Source of the DNA: a virus
IMG/VR virus record: IMGVR_UViG_3300033571_005053
Location: 1 to 43,723 of that record
Strand: one strand, 5' to 3'
DNA: 43,723 nucleotides
Shown: piece after piece, positions 1-43,723 of the stretch
How positions within the stretch are numbered: position 1 is the stretch's first letter
Layout: each line of letters starts with the position of its first letter
Notes under the pieces: generated by a model
The model's database searches: none
What the model was told of the DNA's origin: nothing
Seen by the model: only the letters and a program-made list of their open reading frames with translations
Program-made: the position numbers and the translations under genes

Positions 1-618
1 GGCGGCGGCGGAGGCGGCGGCACGACCTACGGCTCGACGCAAGTGCTCAACAACGACAACCTCGTCACGCATGCCATCCAGAACGCGTCCCTGCAGCTGT
101 TCCCGATCTATGGCGTGCCCAACCTGACGTTCAATCGCTGCGAGCAACAGGTGCTGTTGAGTTGTGCGACCAACTCGACCTGCAGTCTCACGCTGAGCGC
201 CTTGGTTGGGTTCTACACCAGAAACGGGACTGCGTTCTCGCTGCTCAGCAGCTCGTCCACGAGTTTCGCGCTGACGCTCAGTGGAACCGCAAACAGCACG
301 CTGTACTCAGGACAGAGGATCTTCGGGTTCAACTGGAATTGCACGCTGCCGCCCGGGGATTACGTGGTTGGCCAGATTCTCAGGTCAACGACCGGAGGCA
401 GCAACGCCACGGTCAGTGTGCTGGCAGGTAGCGCGGTGGCCAGCAACTTCTCCGGCTATCTGGGGTCGGCGACCAACAACACTTATCTGCGCCGGCCGGG
501 GCTTGGTTTCTTCTCGAACACCACGACCGCGCTGCCGAGCAGCATCGCCTTTTCGCACATCACTGGCACTGCCTCTCAGGCAATACGCCTGCCTTCGTTG
601 ACGTTCTTTGGCAGCTAA
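1..618 (+). CDS. Glycine-rich tail/fibre protein, C-terminal part (cut by window edge)
   Basis: The reading frame is open from base 1 to the TAA at 616-618, so only the last 205 residues are present. The visible part opens with seven glycines, then a Thr/Ser/Asn-rich region with the look of a beta-structured tip domain (GFYTRNGTAFSLL, PPGDYVVGQI). C-terminal domains of this kind end phage tail fibres and host-attachment proteins after a glycine-rich linker, as I remember them. The poly-Gly run suggests kinship in style with the two other glycine-rich proteins of this window. The next gene starts 12 bases downstream. The structural assignment is an inference from composition; the exact role, fibre, adhesin tip or other virion appendage, cannot be settled without the missing N-terminus. 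Confidence 0.6.
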   Translation, partial: GGGGGGGTTYGSTQVLNNDNLVTHAIQNASLQLFPIYGVPNLTFNRCEQQVLLSCATNSTCSLTLSALVGFYTRNGTAFSLLSSSSTSFALTLSGTANSTLYSGQRIFGFNWNCTLPPGDYVVGQILRSTTGGSNATVSVLAGSAVASNFSGYLGSATNNTYLRRPGLGFFSNTTTALPSSIAFSHITGTASQAIRLPSLTFFGS

Positions 619-629
619 AGGATGCCCTT

Positions 630-1364
630 GTGAGCAAGCCCTCGTTGATCGTTCAGGATTTCGCTGGAGCGCACAATGCGGACGTGGGCAAGACGGCCGC
701 TCGCCTGATCAAGGGAGGCTCGTGGAAAAAGCAGCGCACGGTGGTGATCCTGCCGTCTGCGGCGCTGATCCCGGCCAAGGTAGCGCTGTCGCACTGGAAC
801 CTCGCGTTCTCGCCCAACAATGGCGTGGTGCGGATCCTTGCGCAGGGCATGGAGGTTGGGGATGCGTACTCGACCGCGATCCAGCAGGTCATCGAGCATC
901 CAGAGCTGGGCGACTGGGAGTACATCCTGACCATCGAGGCGGACAACTGCCCGCCCTCGGATGGGTTCCTCAAGCTGGTCGAGCGGATGGAGGCGCACCC
1001 GGAATTCGCCTGCATCGGTGGCCTGTACTTCACCAAGGGCGAGGGCGGCGTGGCGCAGATCTGGGGTGATCCCAAGGATCCGGTGCTCAACTTCAGGCCG
1101 CAGCCGCCGGATCCGAATGGCGGGCTGGTCGAGTGCTGCGGCACCGGCATGGGCTTCAACCTGTTCCGCATGTCGATGTTCAAGGACTCGCGGCTGCGCC
1201 GCCCATGGTTTGTCACCCAGACCGCTGGCGGGATGTCCACGCAGGACTTGTACTTCTGGGGTGACGCGCGCAAGTACGGCTACCGCTGCGCGATCGACTG
1301 CAGCGTCAAGGTAGGGCACTACGACATGGAGGGGAAGTTCGGCCCGCCGGACTTCATGTGGTAG
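630..1364 (+). CDS. GT-A type glycosyltransferase (GT2-like)
   Basis: This 244-residue protein starts at GTG 630, with a purine-rich AAAGGA site at about 617-622. It reads as a compact single-domain GT-A glycosyltransferase. An EADN motif at residues 103-106 sits after a hydrophobic strand (YILTI), where DXD-type metal and nucleotide-sugar ligands lie in the family. A conserved-looking GTGMGFNLFRM segment follows. Near the C-terminus, TQDLYFWGDARKYGY places an acidic residue where the catalytic base of GT2 enzymes usually sits, and VKVGH resembles the closing motif of this group. It probably moves a sugar from an activated nucleotide donor; the acceptor (host surface glycan, virion protein or DNA) is not visible. 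Two other sugar or methyl-transfer genes lie just downstream, suggesting one modification pathway. The family call is firm, the substrate unknown. Confidence 0.78.
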   Translation: MSKPSLIVQDFAGAHNADVGKTAARLIKGGSWKKQRTVVILPSAALIPAKVALSHWNLAFSPNNGVVRILAQGMEVGDAYSTAIQQVIEHPELGDWEYILTIEADNCPPSDGFLKLVERMEAHPEFACIGGLYFTKGEGGVAQIWGDPKDPVLNFRPQPPDPNGGLVECCGTGMGFNLFRMSMFKDSRLRRPWFVTQTAGGMSTQDLYFWGDARKYGYRCAIDCSVKVGHYDMEGKFGPPDFMW

Positions 1365-1367
1365 CCA

Positions 1368-2078
1368 ATGGCGCTTGAGCTGCTTGCCACCAACAGGTCT
1401 AGTGGCGTTCCGCATGGAACGTCCAACTATACGACCAGCTCCATCACTGGAAACGGCAAGCAGCGGACTCTGTTCTTTGCTGGATCCATGGCAGTCCATG
1501 CGTCGAGGGCTGGTCTTGCTGCTACTGACCTGACCATCTCAGATTCGCTGGGCATGTCGTGGACATCGCAACGCGAGCTGACCGTTGGTTCTGGCGCTGC
1601 GGCAATCCGTGTCTGGTCAGCGCTGCATCTGCCGGCTTTGGCTGATTTCACCATCACGCTGGGCTCTGGCGGCAAGGATATTCAGGCTTACCGACTTGGT
1701 TTGTGGGCTGTGTATGGCGCTGCAGACTCGCCAATTGGTGGGGTTGGGTCAAACTCGAATTCTGGAGATGGCAGCCTGTCGGTCACTCTCGACCAGACTC
1801 CATTCAACAACTCGCGCGCCCTGCACTGGATAGTGAATGCGCTGAGTGCTGGATCGCCAATCATCGTAGCTGGCTCGGATACTGCGCTATCCGCCACGTC
1901 AGTTGTTGCCGACTACATGATCCACGGATTCGGTGATAAAACAGACAACAACCATATCAATGGTTTGTTTTATAGTGATGTACTCAGTGGCACCGGAACG
2001 TCACTTGGATGCGGTGCCGTTGGGATTGAGGTACGTGAGTTGATGGCTGGATACGCACCCGTCTGGCTGCGTCAGTGA
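1368..2078 (+). CDS. Unknown beta-rich phage protein, probably structural
   Basis: A 236-residue protein starting at ATG 1368, four bases after the glycosyltransferase stop. I do not recognise the family. It is rich in Ser, Gly, Thr and Ala, with alternating hydrophobic strands (for example DFTITLGSG and HWIVNALSAG) and few charges, and has no signal peptide or membrane segment. That composition fits a beta-sandwich structural or appendage protein. It lies between a glycosyltransferase and a sugar dehydratase, so it could be the modified virion protein, or simply a tail-appendage gene next to the fibre fragment at the left edge. Both ideas are inference from position. The downstream gap to the next start is 16 bases and contains a strong AGGGGGAA ribosome-binding stretch. 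Confidence 0.5.
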   Translation: MALELLATNRSSGVPHGTSNYTTSSITGNGKQRTLFFAGSMAVHASRAGLAATDLTISDSLGMSWTSQRELTVGSGAAAIRVWSALHLPALADFTITLGSGGKDIQAYRLGLWAVYGAADSPIGGVGSNSNSGDGSLSVTLDQTPFNNSRALHWIVNALSAGSPIIVAGSDTALSATSVVADYMIHGFGDKTDNNHINGLFYSDVLSGTGTSLGCGAVGIEVRELMAGYAPVWLRQ

Positions 2079-2094
2079 CAAGGGGGAATCAGAG

Positions 2095-3141
2095 ATGTCC
2101 AATCACCGATTGAGTAACGTCAAGCGGATCCTGCTGACTGGCGGGGCCGGCTTCATTGGCAGCCACGTGCTGCAGCAGATGGTCGAGACCTGCCCGCAGT
2201 GGCACTTTGTGGTGATCGACCGGCTTGATTCGTCGGGCAACCTCAACAGGCTGGCTGAGCTGAACCTGCCGATGGACCGGGTGAAGTTCATCTACCACGA
2301 CCTAAAGTCGCCGATCACTGGGCAGCTGGCTTACCAGATCGGCCATATCGACAGCATCATGCACCTAGCTGCTGCGACGCACGTCGATCGGTCCATCGAG
2401 GATCCGATGTCGTTCGTCATGGACAACGTGGTGGCGACGTGCAGCCTGCTGAATTACGCGCGCACGCTGCCGTACCTCCAGTCGTTCCTGTACTTCAGCA
2501 CTGACGAGGTGTTCGGTCCTGCGCCTGAGGGTGTGGCTTACCGTGAGTGGGATCGCTACAAGTCTGGCAATCCGTATGCCGCGACCAAGGCTGGCGGCGA
2601 GGAGCTGGCGCTGGCATTCCACAACACCTACAAGCTGCCGGTGATCATCACGCACACCATGAACGTGGTTGGCACGATGCAGCACCCGGAGAAGTTCGTG
2701 CCGATGACGATCTCCAAGGTCCGCGACTCGCGGACGGTGACGATCCATTCTGACAAGACCCGGACAAAGGCTGGCAGCCGGCACTACATCTCGGTCAGGG
2801 ATGTGGCCGGTGCGCTGATCTTCCTGATGTCGGCCAGCGATGGCTTCAGGGAATTCGGCGGCAAGTACAACATTGTCGGCGTCAAGGAAATCAACAACCT
2901 GCAGATGGCGCGGATGATCGCGACGGCGATGAACAAGCCGCTGGACTACGAGATGGTGGACTTCCATTCGAGCCGCCCCGGCCATGACCTGCGCTATGCG
3001 CTGGACGGGTCGCTGATGGCGAGCCTTGGCTGGCGTCCGTCGATCGACATCTACGACGAGATCAAGCACATCGTGGACTGGAGCCTGAAGAACGACCACT
3101 GGCTGTCGCCGCCGCAGCCGCGCCTGAGGGTGACCGCATGA
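2095..3141 (+). CDS. NAD-dependent nucleotide-sugar dehydratase/epimerase, RmlB-like
   Basis: A 348-residue extended short-chain dehydrogenase, the usual length for dTDP-glucose 4,6-dehydratase and its relatives. The Rossmann signature GGAGFIGSHV is at about residues 14-23. The RmlB-type catalytic trio Thr136-Asp137-Glu138 lies in STDEVFG, and the YxxxK pair is Tyr161/Lys165 in NPYAATKAGGE. Family knowledge links the TDE trio plus Tyr/Lys to 4,6-dehydration of an NDP-hexose through a 4-keto intermediate, though close relatives are 4-epimerases or decarboxylases. The ATG at 2095 is preceded by AGGGGGAA. The gene overlaps the methyltransferase start by four bases (ATGA). With a glycosyltransferase and methyltransferase alongside, it probably makes or remodels a sugar for surface or virion glycosylation. 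RmlB itself is not proven, so no symbol is given. Confidence 0.88.
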   Translation: MSNHRLSNVKRILLTGGAGFIGSHVLQQMVETCPQWHFVVIDRLDSSGNLNRLAELNLPMDRVKFIYHDLKSPITGQLAYQIGHIDSIMHLAAATHVDRSIEDPMSFVMDNVVATCSLLNYARTLPYLQSFLYFSTDEVFGPAPEGVAYREWDRYKSGNPYAATKAGGEELALAFHNTYKLPVIITHTMNVVGTMQHPEKFVPMTISKVRDSRTVTIHSDKTRTKAGSRHYISVRDVAGALIFLMSASDGFREFGGKYNIVGVKEINNLQMARMIATAMNKPLDYEMVDFHSSRPGHDLRYALDGSLMASLGWRPSIDIYDEIKHIVDWSLKNDHWLSPPQPRLRVTA

Positions 3142-3680
3142 ACGACGTGGTTCAGCAGCCGCTGCGGATCGACCTTGGTGCCGGCCCCAACAAGCGAGAA
3201 GGCTTCGTCGGCGTGGACATCAGGCCTGCCACCGGCGTGGACATCGTGACCGACCTGCGCGAGCGGTGGCCCTTCGATGACGACTCCGTGGACGAGGCCA
3301 ATGCGCACCACGTGATCGAGCACTTCGACGCCGCTGGCAGGATTCACTTCGTCAACGAGCTGTACCGGGTATTGAAGCCCGGGGCCAGCTGCCAGATCGT
3401 AGCGCCGCACTGGGCGTCGTGCCGTGCCTATGGTGACCTGACTCACCAGTGGCCTCCGGTGAGTGAGTTCTGGTTCTACTACCTGTCTGCTGATTGGCGC
3501 AAGGCCAATGCGCCGCACAACGACGGCTATCGGTGCAACTTCGCGGCGACGTGGGGCTATGCAATGCACCCGTCGCTCAACGCGCGGAATCAGGAATACC
3601 AGCAGCACGCCCTGCAATTCTGGAAGGAAGCAGCTCAAGACATCATCGCCAACCTCAAGAAAGAGCCCATGCCACCGTGA
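3138..3680 (+). CDS. SAM-dependent class I methyltransferase
   Basis: A 180-residue protein with a short class I methyltransferase fold. Motif I is IDLGAGPNK at about residues 10-18, followed by the acidic end of strand 2 in VGVDI. HHVIEHFD and RVLKPGA match the post-motif segments of the Methyltransf_11-type family. The start overlaps the stop of the sugar dehydratase gene (ATGA), and the gene's own stop overlaps the terminase GTG start. Given its neighbours, methylation of a sugar (as in O-methylated glycans) is the most natural guess. A DNA or protein target cannot be excluded, because no target-recognition domain or base-methylation signature such as DPPY/NPPY is seen. Confidence 0.78.
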   Translation: MNDVVQQPLRIDLGAGPNKREGFVGVDIRPATGVDIVTDLRERWPFDDDSVDEANAHHVIEHFDAAGRIHFVNELYRVLKPGASCQIVAPHWASCRAYGDLTHQWPPVSEFWFYYLSADWRKANAPHNDGYRCNFAATWGYAMHPSLNARNQEYQQHALQFWKEAAQDIIANLKKEPMPP

Positions 3681-5329
3681 GCGCAGTCGTCCAAGAGGAT
3701 GTCACCAAGCTCTGGACAGAGATCGAGGCGGAGGCGATGCGCCGCTCGCTACGCGCCTTCGTCCGTGGCGCGTGGCATGTCGTGGAGCCGGGCAAGCAGT
3801 TCGTCCCGGGGTGGCACATCGATGCGATATGCGACCATCTGACCTATGTCTCGCTGGGCGACATCGATGACCTGCTGATCAATATCCCGCCGCGCCACAG
3901 CAAGTCGTCCATCGTGGCGGTAATGTGGCTTGCTTGGGAGTGGACGTGGGCACCGTCCTCGCAGTGGCTGTTCGCTACCTATGCCCAAGATCTGACGATC
4001 CGTGACTCGGTGAAGTGCCGCCGGCTGATCCAGTCACCGTGGTATCAAGAGCATTACGGGTCGGTGTTCAGCCTGTCGAGCGACCTTAACCAGAAAAAGC
4101 GCTTCGACAACGACCACAGCGGCTACCGGCTGGCCACGTCGGTGGGCGGCGCAGCCACTGGCGAGGGCGGCGACCGCATCGTGGTTGACGACGCGCACAA
4201 CATGAAGGAAATCCACTCGGACACGATCCGCGAGGGCGTGATCGACTGGTGGAAGAACGTCATGAGCACCCGCGCCAACAACCCCAAGCGGGTAGGCCGC
4301 GTGATCATCGCTCAGCGCGGACACCATGCAGACCTGTGCGGCCACGTGCTTGGGCAGGGCAACTGGGTGCATCTGAACCTGCCGGGGTACTTCAGGCCGG
4401 CAACCCGCTGCGTGACTCGTGCCGTAAAGGCGTCGTTCAGGGCGCAGCTGAACGCTCGCCGCAGGCCGGGCGAGTTCAGGGTCGGCGACGATGTGAAGCC
4501 GCTCAAGAAAGGCGAAGTGATCTTCGTTGATCCACGCACCCAGAAAGACGAGCTGCTGTGCCCAGACAGATTCGGTCCAGACGAGATGGCTAAGCTGGCC
4601 GTCGAGATGACCGAGCGCGCCTTCGAGGCGCAGATCCAGCAGAACCCCTCGGCCGAGGGCGGCAACATCCTGAAGAAGCACCACTGGCGTAGGTGGGAGG
4701 ATGTGGACCTGCCGCCGGTGAGCATGGTGCTGCAGGTCTACGACACCGCGTTTGAGCCGGAGGAGGAGAACGACTACTCGGCCCGGACGACGTGGGGCGT
4801 GTTCGAGCATACCGAGCGGCTGGACCCAAACCTGCCGTGGACGGCCAACTACAAGGGCCAGACGCGGCTGTGTGTCATCATGCTGGAGCGGCTGAAGAAA
4901 CGACTGACGTTCCCAGACCTGCGCGACGAGGCGCTACGCTCTGCGGCGACGTGGCGGCCCGACAAGATCCTGATCGAGAAGAAAGCCAGTGGCCACTCGC
5001 TGGCGCAGGAGCTGAAGCGCGCCGGCCTGCCAGTCGCTGCGGTGAAGGTGACAGACTCGAAGTTCATGCGCGCACATGCCGCATCGCTGGTGCTGGAGCG
5101 CGGCTGCGTGTTCTACGTTCCACGCAAGTGGGCTGATGAAGTGATCGAGGAGTGCGCCCAGTTCCCAGCCGGCCAGAATGACGACATCACCGACACGGTG
5201 ACCATGGCGTTGATGTGGCTGCGCAAGCGGTGGAACACGGGATTCCTTGACGACGACGACGACATCAGTCTGAATCGGAGCCAATCGACACCAGTCCGCA
5301 CCTATGGCGGGCTGCAGACCGGGAGCTGA
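3677..5329 (+). CDS. Terminase, large subunit
   Basis: The DNA-packaging motor ATPase and nuclease, 550 residues from GTG 3677. That start makes a GTGA overlap with the methyltransferase stop. The frame stays open upstream to 3494, but that extension lies inside the methyltransferase and reads as shadow sequence. The N-terminal ATPase has the Walker A-like NIPPRHSKSS at 69-78 (the usual form of this group is PPRHGKS, so Ser replaces Gly) and Walker B RIVVDD at 167-172. The C-terminal RNase H-fold nuclease shows VYDTAFEP with Asp356, IEKKASGHSL with its acidic residue near 434, and DDITD with Asp502, Asp503 and Asp506. Portal begins two bases after its stop. No small terminase subunit is recognisable upstream. 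Confidence 0.95.
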   Translation: MSAVVQEDVTKLWTEIEAEAMRRSLRAFVRGAWHVVEPGKQFVPGWHIDAICDHLTYVSLGDIDDLLINIPPRHSKSSIVAVMWLAWEWTWAPSSQWLFATYAQDLTIRDSVKCRRLIQSPWYQEHYGSVFSLSSDLNQKKRFDNDHSGYRLATSVGGAATGEGGDRIVVDDAHNMKEIHSDTIREGVIDWWKNVMSTRANNPKRVGRVIIAQRGHHADLCGHVLGQGNWVHLNLPGYFRPATRCVTRAVKASFRAQLNARRRPGEFRVGDDVKPLKKGEVIFVDPRTQKDELLCPDRFGPDEMAKLAVEMTERAFEAQIQQNPSAEGGNILKKHHWRRWEDVDLPPVSMVLQVYDTAFEPEEENDYSARTTWGVFEHTERLDPNLPWTANYKGQTRLCVIMLERLKKRLTFPDLRDEALRSAATWRPDKILIEKKASGHSLAQELKRAGLPVAAVKVTDSKFMRAHAASLVLERGCVFYVPRKWADEVIEECAQFPAGQNDDITDTVTMALMWLRKRWNTGFLDDDDDISLNRSQSTPVRTYGGLQTGS

Positions 5330-5331
5330 AC

Positions 5332-7770
5332 ATGGCTGCGCTGAATGGTGTGCTGACCGATGCGCCACGCATCAACGAGATGCCGGCCGACGATACTGGC
5401 GACTTCGAGACCGAGATCGATGGCGTCCTGATCAGTCGGCGCGGCGAGAATGTCGTGGTGGACTTCGCCCCCGGCGCTGACCGCGCTGGCCGGGATGACT
5501 CCGAGGGCCATTCCGGCAACCTGTGCAGCCAGCTGCCGGAAAGTGAGCTGGCCAACCTTGCCAGCAAGATCATCGAGTACGTCGATGTGGACATCGAATC
5601 GCGCAAGGACTGGCAGCGGCGCATCGATCAGGCCATGGAGCTGATGGGTCTGAACAACATCCCGATGGACTCCCTGCCATTCGACGGCGCGTCTGCGGTG
5701 ACCTATCCGCTGATCGGCGAAGCCGTGGTGCAGTTCCAAGCGAGGGCCATCGAGGAGATCTTCCCGTCTGATGGTCCGGCCAAGGTCAAGATCGTTGGCG
5801 AGCGGACGCCGGATCGCGAGGCGCAGGCGGAGCGTGTCCGTGAGCATATGAACTACCAGATGCTCGACCAAGACAGGTCGTACTTCTGGCAGACGGACAT
5901 GATGCTGTTCTACCTGCCGCTGGGTGGGTCGGCCTTCAAGAAAACCTACTTCGACCCGATCCAGCAGATGACGGTCAGTCGATTCGTGCGCAGCAGCGAC
6001 TTCATCGTGCCCTATGTGGCGACCGATCTTGCCTCAGCGCCGCGCTACACGCATCGCATGATCAAGACCGACAGCGAGATGAAAAAGCTGTTCGCGTCAG
6101 GGTTCTACCGTGAAGTGCCGCTGATGCAGGGCGGCTGGCTCACAGACACCGACAGCAACGAGCAGGCGGCGATCGACAAGGCGGACAGCAGGACTGCCTC
6201 GACCCACTACGATGACAACAAGAACACGCTGCTGGAATGTCACATCGATCTGAGCCTGTCGTGTGACGAGGGGATGGCTGAGCATCCGCTGCCGTACATC
6301 GTCACGGTTCTCAAGGAAACGCAGCAGGTCATTGGCGTCAGGCGCAACTGGAAGGAAGGCGACCAGACCTTCCGCAAGCGCATCTACTTCACCCACTATC
6401 GCTACCTGCCCGGCTTCGGGTTCTACGGATTCGGCCTGCTGCATCTGATCGGGTCGGTGGCCGAGGCCACGTCGTCATCGATTCGTGCGCTGCTGGACTC
6501 GGCGGCATTCGCCAACATGCAGGGCGGCTACGCGTCCAGCGACGCCAAGTTCAAGCCGGGCGACGAGCGCATCGCCCCGGGCGTGTACAAGCAGGTCAAC
6601 ATGACCGCCGAGGAGCTGGCGAGGGCGTTCTATACGCCACCGTTCCGCGAGCCCTCGGCTGCCTTGGCCCGCCTCTTTGAGGCGCTGGTGCAGGCCGGCA
6701 AGTCGTTCACCTCGACCACCGAGGCGATGACCGGAGAGGCCCCGACCACCGCTCCGGTCGGCACGACGATCGCCATGATCGAGCAGGGCAGCAAGGTATT
6801 CAGCGGCATTCACCGCCGGCTGCACATGGCGGCGGCCGAGGAATTCTCGCTGCGTGCCGAGCTGAACCACGAGTTCCTGCCAGACGAGTACCCCTACGAG
6901 GTAGAGGGCGGGGCCAAGATGGTCCTGCGGCAGGACTATGACGGTCGCGTGGACGTGATCCCGGTCTCCGACCCGAATATCTTCTCGACCGCCCAGCGGA
7001 TCGCGCAGGGGCAGGCGTTGATCGAGCTGTCGGCTGGGTCGCCTGACCTGTACGACCGGCGCAAGGTCCACATCAGGTTCCTCAAGAGCATCCGCGTGGC
7101 CGATCCGGAGGACTTGCTGCTGCCGGAGCAGGAGGTCAAGCGCTGCGACGCGATCACCGAGAACGCCAAGATGCTGACTGGTCGCCCGGCCAAGGCGTTT
7201 GTCGAGCAGGACCACGACGCCCACATTGCGGCGCACATGAACTTCATGGCTGGCCTTAACAAGGATGCGCTGCAGATCGTCGGTATGCCGATGCAGGCGC
7301 ACCTCGCTGAGCATTACGCCATGAAGTACTACGTGCAGATGAACCGCATGGCCAACGGCCAGCTGCCGCCGCTACAGCTTGACGCTGCCGGCGAGGAAGC
7401 AGAGCTTCCGCCTGAGGCTGATGCGATGATGTCGCAGTTTGCCGCGCAGGCTGGGCCGATCCAACTGATGCCTCCGGACGAGGAGGGGCCTGACGCAGAG
7501 CAGCAGGCGGCCATGGCCGAGGAGCAGCGCAAGCAGATGGCCTTCGAGGCCGAGCAGGCGCGCAAGCAGCAGGAGCACGAGCTGGAGCTGCAGCGGTCGC
7601 AGGAGAAGTTCGAGGCCGAGCTAGAGCGCGACAACCTGCGCGTCATGATGAACATCGACCGCGAGGACCAGAGCGCCGCAGCCAAGCAACGTCGCGAGGA
7701 TGCGATGGCGCAGGTCAAGGCAAAGACAGCGCGAGGGAAGACAGGTGGAAAGGGTACTCAAGCCAAGTGA
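5332..7770 (+). CDS. Portal protein
   Basis: An 812-residue protein directly after the terminase, the normal place for the portal ring through which DNA enters and leaves the head. The core (roughly residues 60-640) has the pattern IEEIFPSDGPAKVKIVGER and LPLGGSAFKKTYFDP, which I associate with portals of SU10/phiEco32-like podoviruses. The region after about residue 680 is acidic and then a long Gln/Glu/Arg/Lys coiled coil (about 715-795) with a basic tail, longer than a minimal portal and probably internal to the capsid or used to engage scaffold. The last codons overlap a small gene in another frame. The portal call is strong from position, size and sequence style; the subfamily name is from memory. 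Confidence 0.9.
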   Translation: MAALNGVLTDAPRINEMPADDTGDFETEIDGVLISRRGENVVVDFAPGADRAGRDDSEGHSGNLCSQLPESELANLASKIIEYVDVDIESRKDWQRRIDQAMELMGLNNIPMDSLPFDGASAVTYPLIGEAVVQFQARAIEEIFPSDGPAKVKIVGERTPDREAQAERVREHMNYQMLDQDRSYFWQTDMMLFYLPLGGSAFKKTYFDPIQQMTVSRFVRSSDFIVPYVATDLASAPRYTHRMIKTDSEMKKLFASGFYREVPLMQGGWLTDTDSNEQAAIDKADSRTASTHYDDNKNTLLECHIDLSLSCDEGMAEHPLPYIVTVLKETQQVIGVRRNWKEGDQTFRKRIYFTHYRYLPGFGFYGFGLLHLIGSVAEATSSSIRALLDSAAFANMQGGYASSDAKFKPGDERIAPGVYKQVNMTAEELARAFYTPPFREPSAALARLFEALVQAGKSFTSTTEAMTGEAPTTAPVGTTIAMIEQGSKVFSGIHRRLHMAAAEEFSLRAELNHEFLPDEYPYEVEGGAKMVLRQDYDGRVDVIPVSDPNIFSTAQRIAQGQALIELSAGSPDLYDRRKVHIRFLKSIRVADPEDLLLPEQEVKRCDAITENAKMLTGRPAKAFVEQDHDAHIAAHMNFMAGLNKDALQIVGMPMQAHLAEHYAMKYYVQMNRMANGQLPPLQLDAAGEEAELPPEADAMMSQFAAQAGPIQLMPPDEEGPDAEQQAAMAEEQRKQMAFEAEQARKQQEHELELQRSQEKFEAELERDNLRVMMNIDREDQSAAAKQRREDAMAQVKAKTARGKTGGKGTQAK

Positions 7771-7918
7771 GGTGCGGGCGGCACGTGAGTTTCTGCGCAA
7801 GCGTGGCGTGCGCGGCGTGTCCCCCCGTAAGTTTGCCGGTGCCAGCGCTGAGACCGGCTTGTCGTTTCAGACCCTGCTTGCAAGTCTGGCGGGGGTAGCA
7901 AGGAAGATTCAATCATGA
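7745..7918 (+). CDS. Small basic hypothetical protein between portal and head genes
   Basis: A 57-residue frame from GTG 7745, overlapping the last 26 bases of the portal gene. A GAGGGAA site around 7732-7738 is well spaced for this start. The product is basic and helical (EVRAAREFLRKRGV, SPRKFAGASAETG) with no recognised motif. Its stop overlaps the ATG of the next gene (ATGA), which supports real translation: without it there would be a 144-base hole in an otherwise tight operon. An upstream start at 7700 is possible but lies deeper in the portal. Similar small conserved proteins sit after the portal in several phage head modules; function unknown. Confidence 0.6.
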   Translation: MERVLKPSEVRAAREFLRKRGVRGVSPRKFAGASAETGLSFQTLLASLAGVARKIQS

Positions 7919-8184
7919 GCATCACAGTCCGTCGTTTCGTGACCGACTTCGAGAAGATCGTGTCTCAGAATGTCGTGGAGGAATCCATGAAGCTGAGCAG
8001 GGGGATTGCGCCCGACTATGCCATCTACAAGCAGTCGTGCGGCTACCGTGCGGGTCTGGAGGCGGCCGTCGCCATCGCCCGGGAGATGCTGAAGCAGATC
8101 GAGGATCTGCAGGACCGCGACGAGGGTGGCGAGCTGCCCGAGATCAAGCCTGCCCGACAGCCCAAGCAGAGGGTTCAGGCATGA
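7915..8184 (+). CDS. Conserved-looking phage hypothetical protein (89 aa)
   Basis: An 89-residue protein starting at ATG 7915 with a four-base overlap with the previous stop and ending in a four-base overlap with the GroES-like gene. It is mostly helical, with a central YKQSCGYRAGLEAAVAIAREML segment split around a single Cys and an acidic-to-basic tail. I recall proteins of similar size and pattern (a Tyr-rich stretch followed by a regular helix) near portal genes of other phages but can attach no function. Its location suggests a head-assembly or packaging accessory role; that is inference only. Confidence 0.65.
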   Translation: MSITVRRFVTDFEKIVSQNVVEESMKLSRGIAPDYAIYKQSCGYRAGLEAAVAIAREMLKQIEDLQDRDEGGELPEIKPARQPKQRVQA

Positions 8185-8579
8185 CGGTCAAGCAGTGTAC
8201 GTTCGAGGCTCCGGTGCGTGACCTGAACGCCTGCCCGATCAAGCCACTTGGCTGGCGGCTGGTGATCGCGCCATACGAGCCCGAGAACACCTCGCAGGGT
8301 GGCATCCTGATTGCCGAGCAGGCGCTCGAATCGGAGCGGCTGCTGACCTTCTGCGGCAAGGTGGTCGCTGTCGGAGAGGCGTGCTACAAGGCCGTGACCC
8401 GTTCCGGCCTTGACATGTCGCTATGGGAGCGGACCCCGAAGGTGGGCGACTGGGTGATTTACGGAACCTATGGTGGTCAGCGTGTCGTGACCAAGGGCGG
8501 TGCCCGTTTCGTGATCACCAATGACGATGCGGTGCTGGCCATCGTGGATGGTCCGCAGGACTTCAAGTACTACCTGTGA
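8181..8579 (+). CDS. GroES-like co-chaperonin
   Basis: A 132-residue protein that reads as a GroES/Cpn10 fold. IKPLGWRLVIAPYEPE matches the opening strand of GroES (the KPLxDRVxVxP style). SQGGILIAE at about residues 38-46 matches the mobile loop, with the Ile-Leu-Ile at 42-44 in place of the GroEL-contacting Ile-Val-Leu. GKVVAVGEA and KVGDWVIYG follow the later strands. It is about 35 residues longer than bacterial GroES, with an insertion after the GEA turn and an N-terminal extension. Phage GroES substitutes such as T4 gp31 help the host GroEL fold the major capsid protein; by analogy this one probably serves the capsid gene 2 kb downstream. The ATG at 8181 overlaps the previous stop (ATGA); the open frame further upstream is shadow. 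Confidence 0.85.
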   Translation: MTVKQCTFEAPVRDLNACPIKPLGWRLVIAPYEPENTSQGGILIAEQALESERLLTFCGKVVAVGEACYKAVTRSGLDMSLWERTPKVGDWVIYGTYGGQRVVTKGGARFVITNDDAVLAIVDGPQDFKYYL

Positions 8580-8589
8580 GGTGATCGCC

Positions 8590-9630
8590 ATGCCCAAGCA
8601 TGAGATCGTGTTCGAGGACTTGCGCGGATCCCCTGATGAAGGCGTCGTGCAGGTTGACCTCGACAAGGAAGACGAGCGTTTCGGAATCAAGCGTCTGGAA
8701 CAGGACGACCCGAAGGGCAAGGCCGAGCCCGATGGCCGGGCTGGCGATGGCGAGGAGGCCGACGAGGCTGACGCTGCCAAGGCCAAGCCGATGATCGGCC
8801 GGGACGATGACGAGGAGCAGGGCTCTGACGAGAGCGATGACGACTACTCCGAGCGTGTCCGTAAGCGCATCGACCGTGAGCGCAAAGCCAAGCAGAAGGC
8901 GGCCGAGGAGCGCGACTACTGGAAGCAGAAAGCCGACGAGATGTCGCAGCAGCTGGCAGAGTCGCGGCGCGTCACCAGCGAGCGGACGGTCAAGGCAATC
9001 GATGACCAGATCTCGGCTACTGAGAAGGCGCTTGAGGATGCCATCGAGTCAGGCAAGACCTCAGATCAGGTGCGGCTGACCTCCAAGCTCACCGATCTCA
9101 AGGCTGAGCGCATCACCACCCTGCTGAACAAGGAAGACGATAGTTCCACGGAAACCGTTGAACGGAACGGCGAAGCTGGTAAAGTCGCCGATAAGCGGTC
9201 GGAGACCAATCCCTTGGTCACCAAGTGGGTAAAGTCGAACGCCGATTGGTATGGAAAGAGAGGTTTTGAGAGGCAGACTCGCCTTGCCAATCGGATCGAT
9301 CGCGAGGTGTACGAGGATGGGTTCTCGCCGACAGACCCCGATTATTTCGAGGAGCTGGACCGGCGACTGAAGGACAAGGTGCCCGAGCTGTTCGACAGTG
9401 ACCAGCCACGGGAGCGTCGTCCGATCAGGTCACCAGTTGCCCCGCTTGGAGGGGCAGAGGATGAGCGCCCGATCCGTCGTTCAGGGAACAAGGTTGAGAT
9501 CACCGGCGAAGATCGCGAGACCATGATCCGATTCGGACTTGATCCCAACGACCCTGAGGCGCTTCGTGAATTCGCGCGCAACAAGCGCGAGGCCGAGGCA
9601 GATCAGCGTCGTTACGCGAGGAGCCGTTGA
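8590..9630 (+). CDS. Probable scaffolding protein
   Basis: A 346-residue, highly charged protein between the chaperonin and capsid genes. Residues about 45-100 are dominated by Asp and Glu, 95-180 form a predicted coiled coil (RKAKQKAAEERDYWKQK), and the tail is basic (RNKREAEADQRRYARSR). An acidic N-terminus, a central coil and a basic C-terminus that could dock on the capsid protein is the usual layout of phage scaffolds, and the position just upstream of the capsid gene fits. No protease is visible, so removal by exit rather than cleavage is likely. ATG 8590 follows a GAGGTGATC ribosome site. A longer frame from 8521 overlaps the chaperonin and is rejected. Confidence 0.75.
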   Translation: MPKHEIVFEDLRGSPDEGVVQVDLDKEDERFGIKRLEQDDPKGKAEPDGRAGDGEEADEADAAKAKPMIGRDDDEEQGSDESDDDYSERVRKRIDRERKAKQKAAEERDYWKQKADEMSQQLAESRRVTSERTVKAIDDQISATEKALEDAIESGKTSDQVRLTSKLTDLKAERITTLLNKEDDSSTETVERNGEAGKVADKRSETNPLVTKWVKSNADWYGKRGFERQTRLANRIDREVYEDGFSPTDPDYFEELDRRLKDKVPELFDSDQPRERRPIRSPVAPLGGAEDERPIRRSGNKVEITGEDRETMIRFGLDPNDPEALREFARNKREAEADQRRYARSR

Positions 9631-10166
9631 TGAACAGGAAAACTGCCGCTGAGCAAGCCGTAGTGACCGAGCATGGCGTCGTCCATGCCCACGAGACTCG
9701 TGTGGACGAGACCTCGGATGTAAATGCCACCCACCCGAGCGGGAGCGCTCCATGGGTCCGCCCGACCAGCCTAGACGCGCCGCCGGCGCGACCGGGGATG
9801 GTGCAACGGTGGATCCGTCGAACGGTCCGGGGTGAGGCCGATCCCAAGAACTTGAATCGTGTGTGGCGAGAGGGCTGGCGTCCGCGCAGCCCGGATTCGT
9901 TGCCAGATGAGTGGCGCGTATTCGCCAACTTCGCGAACAAGAACGAGGGAATGATCGTGGTGGATGACCTGATCCTGATGGAAATCCCAGAGTCAGTCCT
10001 CGCTGAAAAGCGTCGGCACATTGCCGACCAGACCAAGATGCAGATGGTCGGCGTGGAGCATGACTTGACGAATTCGCAGGTGAAAGGCCATCCGATCTTC
10101 AAGGATCACAAAACGTCGGTAAGCCACCCTTCCCGCAGACGCGTGGAAGTCGCTGACGACGAATGA
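9630..10166 (+). CDS. Conserved phage head/virion protein (178 aa)
   Basis: The start is taken as ATG 9630, sharing one base with the scaffold stop (TGATG); TTG 9627 just upstream is less likely. The product is basic and soluble. A central segment with RPGMVQRWIRRTVRG and a WREGWRPR run is one I remember from proteins lying between scaffold and capsid genes in other podoviruses, where it is annotated only as structural. A second half with VDDLILMEIPESVLAEKRR is helical. No catalytic motif is visible. A capsid-associated or assembly role is inferred from position. Confidence 0.65.
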   Translation: MNRKTAAEQAVVTEHGVVHAHETRVDETSDVNATHPSGSAPWVRPTSLDAPPARPGMVQRWIRRTVRGEADPKNLNRVWREGWRPRSPDSLPDEWRVFANFANKNEGMIVVDDLILMEIPESVLAEKRRHIADQTKMQMVGVEHDLTNSQVKGHPIFKDHKTSVSHPSRRRVEVADDE

Positions 10167-10174
10167 GGTAACGT

Positions 10175-10744
10175 ATGGCCAATGTCAATGCTCCGCGCGG
10201 CCTGTGGCCGGTGCGTCATGGCACTGGTGGCGTGATCCGTCTGGAGGAGTTCACGATTGCTTCCGGCCTTACGGCTGACATTTTCCTCGGAGATGTCGTC
10301 CGCTCGACCGGCACTGGCAAGAACATCCAGCGCGCCACCAATGCCGCCGATATCCTCGGCGTGTTCGCCGGCTGTCAGTACATCGATGCCAATGGCGACG
10401 TTCAGTTCGCCAAGCAGTGGAAGTCTGGCACCGCAACTCTGGGTACGCAGAAGGCGACTGCTTGGGTCTACGCAGACCCAAACATCATCTTCGGCGCTCA
10501 GATCGCCACCATCGCTGAGGCTGATGTCAACCTGTTTGCCGACCTCGTGGTTGGCACCGGCAACGCACTGACCGGCGTTTCCGGCGACACGGTGACCATC
10601 ACCACGGGTGACCAGTTCCGCGTCATCGGGCTGCTGCCTGATGCTGTGGCTGGGGCTCTTTCGGAGTATGGCGCTTACGCCAAGGTCGAACTCCAGTGTG
10701 TCCGTCACGAGCGCTTCGCGGCGACTCTGGCGACGGCAGTCTAA
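10175..10744 (+). CDS. Probable capsid decoration/head stabilisation protein
   Basis: A 189-residue Ala/Thr/Gly/Val-rich beta protein immediately before the major capsid gene. The pattern of short strands (TADIFLGDVVRSTGTG, ILGVFAGCQYIDANG) and the position just ahead of the capsid gene are those of head-decoration or stabilisation proteins in many tailed phages. The start ATG 10175 has GAGGTAACG just upstream, which overlaps the end of the preceding gene. The stop is followed directly by the strong capsid ribosome site. A minor head protein is the alternative; no known fold motif settles it. Confidence 0.65.
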   Translation: MANVNAPRGLWPVRHGTGGVIRLEEFTIASGLTADIFLGDVVRSTGTGKNIQRATNAADILGVFAGCQYIDANGDVQFAKQWKSGTATLGTQKATAWVYADPNIIFGAQIATIAEADVNLFADLVVGTGNALTGVSGDTVTITTGDQFRVIGLLPDAVAGALSEYGAYAKVELQCVRHERFAATLATAV

Positions 10745-10750
10745 GGAGGT
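10742..10750 (+). promoter_or_regulatory. Full-length Shine-Dalgarno of the capsid gene
   Basis: TAAGGAGGT matches the complete anti-Shine-Dalgarno complement and sits eight bases before the ATG at 10759. It is the most perfect ribosome site noticed in the window and fits the very high expression needed for the capsid protein. Its first bases overlap the stop codon of the upstream gene. Confidence 0.85.
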
Positions 10751-10758
10751 AACTGACC

Positions 10759-11673
10759 ATGAGCGTCATGAATCGCGCACGGTTCCGCAAGCAGCTTCAG
10801 GAAGGCCTCAACACGGTCTTCGGTCTGGAGTATCGCCGGTACGAGCAGGAGTGGCGGCCGATCTTCGATGTCGCCAACTCCAGCAAGGCATACGAGGAGG
10901 ATGTCCTCCTCGCGGGTCTGGCTGGTGCCCCTGTCAAGCCGGAGGGTGCCCCGGTCGCCTACGACATGGGCGGCGAGGCATTCGTGTCCCGCTACGTCCA
11001 CGAGACGATCGCGCTGGCGTTCGCCATCACCGAGGAGGCCGAGGAGGACAACCTCTATGGCAGCGTCGGCCAGAAGTACGCCCGCGCTCTCGCTCGCTCG
11101 ATGCAGCACACCAAGGAAGTGAAGGGTGCGGCCATCCTCAACAATGGCTTCAGCGCTTCGTTCCCGGGTGGTGACGGTGTTGCCCTGTTCAGCACCTCGC
11201 ATCCGCTGTTCGGTGGTGGCACGCAGTCCAACACCTTCGCGACGCAGGCCGATCTCAGCGAGACCTCGCTGGAGGAGGCGCTGATCGCGATCAGCAAGTT
11301 CGTGGACGAGCGTGGCATTCCGGTCGCTGTTCGCGGCCAGCGTCTGATCGTGCCCCCGGACCTGATCTTCGTTGCCGAGCGCCTGCTCGCCTCGACGGGT
11401 CGCCCGGGCACGGCTGACAACGACGTGAATGCGATCCGGTCGATGGGCATGCTGCCCGGTGGCATGGCCCAGAACCATCGCCTGACCGACTCCAACGCAT
11501 GGTTCATCAAGACCGACTGCCCGGATGGTCTGAAGCACATGGTGCGCAAGAACATCCAGCGCGGCCTCGAAGGCGACTTCGAGACGGGGAACATGCGTTA
11601 CAAGGCGCGTGAGCGCTACAGCTTCGGCTGGAGCGACTACCGTGGCGTGTTCGGTTCGAGCGGTGTGAACTGA
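10759..11673 (+). CDS. Major capsid protein (HK97-fold, Mu gpT-like)
   Basis: A 304-residue protein in the capsid position, with the strongest ribosome site seen in the window and a hairpin terminator right after. Segments RYEQEWRPIFDVANSSKAYEED, which covers the N-terminal arm, and SVGQKYARALARSMQHTKE, the long spine-like helix, match the gpT-type capsid family, as do the P-domain and A-domain-like stretches later (GQRLIVPPDLIFVAERLL). About 33 kDa is a usual size for an HK97-fold subunit. No N-terminal delta domain or protease gene is seen, so assembly probably uses the separate scaffold gene at 8590. The upstream GroES-like gene may serve its folding. Confidence 0.9.
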   Translation: MSVMNRARFRKQLQEGLNTVFGLEYRRYEQEWRPIFDVANSSKAYEEDVLLAGLAGAPVKPEGAPVAYDMGGEAFVSRYVHETIALAFAITEEAEEDNLYGSVGQKYARALARSMQHTKEVKGAAILNNGFSASFPGGDGVALFSTSHPLFGGGTQSNTFATQADLSETSLEEALIAISKFVDERGIPVAVRGQRLIVPPDLIFVAERLLASTGRPGTADNDVNAIRSMGMLPGGMAQNHRLTDSNAWFIKTDCPDGLKHMVRKNIQRGLEGDFETGNMRYKARERYSFGWSDYRGVFGSSGVN

Positions 11674-11680
11674 GCGACCT

Positions 11681-11704
11681 GAGGGGGGCCGAGAGGCCCC
11701 CCTC
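11681..11704 (+). terminator. GC hairpin terminator/attenuator after the capsid gene
   Basis: A perfect ten-base-pair stem (GAGGGGGGCC paired with GGCCCCCCTC) with a GAGA tetraloop sits seven bases after the capsid stop. It is followed by TCTCCCTT region bases rather than a clean T run, so termination would be partial. In the 73-base gap it probably lets the capsid message accumulate over downstream tail genes. Confidence 0.75.
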
Positions 11705-11746
11705 TCCCTTAAGCCCTGACGACCCGCAAGGGACAGGAGACGACAG

Positions 11747-12187
11747 ATGGGCAAGAGAGTGACTTTCGCCGGCTACATTCGGCAGCGCGGCAACTCCGAT
11801 TCCAAGACCCCGGCCTCGCCGGGCGTTACCATGAACTACCTGCGCTGTCAGGTGACCCCGACGCAGGCCATGGGCTCGATGACGCCCAAGCGCATCCTGC
11901 CGAAGGGTGCGATTCCGCTGCACTTGATCACCCTTGGCGGGGCGACCGGCGGCACCAACCCGACCATCGACGTTCAGCTGGCTGGCGGCGCCGCTGCCGG
12001 TCTGGCGAATGAGCTTGACGCCGACACCCTCTCGACTGCGCTGGTCACGTCCGGCGCGTCGCTTGGCGCTGCGCTCACGGCTGACACCGAGGTGCAGGCT
12101 GGTGTTGGTGCGTCTGCTGCGACGGGCGGCACCACGACGTTCCTGATCGGCTACCTGATGCAGGACGACCTCAAGCTCAACGACTGA
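11747..12187 (+). CDS. Small structural protein downstream of capsid
   Basis: A 146-residue Thr/Ala/Gly-rich protein from ATG 11747 with an AGGAGA site at about 11735. The N-terminus is basic; the rest has low-charge strand-like stretches (NPTIDVQLAGG, TSALVTSGASLGAAL style) with no catalytic motif. Its composition resembles that of capsid decoration or head-completion proteins, and it is the first gene after the terminator. I do not recognise a family; the virion role is inferred. Confidence 0.6.
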   Translation: MGKRVTFAGYIRQRGNSDSKTPASPGVTMNYLRCQVTPTQAMGSMTPKRILPKGAIPLHLITLGGATGGTNPTIDVQLAGGAAAGLANELDADTLSTALVTSGASLGAALTADTEVQAGVGASAATGGTTTFLIGYLMQDDLKLND

Positions 12188-12200
12188 TAGGGGGTGAGTC

Positions 12201-12539
12201 ATGCGTCCTATCAGGCTGGCTGTAGCTGCAGCCGGAACGTACTACATCCCGGTCAACCGGGAAGTGGTCAATACGGTCTGCGAGATCGAGCTGTCGGGGC
12301 TGACGATCACGTCAGTGTCGTGGACGAATGCCAACATCCGGATGGGTGCGTCGCCGGCAAATGGCGGGCCGATCAACGCCCCTGACAACGGGGTGGCTGC
12401 GGCAAGCGCGCCGTGGCAGGCGATCACCGCAGCGACTGATGGCAGCTACCGGGTCGATTTCCCGATCGACAGCCTGCGTGTTGTCCTCGCCGGTGCAGGC
12501 TCTGCCAACATCTACGTCAATCAGGAAGCGGATGGCTGA
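12201..12539 (+). CDS. Small hypothetical structural protein (112 aa)
   Basis: A 112-residue Ala/Asn/Val-rich protein from ATG 12201 with GGGGTGAG upstream. It is soluble and beta-rich (YYIPVNREVVNTVCEIEL, RVDFPIDSLRVVLAG). No family is recognised. It overlaps the next gene by one base (TGATG), showing translational coupling, and lies within a run of virion genes, so a head- or neck-associated structural role is likely but not shown. Confidence 0.6.
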   Translation: MRPIRLAVAAAGTYYIPVNREVVNTVCEIELSGLTITSVSWTNANIRMGASPANGGPINAPDNGVAAASAPWQAITAATDGSYRVDFPIDSLRVVLAGAGSANIYVNQEADG

Positions 12540-13252
12540 TGGCAACCTCCGGGCGCTACCTGTTCAACCCCGTCATCGCCGAGATGGTGGATGAGGCGTT
12601 CGAGCGCTGCCGGATCGATGCTGCACTGCTGACGGCAAGGCACATCGAATCCGCGCGGCGCTCGATGCGCTTCATGGTGGCTGACTGGGCGACCGAGGAG
12701 CATCACGAGTTCCGCATTCGTCAGGTGTCATTCACGCTGACGACCGGGCAGAGTGTCTATACCGGCGGCGATGACATTGGCGACCCGTTCGGCAGCAACG
12801 TCATCGATGTCCTTGGCGTGGTCCTGCGGCGAGACAATAGCGACACGCCGCTGTCGCTGATCTCCCGCTCCGACTACCTGAACATCCCGAGCAAGGACAT
12901 CACTGGGCGTCCTGACCAGTACTTCGTGGACAAGCAGCGCGACGAGCTGTCGATCACGGTGTGGCCGGTGCCAGAGAACTCGACCGACGAGCTGGTCATG
13001 GACCTGCTGGTCCAGTTCGAGGACAGCGACACTGCGTCGCTCAACGCCGACATCCCATACTACCTGTACGACGCCTTCGCCAGCGGGCTGGCCGCGCGTC
13101 TGGCCGAGAAGTTTGCCACGCCAGAGCTGGAGGAAAAACTGTGGCTCAAGGCTGGCAGGGCCTTGAAGCGTGCCACGGTAGCCCAGCGTGAGCCCGGCGA
13201 CATCCGGCTGGTGCCGACCCATCGCGGCAGGGGTGGCGCAAGGATCCGCTAA
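12539..13252 (+). CDS. Head-tail adaptor-type protein
   Basis: A 237-residue protein following the head module. Its helical N-terminal segment (NPVIAEMVDEAFERCRID), a central beta segment with FTLTTGQSVYT, a DQYFVDKQRDELSITVWPVP strand pair and a helical tail (YDAFASGLAARLAEKF) match the layout of short-tail adaptor proteins that join the portal ring to the tail (T7 gp11 and P22 gp4-like, and SU10-like relatives). The pattern of alternating strands around a central helix bundle is recognised from memory. The stop is directly followed by the next ATG with a one-base overlap. Confidence 0.72.
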   Translation: MATSGRYLFNPVIAEMVDEAFERCRIDAALLTARHIESARRSMRFMVADWATEEHHEFRIRQVSFTLTTGQSVYTGGDDIGDPFGSNVIDVLGVVLRRDNSDTPLSLISRSDYLNIPSKDITGRPDQYFVDKQRDELSITVWPVPENSTDELVMDLLVQFEDSDTASLNADIPYYLYDAFASGLAARLAEKFATPELEEKLWLKAGRALKRATVAQREPGDIRLVPTHRGRGGARIR

Positions 13253-13782
13253 TGGCCAGCCGCCGCTACGCGCGAGGTGATCGCGCCCTCGCAGAATGTC
13301 AGCGGTCTGGCAAGCGGGTTCCGTACCGGGATCTGGTCGAGGACGGCCACGTCAAGGGGCTGATGGTGGCCCCTGACTGGTACGAGCCGAAGCACCCGCA
13401 GGAGTCGCCCGTCGTGGCGACCGACAGCAGCTCGCTGCACCGTCCATCCCCTGAGTTTTCTGCGCCGCCGACCGAAGGCGTGCTTGGCGACGCAACGCCA
13501 AACCTGCTGTATCAGGCGACCACGACCTTGGCTGTCGATCTGCAGGACGGCATGCACCGGCTGCTGGTCAACGACGCAGTGGTCGCGACCTACGGCACGC
13601 CCATCTGGGTTGGCATCTTGGAGGACGAGGCAGTCATTGGCTGGGTGCTGCTGTTCGTCGGCGCTGAGCTGACCGAGCCCACCTACGCGGTTCCACTGCA
13701 ATCCTGCCCTCACTTGGAGGCCCCAGCGCCTGCTGGCGGGCCGGTTTATATTGGCCCCAACGGCAACGGCATCTTGAATTGA
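13252..13782 (+). CDS. Conserved phage structural protein with residual zinc-ribbon-like start
   Basis: A 176-residue protein from ATG 13252, overlapping the previous stop by one base. The first 50 residues (ALAECQRSGKRVPYRDL and VAPDWYEPKHPQE) resemble a short Cys-pair module that starts many small phage structural proteins and ends in a HPQ sequence. Here only one Cys of the usual pairs remains, so metal binding is doubtful. The rest has an immunoglobulin-like strand pattern (VWVGILEDEAVIGWVLLFVG) and a Gly/Pro/Asn tail. It lies between two adaptor-like genes, suggesting a neck or tail component. The resemblance is from memory. Confidence 0.6.
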   Translation: MASRRYARGDRALAECQRSGKRVPYRDLVEDGHVKGLMVAPDWYEPKHPQESPVVATDSSSLHRPSPEFSAPPTEGVLGDATPNLLYQATTTLAVDLQDGMHRLLVNDAVVATYGTPIWVGILEDEAVIGWVLLFVGAELTEPTYAVPLQSCPHLEAPAPAGGPVYIGPNGNGILN

Positions 13783-13791
13783 GGGGCCACC

Positions 13792-14439
13792 ATGAACTAC
13801 ACGACGCTGGTTCAGAACCTGCAGAACTGGATGGAGGACGACGGGCTTGAGTTTGCCGGCTCGATAGAGCAGCTGGTTGCTATCGCCCACCGTCGCGTCT
13901 GCCGCGACCTAGACTTGGCGCTGTTTGTCGGCAGCGGAAGCTCCAACACGGCCAATGGCAACCCGGTGCTGACCAAGCCCTCGGTTACCGGGATCATCGC
14001 CTTTTCCACGCTGCGCTACACCAACGCAGGCAGGCAGACGATCCTTTCCCAGCGCTCGCTGGATTACGTGCTCGACTACGCCGGCAACTCGACCGGCGGC
14101 CCGCCGCTGTACTACGCCGACCTGTCTGAGACGCAGTGGACGCTGGCACCAGTGCCGGCCGCAACCCATGCGGTGACCTGCACTGGAAGCATCGATCCGC
14201 CGCCATTGTCCACCACGGTGGCAACCACGTGGCTTGGCGATGCCCTGCCAGACCTGCTGTTCAAGGCCTGCAAGCAGGAGGCCGAGGGTTTCCTGAAGGC
14301 GGACGACCGCATCCAGATCTGGACGCAGCAGTACGCAGAGGCGCTGCCGATCGCCAAGCGCTACCTCTATGATCTGCTGCGAGCCCGTTACCAACTGACC
14401 CCCATGCAAGTGCCGGCACAGCCGACCATTGCGAGGTAA
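13792..14439 (+). CDS. Second adaptor/neck protein
   Basis: A 215-residue protein with an N-terminal helical segment (LVQNLQNWMEDDG, IEQLVAIAHRRVCRDLDL), a central beta domain ending in WTLAPVPAATHAVTCTG, and a C-terminal helical region (LPDLLFKACKQEAEGFLK and AEALPIAKRYLYDLLRARYQ). Helix-strand-helix layout with the phrase SETQWTLAPVP is typical of adaptor or gateway proteins of short-tailed phages of the SU10 type. Together with the gene at 12539 it may form two stacked rings between portal and nozzle. ATG 13792 is preceded by GAGGGGCC. Confidence 0.7.
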   Translation: MNYTTLVQNLQNWMEDDGLEFAGSIEQLVAIAHRRVCRDLDLALFVGSGSSNTANGNPVLTKPSVTGIIAFSTLRYTNAGRQTILSQRSLDYVLDYAGNSTGGPPLYYADLSETQWTLAPVPAATHAVTCTGSIDPPPLSTTVATTWLGDALPDLLFKACKQEAEGFLKADDRIQIWTQQYAEALPIAKRYLYDLLRARYQLTPMQVPAQPTIAR

Positions 14440-14442
14440 GCC

Positions 14443-15285
14443 ATGCCGAGCTATTCAGACCTGTTGCGGTTGACGCTGCAGAACGCCGGTGAGAACGAAT
14501 CGACGTGGGGCGATGTCGCCAATGCCGTGTTCGATCTGCTGGAAGATGCGATTGCCGGCCTGACTTCGGTGTCGGTGACCAGCGGCGACGCAACGCTGTC
14601 GGCCCTCAATGGCACCGCCGACCAGTCGCGCCGCGCGATCATCGAGGTCACCGGAAACCCCGGCGTGGCGCGCAACGTGAACGTGCCTGCGCTGACCAAG
14701 TGCTACGTGGTCAACAACCGGACCACCGGCGGGCAGAACGTCACCATCAAGACTGCCGCTGGCACCGGCGTCCTGCTGCCGGCGAATGTGCCGTACATCG
14801 TCTACTGCGACGGCTCCAACGTGTATGGTGTTGGCGCAGCGGTCGCCACCTTGGCGACATCAGCCACCAGCGCAGACACGGCTACCAATGCCCTGTCGCT
14901 GGGCGGATACGTTGCGGCAAGCTACCCGAGGCTGGCGGCGGCAAACACGTTCACGGCAGCCCAAAGCGTGCAGCGTGTTGCCCTGACCAGCGCCGCATCG
15001 ATCACCATCAATGCTGCGTTGTCGAACTGCTACAGCCTGACAGCGTTGCAGAACTTCACGCTGGCCAATCCCACTGGCGGTACTGATGGCGAGACCCTGC
15101 GTGTCGTGATCAAGCAGGGTGCTGGCGGCCCATACACGATCACCTTCGGCTCGAAGTGGGTATTCCCAAGTGGTGCAGTGCCGGCGCTGACGGCTACTGT
15201 CGGAGCTAGAGATTATCTGGCTGCCGAATACTATGCGGCCGACGATGTGTGGCTGGCGGCGATGAATCGCGACATGAAGGTGTGA
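14443..15285 (+). CDS. Tail fibre/tail-tip protein (NENTWGDVxN-type head)
   Basis: A 280-residue protein. The first 130 residues have a motif set common in phage fibre and spike proteins: NESTWGDVANAVFDLLEDAIAG, covering the N-terminal helix pair, a TSGDATLSALNGTADQSR segment, and YCDGSNVYGV at the end of the beta domain. The second half is a beta-structured domain with FTAAQSVQRVALTSAAS and a C-terminal strand region. No intramolecular chaperone is evident. It precedes a glycine-rich protein and the nozzle. Probably a short fibre, tip or adaptor that carries the receptor-binding unit. Confidence 0.75.
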   Translation: MPSYSDLLRLTLQNAGENESTWGDVANAVFDLLEDAIAGLTSVSVTSGDATLSALNGTADQSRRAIIEVTGNPGVARNVNVPALTKCYVVNNRTTGGQNVTIKTAAGTGVLLPANVPYIVYCDGSNVYGVGAAVATLATSATSADTATNALSLGGYVAASYPRLAAANTFTAAQSVQRVALTSAASITINAALSNCYSLTALQNFTLANPTGGTDGETLRVVIKQGAGGPYTITFGSKWVFPSGAVPALTATVGARDYLAAEYYAADDVWLAAMNRDMKV

Positions 15286-15287
15286 CC

Positions 15288-16091
15288 ATGTGGGACGTGC
15301 CATTCCCATTGATGGTCGGCGGTGGCGGAAGCAAGAATCTGGTCATCGATTCTGATCTTGTTACCGGCTACACCACGATTGTCGATGGTCGCTCGTATGT
15401 TGGCGCTTATGACCTGTATCGCGAGTGCGGCTATCCAACAGAGCCTACTTCTGTCGTTCTAACGATCAATAGCGCGGCAAAGTGCGCGATGGTCATCGTC
15501 TCCAACGATTTTGCCTCTGGCAGTTCTGTCGGCATTGTCGTCAGCGGATCGGCGCAAGTCGTTGGCGCTGGCGGGCAAGGCGGCGATGGCGGCTATGCCG
15601 ATGACGGCATTGCGATGGACGGCGGCCCCGGGCAGGCAGGCGGCGCAGCCCTATTGCTCAGCCGCAACATCAGCCTGAACATCGATGACGGCTACCTGTA
15701 TGGCGGTGGCGGTGGTGGCGGTGGTGGCGCTGGCGCAATCTCCAGCAACGGTGGCTCAGGCGGCGGCGGTGGTCGCGGCTTCAACAACGCCCCCGGCGGT
15801 GCTGGCGAATGGGTGAATGGCACTGACGGCACAGCAGGCAGCATCACGGCCCCGGGTGTTGGTGGCACTGGGGCGGCAGATGGTGGAGCTGGCGGCAACT
15901 GGGGATCTGCTGGCACTGATGGCGCGGACACTGGCAAGAATGGCGGCGCCGGCGGTGCTGCAGGCTATGCCATCTTGGGCAGAGTCAGTGGCGTTGTCGT
16001 CACCCTGACTGGAGCCAAGAACCTCTCCACCCTGACCAGCGAAGGCCGGCTGCTTGGCAGCTATTCAGTTCCGGGCGGGAGTATCAGCTAG
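15288..16091 (+). CDS. Glycine-rich tail-tip/adhesin protein
   Basis: A 267-residue protein starting at ATG 15288, two bases after the fibre stop; the frame is open upstream into the fibre gene and that part is rejected. Residues about 95-240 are dominated by Gly, with runs such as GGGGGGGGGAGA and repeated GG-X spacing, and end in a beta-rich C-terminal segment (VVVTLTGAKNLSTL). In known phage adhesins such as Salmonella phage S16 gp38, glycine-rich blocks fold as packed polyglycine type II helices that recognise outer-membrane proteins or glycans. I infer a similar tip here. A link to the fibre gene just upstream is likely. Confidence 0.65.
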   Translation: MWDVPFPLMVGGGGSKNLVIDSDLVTGYTTIVDGRSYVGAYDLYRECGYPTEPTSVVLTINSAAKCAMVIVSNDFASGSSVGIVVSGSAQVVGAGGQGGDGGYADDGIAMDGGPGQAGGAALLLSRNISLNIDDGYLYGGGGGGGGGAGAISSNGGSGGGGGRGFNNAPGGAGEWVNGTDGTAGSITAPGVGGTGAADGGAGGNWGSAGTDGADTGKNGGAGGAAGYAILGRVSGVVVTLTGAKNLSTLTSEGRLLGSYSVPGGSIS

Positions 16092-18613
16092 TGACGCAGC
16101 AGCAGATCTTCAACCTGCCTATCGCGGCTGGCGTTTATACCGAGGAGACCGAGCGCGGCGCACAGGGTCGCTGGCACAAGGTTGACAAGGTGCGCTTCCG
16201 CAAAGGCCTGCCTGAAAAGATCGGCGGATGGGTCAAGATCAACCCGGACGATCCGCTGCTTGGCACGGCGCGGAAGATCATCGATTGGGTGTCGCTGGAC
16301 GGCAAGAAATGGTCCGCCATCGCCACTGAGCAGAAGCTGTACCTGTATCAGGACGGCACGCTCTACAACATCACCCCGATTCGCCGCACGGCCACCCTTA
16401 CCGGCCCGTTTGCCACGACCATCAACCAGCCAACGGTGGTGGTCACTGATGCCGCGCATGGCGCGCAGATCGGCGATTACGTCACTTTCGACGGCGCAAC
16501 GGCTGTCGGCGGCCTGACCATCGATGGCGAATACCGCGTCACTGCGGTGCTGACGCAGGACACGTATTCGATCACGGCCAGCAGCAATGCCAGCTCCACG
16601 GCTACCGGCGGTGGAACGGTCGAGGCGCAGTACGAGATCACGGTAGGCAGCGAGTCGAACGTGACTGGCCGGGGCTGGGGCACTGGCCGCTGGAGCGTCG
16701 GCACGTGGGGCACGCCGAGAACGGTGTCTGCGACCGTCATCTCGCTGCGCACGTGGTCGCTGGACAACTGGGGCGAGGACTTGATTGCCTCCCCGAGCGG
16801 CGGCGCAATCTACTGGTGGGACAGGACGAATGGCCCAACGTCGCGTGCCGTCAGGCTCGAAGCTGCCGGGACTCCGCTGTTCAACAACTTCGTGCTGGTC
16901 TCGCAGCGCGATCGGCAGATCATCTCGTTCGGCAGCTACGACTACTTCAACAACAGGTTCGATCCGCTGCTGATCAGGTATTGCTCGCAGGAGGATTTCA
17001 ACGACTGGATCCCCAACAACCTGAACACCGCAGACGACATCCGCCTCTACCGTGGCTCGAAGCTAATCACGGCCGTCCGCGCTCGTGGCGAGATCGTGTT
17101 CTGGACTGACGTGTCCATGCACTCGCTGGTGGCTGTCGGGCCGCCAGACGTGTTTGCCCTCAACACCATCGGCGAGAACGTCTCGATCCTCGGACCCATG
17201 GCGGCAATTGCCGTTGATTACCGTGTGTTCATGATGGGCGAGGCCAACTTCTACATGTACGACGGTGTGCTGCGGGTGCTGCCGTGCGACGTGCGCAACT
17301 ACGTCTACAACAACCTGACCGTCAGCCAGAAGGACAAGGTGTACTGTGGGCTGAACCGCGAGTTCAACGAGATCTGGTGGTTCTACCCTGCCAACGATCC
17401 GTCACTGTGGCTCACTGCTGATTTCTCGCTCGACGCGCAGACCGACTCGTGGGACACGCAGTCCATGATCGGCTCGCCAGACTACACGATCGCCTACAAC
17501 ACTGGCGGCTTTGTCGAGCTGAGCACCTACACCGCCAGCAATGTCGATGCGGCGTATCTGCTGAAAACCAGCGCGCCGCTGGACGACATGAGTGCTGCTG
17601 AGTTCGAGGTGATGTTCACCGTCAACTCGATCACTGGCGATGGCGGCCTGTCGATCCTGCCCTATGTGTCCGACTTCGCGACGGTCAATGGCACGTCGGC
17701 CGAGAATTTCCTCGGCCTAGCAGTGGAGCTGCGTGGCCAGCAGAATCAGGTGCGCTGGTCAAAGCGTGGTGCGGATGGCGCGTTCGCGACCCTCGACAAC
17801 AATGTCACGGTAACGCTGAGCACCCTGCCGACACCGATCACCATCACTGTCGGCAGAACCTATGGCCTGATCGTCAGGCGCAGCGCCAACGTGCTGACTG
17901 CGTGGCTGTACGACGAGGCCAGTGGCACGACCCAGCAGGTCGGCGCAGTCACGCTGAGCAGCACCGAGATTGCCGCATACTCGACCTATGGCAGCGGCAA
18001 GACGGTCGGCTTCTCGCTGGCAACCATCGGCTCTGCCGGCACTGCTGTGGGGGCGTTTTCGGTCGAGTCGTTCCGGGCTGGCCCGGTCGGGACGCTGGTG
18101 AGCCCGGCATTCCGTGGCGCTGCTGACGAGGTGAACAGCTACGTCGCCTTCAACTACGAGGAAGGTACGTGGACCTACGGCTCGATGACCCGGACGGCAT
18201 GGCAGGATCGCTCGCCGGTGTTCGAGAAGCCGTATGCGGCCAGCACGGATGGCTACCTGTACAAGCACGAGGTAGGCGTCGATGCTGACGGGCAGCCGAT
18301 GACTGCCTTCATCGAGTCGTTCATGATGGAACTCCCAGAGGCTGGCGAGGAGCTGATGCACGTCAGCCAGCTGATCCCTGACTTCCTAACGCTGGAAGGG
18401 ACGGTCAACGTCAGCATGCGCGGCCGGAAGTACCCTCAGGATCCAGTGCTGGTCTCGAAGGGGCCGTATCCGGTGTCCTCTGGTACTCGCAAGATCAGCC
18501 TGCGCGTCATGGCCCGCCAGATTGCGCTGCGGCTTGAATCATCGGCCATCGGCGACCGCTGGCGCTCTGGTCGCTGGCGCGGCCGGGCCGGAGCGCACGG
18601 TAAGCGTGGATGA
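16091..18613 (+). CDS. Tail nozzle protein with an inserted lectin-like domain
   Basis: An 840-residue protein starting at GTG 16091, whose G is shared with the preceding TAG. The N-terminal part (AAGVYTEETERGAQGRWHKV) and the region RFNDWIP-like EDFNDWIPNN plus GLNREFNEIWWFYP match nozzle or stabiliser proteins of short-tailed phages. Residues about 114-177 resemble a small FCCH/Ig-like module (TDAAHGAQIGDYVTF...GEYRVTAV). The frame WWFYP (429-433) normally continues straight into a strand like NSYVAFNYEEGTWTYG, but here that is at 678-698: about 240 residues (434-677) with alternating strands and phrases SDFATVNGTSAENFLGLAVEL are inserted, in the style of a concanavalin A or LamG-like jelly roll. 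Call firm for nozzle, the insert fold is inference. Confidence 0.75.
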   Translation: MTQQQIFNLPIAAGVYTEETERGAQGRWHKVDKVRFRKGLPEKIGGWVKINPDDPLLGTARKIIDWVSLDGKKWSAIATEQKLYLYQDGTLYNITPIRRTATLTGPFATTINQPTVVVTDAAHGAQIGDYVTFDGATAVGGLTIDGEYRVTAVLTQDTYSITASSNASSTATGGGTVEAQYEITVGSESNVTGRGWGTGRWSVGTWGTPRTVSATVISLRTWSLDNWGEDLIASPSGGAIYWWDRTNGPTSRAVRLEAAGTPLFNNFVLVSQRDRQIISFGSYDYFNNRFDPLLIRYCSQEDFNDWIPNNLNTADDIRLYRGSKLITAVRARGEIVFWTDVSMHSLVAVGPPDVFALNTIGENVSILGPMAAIAVDYRVFMMGEANFYMYDGVLRVLPCDVRNYVYNNLTVSQKDKVYCGLNREFNEIWWFYPANDPSLWLTADFSLDAQTDSWDTQSMIGSPDYTIAYNTGGFVELSTYTASNVDAAYLLKTSAPLDDMSAAEFEVMFTVNSITGDGGLSILPYVSDFATVNGTSAENFLGLAVELRGQQNQVRWSKRGADGAFATLDNNVTVTLSTLPTPITITVGRTYGLIVRRSANVLTAWLYDEASGTTQQVGAVTLSSTEIAAYSTYGSGKTVGFSLATIGSAGTAVGAFSVESFRAGPVGTLVSPAFRGAADEVNSYVAFNYEEGTWTYGSMTRTAWQDRSPVFEKPYAASTDGYLYKHEVGVDADGQPMTAFIESFMMELPEAGEELMHVSQLIPDFLTLEGTVNVSMRGRKYPQDPVLVSKGPYPVSSGTRKISLRVMARQIALRLESSAIGDRWRSGRWRGRAGAHGKRG

Positions 18614-21600
18614 CCAGACAGCGCAACGCGGAAACCCTGCCGGCATTCCACGAGGAGACGTATGTCCCTTACAAGATGCGGCAGTTTTCATCGATCGTGG
18701 AGCGCCGCCTGCAGGCGCTGGAAACGATCGCCTATGCGGACGATGACCCCGAGGAGGAGTCACTGTCAGATCGGTATGCGCTGGTCGGGCATACCCACGA
18801 CGCCAGTGAGATCTCCGGGCTAGGCTCGTACCTGACGAGCCTCAGTAGCGAGTCGATCTTTGGCCTCGGCGATGTAGACCCTTCCACGGGCGGCCCCAAT
18901 CCGGGCGATACGCTGGTATGGGATGGCACTCGCTTCGTCACTGGCGCAACTGGTGCGTCACTGACGGCATCCCAGCTGCTGTCGCTGCTGCTGACGGTTG
19001 ATGGCTCCGGGTCTGGTCTGGATGCCGACCTGCTGGACGGCCAGAGTTCGGCCTATTACCGGAACGTCGCAAACCTGACTGGCGTGCTGTCCACGCCGCA
19101 GGGTGGAACTGGGCTTAGCGGCTATACCCTTGGGAATATCCTCTACGCCTCGGCCACGGACACCCTGTCGGCGCTGCCCGGCAACACCACGACCAGCCGT
19201 CGCTGGCTGAGGCAGACGGGCACTGGAACGGTCTCCGCTGCGCCTGCATGGGACGACATCGGCTACACGGATGTCGGCAGCGTGCCGACTTCGAGGATCG
19301 CTGGCCGAATCACCGCTGGCACGGGCGCTCTGGAGGCGCTGACGGGCACGCAGGCCACGACCCTGTTGGACACCTTCACCTCTGGGCTGAAGGGGCTAGC
19401 GCCGTCCTCCGGCGGCGGCACGACCAACTACCTCCGGGCTGATGGGACATGGGCGTCGCCGCCCGGGGTCACGGATCTCAGCTACACGGCTTCGACTCGC
19501 CTGCTGGCCAGCAGCACTGGGGCGGATGTCACCCTGCCGCTATTCAGCAGCGCTGACGCAGGCCTGTCTCCGGCCAGCGGCGGTGGAACCACCAACTACC
19601 TGCGCGCAGACGGAACGTGGGCTGCCCCTCCGGGCGTCACCGACCTCGGCTACACGGCATCGACCAGACTGTTGACGAGCAGCACCGGCGCGGACGTGAC
19701 GCTCCCGCTGGTCTCCAGTTCAGATGCCGGCCTTGCCCCGGCCAGTGGTGGTGGCACGTCCAACTTCCTGCGCGCGGATGGCACTTGGGTGGCACCGCCG
19801 ACCGGTGGTGTTACTGATGGAGACAAGGGAGACATCACCGTCAGCGGTAGCGGCGCTACGTGGACTGTTGACAGTGGAGCGGTTTCTTACTCGAAGATCC
19901 AAGACGCTGCAGCAACGTCGGTGCTTGGTCGTAGCGCTGGCACGACTGGTGTTCTGGCTGACATTGTTGCTGCTAGTGACGGTCACGTTCTCCGCCGCGC
20001 ATCTGGCGCTCTCGGTTTTGGGACGATCCCGTCCACTACTGTGACCGGCCTCGCGGCCATCGCAACGTCTGGCAGCGGTGCCGACCTGTCCAATTCGTCG
20101 GTGACCTACGGCAAGATCCAGAACGTCTCCGCGACCAATCGCCTGCTGGGCAGGTCCACGGCTGGCGCTGGGTCCGTCGAGGAAATCACGGTCGGCGGCG
20201 ACATTTCTCAGTCTGGCAGCACGTTCACCATCGGCACCAATGTGGTGTCGCTGACAAAGATCCAGCAGATCGCTACTGCCTCGTTCCTTGGTCGCGTTAC
20301 TGCCGGCACTGGCAACACCGAGGTGTTGAGCGGTACGCAGGCAACCACGCTACTGGATACGTTCACGTCCGGCCTGAAGGGTCTCGTTCCGGCATCCGGA
20401 GGTGGCACCACCAACTTCCTGCGGGCTGATGGATCGTGGGCGGCTCCTCCGGTCGCTGGAAGTCCGGCGCTTGATGATCTGACAGACGTGACCATCACGT
20501 CGGCAGTGACCGGCAACGTGTTGCGCTATAACGGCACGGCATGGGTCAACTATGCCGACTCAAACTATGCCGCTGCATCGCACGTGCATTCTGGTGGAGA
20601 CATCACTACTGGCACTGTTGCTGATGCCCGCCTGTCCTCGAATGTGGCGCTGCGGAACGCCGACAACAACTTTTCAGTAAGCCAGACGGTCGCTGCCCAG
20701 ACGTTTACAGTGGCTCCGGCCAGCGGTGCGGCGCAGGTCCGCATCACTCCATCGTCAGGCAACCAAGCGCAGATTCTGTACGACCTCCCCGGCAGCGGTT
20801 CCTTCGTCATCAGGGACATGACTGCATCTGCTGATCGCCTGCAGATCACGTCTGCCGGTGCGTTCATATTGGGCGGCAACGTCACTGTGACCGCTGCGAC
20901 TCACCTGTTCAACAGTGGCGTTGACTCTACTGGCACGTTCACGCTGGGCTCTACGTCTGCGATCAGCCGCGAGCAGCGGTTCAGGCTGGTCAACTCAGTG
21001 CTGACGGCTGGTGTCGATTTTGTGCTGGCTGGCCCCGGCGATAGATATGGCATCTACGACCGAAATGGCACTGCTGGCTGGGCGATGAATATCGAGGCGT
21101 CCACCAGAAACGTCATCTTCTCTGGCACTGTCACCGGGACGACGTTCTCTGGTAGCGGCGCATCGCTCACGAGCCTGAACGCCAGCAACCTGTCCACTGG
21201 CACAGTGGCGGATGCGCGGCTGTCCAGCAACGTGGCCTTGCGCGACGCGTCAAACACGTTCACCGCCACGTCAAATACTTGGAAGGCTACGTCTGGTTCT
21301 ACGTATCTGCAGCTCCGCAAGAGCGTTGACACTGAGTACGCCGGCATCCTGTTCCAGAACGAGGGCAACGTCACCCGGTTCAACCTGTACGAGCGCAACT
21401 CTACTGACGACAACCTGACGCTCTCGTACTACAACGACTCTGGCGTCTATCAGGGCGACGTTCTTGCGGTCGCCTCGTCCAATGGCGCAGTGACGATCAC
21501 GCCGGCGACGACCATCAACGGCGCGCTCACGGCACGTGGTGGAGCGACGTTCGCGCCGATTGGCACTTGGGATGTTCGTATCGAAGCCGCGACGGCTGAC

Positions 21601-24024
21601 ACTTCAGCCCCGCGCATCCAGTCGTACAACACCAAGCCTCTGTACCTGAACGAGCTTGGCAACGCAGTCATTGTCGGTTCTGGCGGTCTATCTACTTCCG
21701 GCACGCTTTCTGCTACTGGAGTCGTCAGTGGTGCCGGCTTCATCGTGGAAGGCACGACCACGGTCCCAAGGCTCGACATAGATAGCAATGGCTACTTTGT
21801 CACGACCAAAACCACCGTAACTGGTGGATGGGCGCGCGGATCGGTAGCACGCAATAGCAGCGGCACCAGAATGGGCGGTATCGGTTTCCTCGGAAATGCC
21901 GAAACGCTTACGTCGGTGCGTCTTGGTATTGGTGCTGACTGGTGGACGGACGGCACCAACGTGCTGGCCGGCTCTGCCTCTGCAATCAGCATTGGCAGCG
22001 CAACACTGAACCAGACGATCACGTTCCCCGGAAGTGGCAATGTAACCATGAACGGAACGTCACTGACGCTGCAAACTGCAGCGCCAATACTTCAGTTCAT
22101 TGAGTCAGACCAAAGCGCCGATAACCAGCGATGGGCTCTAGTTAGCAATGCCTCAATGTTTTCAGTGCGTGCTTATGACAGCACTGGCGCAAACAGCAAG
22201 TACGCCATTCAATTCAATAGAAGCGGTTTCGCGCTGACCGGGTTTATTTTTGGTAATACGACCGACAACCCGACGTATACCTTTGACGGCTCTGGCACAG
22301 CCACGTTCAACGGCAACGTAAGCATTAGCCCCGACAGGAAACTGTCGTTTGGCAGCAATGCTCGTCAGATGCTGGAGCTATGGGGTACTTCCTATGCGCT
22401 AGGCGTGCAGGCTGGAACGATCTATTTCAGATCTGGGCAGCGGTTTTCGTGGCATCTCAATGGTGTGCATAGCAGCACTGAGAATGACCCCGGCTCTGGC
22501 GGCACCAACTTGATGACGATGATCTCCAGCGGCCTGACAGTCAATACTGGAGCGGCCACGCTGACTCGCCTTGATGCCGGCCAGTCGTTCCTCGACATTG
22601 GCGACGTAACAAACTCGACAAGCTACCGACTGCGCATGCGTCGCAGCAACGGTGGCATTGCGGCAGAGCAGGACTGGTACGTCGTCTCTGGTAACGCGCC
22701 TGTTTATCAGTACATCGAAAACGGTGTTTACACTGGTGAACGTGCAGGTACGGTAACGTCCACGAATTCCTACCGGCCGTACTACGAAAGCTTTGTGTCG
22801 TCAGTCGGCACTCGTGAGTTTGGCTTTGTCAACCTGACGACCGGCAACTTTACTGCGACCAACATGATCCCTGCGATCACGCTGGTCGCATCTGATGGCA
22901 ACGTCGTCATTGGCCCCGCCACTGGTGCTGCATCGTCGTACACAGTGCGGGCAACTAATGCCACTGGTACCGACGTGACCGGCTCGACGCTGAACATCAA
23001 TGCCGGACGCGGCACTGGCACCGGCGCAAGTGGCAGCATCGTATTCAGCACTGGGCCGGGTGGCTCTACTGGGTCGTCTCTCAACAATCTGACTGAACGC
23101 CTGCTCCTTACGTCATCCGCGATCAATATGACCGCTGGTGCCGCGCAGCTGCTGAATTTGTACGCTGGATCGACTCAAGACCACGTGTACATTGCGTTCT
23201 ACGCAGACTCCGGATCGCAAAGCACGCGGTCTGGATTCTTCGGGTACAGCAGCGGTGGCACTTCAGACATGACGCTGCAGAACGAGATGACCAATGGGTC
23301 TATCTTCATCAGGCCGAATGGCACTGGCGTTGCGCGCGTCACTGGTTCCACCAATCCGTCGTTGTCCGTCCTAGATGGGACGGTCAACACCAAGGTCCAG
23401 TCAATCACTGGCGATGCAGGTTATCTTGGAACACAGTCCAACGACGCCCTCAAGATCGTCACCAACAACACTGCAAGGCTGACGATTGCGGCCACTGGCG
23501 AATCGACGTTTGCAGCGCAGATTCGTGGTGCTGACGGCAGTGCATCGGCTCCGTCCTATGGATTCTCAAGCAATACCGACGTTGGGTTCTACTACGCCAG
23601 TGGATACATCTATGCGTCGTATGACAACTCTGACGTGGCTCGTTTTTGCTCTAGGGCAAACGGCTCTCTGGAGGTCTACGACGAAGGCGGAGGCGGGCCG
23701 CATGATGTGGGCTGGCGCGACATCCCGCAGAACTCCCAGTCGTCATCGTACACGCTGGCTCTTTCGGATCGCGGCAAGCACATCAGCATCACGACTGGTG
23801 GCGTCACCATCCCCGCCAACGGCACGGTGGCATTCCCTGTCGGATCTGCTGTCACCATCTACAACAACTCAGGATCCAACCAGACGATCTCGATCACGAC
23901 GGACACCTTGCGGCTGGCTGGGTCTGCAACGACCGGATCGAGGACACTTGCCCAGTATGGCGTCGCAACCGTGCTGAAGGTGGCAAGCACGACGTGGGTC
24001 ATCAGCGGTGCGGGCGTTACCTGA
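18610..24024 (+). CDS. Long tail fibre protein
   Basis: An 1804-residue Ser/Thr/Gly/Ala-rich fibre, the main host-contact candidate. The first 60 residues are charged and helical, likely for attachment to the tail. Later residues show fibre pentads (YALVGHTHDASEISGL, ADLLDGQSSAYYR) common to phage fibres and long strings of repeats. Three copies of a 56-residue unit begin at 19393, 19561 and 19729, the third diverging after about 23 residues, with a further copy of the GGGTTNFLRADG core at 20380. A second repeat pair spans about residues 235-285 and 560-610. No tail collar or C-terminal endosialidase-like chaperone is obvious. Base composition is slightly AT-richer from about 21800 to 23700. 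The start overlaps the nozzle stop (ATGA). Confidence 0.85.
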   Translation: MTRQRNAETLPAFHEETYVPYKMRQFSSIVERRLQALETIAYADDDPEEESLSDRYALVGHTHDASEISGLGSYLTSLSSESIFGLGDVDPSTGGPNPGDTLVWDGTRFVTGATGASLTASQLLSLLLTVDGSGSGLDADLLDGQSSAYYRNVANLTGVLSTPQGGTGLSGYTLGNILYASATDTLSALPGNTTTSRRWLRQTGTGTVSAAPAWDDIGYTDVGSVPTSRIAGRITAGTGALEALTGTQATTLLDTFTSGLKGLAPSSGGGTTNYLRADGTWASPPGVTDLSYTASTRLLASSTGADVTLPLFSSADAGLSPASGGGTTNYLRADGTWAAPPGVTDLGYTASTRLLTSSTGADVTLPLVSSSDAGLAPASGGGTSNFLRADGTWVAPPTGGVTDGDKGDITVSGSGATWTVDSGAVSYSKIQDAAATSVLGRSAGTTGVLADIVAASDGHVLRRASGALGFGTIPSTTVTGLAAIATSGSGADLSNSSVTYGKIQNVSATNRLLGRSTAGAGSVEEITVGGDISQSGSTFTIGTNVVSLTKIQQIATASFLGRVTAGTGNTEVLSGTQATTLLDTFTSGLKGLVPASGGGTTNFLRADGSWAAPPVAGSPALDDLTDVTITSAVTGNVLRYNGTAWVNYADSNYAAASHVHSGGDITTGTVADARLSSNVALRNADNNFSVSQTVAAQTFTVAPASGAAQVRITPSSGNQAQILYDLPGSGSFVIRDMTASADRLQITSAGAFILGGNVTVTAATHLFNSGVDSTGTFTLGSTSAISREQRFRLVNSVLTAGVDFVLAGPGDRYGIYDRNGTAGWAMNIEASTRNVIFSGTVTGTTFSGSGASLTSLNASNLSTGTVADARLSSNVALRDASNTFTATSNTWKATSGSTYLQLRKSVDTEYAGILFQNEGNVTRFNLYERNSTDDNLTLSYYNDSGVYQGDVLAVASSNGAVTITPATTINGALTARGGATFAPIGTWDVRIEAATADTSAPRIQSYNTKPLYLNELGNAVIVGSGGLSTSGTLSATGVVSGAGFIVEGTTTVPRLDIDSNGYFVTTKTTVTGGWARGSVARNSSGTRMGGIGFLGNAETLTSVRLGIGADWWTDGTNVLAGSASAISIGSATLNQTITFPGSGNVTMNGTSLTLQTAAPILQFIESDQSADNQRWALVSNASMFSVRAYDSTGANSKYAIQFNRSGFALTGFIFGNTTDNPTYTFDGSGTATFNGNVSISPDRKLSFGSNARQMLELWGTSYALGVQAGTIYFRSGQRFSWHLNGVHSSTENDPGSGGTNLMTMISSGLTVNTGAATLTRLDAGQSFLDIGDVTNSTSYRLRMRRSNGGIAAEQDWYVVSGNAPVYQYIENGVYTGERAGTVTSTNSYRPYYESFVSSVGTREFGFVNLTTGNFTATNMIPAITLVASDGNVVIGPATGAASSYTVRATNATGTDVTGSTLNINAGRGTGTGASGSIVFSTGPGGSTGSSLNNLTERLLLTSSAINMTAGAAQLLNLYAGSTQDHVYIAFYADSGSQSTRSGFFGYSSGGTSDMTLQNEMTNGSIFIRPNGTGVARVTGSTNPSLSVLDGTVNTKVQSITGDAGYLGTQSNDALKIVTNNTARLTIAATGESTFAAQIRGADGSASAPSYGFSSNTDVGFYYASGYIYASYDNSDVARFCSRANGSLEVYDEGGGGPHDVGWRDIPQNSQSSSYTLALSDRGKHISITTGGVTIPANGTVAFPVGSAVTIYNNSGSNQTISITTDTLRLAGSATTGSRTLAQYGVATVLKVASTTWVISGAGVT
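19393..19800 (+). repeat. 168-base tandem repeat inside the fibre gene
   Basis: A 168-base unit (56 codons) beginning GGC..GCC/TCT..CCG repeats at 19393, 19561 and 19729; copies one and two run full length and the third is partial. The encoded core GGGTTNYLRADGTWA is strongly conserved between copies, while synonymous positions differ, so the repeats are not very recent. It is in frame and would change fibre length by whole units through recombination. Confidence 0.85.
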
Positions 24025-24659
24025 TGGGCATTCAGCAAGCACTGCTGTTCGCCAACACCTCGTTCACGCCTGTTGAATTCGAGTACAGCGGCAGTGGCAG
24101 CGGCAACGTGACTGTGCCGAGCGGCGCGACGCAGGTCATCGTAGAGGTGTGGGGGCCGGGCGGCGGCGGTGGTGGTGGAACCAGCGTTGCCCCTGAGAAT
24201 GGCGGCGGCGGTGGCGGCGGTGGCGGATACGTCAAGATCACCAAGTCGCTGACCAGCGGCGATGCCGGCAAGACGATCTCCTACTCGATCGGATCTGGCG
24301 GCAGCGCTGGCGGGGTGGACACCACTGGCGGCAATGGCAGCGCGAACACCACGTCGAGTGCCAGCTCGTTCTCGTTCGGGTCGTTCACCCTGACCGCAGG
24401 TCTTGGTAACGGCGGATTGCGTGGCTCGCTGGGTGGCACCGGCGGCAACGGAGGTACGGCCAGCGGCGGAGACACCAACACGCCCGGCAATGCCGGCGAC
24501 GCCGGCGACAATGTGTATCCGCCGGCTGACGGCGGCGCGGGCGGGCAAGGCATTGTTGGTGACCTGTCGGAAAGTGCCGGTTCCGGCGGTACCGGTGGAG
24601 CTCACGGCAACGTCGGCACGCCGGGATCTGGTGGCAAGGCGAAATTCAGGTTCACATGA
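24024..24659 (+). CDS. Glycine-rich tail-tip/adhesin protein, second copy
   Basis: A 211-residue protein starting at ATG 24024, overlapping the fibre stop (TGATG). The N-terminal part (FTPVEFEYSGSGSGNVTVPSG) resembles the fibre-tip N domain that precedes Gly-rich modules. VIVEVWGPGGGGGGG opens a long Gly-rich segment, again with GG-X spacing (GGTGGNGGTASGGDT), and the protein ends KAKFRFT. Its architecture parallels the gene at 15288, although the sequences do not look like direct copies. A polyglycine-II receptor-binding tip attached to the large fibre is the likely reading. Position right after the fibre gene is typical for adhesins and fibre-assembly proteins. Confidence 0.65.
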   Translation: MGIQQALLFANTSFTPVEFEYSGSGSGNVTVPSGATQVIVEVWGPGGGGGGGTSVAPENGGGGGGGGGYVKITKSLTSGDAGKTISYSIGSGGSAGGVDTTGGNGSANTTSSASSFSFGSFTLTAGLGNGGLRGSLGGTGGNGGTASGGDTNTPGNAGDAGDNVYPPADGGAGGQGIVGDLSESAGSGGTGGAHGNVGTPGSGGKAKFRFT

Positions 24660-24670
24660 GGAGGCGTTCC

Positions 24671-24841
24671 ATGACCGGCAATCTGCTGATCGACATCACG
24701 ATCGCCATTGCGCTGATCGGCGCTCTGCTGTTCTACGTTTCAAGGAAGCTGCGGCGCGAGGTGGAACGGCGCAACACCCCAGTTGCAAAGGACAAGCCAG
24801 TTGTTGAAAAGCCGCAGGACGTGAATCAGGTTGGTCCATAA
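24671..24841 (+). CDS. Small single-pass membrane protein
   Basis: A 56-residue protein. The start is placed at ATG 24671, seven bases after an AGGAGG at 24659-24664; an in-frame ATG at 24656 is also possible. One membrane segment (about residues 7-27, LIDITIAIALIGALLFYVS) is followed by a basic and then charged, Pro-containing tail (RKLRREVERRNTP). It lies between fibre-tip and small structural genes, away from the lysis cassette. A membrane-docking or holin-like role cannot be told from sequence. Confidence 0.55.
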   Translation: MTGNLLIDITIAIALIGALLFYVSRKLRREVERRNTPVAKDKPVVEKPQDVNQVGP

Positions 24842-24859
24842 GCAAAGGGGCATGCTGCC

Positions 24860-25156
24860 ATGGCGACGTATCAAGAACTGCATGAATTGACGACGGACGT
24901 GACGCTGCTGCAACGTGTAACCATGGCTGTGGTTATTGCGTGCAACACCATTCGCTCTGAGCCCGCCGATACCGAGCACCATGCTGCCCGGCTCACGTGG
25001 GCGCTGAATGCGCTGACAAATCCTGACGGCATGGCTAGGCAGCTGCTGTGGATCCTGCTGGCTCAGTACAAGGATCTGACGGTGACGCAGATCATTGATT
25101 CGACTGATGAGGATCTGCAATCGGCCGTCCTTGGGGCTGTCGATCTTTACCGCTAA
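24860..25156 (+). CDS. Conserved phage protein (98 aa), unknown function
   Basis: A 98-residue helical protein from ATG 24860 with AAAGGGGCAT upstream. I recognise the layout from many tailed phages: an N-terminal helix ending VTMAVVIACNTIR, a central WALNALTNPDGMARQLLWILLA and a C-terminal TVTQIIDSTDEDLQSAVLGAVD. It is a soluble, virion-cluster protein of unknown role in the examples I recall. Its stop is followed by a strong GGGGGAGAAGGGGGA site before the GNAT gene. Confidence 0.6.
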   Translation: MATYQELHELTTDVTLLQRVTMAVVIACNTIRSEPADTEHHAARLTWALNALTNPDGMARQLLWILLAQYKDLTVTQIIDSTDEDLQSAVLGAVDLYR

Positions 25157-25176
25157 CTGAAGGGGGAGAAGGGGGA

Positions 25177-25665
25177 ATGGCGAAGATTTCAATCAGGGTT
25201 GCGAGGGCTGTCGATGCCTCCAACCTGTATCGGCTGCTGGAGGAGGTTCACTCAGAATCTCCGCAGTATCCGCCGGTGGACCCGGCCATGGGCCTGCGCT
25301 GGGTGACAGACACCTTGTGCGACGGGTACGTGATTGTTGCGGATTTGTCTGGCAGACTGATAGGGTCTCTGGCACTGACCAACTACCAGTTCCCGTGGTC
25401 GCGGCGCTGGTATCTGTACCTCGAATGGCTCGCGGTGTACAAGCGGTTCAGGGCAGAGGGCGCGTTTGATGCACTGATGGCGGCGGCTCACGCATACGCT
25501 GATGAGCTGAAGGCTCCCATCCTCGCTGGTGTCTCTGCGTCTGGGAAGGATGTGTTCATCAAGGACCGTCTGATCCAGACGCGTGGGTATACCTACATCG
25601 GGGGATCTTTCATCAGGAGTGCCGCCAATGGGCAGCAGCAAGAAAAAGACCAAGCAAGTCTATAA
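25177..25665 (+). CDS. GNAT-family acetyltransferase
   Basis: A 162-residue protein with the GNAT outline. An N-terminal strand-helix (ISIRVARAVDASNLYRLLEEV) is followed by YVIVADLSGRLIGSLAL, the typical beta hairpin of the fold, then LYLEWLAVYKRFRAEGAFDALMAAAHAYA, where LAV is followed by the acetyl-CoA loop and helix (the pattern R/Q-x-x-G-x-G/A here as RAEGAFDAL). A C-terminal half follows that ends in RGYTYIGGSF. It uses acetyl-CoA to modify an unknown amine or protein. Such phage genes in virion clusters are often annotated only by fold. It overlaps the next gene by 38 bases, so the two are probably co-translated. Confidence 0.72.
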   Translation: MAKISIRVARAVDASNLYRLLEEVHSESPQYPPVDPAMGLRWVTDTLCDGYVIVADLSGRLIGSLALTNYQFPWSRRWYLYLEWLAVYKRFRAEGAFDALMAAAHAYADELKAPILAGVSASGKDVFIKDRLIQTRGYTYIGGSFIRSAANGQQQEKDQASL

Positions 25666-26539
25666 GCCGCCGGAGTGGGTCGAGGACGCGTCCAAGCAGG
25701 CCATTGGGCTTGGGCGTCAGATCGGCTCGCAGGCCTATGAATCCTACGGTGGCGACCGTGTGGCGGGGCTGTCTGAGAACGAGCAGCGCGCTTTGACGCT
25801 GGCCGGGCAGTCCGAAGGCCAGTGGAAGCGCTACCTCGACCAAGGTGAGGCAGCGCTGAGCCGCATGGGCGAGCGCTTCACCGATACGGACATTCAGGGC
25901 TACATGAACCCCTACATCAGGGGTGCGCTGGAACCTGCCGCCCGAGAGGTGCGCGAGTCTGGCGCGCGTCGTCTTGCCGACTTGCGCGCCACCCGAGCCC
26001 AGCGAGATGCCTTTGGTGGCTCGCGTGGTGCGCTTCTCGAATCAGAGGCGCAGCGTGGAACAGAGCAGACGCTGAGCGATCTGTACGCTCGCGGCTATGG
26101 CCAAGCCTTCGAGTCGGCTGCCGATCGCTGGGAGCGAGACCGGGCGGTCGGCATGCAGGAGGCACAGGGCTACAACGTGCTGGCGCAGCTCTATCAGGAC
26201 GCCACCCAAGCCGACATCAACGCCCTAATGACGACGGGTGCCACGGATCGAACGATCCGGCAGTCGCTGGCCGACTTCGACTACCAGCAGTTCAGGGAGG
26301 GGCGTGACTGGGACGTGCGCAATCTGGCTGGCCTGCTGTCGGCCATCCAAGGCACGCAGGGTTCCTATTCCACCACGACCACGACCACTGAGAAGCAGAG
26401 TGGCGGGGCTGCCAGTCAGCTCCTCGGCTTGGCGGCCACGATCGGTGGCGCGGTCATGACGGGTGGTGCCAGTCTTGCCACGCTGGGTGGCGCACTGTCT
26501 ACCGCTGGCCAGAGCGTGCTTGGCGGCAAGCAGACGTAA
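25628..26539 (+). CDS. Internal virion/ejection protein
   Basis: A 303-residue protein from ATG 25628, with AGGAGT upstream; a longer frame from 25583 is rejected because it lies deep in the GNAT gene. A basic N-terminus (MGSSKKKTKQVYKPPEW) is followed by long amphipathic helices (RVAGLSENEQRALTLAG, LARGYGQAFES-like) with a YMNPYI element, and the last 60 residues are Gly/Ala-rich and hydrophobic (LGLAATIGGAVMTGGASLATL). This is the shape of phage ejection or internal core proteins, which are injected and insert in the membrane. A fixed T7/P22 family is not claimed. The neighbouring two genes have the same style. Confidence 0.7.
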   Translation: MGSSKKKTKQVYKPPEWVEDASKQAIGLGRQIGSQAYESYGGDRVAGLSENEQRALTLAGQSEGQWKRYLDQGEAALSRMGERFTDTDIQGYMNPYIRGALEPAAREVRESGARRLADLRATRAQRDAFGGSRGALLESEAQRGTEQTLSDLYARGYGQAFESAADRWERDRAVGMQEAQGYNVLAQLYQDATQADINALMTTGATDRTIRQSLADFDYQQFREGRDWDVRNLAGLLSAIQGTQGSYSTTTTTTEKQSGGAASQLLGLAATIGGAVMTGGASLATLGGALSTAGQSVLGGKQT

Positions 26540-26554
26540 CCGGGGGTTCTAGCC

Positions 26555-27853
26555 ATGGCACGACTTCCAGAGCCGGACTACATGCAGGCAGAGCGCCAGA
26601 GGCTCGCTGGGGCGCTACAGGCGGCCCCTGAGGGCTCCGCTGGCGGGCCTGCCCTGACCACCTACCCCATGGATGGGCCGGGCGCTGTGCCCGGCCCAGC
26701 GTTGCAGATGAGGCCTGTGCAGGTCCAAGAAGGTTCCATGGGGCAGCCGCCGCCAGCTCCGGCAGGGCAGGCTCCGGCTGGGGCTCCCCCTTCTCAGCCG
26801 GCTCTTGCCAACCCGCAGCAGGCGGCTGCCCCACCCCCGATGACGCCGATCCAGATGATCGAGGAGACGCCCCCGGAGGTGCTGCTGGAGACTGCCGAGC
26901 AGTCTGCCGATGTCACCAGCAGGACGGTCAAGAGCAACCCGGATGCCGCCCCGCAGGTCAATGCTGCGCTGCAGCAGGCCGGCGTCAATGTCGAGGAGGC
27001 AGTCACTGACCTGACTGACCGGCTTCTCGACAAGGCCGCCAAGCGGGCCAAGGGTCGCGAGTCGCCCCAGTACAACGAGACTGAGTGGAAAAACCGCTGG
27101 AAGAACGTGTTCAACGTCATCCCGCGAGACCAGATGGGCCTATTCCTGATGGACTTCGGCTTGCGCCTGATGGCCGCTGGTGGCAGCGGTCAGGGGAACC
27201 TAGCCAGCCATATCGGTCAGGCCGGTCACGGAGCCCTCGGCGGGGTGATGGAGCGCAAGGCAGCCTCCGAAAAGACGGCGCGCGAAGCTGAGGCTGAGGC
27301 TGGCAAGACTGCCGCAACAATGGTCGGGGTGCAGTTGGAGGCAAACCGCGCCAAGCTGGAGGCTGCGAAGGACAAGCAGATCCTGCCTGACAAGATCGTC
27401 TATGACGAAAACGATGCCGCGTTTTTCGACTTTGGCGATGGCAAGGGCCTGACGCCGCTGACCATGAACGGCAAGCCGATCAAGCTCAGTCCTCGCGATC
27501 GTGGCAAGAATGGCAGCAAGTATGCGCAGGAAATCATGCTGGAGAACCTGCGCGCTGTTGGCTATAGCGACCGCGAGGCCATGGATCTGATTCAGGGCGC
27601 TCCTACCGCTGCAGAGATGCGCTTCAAGTTCGCCCAGACGTTCGATGACCTTGCGTTCAATCAGAGCGCACGCGCGGCGCCCCCGGGCGGCAAGCAGCGC
27701 ACGCGGATGTCAGAGTGGACGCCAGCGCAACGCAAGGCTTGGATCGAGCAGCGGGTTGCCGAGGTGTCCGGCATTGCCGGCGGCAACCAGCAAAACGCGA
27801 CTGGTGTTGGCGGGAACGGCCCGCGACGCCCGCCGGGGTTCAACGATTACTGA
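26555..27853 (+). CDS. Second internal virion/ejection protein
   Basis: A 432-residue protein from ATG 26555, 15 bases after the first ejection candidate. Residues 1-120 are Pro/Ala/Gln-rich and low in order (APAGQAPAGAPPSQPALAN). The rest is helical, with EETPPEVLLETAEQSADV and a coiled-coil stretch near residues 240-275 (KAASEKTAREAEAEAGKT). No enzymatic motif, signal peptide or clear membrane segment is visible. Its place before the 3814-residue protein and in a run of candidates makes an internal or ejection role likely. Sequence alone cannot confirm packaging into virions. Confidence 0.65.
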   Translation: MARLPEPDYMQAERQRLAGALQAAPEGSAGGPALTTYPMDGPGAVPGPALQMRPVQVQEGSMGQPPPAPAGQAPAGAPPSQPALANPQQAAAPPPMTPIQMIEETPPEVLLETAEQSADVTSRTVKSNPDAAPQVNAALQQAGVNVEEAVTDLTDRLLDKAAKRAKGRESPQYNETEWKNRWKNVFNVIPRDQMGLFLMDFGLRLMAAGGSGQGNLASHIGQAGHGALGGVMERKAASEKTAREAEAEAGKTAATMVGVQLEANRAKLEAAKDKQILPDKIVYDENDAAFFDFGDGKGLTPLTMNGKPIKLSPRDRGKNGSKYAQEIMLENLRAVGYSDREAMDLIQGAPTAAEMRFKFAQTFDDLAFNQSARAAPPGGKQRTRMSEWTPAQRKAWIEQRVAEVSGIAGGNQQNATGVGGNGPRRPPGFNDY

Positions 27854-27863
27854 GGGAGCATGA

Positions 27864-30800
27864 ATGGCCACCGACCCGAAGGCGCTTGAGCAGGAACTGG
27901 ATCTCGCCTACCAGAAGTTCAGCAAGGCCCATGAAGCTGGAGATCGCGAGAACGCCAAGCGCTTCAGGGACTATGCCTTGGAACTGGAGAAGGCGATCGA
28001 GGAATCTCGACGCCAGCCTGCAGCGCCTCAGGAGTCCGGTATCGAGGTAGACGAGGCCGCGCCGAAGGCTGCGCCAAAGCCGTATACCCCGCCAAAGGCC
28101 GAGGCCCAGCAGCCTGCCGACACCGGCATTGACTGGGGCGAGGACATCCCCCCGCCGGCGCGGCGTGATGGCACGCCGATCCTGATTCCGCCCGGCTCCA
28201 CCAAGCCGACCCAGAAAACCGAGATCGAGGGCGGCGACCTGTGGACCGCCATCAAGTACTCGGCAACGTCCCGCGTCTCGAACTATCTGTCGGCTCGCGA
28301 GAACATTCGCCGCCGCCGCAACCTGACGACCTCGCTGGTGGCGCGCGAGCTGCCAGAGGAATGGCGCACTGAGATCGAGTCGTCTGCTGACAAGCCCATC
28401 AAGTCGATGACTTTCATGGAGCTTGATATTCGCGCTCGCCGCCGCTATGGCGACAAGTACGATGAAGTCCTCGGCAGGCTGAAGGAAAACCCCTCCGTAG
28501 CCTCGATGATTGACGAGGCCAAGACCGACTCCGGGGTCAACCTGTACGAGTCGATCATCAGGCCGGCATTCAGTCCGTCCGACGAGTTTTCTGTTGCCGA
28601 TGTCTGGAAGGAAAAGCTGGACAGCACGGTCAAGCAGTACAGCGAGTCTGCGCAGCAAGGCAGGGAAAAGCCGTTCCTCAACCCAGAGGCGACCATTGAG
28701 CCCGGCACTTGGTTCGAGGGGACCAAGATGCCTTGGGAAGATCTCGACGCGTTTGTGCTATCTGCTGCTGAGAACTCGGTGCAGATCGGCGAGGGTATTG
28801 CTGCCGCTGCCGTTGGTGGCAAGGCTGCCGGGCCGATCGTGTCGCGTCTGGTTGGAAGGACTGCCACGCCTCAGGCCTTGAGGGCGGCCACCGACAAGGT
28901 TGCCGGCCGCCTCGGCATGGCCGCCGGCGCGACCTCCGAAGCCTACTCGGTCAAGGATCAGGTCGAGGCAGAGACGTTCCAGCGCCTTCAGTCGCTGCCT
29001 GACGAAAAGTGGCAGACGGACGAGGAATACCACCGTCTCCGCGATGGCGGCCTCACTGATGAGGAGGCTCGCTTTGTGCGGTCGCAGGAGCTGTCTGCCA
29101 CTGCCGGAAACGTCGCTGGTGTCGTGTCTGGCTTGGCCCTTGGCGCTCCCATGGGCTACCTGTACGGCAAGCTGGCTGGCCGGCAAAGCGCCGCTCTTGG
29201 CTCGCGGGAGATGGTATCTGCACTATCGCGCAGCACGCTTGGCGCTGCCAAGGGTTTCGCTGGAGAGGCCGCGCAGGAAGGCACTCAGGAATTCACGGAA
29301 AACACCATCGGCAATGTTGCCGTCAGGATGGTTGATCAGGAGCAGCAGATCTTTGCTGGCGGCTTGAACGCATTCCTTGGCGGTGCCGCCATGGGTGGTG
29401 CGTATGGCCTTGCTGGCGGCGCGCTGTCTGCCGCAACCGGCGTGCCCGGCATCGACAAGGAAACTCAGAAAATCCTCGACGCATCGCGCGCGTGGGAGTC
29501 TGCAGCCAAGGCGCGCTGGAAGTTGCAGGCGGAAATTGGCGACCCCAACTGGGGCACCGACATGCTGCCCGGCGAACGCCTGAGAAAGATGGTCGATCTG
29601 GAAAACCTCCAGATGGAGGAGGCCGAGGCATTCAATGGCGTTGAGCCGCTGCTGCGCAAGCAGATGACCGCCAACAACGCTGGCGAGGCTGAGTTTGCGG
29701 CACTTGACCGCATGGCAGCCAGCGCCAAGGCGACCATCGATAGGGTCAAGCAGTCGCGTGAGTCACGCGAGGAATCGCAGCGCGCCGCTGAGGAACAGCG
29801 GAAGGTTGATGCCGAGCGTGAGCAGATCCGCGTCAAGATCGAGCTTGACCAGATGAAGCTGGCGGATGTTGAGCGCATGGCCGACAACATCCACAAGGTT
29901 CGCTCCATGCAGGCGCTGGAGCAGGCAGATTACGAGGAGCTTCAGAGAGAAGGCTACGGTCGGTGGAACGTCAAGGGTGACAAGTTCATCATCACGCCAA
30001 AGGGTGTGCGTGCTGCCGGCGAGCTTGAGCGTCAGGCCGAGCTGCTGAACCAGCGTCTCCAGTCTGGCTACACCGGACCTGAGCGGCGCGCAAACCTGCA
30101 GCTGCGCGAGCGCATCAAGGCGATGAGCCCCGAGCAGCTTGAAGCTGCCGTCTATCTCACCGACAAGACAAACCTGCTGAACAGGCGCGCGTTTGACGAG
30201 GCTGAGAAGGACAATCCGTCTCCTGCTTATGCAGAGATCGACGCAGACTCGGTTGCGTGGGTCAATGACAACTGGGGTCACGAGTATGGCGACAAGCTGT
30301 TGTCTGCCATTGCTGATGCTGTTAGGGAAGAAACAAAAGACCTAGATGGAGTCGCCGCGTACCACAAGAGCGGAGATGAATTTGCCATCACTGGTACGTC
30401 GGAGGAGCAGCTTGAGGAGATCATGCAGCGTGTCAAGACACGCCTGCAGGGTAGCCCGATTGTCAACGGAAAAGAGTCCGTCCTGCCGACAGTAACGTGG
30501 GGCACAGGCCCCACCAGCGTCGATGCAGACAAGACGATGCTGGAACGCAAGAAGGAACGCACCGCTGCCGGAAAGAGGGCTGATCGCAAGGCGCGTCCTG
30601 CTACATGGCAATCATCTTCATTGCTGCTGATGACTGGCGGAGAGGATGTCGATGCCGAGCCTGCTGGTGAGCATGGCAAGGCACAGTTGTCCATGCTGGA
30701 CGTTGGCTATGGGTATGGCTTCAGTGGCGGCGAAGGCATGCGTTTTGGGCCAGCGAGGGCAGATGCGCTGGCTATTCCTGCTGAGTTTGCCGAGCTTGTT

Positions 30801-33800
30801 GGCGATCCCAGCAACCTGTCGTTTGTCCGTGATGGCAATGGCCACGAGGCTATCAGCGGTGCTGATGCCAAGCGAATCATCGAGGCGATCGCAGAAAAGC
30901 ACGGCATCGAAACGCCGTCGTCTGTAGCTACTGCTTTGTCTCGCTCTCAGGTTCCGTTGCTTGAGGCTGGAATTCGCGTGCTTGGCAGGGAGATTGACCT
31001 GTCTGCAGGAACGGTGCGCTCCATCATTGATGGTGACGCCAAGACGGTCGCCCTAGACACGATGAACAAGATCCTTGCTGGGTTCCGCGTTGCGGTCAGC
31101 AAGTCCAGCCCCGGAATGTACAACGCCGACAGTGAGCAGGCAGCACTGCCCGCTGCATGGGCGTCCAAGATCACGCTGGTAAAGCCGTCGCTGCCAAAGC
31201 AGAAGGCTATTCGAGAAACCCCGAGGTTTGCCGCAGGCTCTCAGCAGCCGTTTGATTTCGACTTCAAGCCGCGCTACACGACAAGGGCCAAAAGGGCGTC
31301 GAGGAAGCACATGCGCCGGGCTGAGGCGGCCATGGCTGCTGTGTTTGGTCAGTACAAGAACCTTCCGACAGTCACCTTGGTAAACACGGTCGATGATCTG
31401 CCAAGCGGCGTGCTTGCAGACTTGCGCGCCATGGGCGGCAATCCCTATGGCGTGCGCGGCATGTTCGATGAAAAGAATCCTGCCAATGGCGTGTTCATCG
31501 TTGTCGCCAACAATCTCAACGTCTTGTCTCGTGATCTGAAAAAGCCGGTGTCGTCAATCAAGCCGTCCGAGCTTGAGGGGGCGATCATCGAGACCGCGTT
31601 CCATGAAATCGTTGGTCACTATGGCCTTCGTGGCTTGGTAGGCAGTCAGGAGAATCTTGATCGTCTTGCTGAGCTGATCGTCAAGTCGTTCCCGCGCGAG
31701 GCCACTGCTACTGCGTTGCGCATCGGTGCAAACATGGCCTTGCCACGCCATCGAGCGCTCGTTGGCGAGGAGACGTTCGCATATCTTGCCGGCGAGATTT
31801 TGGCCAAGCGAATCACGCTTGATCCGAAAGAGCGCACCTTGTTCAGGCGAGCCATCAACTGGGTCAAGACGCTGCTGCGCAAGCTCAAGTTTGATCGGTT
31901 CCTGAAGATGACCGATCGGGACATGATGGCGCTGATTGCCGAGGCGCAGATCTTCGTCAAGTCTGGGAACAAGTGGAAGTTCCAGACCATGAACGGAGAG
32001 ACGTTGACGCCTTACATGCGCAACATGGAGATGTTCAAGAACGGAATGCTGAAGGCTGTCCAAGAGGGGACCAAGCCGCTCAACAAGAATGAGCGCGCGG
32101 CGCTGGCTGCCAAGGATCCGGCCATGGCCGGCGTTAAGGAAATGCCGCTGTTCCCAGAGACTGGCACCGTTTCCGCGTACATCGCCGCAGTCGAGTATGC
32201 GATGGCAAAACTCGGCTATGTCAGCAAGACCGAGCTGACCGCATCTGGAATCATGGAAATGCTGCGTCCGCCGCTGCTGCGGAAGCTGGCATTTGATGTC
32301 CATCCTGAGACTCTAGATGAAAATGGTCGCGGCCTTACCGATCAGCAATTCGCTGCGCATTTTGGCGTGCCGCTTGAAGATCTTGACGAGTTCTTGCTGT
32401 CAAATTCCTTGACAGAGGAGCAGGTTGCAAAGGCACAAGAGCTTGTCGAGCGGTTCGACCTAGATCGTGACATCTACTCGTCAGAAAGACTTGCGGCCAA
32501 CAATGGTCTGAATGCCCAGCAGCTGCGCAGCTATGTCGATGGCGGCATCGATGAGCAAATCAAGCTGTTGCCTCCGCGCGTACGCCCAAAGGTTGAGGAG
32601 CTGCTTAATATCCGCTCGCAAGCGATGAGCAGCAGGGATGATCAGTACATCAATGCAACTCTTGAAATCGATAAACTTTTCAGGGCACCAGCTGACCCGA
32701 AGACGACGGTCATCAACAAAAAGATGATCTTGAAGTGGCTCACTGATGCCTTTGCGCACGTCGAAATTTTCCCGTGGTCTATCGCTGATGTAGACCCAAC
32801 GGATGCTCAGGCTGTAAAGCTGGCCTACACAAGGATCACCGGGCAGCGCCCGTTGCTACCCGGCTATGCGCACGACCAGCTCAACGACAATGCGCCTTGG
32901 ACTGCTGGCGATGCGCAGTCATTCCTGATGGGGCTTGATGAGGAATTGCGCGAGAGGGTCATCGCCGAGATGGCTGCCATCAAGGCAAAGGGATATGACT
33001 ACGGATTTGATCCTCAGCTGAACCGCTGGTTTGATTGGGTGCAGCCAAACAAGCAGCACGAGCATAGCCGCTACACCCCTGCCGGGCTGTCCACCGAGGA
33101 ATACATGACTGTCGCCTTGTACGACAAGTCAGCGATGAAAGTCCGCTCTGAAAGCATCAGGCATGGCCACTATTCTGGGTCTGCTTGGCCGCGCGGGAAT
33201 GTAGGTGTGCTGTTCCACATCAGGCAGAGCGTGGTCAATGATGCGTCCAAGAATCCGCCTACCGCTCCAAACAGCAAGTATCAGGGTAAGGCGTGGTATC
33301 TGGTTGAGCTGCAAACCGACTGGTTTGACAAGCATCGGTCGCTGAATAGCGAGGCTGCCCGCGTTGCTTTGACGGCTCGCACCAGAGAAAAAGGCGACGC
33401 CCTGTTCACGTCAATTGGTGCGTTCACAGACGTTGTTAGCAGGCAGGTATTTGATGCAATGGTCGAAAAGACCAAGAGCATCATTGAATCAGTCTTGCCT
33501 GATGCTGAGCAAGACGCTGATGCGTGGCTCAGCGCTGCGACTGAATCTGTAAAGCAGAACGAAAGCAAGCGTATTGGAGTGCAACCTGAAAACCTCAGGC
33601 AGGTGCTGATCGAGCGCAGGCTAAAGTCTAGGACCAGCGAGCGGCTTTCGATGCTCGCCGGCGAAATTGTCAATTTCATGGGCGATAGAAACACTCTGTT
33701 GCACAAGGCAACTTCGTCTCGCCGCCTGCGCATCACTGCGGACGCCAGAGAAATTGCCCGCGCCAACAACATGGCGGTCAAGGAATTTTTGTGGGGGATG

Positions 33801-36800
33801 AGCCGCAGGATCGTTACCATCAGGGAGGCCGCGTCGAATGCCAATTGGTATACGTCATGGAATGGCACGGAGCCGGTCTTCAGCGACGAATTTAAGGACA
33901 TCCTTACGTTTGGCGAGGTGACAAGGGCGTCTCTATACGACTCTCGCAGCAGCTATTCGAGTCTCAGCGTGCATCAGCATATCGCCAATGCGATTGGAAC
34001 TAGCCAGCTATCTAGGCTTGGCTATGCCAAGAAGGAGCTTAGGCGGGAGCTTGAGCTGCTGTATGACAAGCTTGGCATTGATCTGAGCAAGCTCGATCAC
34101 GCCATGTCTAGCCTGTCAGAGGCAAAGGTGTATCGCTGGTCAGTGCCACTTGACACGATCCCGGTCATTCTAGACGGCGAAAAGGCGATGCACGCTGGCG
34201 CTGATTCGTTCATCAGGTCAGCCATTGATTACGTACACAAGGTTGACCATCGCTATTCGTCAGAAAACTTCAGGGTGCAAAGCGACGTTGGCAACGCCGA
34301 CTCAGACGTATCGATCAGCTATACGGGATTGGTCGCTGAAAGCCTAGATGAAGCCAAGGAAGTGCTGCTAAAGGCCATTGATCACTACGTGTCAAATGAG
34401 CTGCCCCAGCTTTTTGACGCGTGGGCAGATGAAGTGGTCGTCAATACAACGAGGCAGCGTGAGCGCAATAGGCTCTCAAGCTCAGACGATCAGGAGCTGG
34501 CAAAGAAAACCATTCAATGGCTTGGCCTTGAGGAAAAAGATACCGACGAATTCAGCAACGTAACCGAATACTCGCTTGGCCACTATGGAATTGTGACCAA
34601 GGAAGACTACGTATCAGAAAGACTCCCGGACGAGATCGACTTCTACCGCGAAAATGGGGAGAACTACATCGACTGGAGCGCAGAAGAATTCGACGATCAT
34701 CCGCTTGACACCGATCATCCGGAGTATCGGAGCCGTGTCGTTGTTGATGCAGATGAAAATGAAGATGCGACCCTAGCAGATGCGTGGCTTGAAGAACGCA
34801 GACGCGAGCGGGTCGAGGAGATGCTTGAGGGAGGCGGCTATCTGTATCAGATGGCAGAGGAAGCTGCTGCGTCAAATTATGAAGATCAGGTCATCTACCA
34901 TGCGATCCTTCCATCTGGAATCGTCAACAGGGATCTTGATCCGATCCCGCAGGTAGAGATTGTTCAGGTCAAGAGTCACAGCGGTGACTGGAGCGTCTGG
35001 GTTGACGGAGAGTATGTTGCCGAGGGTTTGTCTCGCGAGCGAGATGCTGACATAAAATTGATGCAGGGTGTGATTGCCTATCTTGAGGACAATCGTGTAA
35101 TTGCGTGGAAGCCTGAATTCCCGTGGAGCCAGCAGGCCCCTGCGCAGCCAGATCCTGTTGATCGCCCTGAAAAGCCTGACTTTACGTCTTACGCAAAGGC
35201 CATCGCAGGGGAAATCGAAAAGAGCGGCGAGGCAACAGTCGTTGACGCTGGCGTCCTATACGAGCAGGTAATCGATGCCGCGAAAATCACCTCGTCCCCG
35301 GTGGTGCCAAAGTCTCACCTAGCCAAAGACGAGGTGTGGCGGCTTATTGCCCTGCGCTACATCATTGCTGACGCTGTCAGGCGCGGCATTCCGAAAGTCA
35401 TGTGGCATGGCGGCGAAGGAACCAGCAAGCGCGGCGGCGGCCTGAGCTTCACGACCGTTGAAAGAATCGTATGGCGCAAGGCGTCAATGGAAGTCAACGG
35501 CAAGACCAAGGACGTGGTTGTCATCGAGACACCGCGATACTCTGGCAATTCAATCATTCTTGAGTTGTCCGCAGACAGGATTGCCCCTGTCCTTGGCCAA
35601 GACGTTTATGAACTGATGATGCGCCAGATTGCTGGCAAGGCCCCGCTGCGCGCTGGCGAGGCAGATATCAGCGGAACGCCGCAGCTTGATGATCTTGTTA
35701 TTGGCCGGGCTGGAGAGTCTTGGGTTTTGCATCGTGTTGGTGATCCATCGATTCTCAGCATTGCCACCACCAGAGAGGAGATTGAGGGCATCCGCAGCCA
35801 AATGTTTGCAGATGCTCAGCGCAATGGCTCGTGGACTGCAGTCTTATCGCAGTCCCCGGTGCAGCGGTCGATCAGCAGTGGTTACGGTGAAAGCCACGAG
35901 GAGACCGCTAGGCTAATTGCGGATTTTGAGGCAAAAGTCCCAAATCTTGGCGTGTCTGAGGCAGACATCTCGATGTCTGGCGAGATCACTGGGGACATGC
36001 TTGGTGGTGGTTACATCTACCTAGCAACTCACGAAACAGACTCGTTCATGCATACGCCAGCCGGAGCCGATAGCTATGGCGCTCGGCTGATGGGCGCACG
36101 AATCAACTATGACGGCATGCTCAACAGGATCTGGTCAAAGGAACTGAAGAAGTACGGTGTGCAAATCACATCCGGAGCTGCTGTCGTTCCAAGCTCAATG
36201 ACCGCTGACGAAGTTAGGGCTGAAGGCTTGCGAGTCACCAGCAGCTACAGCGATGCATTTGTGCAGCAGTATGGAACGCCAGTGATTGTCAAGATCAGCG
36301 GCGAGACATCCGGCTTCGCTGTTGTCAGTAATGCTGGCCCGATACTCAATAGGGTGTATTGGACCAAGGATGAGGCTGAGCGTGCGCTGAATGAATTCGT
36401 GCGCACCAAAAATGCAGAGTTGCTGTCAACCAAACTGTACGAGTTCACGATCAATGACGCTTTGAGGGAGGCGTTTTCTGGCCCTGTCGTGCCATTCAAT
36501 TACGATCCGTACAAGGATCCTGTACTGAAGGCTGCGGCAGAGCGCATTGGCAGCCGTAAGCCAAGCCTCAGGTCGCGCATCGATGCGTGGCGCAGGACGT
36601 GGAAGGACTCGTTCCTGCAGGGCACGTTCGATCGTTTCCATGGCATCAAGTCGGCAATGACGGACGCAGACCTGCTGAAGGTCGAGGCCGCCCAGAATCC
36701 GTACATCCAAGCACGGCTGTCCACCTCGCTTGATTCCGTGATGACTGCGGTCATGGACTATGGCCACCCGATCTGGAAGGACGGCATCGTCCAGACGGAG

Positions 36801-39308
36801 GGTCGTGGGCTTGCTGAAGTCCTCAGGCCAGTGTCTGGCCAGATCGAGTTGTGGGCCATGTACATGGCTGGCGTGCGCGCCAAGCGGCTGTTGTCAGAGG
36901 GTCGCGAGAACCTGTTCAAGCCTGAAGAAATTGATGCGATGGTCAAGCTTGGCGACGTGTACCCGATGTTCAAGGAAGTCGCCAAGGACTACGCAGCGTT
37001 TCACAAGCGTGTGCTGGACTTTGCGCAGGAAGCCGGGGTCATCAATCCCGAGACCCGGCCAATGTGGGAGAACGCGGATTACGTCCCGTTCTACCGTGTC
37101 GAGGACGACCGTCTGGTCGGGCCGCTTGGCCCGGGTCGTGGCATCGCCAACGTCAGATCTCCGATCAAGCAGCTGAAGGGCGGCACCGAGAACGTCCAAG
37201 ACATCATGCACAACATCATGGTCAACCTCACCAATCTGGTAGACGGTGCCATGAAGAACCATGCTGCGTTGCTGGCGGTGGATTCACTGCGCCAGAGCGG
37301 CATCATTGCGCGTGAGCCGTTGGCGTTCTCGGCAGAGCTGATCCCGCTGGAGCAGGTCAAGAAACTGCTGATCGACAAGGGGATCAATCCGGCGACCATC
37401 CCGCCTGATGCCCTGAGCGGGTTCCAGAAGATGTTTGCCCTGCAGGCCCCGAAGGGCGACGGCATCATCAGCGTGCTGCGCAATGGCAAAAAGGAGTTCT
37501 ACTACACTGACGACCCGATCCTGTTCAGGGCGCTGTCGTCCATCAACCAGAAGTCGTGGGGCGCATGGATGAGCCTGCTGCGCGGGCCGAAGCGCCTGCT
37601 TACTTCATGGGTTACGCTGGACCCGGGCTTCATGATCGCCAACTTCATGCGCGACGCCTTGTCGGCATTCGTCATCAGCCGCGACAAGTTCATCCCGATG
37701 GCGGCCGGGCTCAAGGGTTTCGCCAAGGCGCTGGTCAAGGACGAGGACATGCGGACGCTGCTGTCGTCAGGCGCGTCATTCGAGTCAGGCTTCATCAGCC
37801 AAGGCGACCCGGAGACGACCAAGCGGATGCTGAAGGCAAAGATGAAGGACAAGTCCTTTGCCAGAACCGTGCTTGACTCGCCGGTGAAGCTGTATGAGGC
37901 ATGGAAGGCCATTGGGTCTGCGGCCGAGAATGCCAACCGTCTGGCCGTCTATCAGGCTGCCCTGCGTGCCGGCAAGTCCAAGGCGCAGGCTGCTTACGAG
38001 GCCAAGGATCTGATGGACTTCTCCATGTCAGGCGACTGGCCAATGATCCAGTTCCTGATCCAGACGGTGCCGTTCATGAACGCCCGCCTGCAGGGTCTGT
38101 ACAGGCTTGGTCGCGGCGCAGCAGAGCACCCGGTGGCCTTCACCATGAAGGGTGCGCTGGTCGGCATGGCTGGGCTGGCCTTGTGGTTCGCCTTCAAGGA
38201 TGACGAGCGCTACAAGGATCTGGAGGACTGGGACAAGGACACGTACTTCCACTTCTGGATTGACGACCAGCACTACCGGCTGCCGAAGCCGTTCGAGATC
38301 GGCGCGATCTTCAACACCATTCCGGAGCGCATCTTCGAGTACATGTACTCGAACGAGACCGATGCCGGCAAGCTGCTGCTGAAGCGGTTCGGGTTCATGC
38401 TGACGGAGACGTTCTCCATGAACCCGATCCCGCAGGCAGTGATGCCGATGGTGGAGAGCTGGTTCAACAAGAGTTTCTTCACCGGCAACCAGATCGTGTC
38501 GCCATTCGAGGAGCAGCGTCTGCCGCCAGAGCAGTACCGCTACTACACCGCGCCGACGTTCATCGAGCTTGGCAGGGCTCTGCCTGCGCCGCTCGACCTC
38601 GCCAGCGACAAGATCCGCAGCCCATTGCAGCTGCAGAACCTGTACTACGGCTACACCGGGACGCTTGGTCGGTATTTCGTGATGGGCTCTGACGCCCTGC
38701 TCAGGCACTACGCAGAGATGCCCATGCCGCCTGAGAAGACGATCGCTGAGTACCCGGTGATCGGCAGGTTCGCTCGCGGCGACGATCCGCGACGCACCCG
38801 CTACGAGGAGGAGTTCTACAACATGCTGCGCAAGACGCTGCAGGTTCAGAACTCGGTCAGGTTCCTCGATAAGGTCGGCGAGGATGAGCGCATCGACTAC
38901 ATCGAGGGCAAGTACGACCCGTACATCGTCGTGGCCAAGGAGCTGGAGAACGCCCGCCAGCAGGTCCAGAAGCTGGATCAGCAGATGCGCGAGATCTATC
39001 TGGACCCGGCCATGACCCCGCAGGAAAAGCGGCGGGAGGTGGATCAGCTGCAGACCGAGAAGAACGCCATCTTCAAGGAAGCCTACCTGCTGCGTCCGGG
39101 TGGCCCGGAAAACAGGCAGCGTCCGGCCACGCAGGAGGAGGTCAAGTTCCTGATCGAGCGGTTCAACTTCAGCCAGCCTGAATCCAACAAGCTGCGCGAG
39201 GTTGCCCCGATCACGGCTGACCTGCTGCAGGAGATCAAGATCCTAGAGCCCAAGTCTTTGGCATCGATCGCCAAGCTCGCGCCAATCGAGGAGAGCCCGA
39301 ATGAGTAG
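27864..39308 (+). CDS. Giant 3814-residue polyvalent protein with GGDEF, zincin and LPD38-like regions; probable ejected virion protein
   Basis: This ORF encodes about 420 kDa. In order: a charged/Pro-rich N-terminus; hydrophobic Gly/Ala-rich segments near residues 310-320, 413-436 and 498-525 that could insert in membranes; a coiled coil 630-680; a GGDEF-type domain about 762-905, with LLNRRAF, D793-A-D795, N801-D802, GHEYGD (Asp810) and S836-GDEF-840; a zincin-like HEIVGHYGLRG at 1247-1257 with possible third ligand Glu1302 or Glu1303 in GEETFAY; a polyvalent-type module with LVELQTDW at 1813-1820, then LIALRYIIADAVRRGIPKVMW (2494-2514) and YDGMLNRIWSKELKKYG (2749-2765); and an LPD38-like end with LDPGFMIANFMRDALSAF near 3253 and a hydrophobic helix near 3430. 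Family knowledge ties LPD38 and zincins to proteins injected with phage DNA. The GGDEF catalytic set looks intact, without an I-site RxxD. Enzymatic activity and virion location are inferred. The region about residues 1820-2485 is unlike the rest and AT-richer. Confidence 0.8.
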   Translation: MATDPKALEQELDLAYQKFSKAHEAGDRENAKRFRDYALELEKAIEESRRQPAAPQESGIEVDEAAPKAAPKPYTPPKAEAQQPADTGIDWGEDIPPPARRDGTPILIPPGSTKPTQKTEIEGGDLWTAIKYSATSRVSNYLSARENIRRRRNLTTSLVARELPEEWRTEIESSADKPIKSMTFMELDIRARRRYGDKYDEVLGRLKENPSVASMIDEAKTDSGVNLYESIIRPAFSPSDEFSVADVWKEKLDSTVKQYSESAQQGREKPFLNPEATIEPGTWFEGTKMPWEDLDAFVLSAAENSVQIGEGIAAAAVGGKAAGPIVSRLVGRTATPQALRAATDKVAGRLGMAAGATSEAYSVKDQVEAETFQRLQSLPDEKWQTDEEYHRLRDGGLTDEEARFVRSQELSATAGNVAGVVSGLALGAPMGYLYGKLAGRQSAALGSREMVSALSRSTLGAAKGFAGEAAQEGTQEFTENTIGNVAVRMVDQEQQIFAGGLNAFLGGAAMGGAYGLAGGALSAATGVPGIDKETQKILDASRAWESAAKARWKLQAEIGDPNWGTDMLPGERLRKMVDLENLQMEEAEAFNGVEPLLRKQMTANNAGEAEFAALDRMAASAKATIDRVKQSRESREESQRAAEEQRKVDAEREQIRVKIELDQMKLADVERMADNIHKVRSMQALEQADYEELQREGYGRWNVKGDKFIITPKGVRAAGELERQAELLNQRLQSGYTGPERRANLQLRERIKAMSPEQLEAAVYLTDKTNLLNRRAFDEAEKDNPSPAYAEIDADSVAWVNDNWGHEYGDKLLSAIADAVREETKDLDGVAAYHKSGDEFAITGTSEEQLEEIMQRVKTRLQGSPIVNGKESVLPTVTWGTGPTSVDADKTMLERKKERTAAGKRADRKARPATWQSSSLLLMTGGEDVDAEPAGEHGKAQLSMLDVGYGYGFSGGEGMRFGPARADALAIPAEFAELVGDPSNLSFVRDGNGHEAISGADAKRIIEAIAEKHGIETPSSVATALSRSQVPLLEAGIRVLGREIDLSAGTVRSIIDGDAKTVALDTMNKILAGFRVAVSKSSPGMYNADSEQAALPAAWASKITLVKPSLPKQKAIRETPRFAAGSQQPFDFDFKPRYTTRAKRASRKHMRRAEAAMAAVFGQYKNLPTVTLVNTVDDLPSGVLADLRAMGGNPYGVRGMFDEKNPANGVFIVVANNLNVLSRDLKKPVSSIKPSELEGAIIETAFHEIVGHYGLRGLVGSQENLDRLAELIVKSFPREATATALRIGANMALPRHRALVGEETFAYLAGEILAKRITLDPKERTLFRRAINWVKTLLRKLKFDRFLKMTDRDMMALIAEAQIFVKSGNKWKFQTMNGETLTPYMRNMEMFKNGMLKAVQEGTKPLNKNERAALAAKDPAMAGVKEMPLFPETGTVSAYIAAVEYAMAKLGYVSKTELTASGIMEMLRPPLLRKLAFDVHPETLDENGRGLTDQQFAAHFGVPLEDLDEFLLSNSLTEEQVAKAQELVERFDLDRDIYSSERLAANNGLNAQQLRSYVDGGIDEQIKLLPPRVRPKVEELLNIRSQAMSSRDDQYINATLEIDKLFRAPADPKTTVINKKMILKWLTDAFAHVEIFPWSIADVDPTDAQAVKLAYTRITGQRPLLPGYAHDQLNDNAPWTAGDAQSFLMGLDEELRERVIAEMAAIKAKGYDYGFDPQLNRWFDWVQPNKQHEHSRYTPAGLSTEEYMTVALYDKSAMKVRSESIRHGHYSGSAWPRGNVGVLFHIRQSVVNDASKNPPTAPNSKYQGKAWYLVELQTDWFDKHRSLNSEAARVALTARTREKGDALFTSIGAFTDVVSRQVFDAMVEKTKSIIESVLPDAEQDADAWLSAATESVKQNESKRIGVQPENLRQVLIERRLKSRTSERLSMLAGEIVNFMGDRNTLLHKATSSRRLRITADAREIARANNMAVKEFLWGMSRRIVTIREAASNANWYTSWNGTEPVFSDEFKDILTFGEVTRASLYDSRSSYSSLSVHQHIANAIGTSQLSRLGYAKKELRRELELLYDKLGIDLSKLDHAMSSLSEAKVYRWSVPLDTIPVILDGEKAMHAGADSFIRSAIDYVHKVDHRYSSENFRVQSDVGNADSDVSISYTGLVAESLDEAKEVLLKAIDHYVSNELPQLFDAWADEVVVNTTRQRERNRLSSSDDQELAKKTIQWLGLEEKDTDEFSNVTEYSLGHYGIVTKEDYVSERLPDEIDFYRENGENYIDWSAEEFDDHPLDTDHPEYRSRVVVDADENEDATLADAWLEERRRERVEEMLEGGGYLYQMAEEAAASNYEDQVIYHAILPSGIVNRDLDPIPQVEIVQVKSHSGDWSVWVDGEYVAEGLSRERDADIKLMQGVIAYLEDNRVIAWKPEFPWSQQAPAQPDPVDRPEKPDFTSYAKAIAGEIEKSGEATVVDAGVLYEQVIDAAKITSSPVVPKSHLAKDEVWRLIALRYIIADAVRRGIPKVMWHGGEGTSKRGGGLSFTTVERIVWRKASMEVNGKTKDVVVIETPRYSGNSIILELSADRIAPVLGQDVYELMMRQIAGKAPLRAGEADISGTPQLDDLVIGRAGESWVLHRVGDPSILSIATTREEIEGIRSQMFADAQRNGSWTAVLSQSPVQRSISSGYGESHEETARLIADFEAKVPNLGVSEADISMSGEITGDMLGGGYIYLATHETDSFMHTPAGADSYGARLMGARINYDGMLNRIWSKELKKYGVQITSGAAVVPSSMTADEVRAEGLRVTSSYSDAFVQQYGTPVIVKISGETSGFAVVSNAGPILNRVYWTKDEAERALNEFVRTKNAELLSTKLYEFTINDALREAFSGPVVPFNYDPYKDPVLKAAAERIGSRKPSLRSRIDAWRRTWKDSFLQGTFDRFHGIKSAMTDADLLKVEAAQNPYIQARLSTSLDSVMTAVMDYGHPIWKDGIVQTEGRGLAEVLRPVSGQIELWAMYMAGVRAKRLLSEGRENLFKPEEIDAMVKLGDVYPMFKEVAKDYAAFHKRVLDFAQEAGVINPETRPMWENADYVPFYRVEDDRLVGPLGPGRGIANVRSPIKQLKGGTENVQDIMHNIMVNLTNLVDGAMKNHAALLAVDSLRQSGIIAREPLAFSAELIPLEQVKKLLIDKGINPATIPPDALSGFQKMFALQAPKGDGIISVLRNGKKEFYYTDDPILFRALSSINQKSWGAWMSLLRGPKRLLTSWVTLDPGFMIANFMRDALSAFVISRDKFIPMAAGLKGFAKALVKDEDMRTLLSSGASFESGFISQGDPETTKRMLKAKMKDKSFARTVLDSPVKLYEAWKAIGSAAENANRLAVYQAALRAGKSKAQAAYEAKDLMDFSMSGDWPMIQFLIQTVPFMNARLQGLYRLGRGAAEHPVAFTMKGALVGMAGLALWFAFKDDERYKDLEDWDKDTYFHFWIDDQHYRLPKPFEIGAIFNTIPERIFEYMYSNETDAGKLLLKRFGFMLTETFSMNPIPQAVMPMVESWFNKSFFTGNQIVSPFEEQRLPPEQYRYYTAPTFIELGRALPAPLDLASDKIRSPLQLQNLYYGYTGTLGRYFVMGSDALLRHYAEMPMPPEKTIAEYPVIGRFARGDDPRRTRYEEEFYNMLRKTLQVQNSVRFLDKVGEDERIDYIEGKYDPYIVVAKELENARQQVQKLDQQMREIYLDPAMTPQEKRREVDQLQTEKNAIFKEAYLLRPGGPENRQRPATQEEVKFLIERFNFSQPESNKLREVAPITADLLQEIKILEPKSLASIAKLAPIEESPNE

Positions 39309-39735
39309 CCCGTTCAAGTTTGGCAAGGCGTCCAACGACAAGCTGAAGACCTGCCATCCTGATCTTGTGAGGGTGGCAGAGCTTGCCCTGTCCAGATCTC
39401 CGGTTGACTTCACCATCGTCTGGGGCTGGCGGGATGCGGCCCAGCAGAATGCCATGGTTGCCGCCGGCGCCAGCAAAACCCCGTGGCCGAAGTCCAAGCA
39501 CAACGCGACGAACCAAGCCGGGGAGCCTGCGTCGAACGCCATAGACTTCGCCCCGGTGGTCGGTGGAACAATCCCGTGGAAGGACACGCACCTGTTTGCC
39601 GTCGTGGCCGGCGTGCTGATGTCTGCTGCGGTGGAACTTGGCGTCAGGCTAAGATGGGGCGGAGATTGGAACATGAATGGCCTGACCACCGATCAGACGT
39701 TCATGGACTGGGGCCACGTAGAGAGACTTGAATGA
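39301..39735 (+). CDS. Endolysin, M15-type L-alanyl-D-glutamate peptidase
   Basis: A 144-residue peptidoglycan peptidase of the M15_4 type (T5 Lys and Ply500-like). The zinc ligands are visible as His67 in SKHN, Asp82 in AIDFAP and His139 in DWGHVE, with the WGGDW element at 115-119 before the last ligand. The fold cleaves the stem peptide at L-Ala-D-Glu or similar bonds. No signal or membrane segment is visible, so export should depend on a holin. It starts at ATG 39301, eight bases inside the end of the giant gene, and its own stop overlaps the following start by four bases. First gene of the lysis cassette. Confidence 0.9.
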   Translation: MSSPFKFGKASNDKLKTCHPDLVRVAELALSRSPVDFTIVWGWRDAAQQNAMVAAGASKTPWPKSKHNATNQAGEPASNAIDFAPVVGGTIPWKDTHLFAVVAGVLMSAAVELGVRLRWGGDWNMNGLTTDQTFMDWGHVERLE

Positions 39736-39992
39736 TGGAGCAGGGTGATATTGCCAATCTGCAGATTCCGCTGAAGTGGCTGATCACCACGATCCTCACG
39801 CTTGGCAGCGCCATCATCATGGGTATCGGCTGGTGGATTGTCCGCGAGCTGCGCCGCAATGACGATGAGCATGTTCAGTTCGAGCGGAACCTGCGGTCAG
39901 GCAATGACCAGCTGCATACCAAGATCGACGCCCTCGACATGAAGATCGAGCGGCTGACGCTGCATTTGATGCCGCGTGGAAACGAGAGGTGA
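39732..39992 (+). CDS. Small membrane protein of the lysis cassette (holin or antiholin candidate)
   Basis: An 86-residue protein from ATG 39732 (an in-frame ATG at 39735 is also possible). One membrane helix at about residues 17-37 (ITTILTLGSAIIMGIGWWIV) is followed by charged coiled-coil sequence (IDALDMKIERLTLHL). A single-pass protein with a coiled coil next to an endolysin is usual for class III-type holins, antiholins or holin regulators. The two genes that follow are better matched to a two-helix holin and spanins, so this could be the partner or regulator. Identity is inferred from context. Confidence 0.65.
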   Translation: MMEQGDIANLQIPLKWLITTILTLGSAIIMGIGWWIVRELRRNDDEHVQFERNLRSGNDQLHTKIDALDMKIERLTLHLMPRGNER

Positions 39993-39997
39993 CACCC

Positions 39998-40336
39998 ATG
40001 TCTGACTGGTTCAATTCGTACCCGGTGCTGGCTGTGCTCTGCGTTCTGGGGGCCATGGTCAGCATCCTCAAGCACTGGCACGCGGCCTCCCAGCGCGGGG
40101 CGAAGATCAACAGGGCCTTCATCTCCGCCTACTTCGTTGACCACTGGGTCGAAACCGCGCTGGCCATGATCGGCGCGGCAGCCATGTTCATCATTGCCGC
40201 CTCGACTGGGCAGCTCAACGTCATGGCCGCCCTGACCGCCGGCTACACCGGCAACTCGCTGGCCGACCTGCTGTCCGGCAACCGGGGTACCCGTAACGTC
40301 CTGACGGCTGGCCCGCCGGGCAGGGATGGACCGTGA
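39998..40336 (+). CDS. Holin candidate with two to three membrane helices
   Basis: A 112-residue protein from ATG 39998, eight bases after GAGAGG; the frame is open from GTG 39989, which would overlap the previous stop. Membrane segments are likely at about 9-26 (YPVLAVLCVLGAMVSIL) and 52-70 (TALAMIGAAAMFIIAAS), with a third weak one at 75-95. The C-terminus is Gly/Arg-rich and soluble. Together with the M15 endolysin and spanins it is the best holin candidate of the cassette. Its GTG-overlapped neighbour is the i-spanin. Confidence 0.7.
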   Translation: MSDWFNSYPVLAVLCVLGAMVSILKHWHAASQRGAKINRAFISAYFVDHWVETALAMIGAAAMFIIAASTGQLNVMAALTAGYTGNSLADLLSGNRGTRNVLTAGPPGRDGP

Positions 40337-40779
40337 GCCCGCTTGCCCTGTTGTCCAGCCGGTGGGTGCAGCTCGCCCTGATGGCCTTGGTGGCGGCCTT
40401 TCTGGGCTGGCTTCTGCTGGGTGCCCGTGAGGAGATCGGCCGGCTGGAGGCCTCTCTGGAGGCCCAGCGGGGGCTGGTCGCCCAGTGCGCTGACGCGAAT
40501 GGTGATAACCTGAAGGTCATCGACGCCCTGCGCCGGGACATCGACGCCCTGCGCCTGAAGCGCGCCGAGGAGGCTGCCGAGCGCGAGGCGGCGCTGGCCG
40601 AGCGGGATCGCCGGCTGGCGCAGGCTGAGGCAGCGGCGGCTGCCGAGAGGAGGAAGCGCCGTGAGCTATTCCGGAGTAGCCCAGACTGCGAGGCCTTTGG
40701 TGGCCTCCGGGTTGATCTGGCTTGCCCTGCTGTCGCTGACCGGCTGCGCCAGCGAACAGAGGGTCATCGTCCGGACTGA
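40333..40779 (+). CDS. i-spanin (Rz-like)
   Basis: A 148-residue protein starting at GTG 40333, overlapping the previous stop (GTGA). One N-terminal membrane anchor (about residues 11-31, VQLALMALVAAFLGWLLLGA) is followed by a long coiled coil (32-115) rich in Arg, Glu and Ala, and a Cys-containing tail (CEAFGGLRVDLACP). This is the classical layout of the inner-membrane spanin that spans the periplasm and joins the outer-membrane lipoprotein. The o-spanin starts inside its 3' end in another frame. The assignment is firm as a spanin pair; family sequence similarity is weak, as usual. Confidence 0.85.
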   Translation: MSPLALLSSRWVQLALMALVAAFLGWLLLGAREEIGRLEASLEAQRGLVAQCADANGDNLKVIDALRRDIDALRLKRAEEAAEREAALAERDRRLAQAEAAAAAERRKRRELFRSSPDCEAFGGLRVDLACPAVADRLRQRTEGHRPD

Positions 40780-40978
40780 GCGGGTAGAGGTTCCGGTGGA
40801 GGTGGTGAAGCCCCTCCCAGAGGGACTGACCCAGCCGATCCCGCGTCCGGAACCCCTACCCGCCCAGTACACCGTCGAGGACGTGTTCGACCTGATCGAC
40901 ACGCTCTACGACCTGCTGGACCGCGCCAACGCAGACCGCGAGGCGGCCGGCAAGCTCACCCGGCCGTCGCCGCCTTGA
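40661..40978 (+). CDS. o-spanin (Rz1-like lipoprotein)
   Basis: A 105-residue protein from GTG 40661, with a GAGAGGAGGAAG site about ten bases upstream, beginning inside the i-spanin gene in a different frame. A signal segment (residues 12-28) ends in LSLTGC, a lipobox with the lipidated Cys at about residue 29, followed by a Pro/Glu/Val-rich short periplasmic part (EVVKPLPEGLTQPIPRPEPL) typical of Rz1 proteins. It is longer than the classic Rz1. It should anchor in the outer membrane and complete Gram-negative lysis. The nested two-frame arrangement itself supports the pair. Confidence 0.88.
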   Translation: MSYSGVAQTARPLVASGLIWLALLSLTGCASEQRVIVRTERVEVPVEVVKPLPEGLTQPIPRPEPLPAQYTVEDVFDLIDTLYDLLDRANADREAAGKLTRPSPP

Positions 40979-41156
40979 TCACCCTGATCGCGCGCGGCCG
41001 GATTTCCTCGACCATCGACATGATCTGCTCGCCGTGACGCTGGCACTGGGCGGCCCATGCCTCGTTCTTGTGGAACGTGGACACGCAGCCGCAGCGGAAG
41101 GCAACGTGCGTCACCTTCTCTGTTGCACAAAAGCTGTTGCGTGGAACGGCACCCAT
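40956..41156 (-). CDS. Small Cys/His-containing hypothetical protein (66 aa)
   Basis: Start chosen at ATG 41156; a longer frame to 41360 has shadow-like upstream sequence, and GTG 41114 is another possibility. The end of the product reads like a real small phage protein: THVAFRCGCVSTFHKN and CQRHGEQIMSMVEEI contain Cys/His pairs that could bind zinc. There is no clear ribosome site for ATG 41156. It overlaps the last 23 bases of the o-spanin on the opposite strand. It would be the last minus-strand gene, separated by 222 bases from the barrel gene. Low confidence. Confidence 0.35.
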   Translation of the reverse strand: MGAVPRNSFCATEKVTHVAFRCGCVSTFHKNEAWAAQCQRHGEQIMSMVEEIRPRAIRVIKAATAG

Positions 41157-41193
41157 ATATGTCAATGATGCACAAAGACATAGGCACGCGCAA

Positions 41194-41382
41194 GTGATCG
41201 CATTCCTGCTGCTGGTTTTCAGCCTGTTCTGCTTCCCTGACTGGCCAGTGTTTGGCGCGCTGGGAATCGCCGCAGCCTTTACCATAGCCTCGCGCACTAG
41301 GCTGTACCCCAGCCCATATTTCGAGGCTGTGGCAGCCTGTAGCGCCTTGGCTGGGGCCATCGTCTGGGTGGTGCTAGCTTAG
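41194..41382 (+). CDS. Possible small two-helix membrane protein (62 aa)
   Basis: Start placed at GTG 41194, where coding-like sequence begins; the frame is open to 41068. The product (62 residues) has two hydrophobic helices: IAFLLLVFSLFCFPDWPVF and AVAACSALAGAIVWVVLA. It ends TAG at 41380-41382, interlocking with the TAA of the convergent barrel gene at 41379-41381. No ribosome site is evident. It could be an additional lysis or immunity membrane protein, or a chance frame. Low confidence. Confidence 0.35.
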   Translation: MIAFLLLVFSLFCFPDWPVFGALGIAAAFTIASRTRLYPSPYFEAVAACSALAGAIVWVVLA

Positions 41383-41942
41383 AAGCGCCACGAGATGGCG
41401 GCCAAGTCGCGGCCCAGATTCGACTTGCCCACGCAGCCGGGCTCGCCATTGCACACCTTGCGCGAGGTGCCGGCATTCGAGAAATGCCGGGCAATGACCA
41501 GCGCCAGACGGTCGGTGAACCTGTAGCGCAGCATCGGCATGAACTGGATCGTTCCGGAGTTGTAGGCGTCCTCGTTCTGCAGGACGGCCAGCCCAAGGCC
41601 AATGTCCAGCTTGCCGAAGCCGTCAACGATCGCGCCATGCACAGCGATCTGGTTGCTTTGGAACTGCCCGTTGTACGTGCTTGACCCGATGAGGTGGAAC
41701 CCAGCCTCTAGGCTGGTGTCCAGCGGACCCGGGGTGGCAACGACAAAGCCCAGCACCGGGGTCGGCCCGCGCGCATAGGTGCTGCCAGCCTCGATCATCA
41801 GGTCGGCAGCCTCGGCCCGCCTGCAAGTCGTTGCGAAGGCGACGATCAGCAGGATCAGGAAGATGACGAGTGTCCACCTGACCGGCTTGTCATGCGGCAG
41901 CAGCGGCGCGATCAGCGCATTCAGCTTGTCCCAGAGTTTCAA
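41379..41942 (-). CDS. Outer-membrane barrel, PagL-like lipid A 3-O-deacylase candidate
   Basis: The minus frame reads 187 residues from TTG 41942 (a GGAGG sits eight bases upstream), overlapping the previous stop as TTGA. Residues 22-40 are a hydrophobic signal-type helix, with a possible cleavage in AEAAD. The rest is amphipathic-strand sequence that ends DLAAISWRF, with terminal Phe as in BamA clients. The pattern GLGLAVLQN, TIQFMPMLRYRFTDRLAL and RHFSNAG is the signature of PagL. By my memory of P. aeruginosa PagL, His126/Ser128/Glu140 form the triad with a 14-residue His-Glu spacing; here His153, Ser155 and Glu167 have the same spacing. Asp179 is a less likely acid. An inserted Cys164-Cys170 pair is unusual. 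PagL removes the 3-O acyl chain of lipid A, so it could alter the host surface or exclude other phages. Activity is inferred. Confidence 0.72.
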   Translation of the reverse strand: MKLWDKLNALIAPLLPHDKPVRWTLVIFLILLIVAFATTCRRAEAADLMIEAGSTYARGPTPVLGFVVATPGPLDTSLEAGFHLIGSSTYNGQFQSNQIAVHGAIVDGFGKLDIGLGLAVLQNEDAYNSGTIQFMPMLRYRFTDRLALVIARHFSNAGTSRKVCNGEPGCVGKSNLGRDLAAISWRF

Positions 41943-42136
41943 TTGCCAGCCCTCCGCTCAAGCCTGACGGTATCGCCAAGCACGATGATCCCCTTCTCGC
42001 GCATCCACTGCCGCGCCTTTTCGCGGCGTTCCTCAAGGTCAGTTTTCTCCTGCCCGACAGCGATGCGCGGCTCAAGCAGTAGAAATTCAGAGCTGGGTGG
42101 TTCCAGCATGATGCTCAGCTTGTTCACGATAGTCAT
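41939..42136 (-). CDS. Small hypothetical protein upstream of the barrel gene
   Basis: A 65-residue protein starting at ATG 42136, three bases after the preceding gene. It is charged and mostly helical (KTDLEERREKARQWMREKGI), with no signal sequence, membrane segment or motif recognised. It overlaps the barrel gene start (TTGA), so translation of the two is linked. It may serve as a regulator or a cytoplasmic partner, but the sequence gives no proof. Confidence 0.55.
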   Translation of the reverse strand: MTIVNKLSIMLEPPSSEFLLLEPRIAVGQEKTDLEERREKARQWMREKGIIVLGDTVRLERRAGN

Positions 42137-42139
42137 AGG

Positions 42140-42331
42140 TCACCTCTGGACAACACGGTCCAGCCACATCCGCACTTCAGCCTCGGTGATGGGACGGCCA
42201 ATGCCGTCCCTCACCGCAGCGTTCTTGGCTGCCGTCAGCACACTGACGGTCTCTGGGTCGAACGGCCCATTGCGCAGCAGGTATTCGCTGAGCGCATAGT
42301 TGGCCGTGAATTCGTTGTTGCAGTCGGTCAT
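42140..42331 (-). CDS. Small hypothetical protein (63 aa)
   Basis: Start chosen at ATG 42331, because the longer open frame to 42478 lies inside the secreted protein in another frame. The product is a compact helical domain (NNEFTANYALSEYLLRNG, TAAKNAAVRDGIGRPITEAEVRMWLDRVV). GAGGGTC lies about ten bases upstream. No family is recognised. It overlaps the upstream gene by one base, so it is in the same operon. Confidence 0.55.
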   Translation of the reverse strand: MTDCNNEFTANYALSEYLLRNGPFDPETVSVLTAAKNAAVRDGIGRPITEAEVRMWLDRVVQR

Positions 42332-42936
42332 TACTTCGGACCCTCGCCGCTGACCTGCTTTTTCTGGTCCTCGACGCTGATCTTGCGCTCCTCGGCCTTG
42401 GGCTCGACAACCGGGGTCACCACCGGCGGCACCGCAGCCGGGCAAGACTCCAGCACCTTGGCCGCCTCGGTGGAACACAGGATGATCAGCGCCTCTCTGG
42501 TGTAGCCGATGGCGGCGAAGCTGCGTGCAGTCTCACGCTTGTCGCACTCAAGATCGCGATACGACTTGCCAGCACCCACGCCAAAGCCAGCGGCGCTGAC
42601 GCCACCATTGGCGACACCCATGCAGACAGCTGACGGGAACAGCCCGCCAAGCGCTACATCCGGGGTGTTGTCGCGGGTTTTCGCAGCCTCGAACGTGATC
42701 GAGTTGTCGGCGCTGGAGTTGCTGTTGGCATTGGAGTCGCTGAACGAGCTGGACTTGCTGCCGCTGAACGATGCGCTCTTGCTGCTGCTGATCGCCAGCT
42801 GCCCCTGAGACTGCGCCTGCGCCTGCTGCTGGTGCTGAGCCTGCTGCTGATCGTGCTTTGGCGGGGTCGGCTTGGTAGCCGCAGCCGGAAACGCCAGCGT
42901 TGCGCCGATGATCGTCGTGATGATGAAACGGTTCAT
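42331..42936 (-). CDS. Secreted Gln/Ser-rich phage protein
   Basis: A 201-residue protein. Residues 1-22 form a signal peptide (MNRFIITTIIGATLAFPAAA) with an AAA-type cleavage site. A low-complexity Gln/His/Ala then Ser/Asn/Lys stretch follows (about 27-85). A compact domain then follows with SAVCMGVANGG, DLECDKRETARSFAAIGYTREALIILC and a last Cys, four Cys in all, which could make two periplasmic disulfides. I remember a phage protein family with the same phrasing (CMG, an ETARSF helix, and a terminal Cys) but no known role. The tail is Pro/Val/Lys-rich. It is probably a periplasmic or virion-linked protein; function is unknown. Confidence 0.65.
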   Translation of the reverse strand: MNRFIITTIIGATLAFPAAATKPTPPKHDQQQAQHQQQAQAQSQGQLAISSSKSASFSGSKSSSFSDSNANSNSSADNSITFEAAKTRDNTPDVALGGLFPSAVCMGVANGGVSAAGFGVGAGKSYRDLECDKRETARSFAAIGYTREALIILCSTEAAKVLESCPAAVPPVVTPVVEPKAEERKISVEDQKKQVSGEGPK

Positions 42937-42940
42937 GGTA

Positions 42941-43384
42941 TTACCCTCTGCTGATGATCTTGAATTCGGTGTTAGGAATCATGATGACTGGCTCCTCGTC
43001 TCCAGTCTGCCCACGGTCTGTCCTGCCTCCCCATCGTATGTCGTAGCCCATGCCAGTGTTCGGTGGCCACTTGCCATAGACAATCTGGTCGCCCCACTCG
43101 AACACGAGAAAGAATGGCTTGTTGGTCTGCTGTGCAAGCTGCTTCATATAGACCCACTTCGAGACCGACAGCAAGACCGTGTTGTACTCGCCCCATGCTG
43201 TCGGCCCGCGATATTTGTACTCGCCCCAGCCCAGCAAGCCGTTGTTCCTGATCAGCGCCCAGTCGCAGCGGTACAGCGAGTCATCCAGCTTCATGAGCTT
43301 GCACTGCCACTTGTCGCATAGCAGCACGCGCGCGGCATCCTCGCGGGCCAGATCTTCCGGTGTTTCGTTGCGCGGCCTAGACAT
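42941..43384 (-). CDS. Possible PD-(D/E)XK-type nuclease
   Basis: A 147-residue protein from ATG 43384, four bases downstream of the previous stop; an extra 13 residues from 43423 are possible. LYRCDWALIRNNGLLGWGEYKYR gives an Asp followed 13 residues later by Glu-x-Lys, the pattern of the PD-(D/E)XK nuclease core. It is followed by SVSKWVYMKQLAQQTNKPFFLV, a helix-strand pair as in the family. The rest (TGDEEPVIMIPNTEFKII) ends in a strand. If active, it would need a metal for DNA cleavage. The match rests on this spacing only. Nearby genes are of unknown function. Confidence 0.5.
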   Translation of the reverse strand: MSRPRNETPEDLAREDAARVLLCDKWQCKLMKLDDSLYRCDWALIRNNGLLGWGEYKYRGPTAWGEYNTVLLSVSKWVYMKQLAQQTNKPFFLVFEWGDQIVYGKWPPNTGMGYDIRWGGRTDRGQTGDEEPVIMIPNTEFKIISRG

Positions 43385-43386
43385 GG

Positions 43387-43614
43387 TTACAGCACATCCC
43401 CCATCAAATCGCTGACCAGACACATGTCATTGTTGTCAGCGTCCTCTTTATCGCCCGGATCAGTCCACTGCAGGCTGATGATGGTGTAGCACTTCACACA
43501 CTCGATCTGCCCGTTCTCGCGTATCCAAAACTGCTGTCCACCACAATTGTGTTCCCAGACCCTGACGATGCGCCGTTCCTTGAACGAGCCAAAATCAGCG
43601 ACCTTATCATTCAT
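43387..43614 (-). CDS. Small Cys-containing hypothetical protein
   Basis: A 75-residue protein from ATG 43614. A central stretch (HNCGGQQFWIRENGQIECVKCY) has one Cys followed by a CxxC pair, a partial zinc-ribbon pattern with His24-like residue nearby; the tail is acidic (DPGDKEDADNNDM). The start overlaps the end of the cut gene at the right edge by eight bases, so the group is one operon. Function is unknown. Confidence 0.6.
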   Translation of the reverse strand: MNDKVADFGSFKERRIVRVWEHNCGGQQFWIRENGQIECVKCYTIISLQWTDPGDKEDADNNDMCLVSDLMGDVL

Positions 43615-43723
43615 ACTTCACCTCGCACGCCGCCAGCGCGGCGTATTCAGCCTCTACTCGCAGTTTGTTCCCCCACCATGAAAGGGGGTCTTGATGGTAT
43701 TCGCATGCTGTGCCTGCTAGGTA
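43607..43723 (-). CDS. C-terminal end of a minus-strand gene cut by the window edge
   Basis: The minus frame is open from the right edge (43723) to the TGA at 43607-43609, giving 38 residues such as ACEYHQDPLSWWGNKLRVEAEY. The start lies outside the window. It overlaps the following start by eight bases, as expected for an operon. Too short to assign; coding reality is supported mainly by the overlap and the absence of stops. Confidence 0.45.
   Translation of the reverse strand, partial: YLAGTACEYHQDPLSWWGNKLRVEAEYAALAACEVKYE

Follow-up and report, generated by a model that had tools for sequence, protein, structure and literature searches.

A mobile GGDEF domain with conserved active-site residues in a giant phage protein

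A giant protein of 3814 residues, encoded by a phage, carries a GGDEF domain that belongs to a phage-type subfamily, keeps the metal-binding, guanine-binding and catalytic residues of diguanylate cyclases, and is mobile between giant proteins that otherwise differ. The protein is encoded by a single open frame of 3814 codons at 27864-39308 (+) of a 43,723-base IMG/VR virus record, analysed at its full length and referred to here as the window. Since positions 17864-43723 are 100% identical to a portion of a 63,541-base IMG/VR contig, the giant ORF is present in two records and the window probably represents the same virus in a shorter copy, with ~20 kb missing.

The domain was detected by both profile and fold. 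The giant matched PF00990 (E=1.9e-9, 38 bits against a Pfam cut-off of 23.8), TIGR00254 (42.4 bits against an NCBIfam cut-off of 37.4) and the PHROG phage family phrog_5594 (E=1.1e-21). An AlphaFold2 model of the domain, built with 33 phage sequences, had a mean pLDDT of 95.7 and a pTM of 0.87, and Foldseek matched it to 102 PDB chains at E<=0.001. The best 50 of these 102 chains were all GGDEF proteins and nearly all diguanylate cyclases, the top match being SiaD (7e6g, E=5e-11) with DgcZ and DgcR also among the leading ones, and a sequence profile of the phage alignment recovered the same kind of structures. The original prediction had proposed a profile search and a structure prediction as checks on a GGDEF-type cyclase domain, and both bore it out. 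The giant carries a GGDEF domain, with a match far beyond chance, and a fortuitous motif is ruled out by the profile, the fold and the conservation described below. The predicted extent of 30150-30580 (residues 763-906) lay within the homologous module, which proved slightly longer: profile, fold and BLASTP of relatives place it at residues ~740-912 (30081-30599, +), with the Pfam core at 769-884. Seven PHROGs listed as of unknown function (5594, 14602, 11823, 9661, 26035, 8342 and 34213) also match the GGDEF domain and are likely to be GGDEF families with missing annotation.

Single-protein scans for GGDEF relatives retrieved the duplicate contig alone and an alignment query was required, for which the window domain was aligned with standalone Yuavirus and Vojvodinavirus proteins. 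This query retrieved 43 viral loci, 32 of which, beside the window, were of one type. Two loci, the duplicate of the window and L021, which nearly repeats L020, were left out of the subfamily set. The set comprised 33 sequences including the window. Its members are ~30-49% identical to the window copy, and their C-terminal helix ends in KxxRxxxGxRAxRGxxP, where the usual GGDEF helix ends in AKxxGRN. In the three close pairs with estimable dS, dN/dS was ~0.06, 0.11 and 0.25, so the GGDEF domain is under purifying selection in these pairs. The tree placed the phage clade apart from eight other GGDEF sequences (support 91/51, 88% of bootstrap trees), which is moderate evidence since the branches are long. 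Chance capture of an ordinary bacterial gene was considered and rejected: a sequence-pattern scan of genomes covering 84,980 species of bacteria and archaea found only four loci, all on 4-12 kb MAG contigs, against the 43 viral loci, and the phage clade is separate in the tree. A divergent phage GGDEF protein of 378 aa (L045/L046:10001-10390) keeps the GGDEF letters and lies outside the subfamily.

Inspection of the codons placed every active-site residue named in the original prediction exactly where it had been claimed. The D793-A-D795 segment (30240-30248, +) provides the metal-binding Asp of the first strand, D793 being the equivalent of PleD D327, and the guanine-binding N801 (30264-30266, +) is the equivalent of PleD N335. 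The signature at residues 836-840 (30369-30383, +) contains the catalytic D838 and E839. All four of these residues are invariant in the 33 phage sequences, as are G809 and G903. The base-selecting position, D810 in GHEYGD (30291-30293, +), is Asp in 28/33, Asn in 4/33 and Thr in 1/33. A Hypr cGAMP synthase was ruled out as the default reading, since position 810 holds Asp, the residue of GTP-specific cyclases, where Hypr GGDEFs have Ser (PMC6456294). The sequences with Asn or Thr are L010, L015, L016, L029 and L033, and because these make up five of the 33, the product may vary within the subfamily and differ from c-di-GMP in some members.

The window copy lacks the canonical GG(D/E)EF letters and reads SGDEF instead; across the subfamily the motif opens with Ser in 27 sequences, Gly in four, and Thr and Ala in one each. 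Diguanylate cyclases commonly, although not universally, have an inhibitory RxxD site upstream of this motif. The canonical site is absent here (LxxV, with Leu at 827 and Val at 830), so an active enzyme would be without product feedback by the RxxD route. Furthermore, the usual phosphate-contacting Lys of DxDxFK is replaced by Ala798 in the window copy; the Lys is kept in 30/33 sequences. The Ser itself is not disqualifying, since ECA3270, a diguanylate cyclase with SGDEF, is active and a (G/S/A)G(D/E)EF motif has been proposed (PMC3974145), and MbaA, also SGDEF, is apparently active in vivo (PMC8079147). The original prediction was thus right that this variant is compatible with activity. 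In VCA0965 an A-to-S change at the same position inactivated the enzyme (PMC3974145). Taken together, the profile, the fold and the invariant active-site residues support the cyclase reading of the domain well.

The module is mobile between giants. More than 20 large phage proteins matched the giant by BLASTP over residues ~740-912 only. More than the GGDEF domain is common to the giant and L011 or L012, the L011 relative being co-linear with it (matches spanning residues 226 to 3798), and L017, L020-L022, L037 and L039 share its C-terminal carrier region as well. Across the proteins that hold it, the domain lies anywhere from residue ~200 to ~2760 and keeps varied company: ART, RadC, ddrB-ParB, LPD1, LPD5 and LPD38 in the L028 giant, Kinase-PolyVal, RadC and LPD1 in the L015 giant, an inorganic pyrophosphatase (InPase) in L014, and ART with ddrB-ParB in L040. 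LPD39 is also among the polyvalent domains that accompany it in relatives.

Towards its C terminus the giant has a carrier region (36543-39074, +) that polyvalent giants have in common and that contains LPD38 at residues 3447-3633 (38202-38762, +; PF18857 E=1.5e-39), a domain already on the list of Iyer et al. 2017 (PMC5512222). The last ~1100 residues of the giant match 160 phage records, where they are fused to other things. Downstream of the GGDEF domain lies a putative zincin-like metallopeptidase domain (31251-32003, +) with HEIVGH at residues 1247-1252 (31602-31619) followed by a conserved Glu, and HExxGH and the Glu are invariant in seven aligned phage sequences. A zincin-like MPTase occurs in ~36% of polyvalent proteins and an HEXXXH form exists, a type that the HEIVGH and Glu would fit. 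The AlphaFold2 model of this region had a pLDDT of 83 and a fold search of residues 1130-1380 against the PDB gave no significant match, and the domain is therefore kept as a candidate.

Immediately upstream of the giant are a DNA ejection protein (25583-26539, +; phrog_4287 E=2.5e-20) and a gene of no family (26555-27853, +) that has a weak relative in the same place in L012, and directly downstream is an endolysin (39301-39735, +; phrog_465 E=5e-44). This order recurs in part in L012, where the segment from ejection protein to giant is present, and in Synechococcus phage MinM2. The terminase, portal, major head, ejection protein and endolysin genes are all on the same strand as the giant. 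Its length of 3814 aa, the unrelated GGDEF and LPD38 domains and a gene among those of the virion are features of phage-type polyvalent proteins and, judged from its LPD38, its HEXXXH motif and the adjacent ejection gene, the giant is one of them. The MinM2 giant (L062:5788-14199) has the same LPD38 carrier and is annotated as RelA/SpoT; Pfam confirmed the LPD38 and gave no support for RelA/SpoT at E<=0.01.

Several other genes of the window were noted. Just upstream of the terminase, in the phage structural region, lies a sugar-modifying pair (2095-3680): a gene resembling those of GDP-mannose 4,6-dehydratases/epimerases (PF16363 E=6e-45) and, after it, one for a small methyltransferase. A protein with a Chaperonin-10 (GroES-like) domain (8181-8579; PF00166 E=9e-12) is encoded between the portal and head genes, a GNAT acetyltransferase-like gene (25177-25665) adjoins that of the ejection protein, and a PDDEXK_14 phage endonuclease (42944-43423, -) is on the strand opposite to the structural genes. 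No EAL phosphodiesterase was found in the window contig or in six relatives.

From the domain, its fold, the conservation of its active site, its mobility and its gene position, we infer a packaged and delivered polyvalent protein whose GGDEF payload is intact and GTP-selective and likely makes c-di-GMP early, to the benefit of the infection; we hold this explanation to be somewhat better than an even bet. Proteins of the polyvalent class are predicted to accompany the DNA into the cell, and the family and gene position suggest that the giant would be packed into the head along with the DNA and carried into the host at infection. By analogy with JC1 gp69, N4 vRNAP and P1 DdrB, the giant may be packaged and delivered. 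Its ejection into the cell, as the original prediction had supposed, is plausible. Once inside, the zincin-like domain may perhaps cut the payloads apart. GGDEF enzymes act as dimers, and two of the domains would pair and condense two GTP to c-di-GMP, as suggested by the intact residues and the Asp at the base-selecting position. In this way c-di-GMP or a close cyclic dinucleotide could be made in the first minutes, before phage gene expression, and the host pushed into a state that favours infection. As a rough estimate, an assumed ten copies working at one turnover/s for one minute would yield ~600 molecules, or ~1 uM in a 1 fL cell, a level inside the signalling range. That YuA encodes the same enzyme by a gene of its own suggests that it is needed inside the cell and that this need is met in two ways.

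It is also conceivable, if on balance unlikely, that an active cyclase serves as counter-defence, its cyclic nucleotide occupying immunity sensors (CBASS, Panoptes-like or others) or mimicking a keep-off signal. The domain does travel with conflict-type payloads, interference with host nucleotide responses was proposed by Iyer et al. (PMC5512222), and in Panoptes decoy cyclic nucleotides control immunity and are made by OptS, a synthase of related palm fold (PMC12657218). However, the Panoptes decoy comes from the host and not from a phage, and c-di-GMP, the product predicted here, is not among the standard CBASS signals; the CBASS link raised in the original prediction is speculation. We give slightly less credence to the domain acting not upon injection but when expressed late, either in the producing cell or within a lysogen, for example by raising c-di-GMP before lysis, with the fusion merely convenient. 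Standalone enzymes of the YuA gp44 type are simply expressed in the cell, and LK3 lysogens with such a gene formed more biofilm, although this is a correlation only (PMC8471281). Against this, the module has repeatedly been fused to polyvalent giants whose domains best suit delivered payloads, and no tyrosine integrase was found in the window contig or six relatives, which are fragments.

Least probable, in our estimation, is a degenerate, non-catalytic module that binds GTP or c-di-GMP or has a structural part. The Ser at the first position of the motif, the Ala in place of the FK Lys in the window copy and the missing I-site would all fit such a domain, but metal, base and catalytic residues that remain in 33/33 sequences at ~30-49% identity to the window copy would not, and SGDEF enzymes can be active. 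Returning to the delivered cyclase, an active and injected enzyme would allow the phage to reset a global host signal governing motility, surface sugars, pili and biofilm at time zero and without transcription, and would give a testable role to one domain of the large and mostly uncharacterised polyvalent proteins. The subfamily offers easy material for this purpose, with 33 sequences and, from cultured phages, standalone forms of ~150 aa like YuA gp44. More tentatively, and as a broader view that we would not yet lean towards, phages may own a mobile clade of SGDEF cyclic-dinucleotide synthases, carried in virions to set host messengers or blind immunity before expression begins and encoded by some as an ordinary gene.

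A coherent SGDEF subfamily with an invariant active site, shuffled among many giants, appears to be new within the literature searched. The original prediction had gone further in knowing of no phage virion protein with such an activity. That stands for measured activity, as no report of the activity of any subfamily member was found in the literature searched, but not for the idea itself, since Iyer et al. 2017 described GGDEF as "not very widespread" in phage-type polyvalent proteins and proposed the same interference with signalling (PMC5512222). Phage GGDEF genes have also been annotated in YuA, Bordetella phages and SP-15, YuA gp44 long since as a diguanylate cyclase, and gp350 of phage G shows the fold. 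As to the virion, no proteomics study of phiARM81mr was found in the literature searched; JC1 gp69, an LPD38 giant, was identified in CsCl-purified virions by mass spectrometry with 51 unique peptides (PMC9144972).

Among known systems, the giant of the Acetonema longum prophage (WP_004096050.1) also has GGDEF among its payloads and has been proposed to follow the same logic of delivery at invasion, so a GGDEF domain in a phage polyvalent protein is not unprecedented; it differs in its SNF2, DNA methylase, MPTase and ART domains, and is likened here by description, not by sequence (PMC5512222). The podovirus giants of the JC1 gp69 / Bcep22 DarB-like type resemble the present one in their C-terminal LPD38 and their place before the lysis genes, but their payload is a methylase/helicase with a lytic transglycosylase, and GGDEF was not reported. 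The nearest annotated phage relatives are YuA gp44 and its counterparts in Yuavirus and Vojvodinavirus (Pseudomonas and Bordetella phages; ~32-38% identity), which share with the giant the SGDEF motif (AGDEF in Bordetella CN1) and a C-terminal KxxRxxxGxRAxRxxRP tail replacing the usual one; unlike the giant, proteins of the gp44 type stand alone at ~150 aa, and in YuA the gene for gp44 belongs to a group of non-structural genes that lies upstream of the terminase gene. The bacterial diguanylate cyclases SiaD, DgcZ, PleD and WspR have the same fold and catalytic residues, but are only 20-26% identical, generally carry GG(D/E)EF together with other sensory domains, and are chromosomal.
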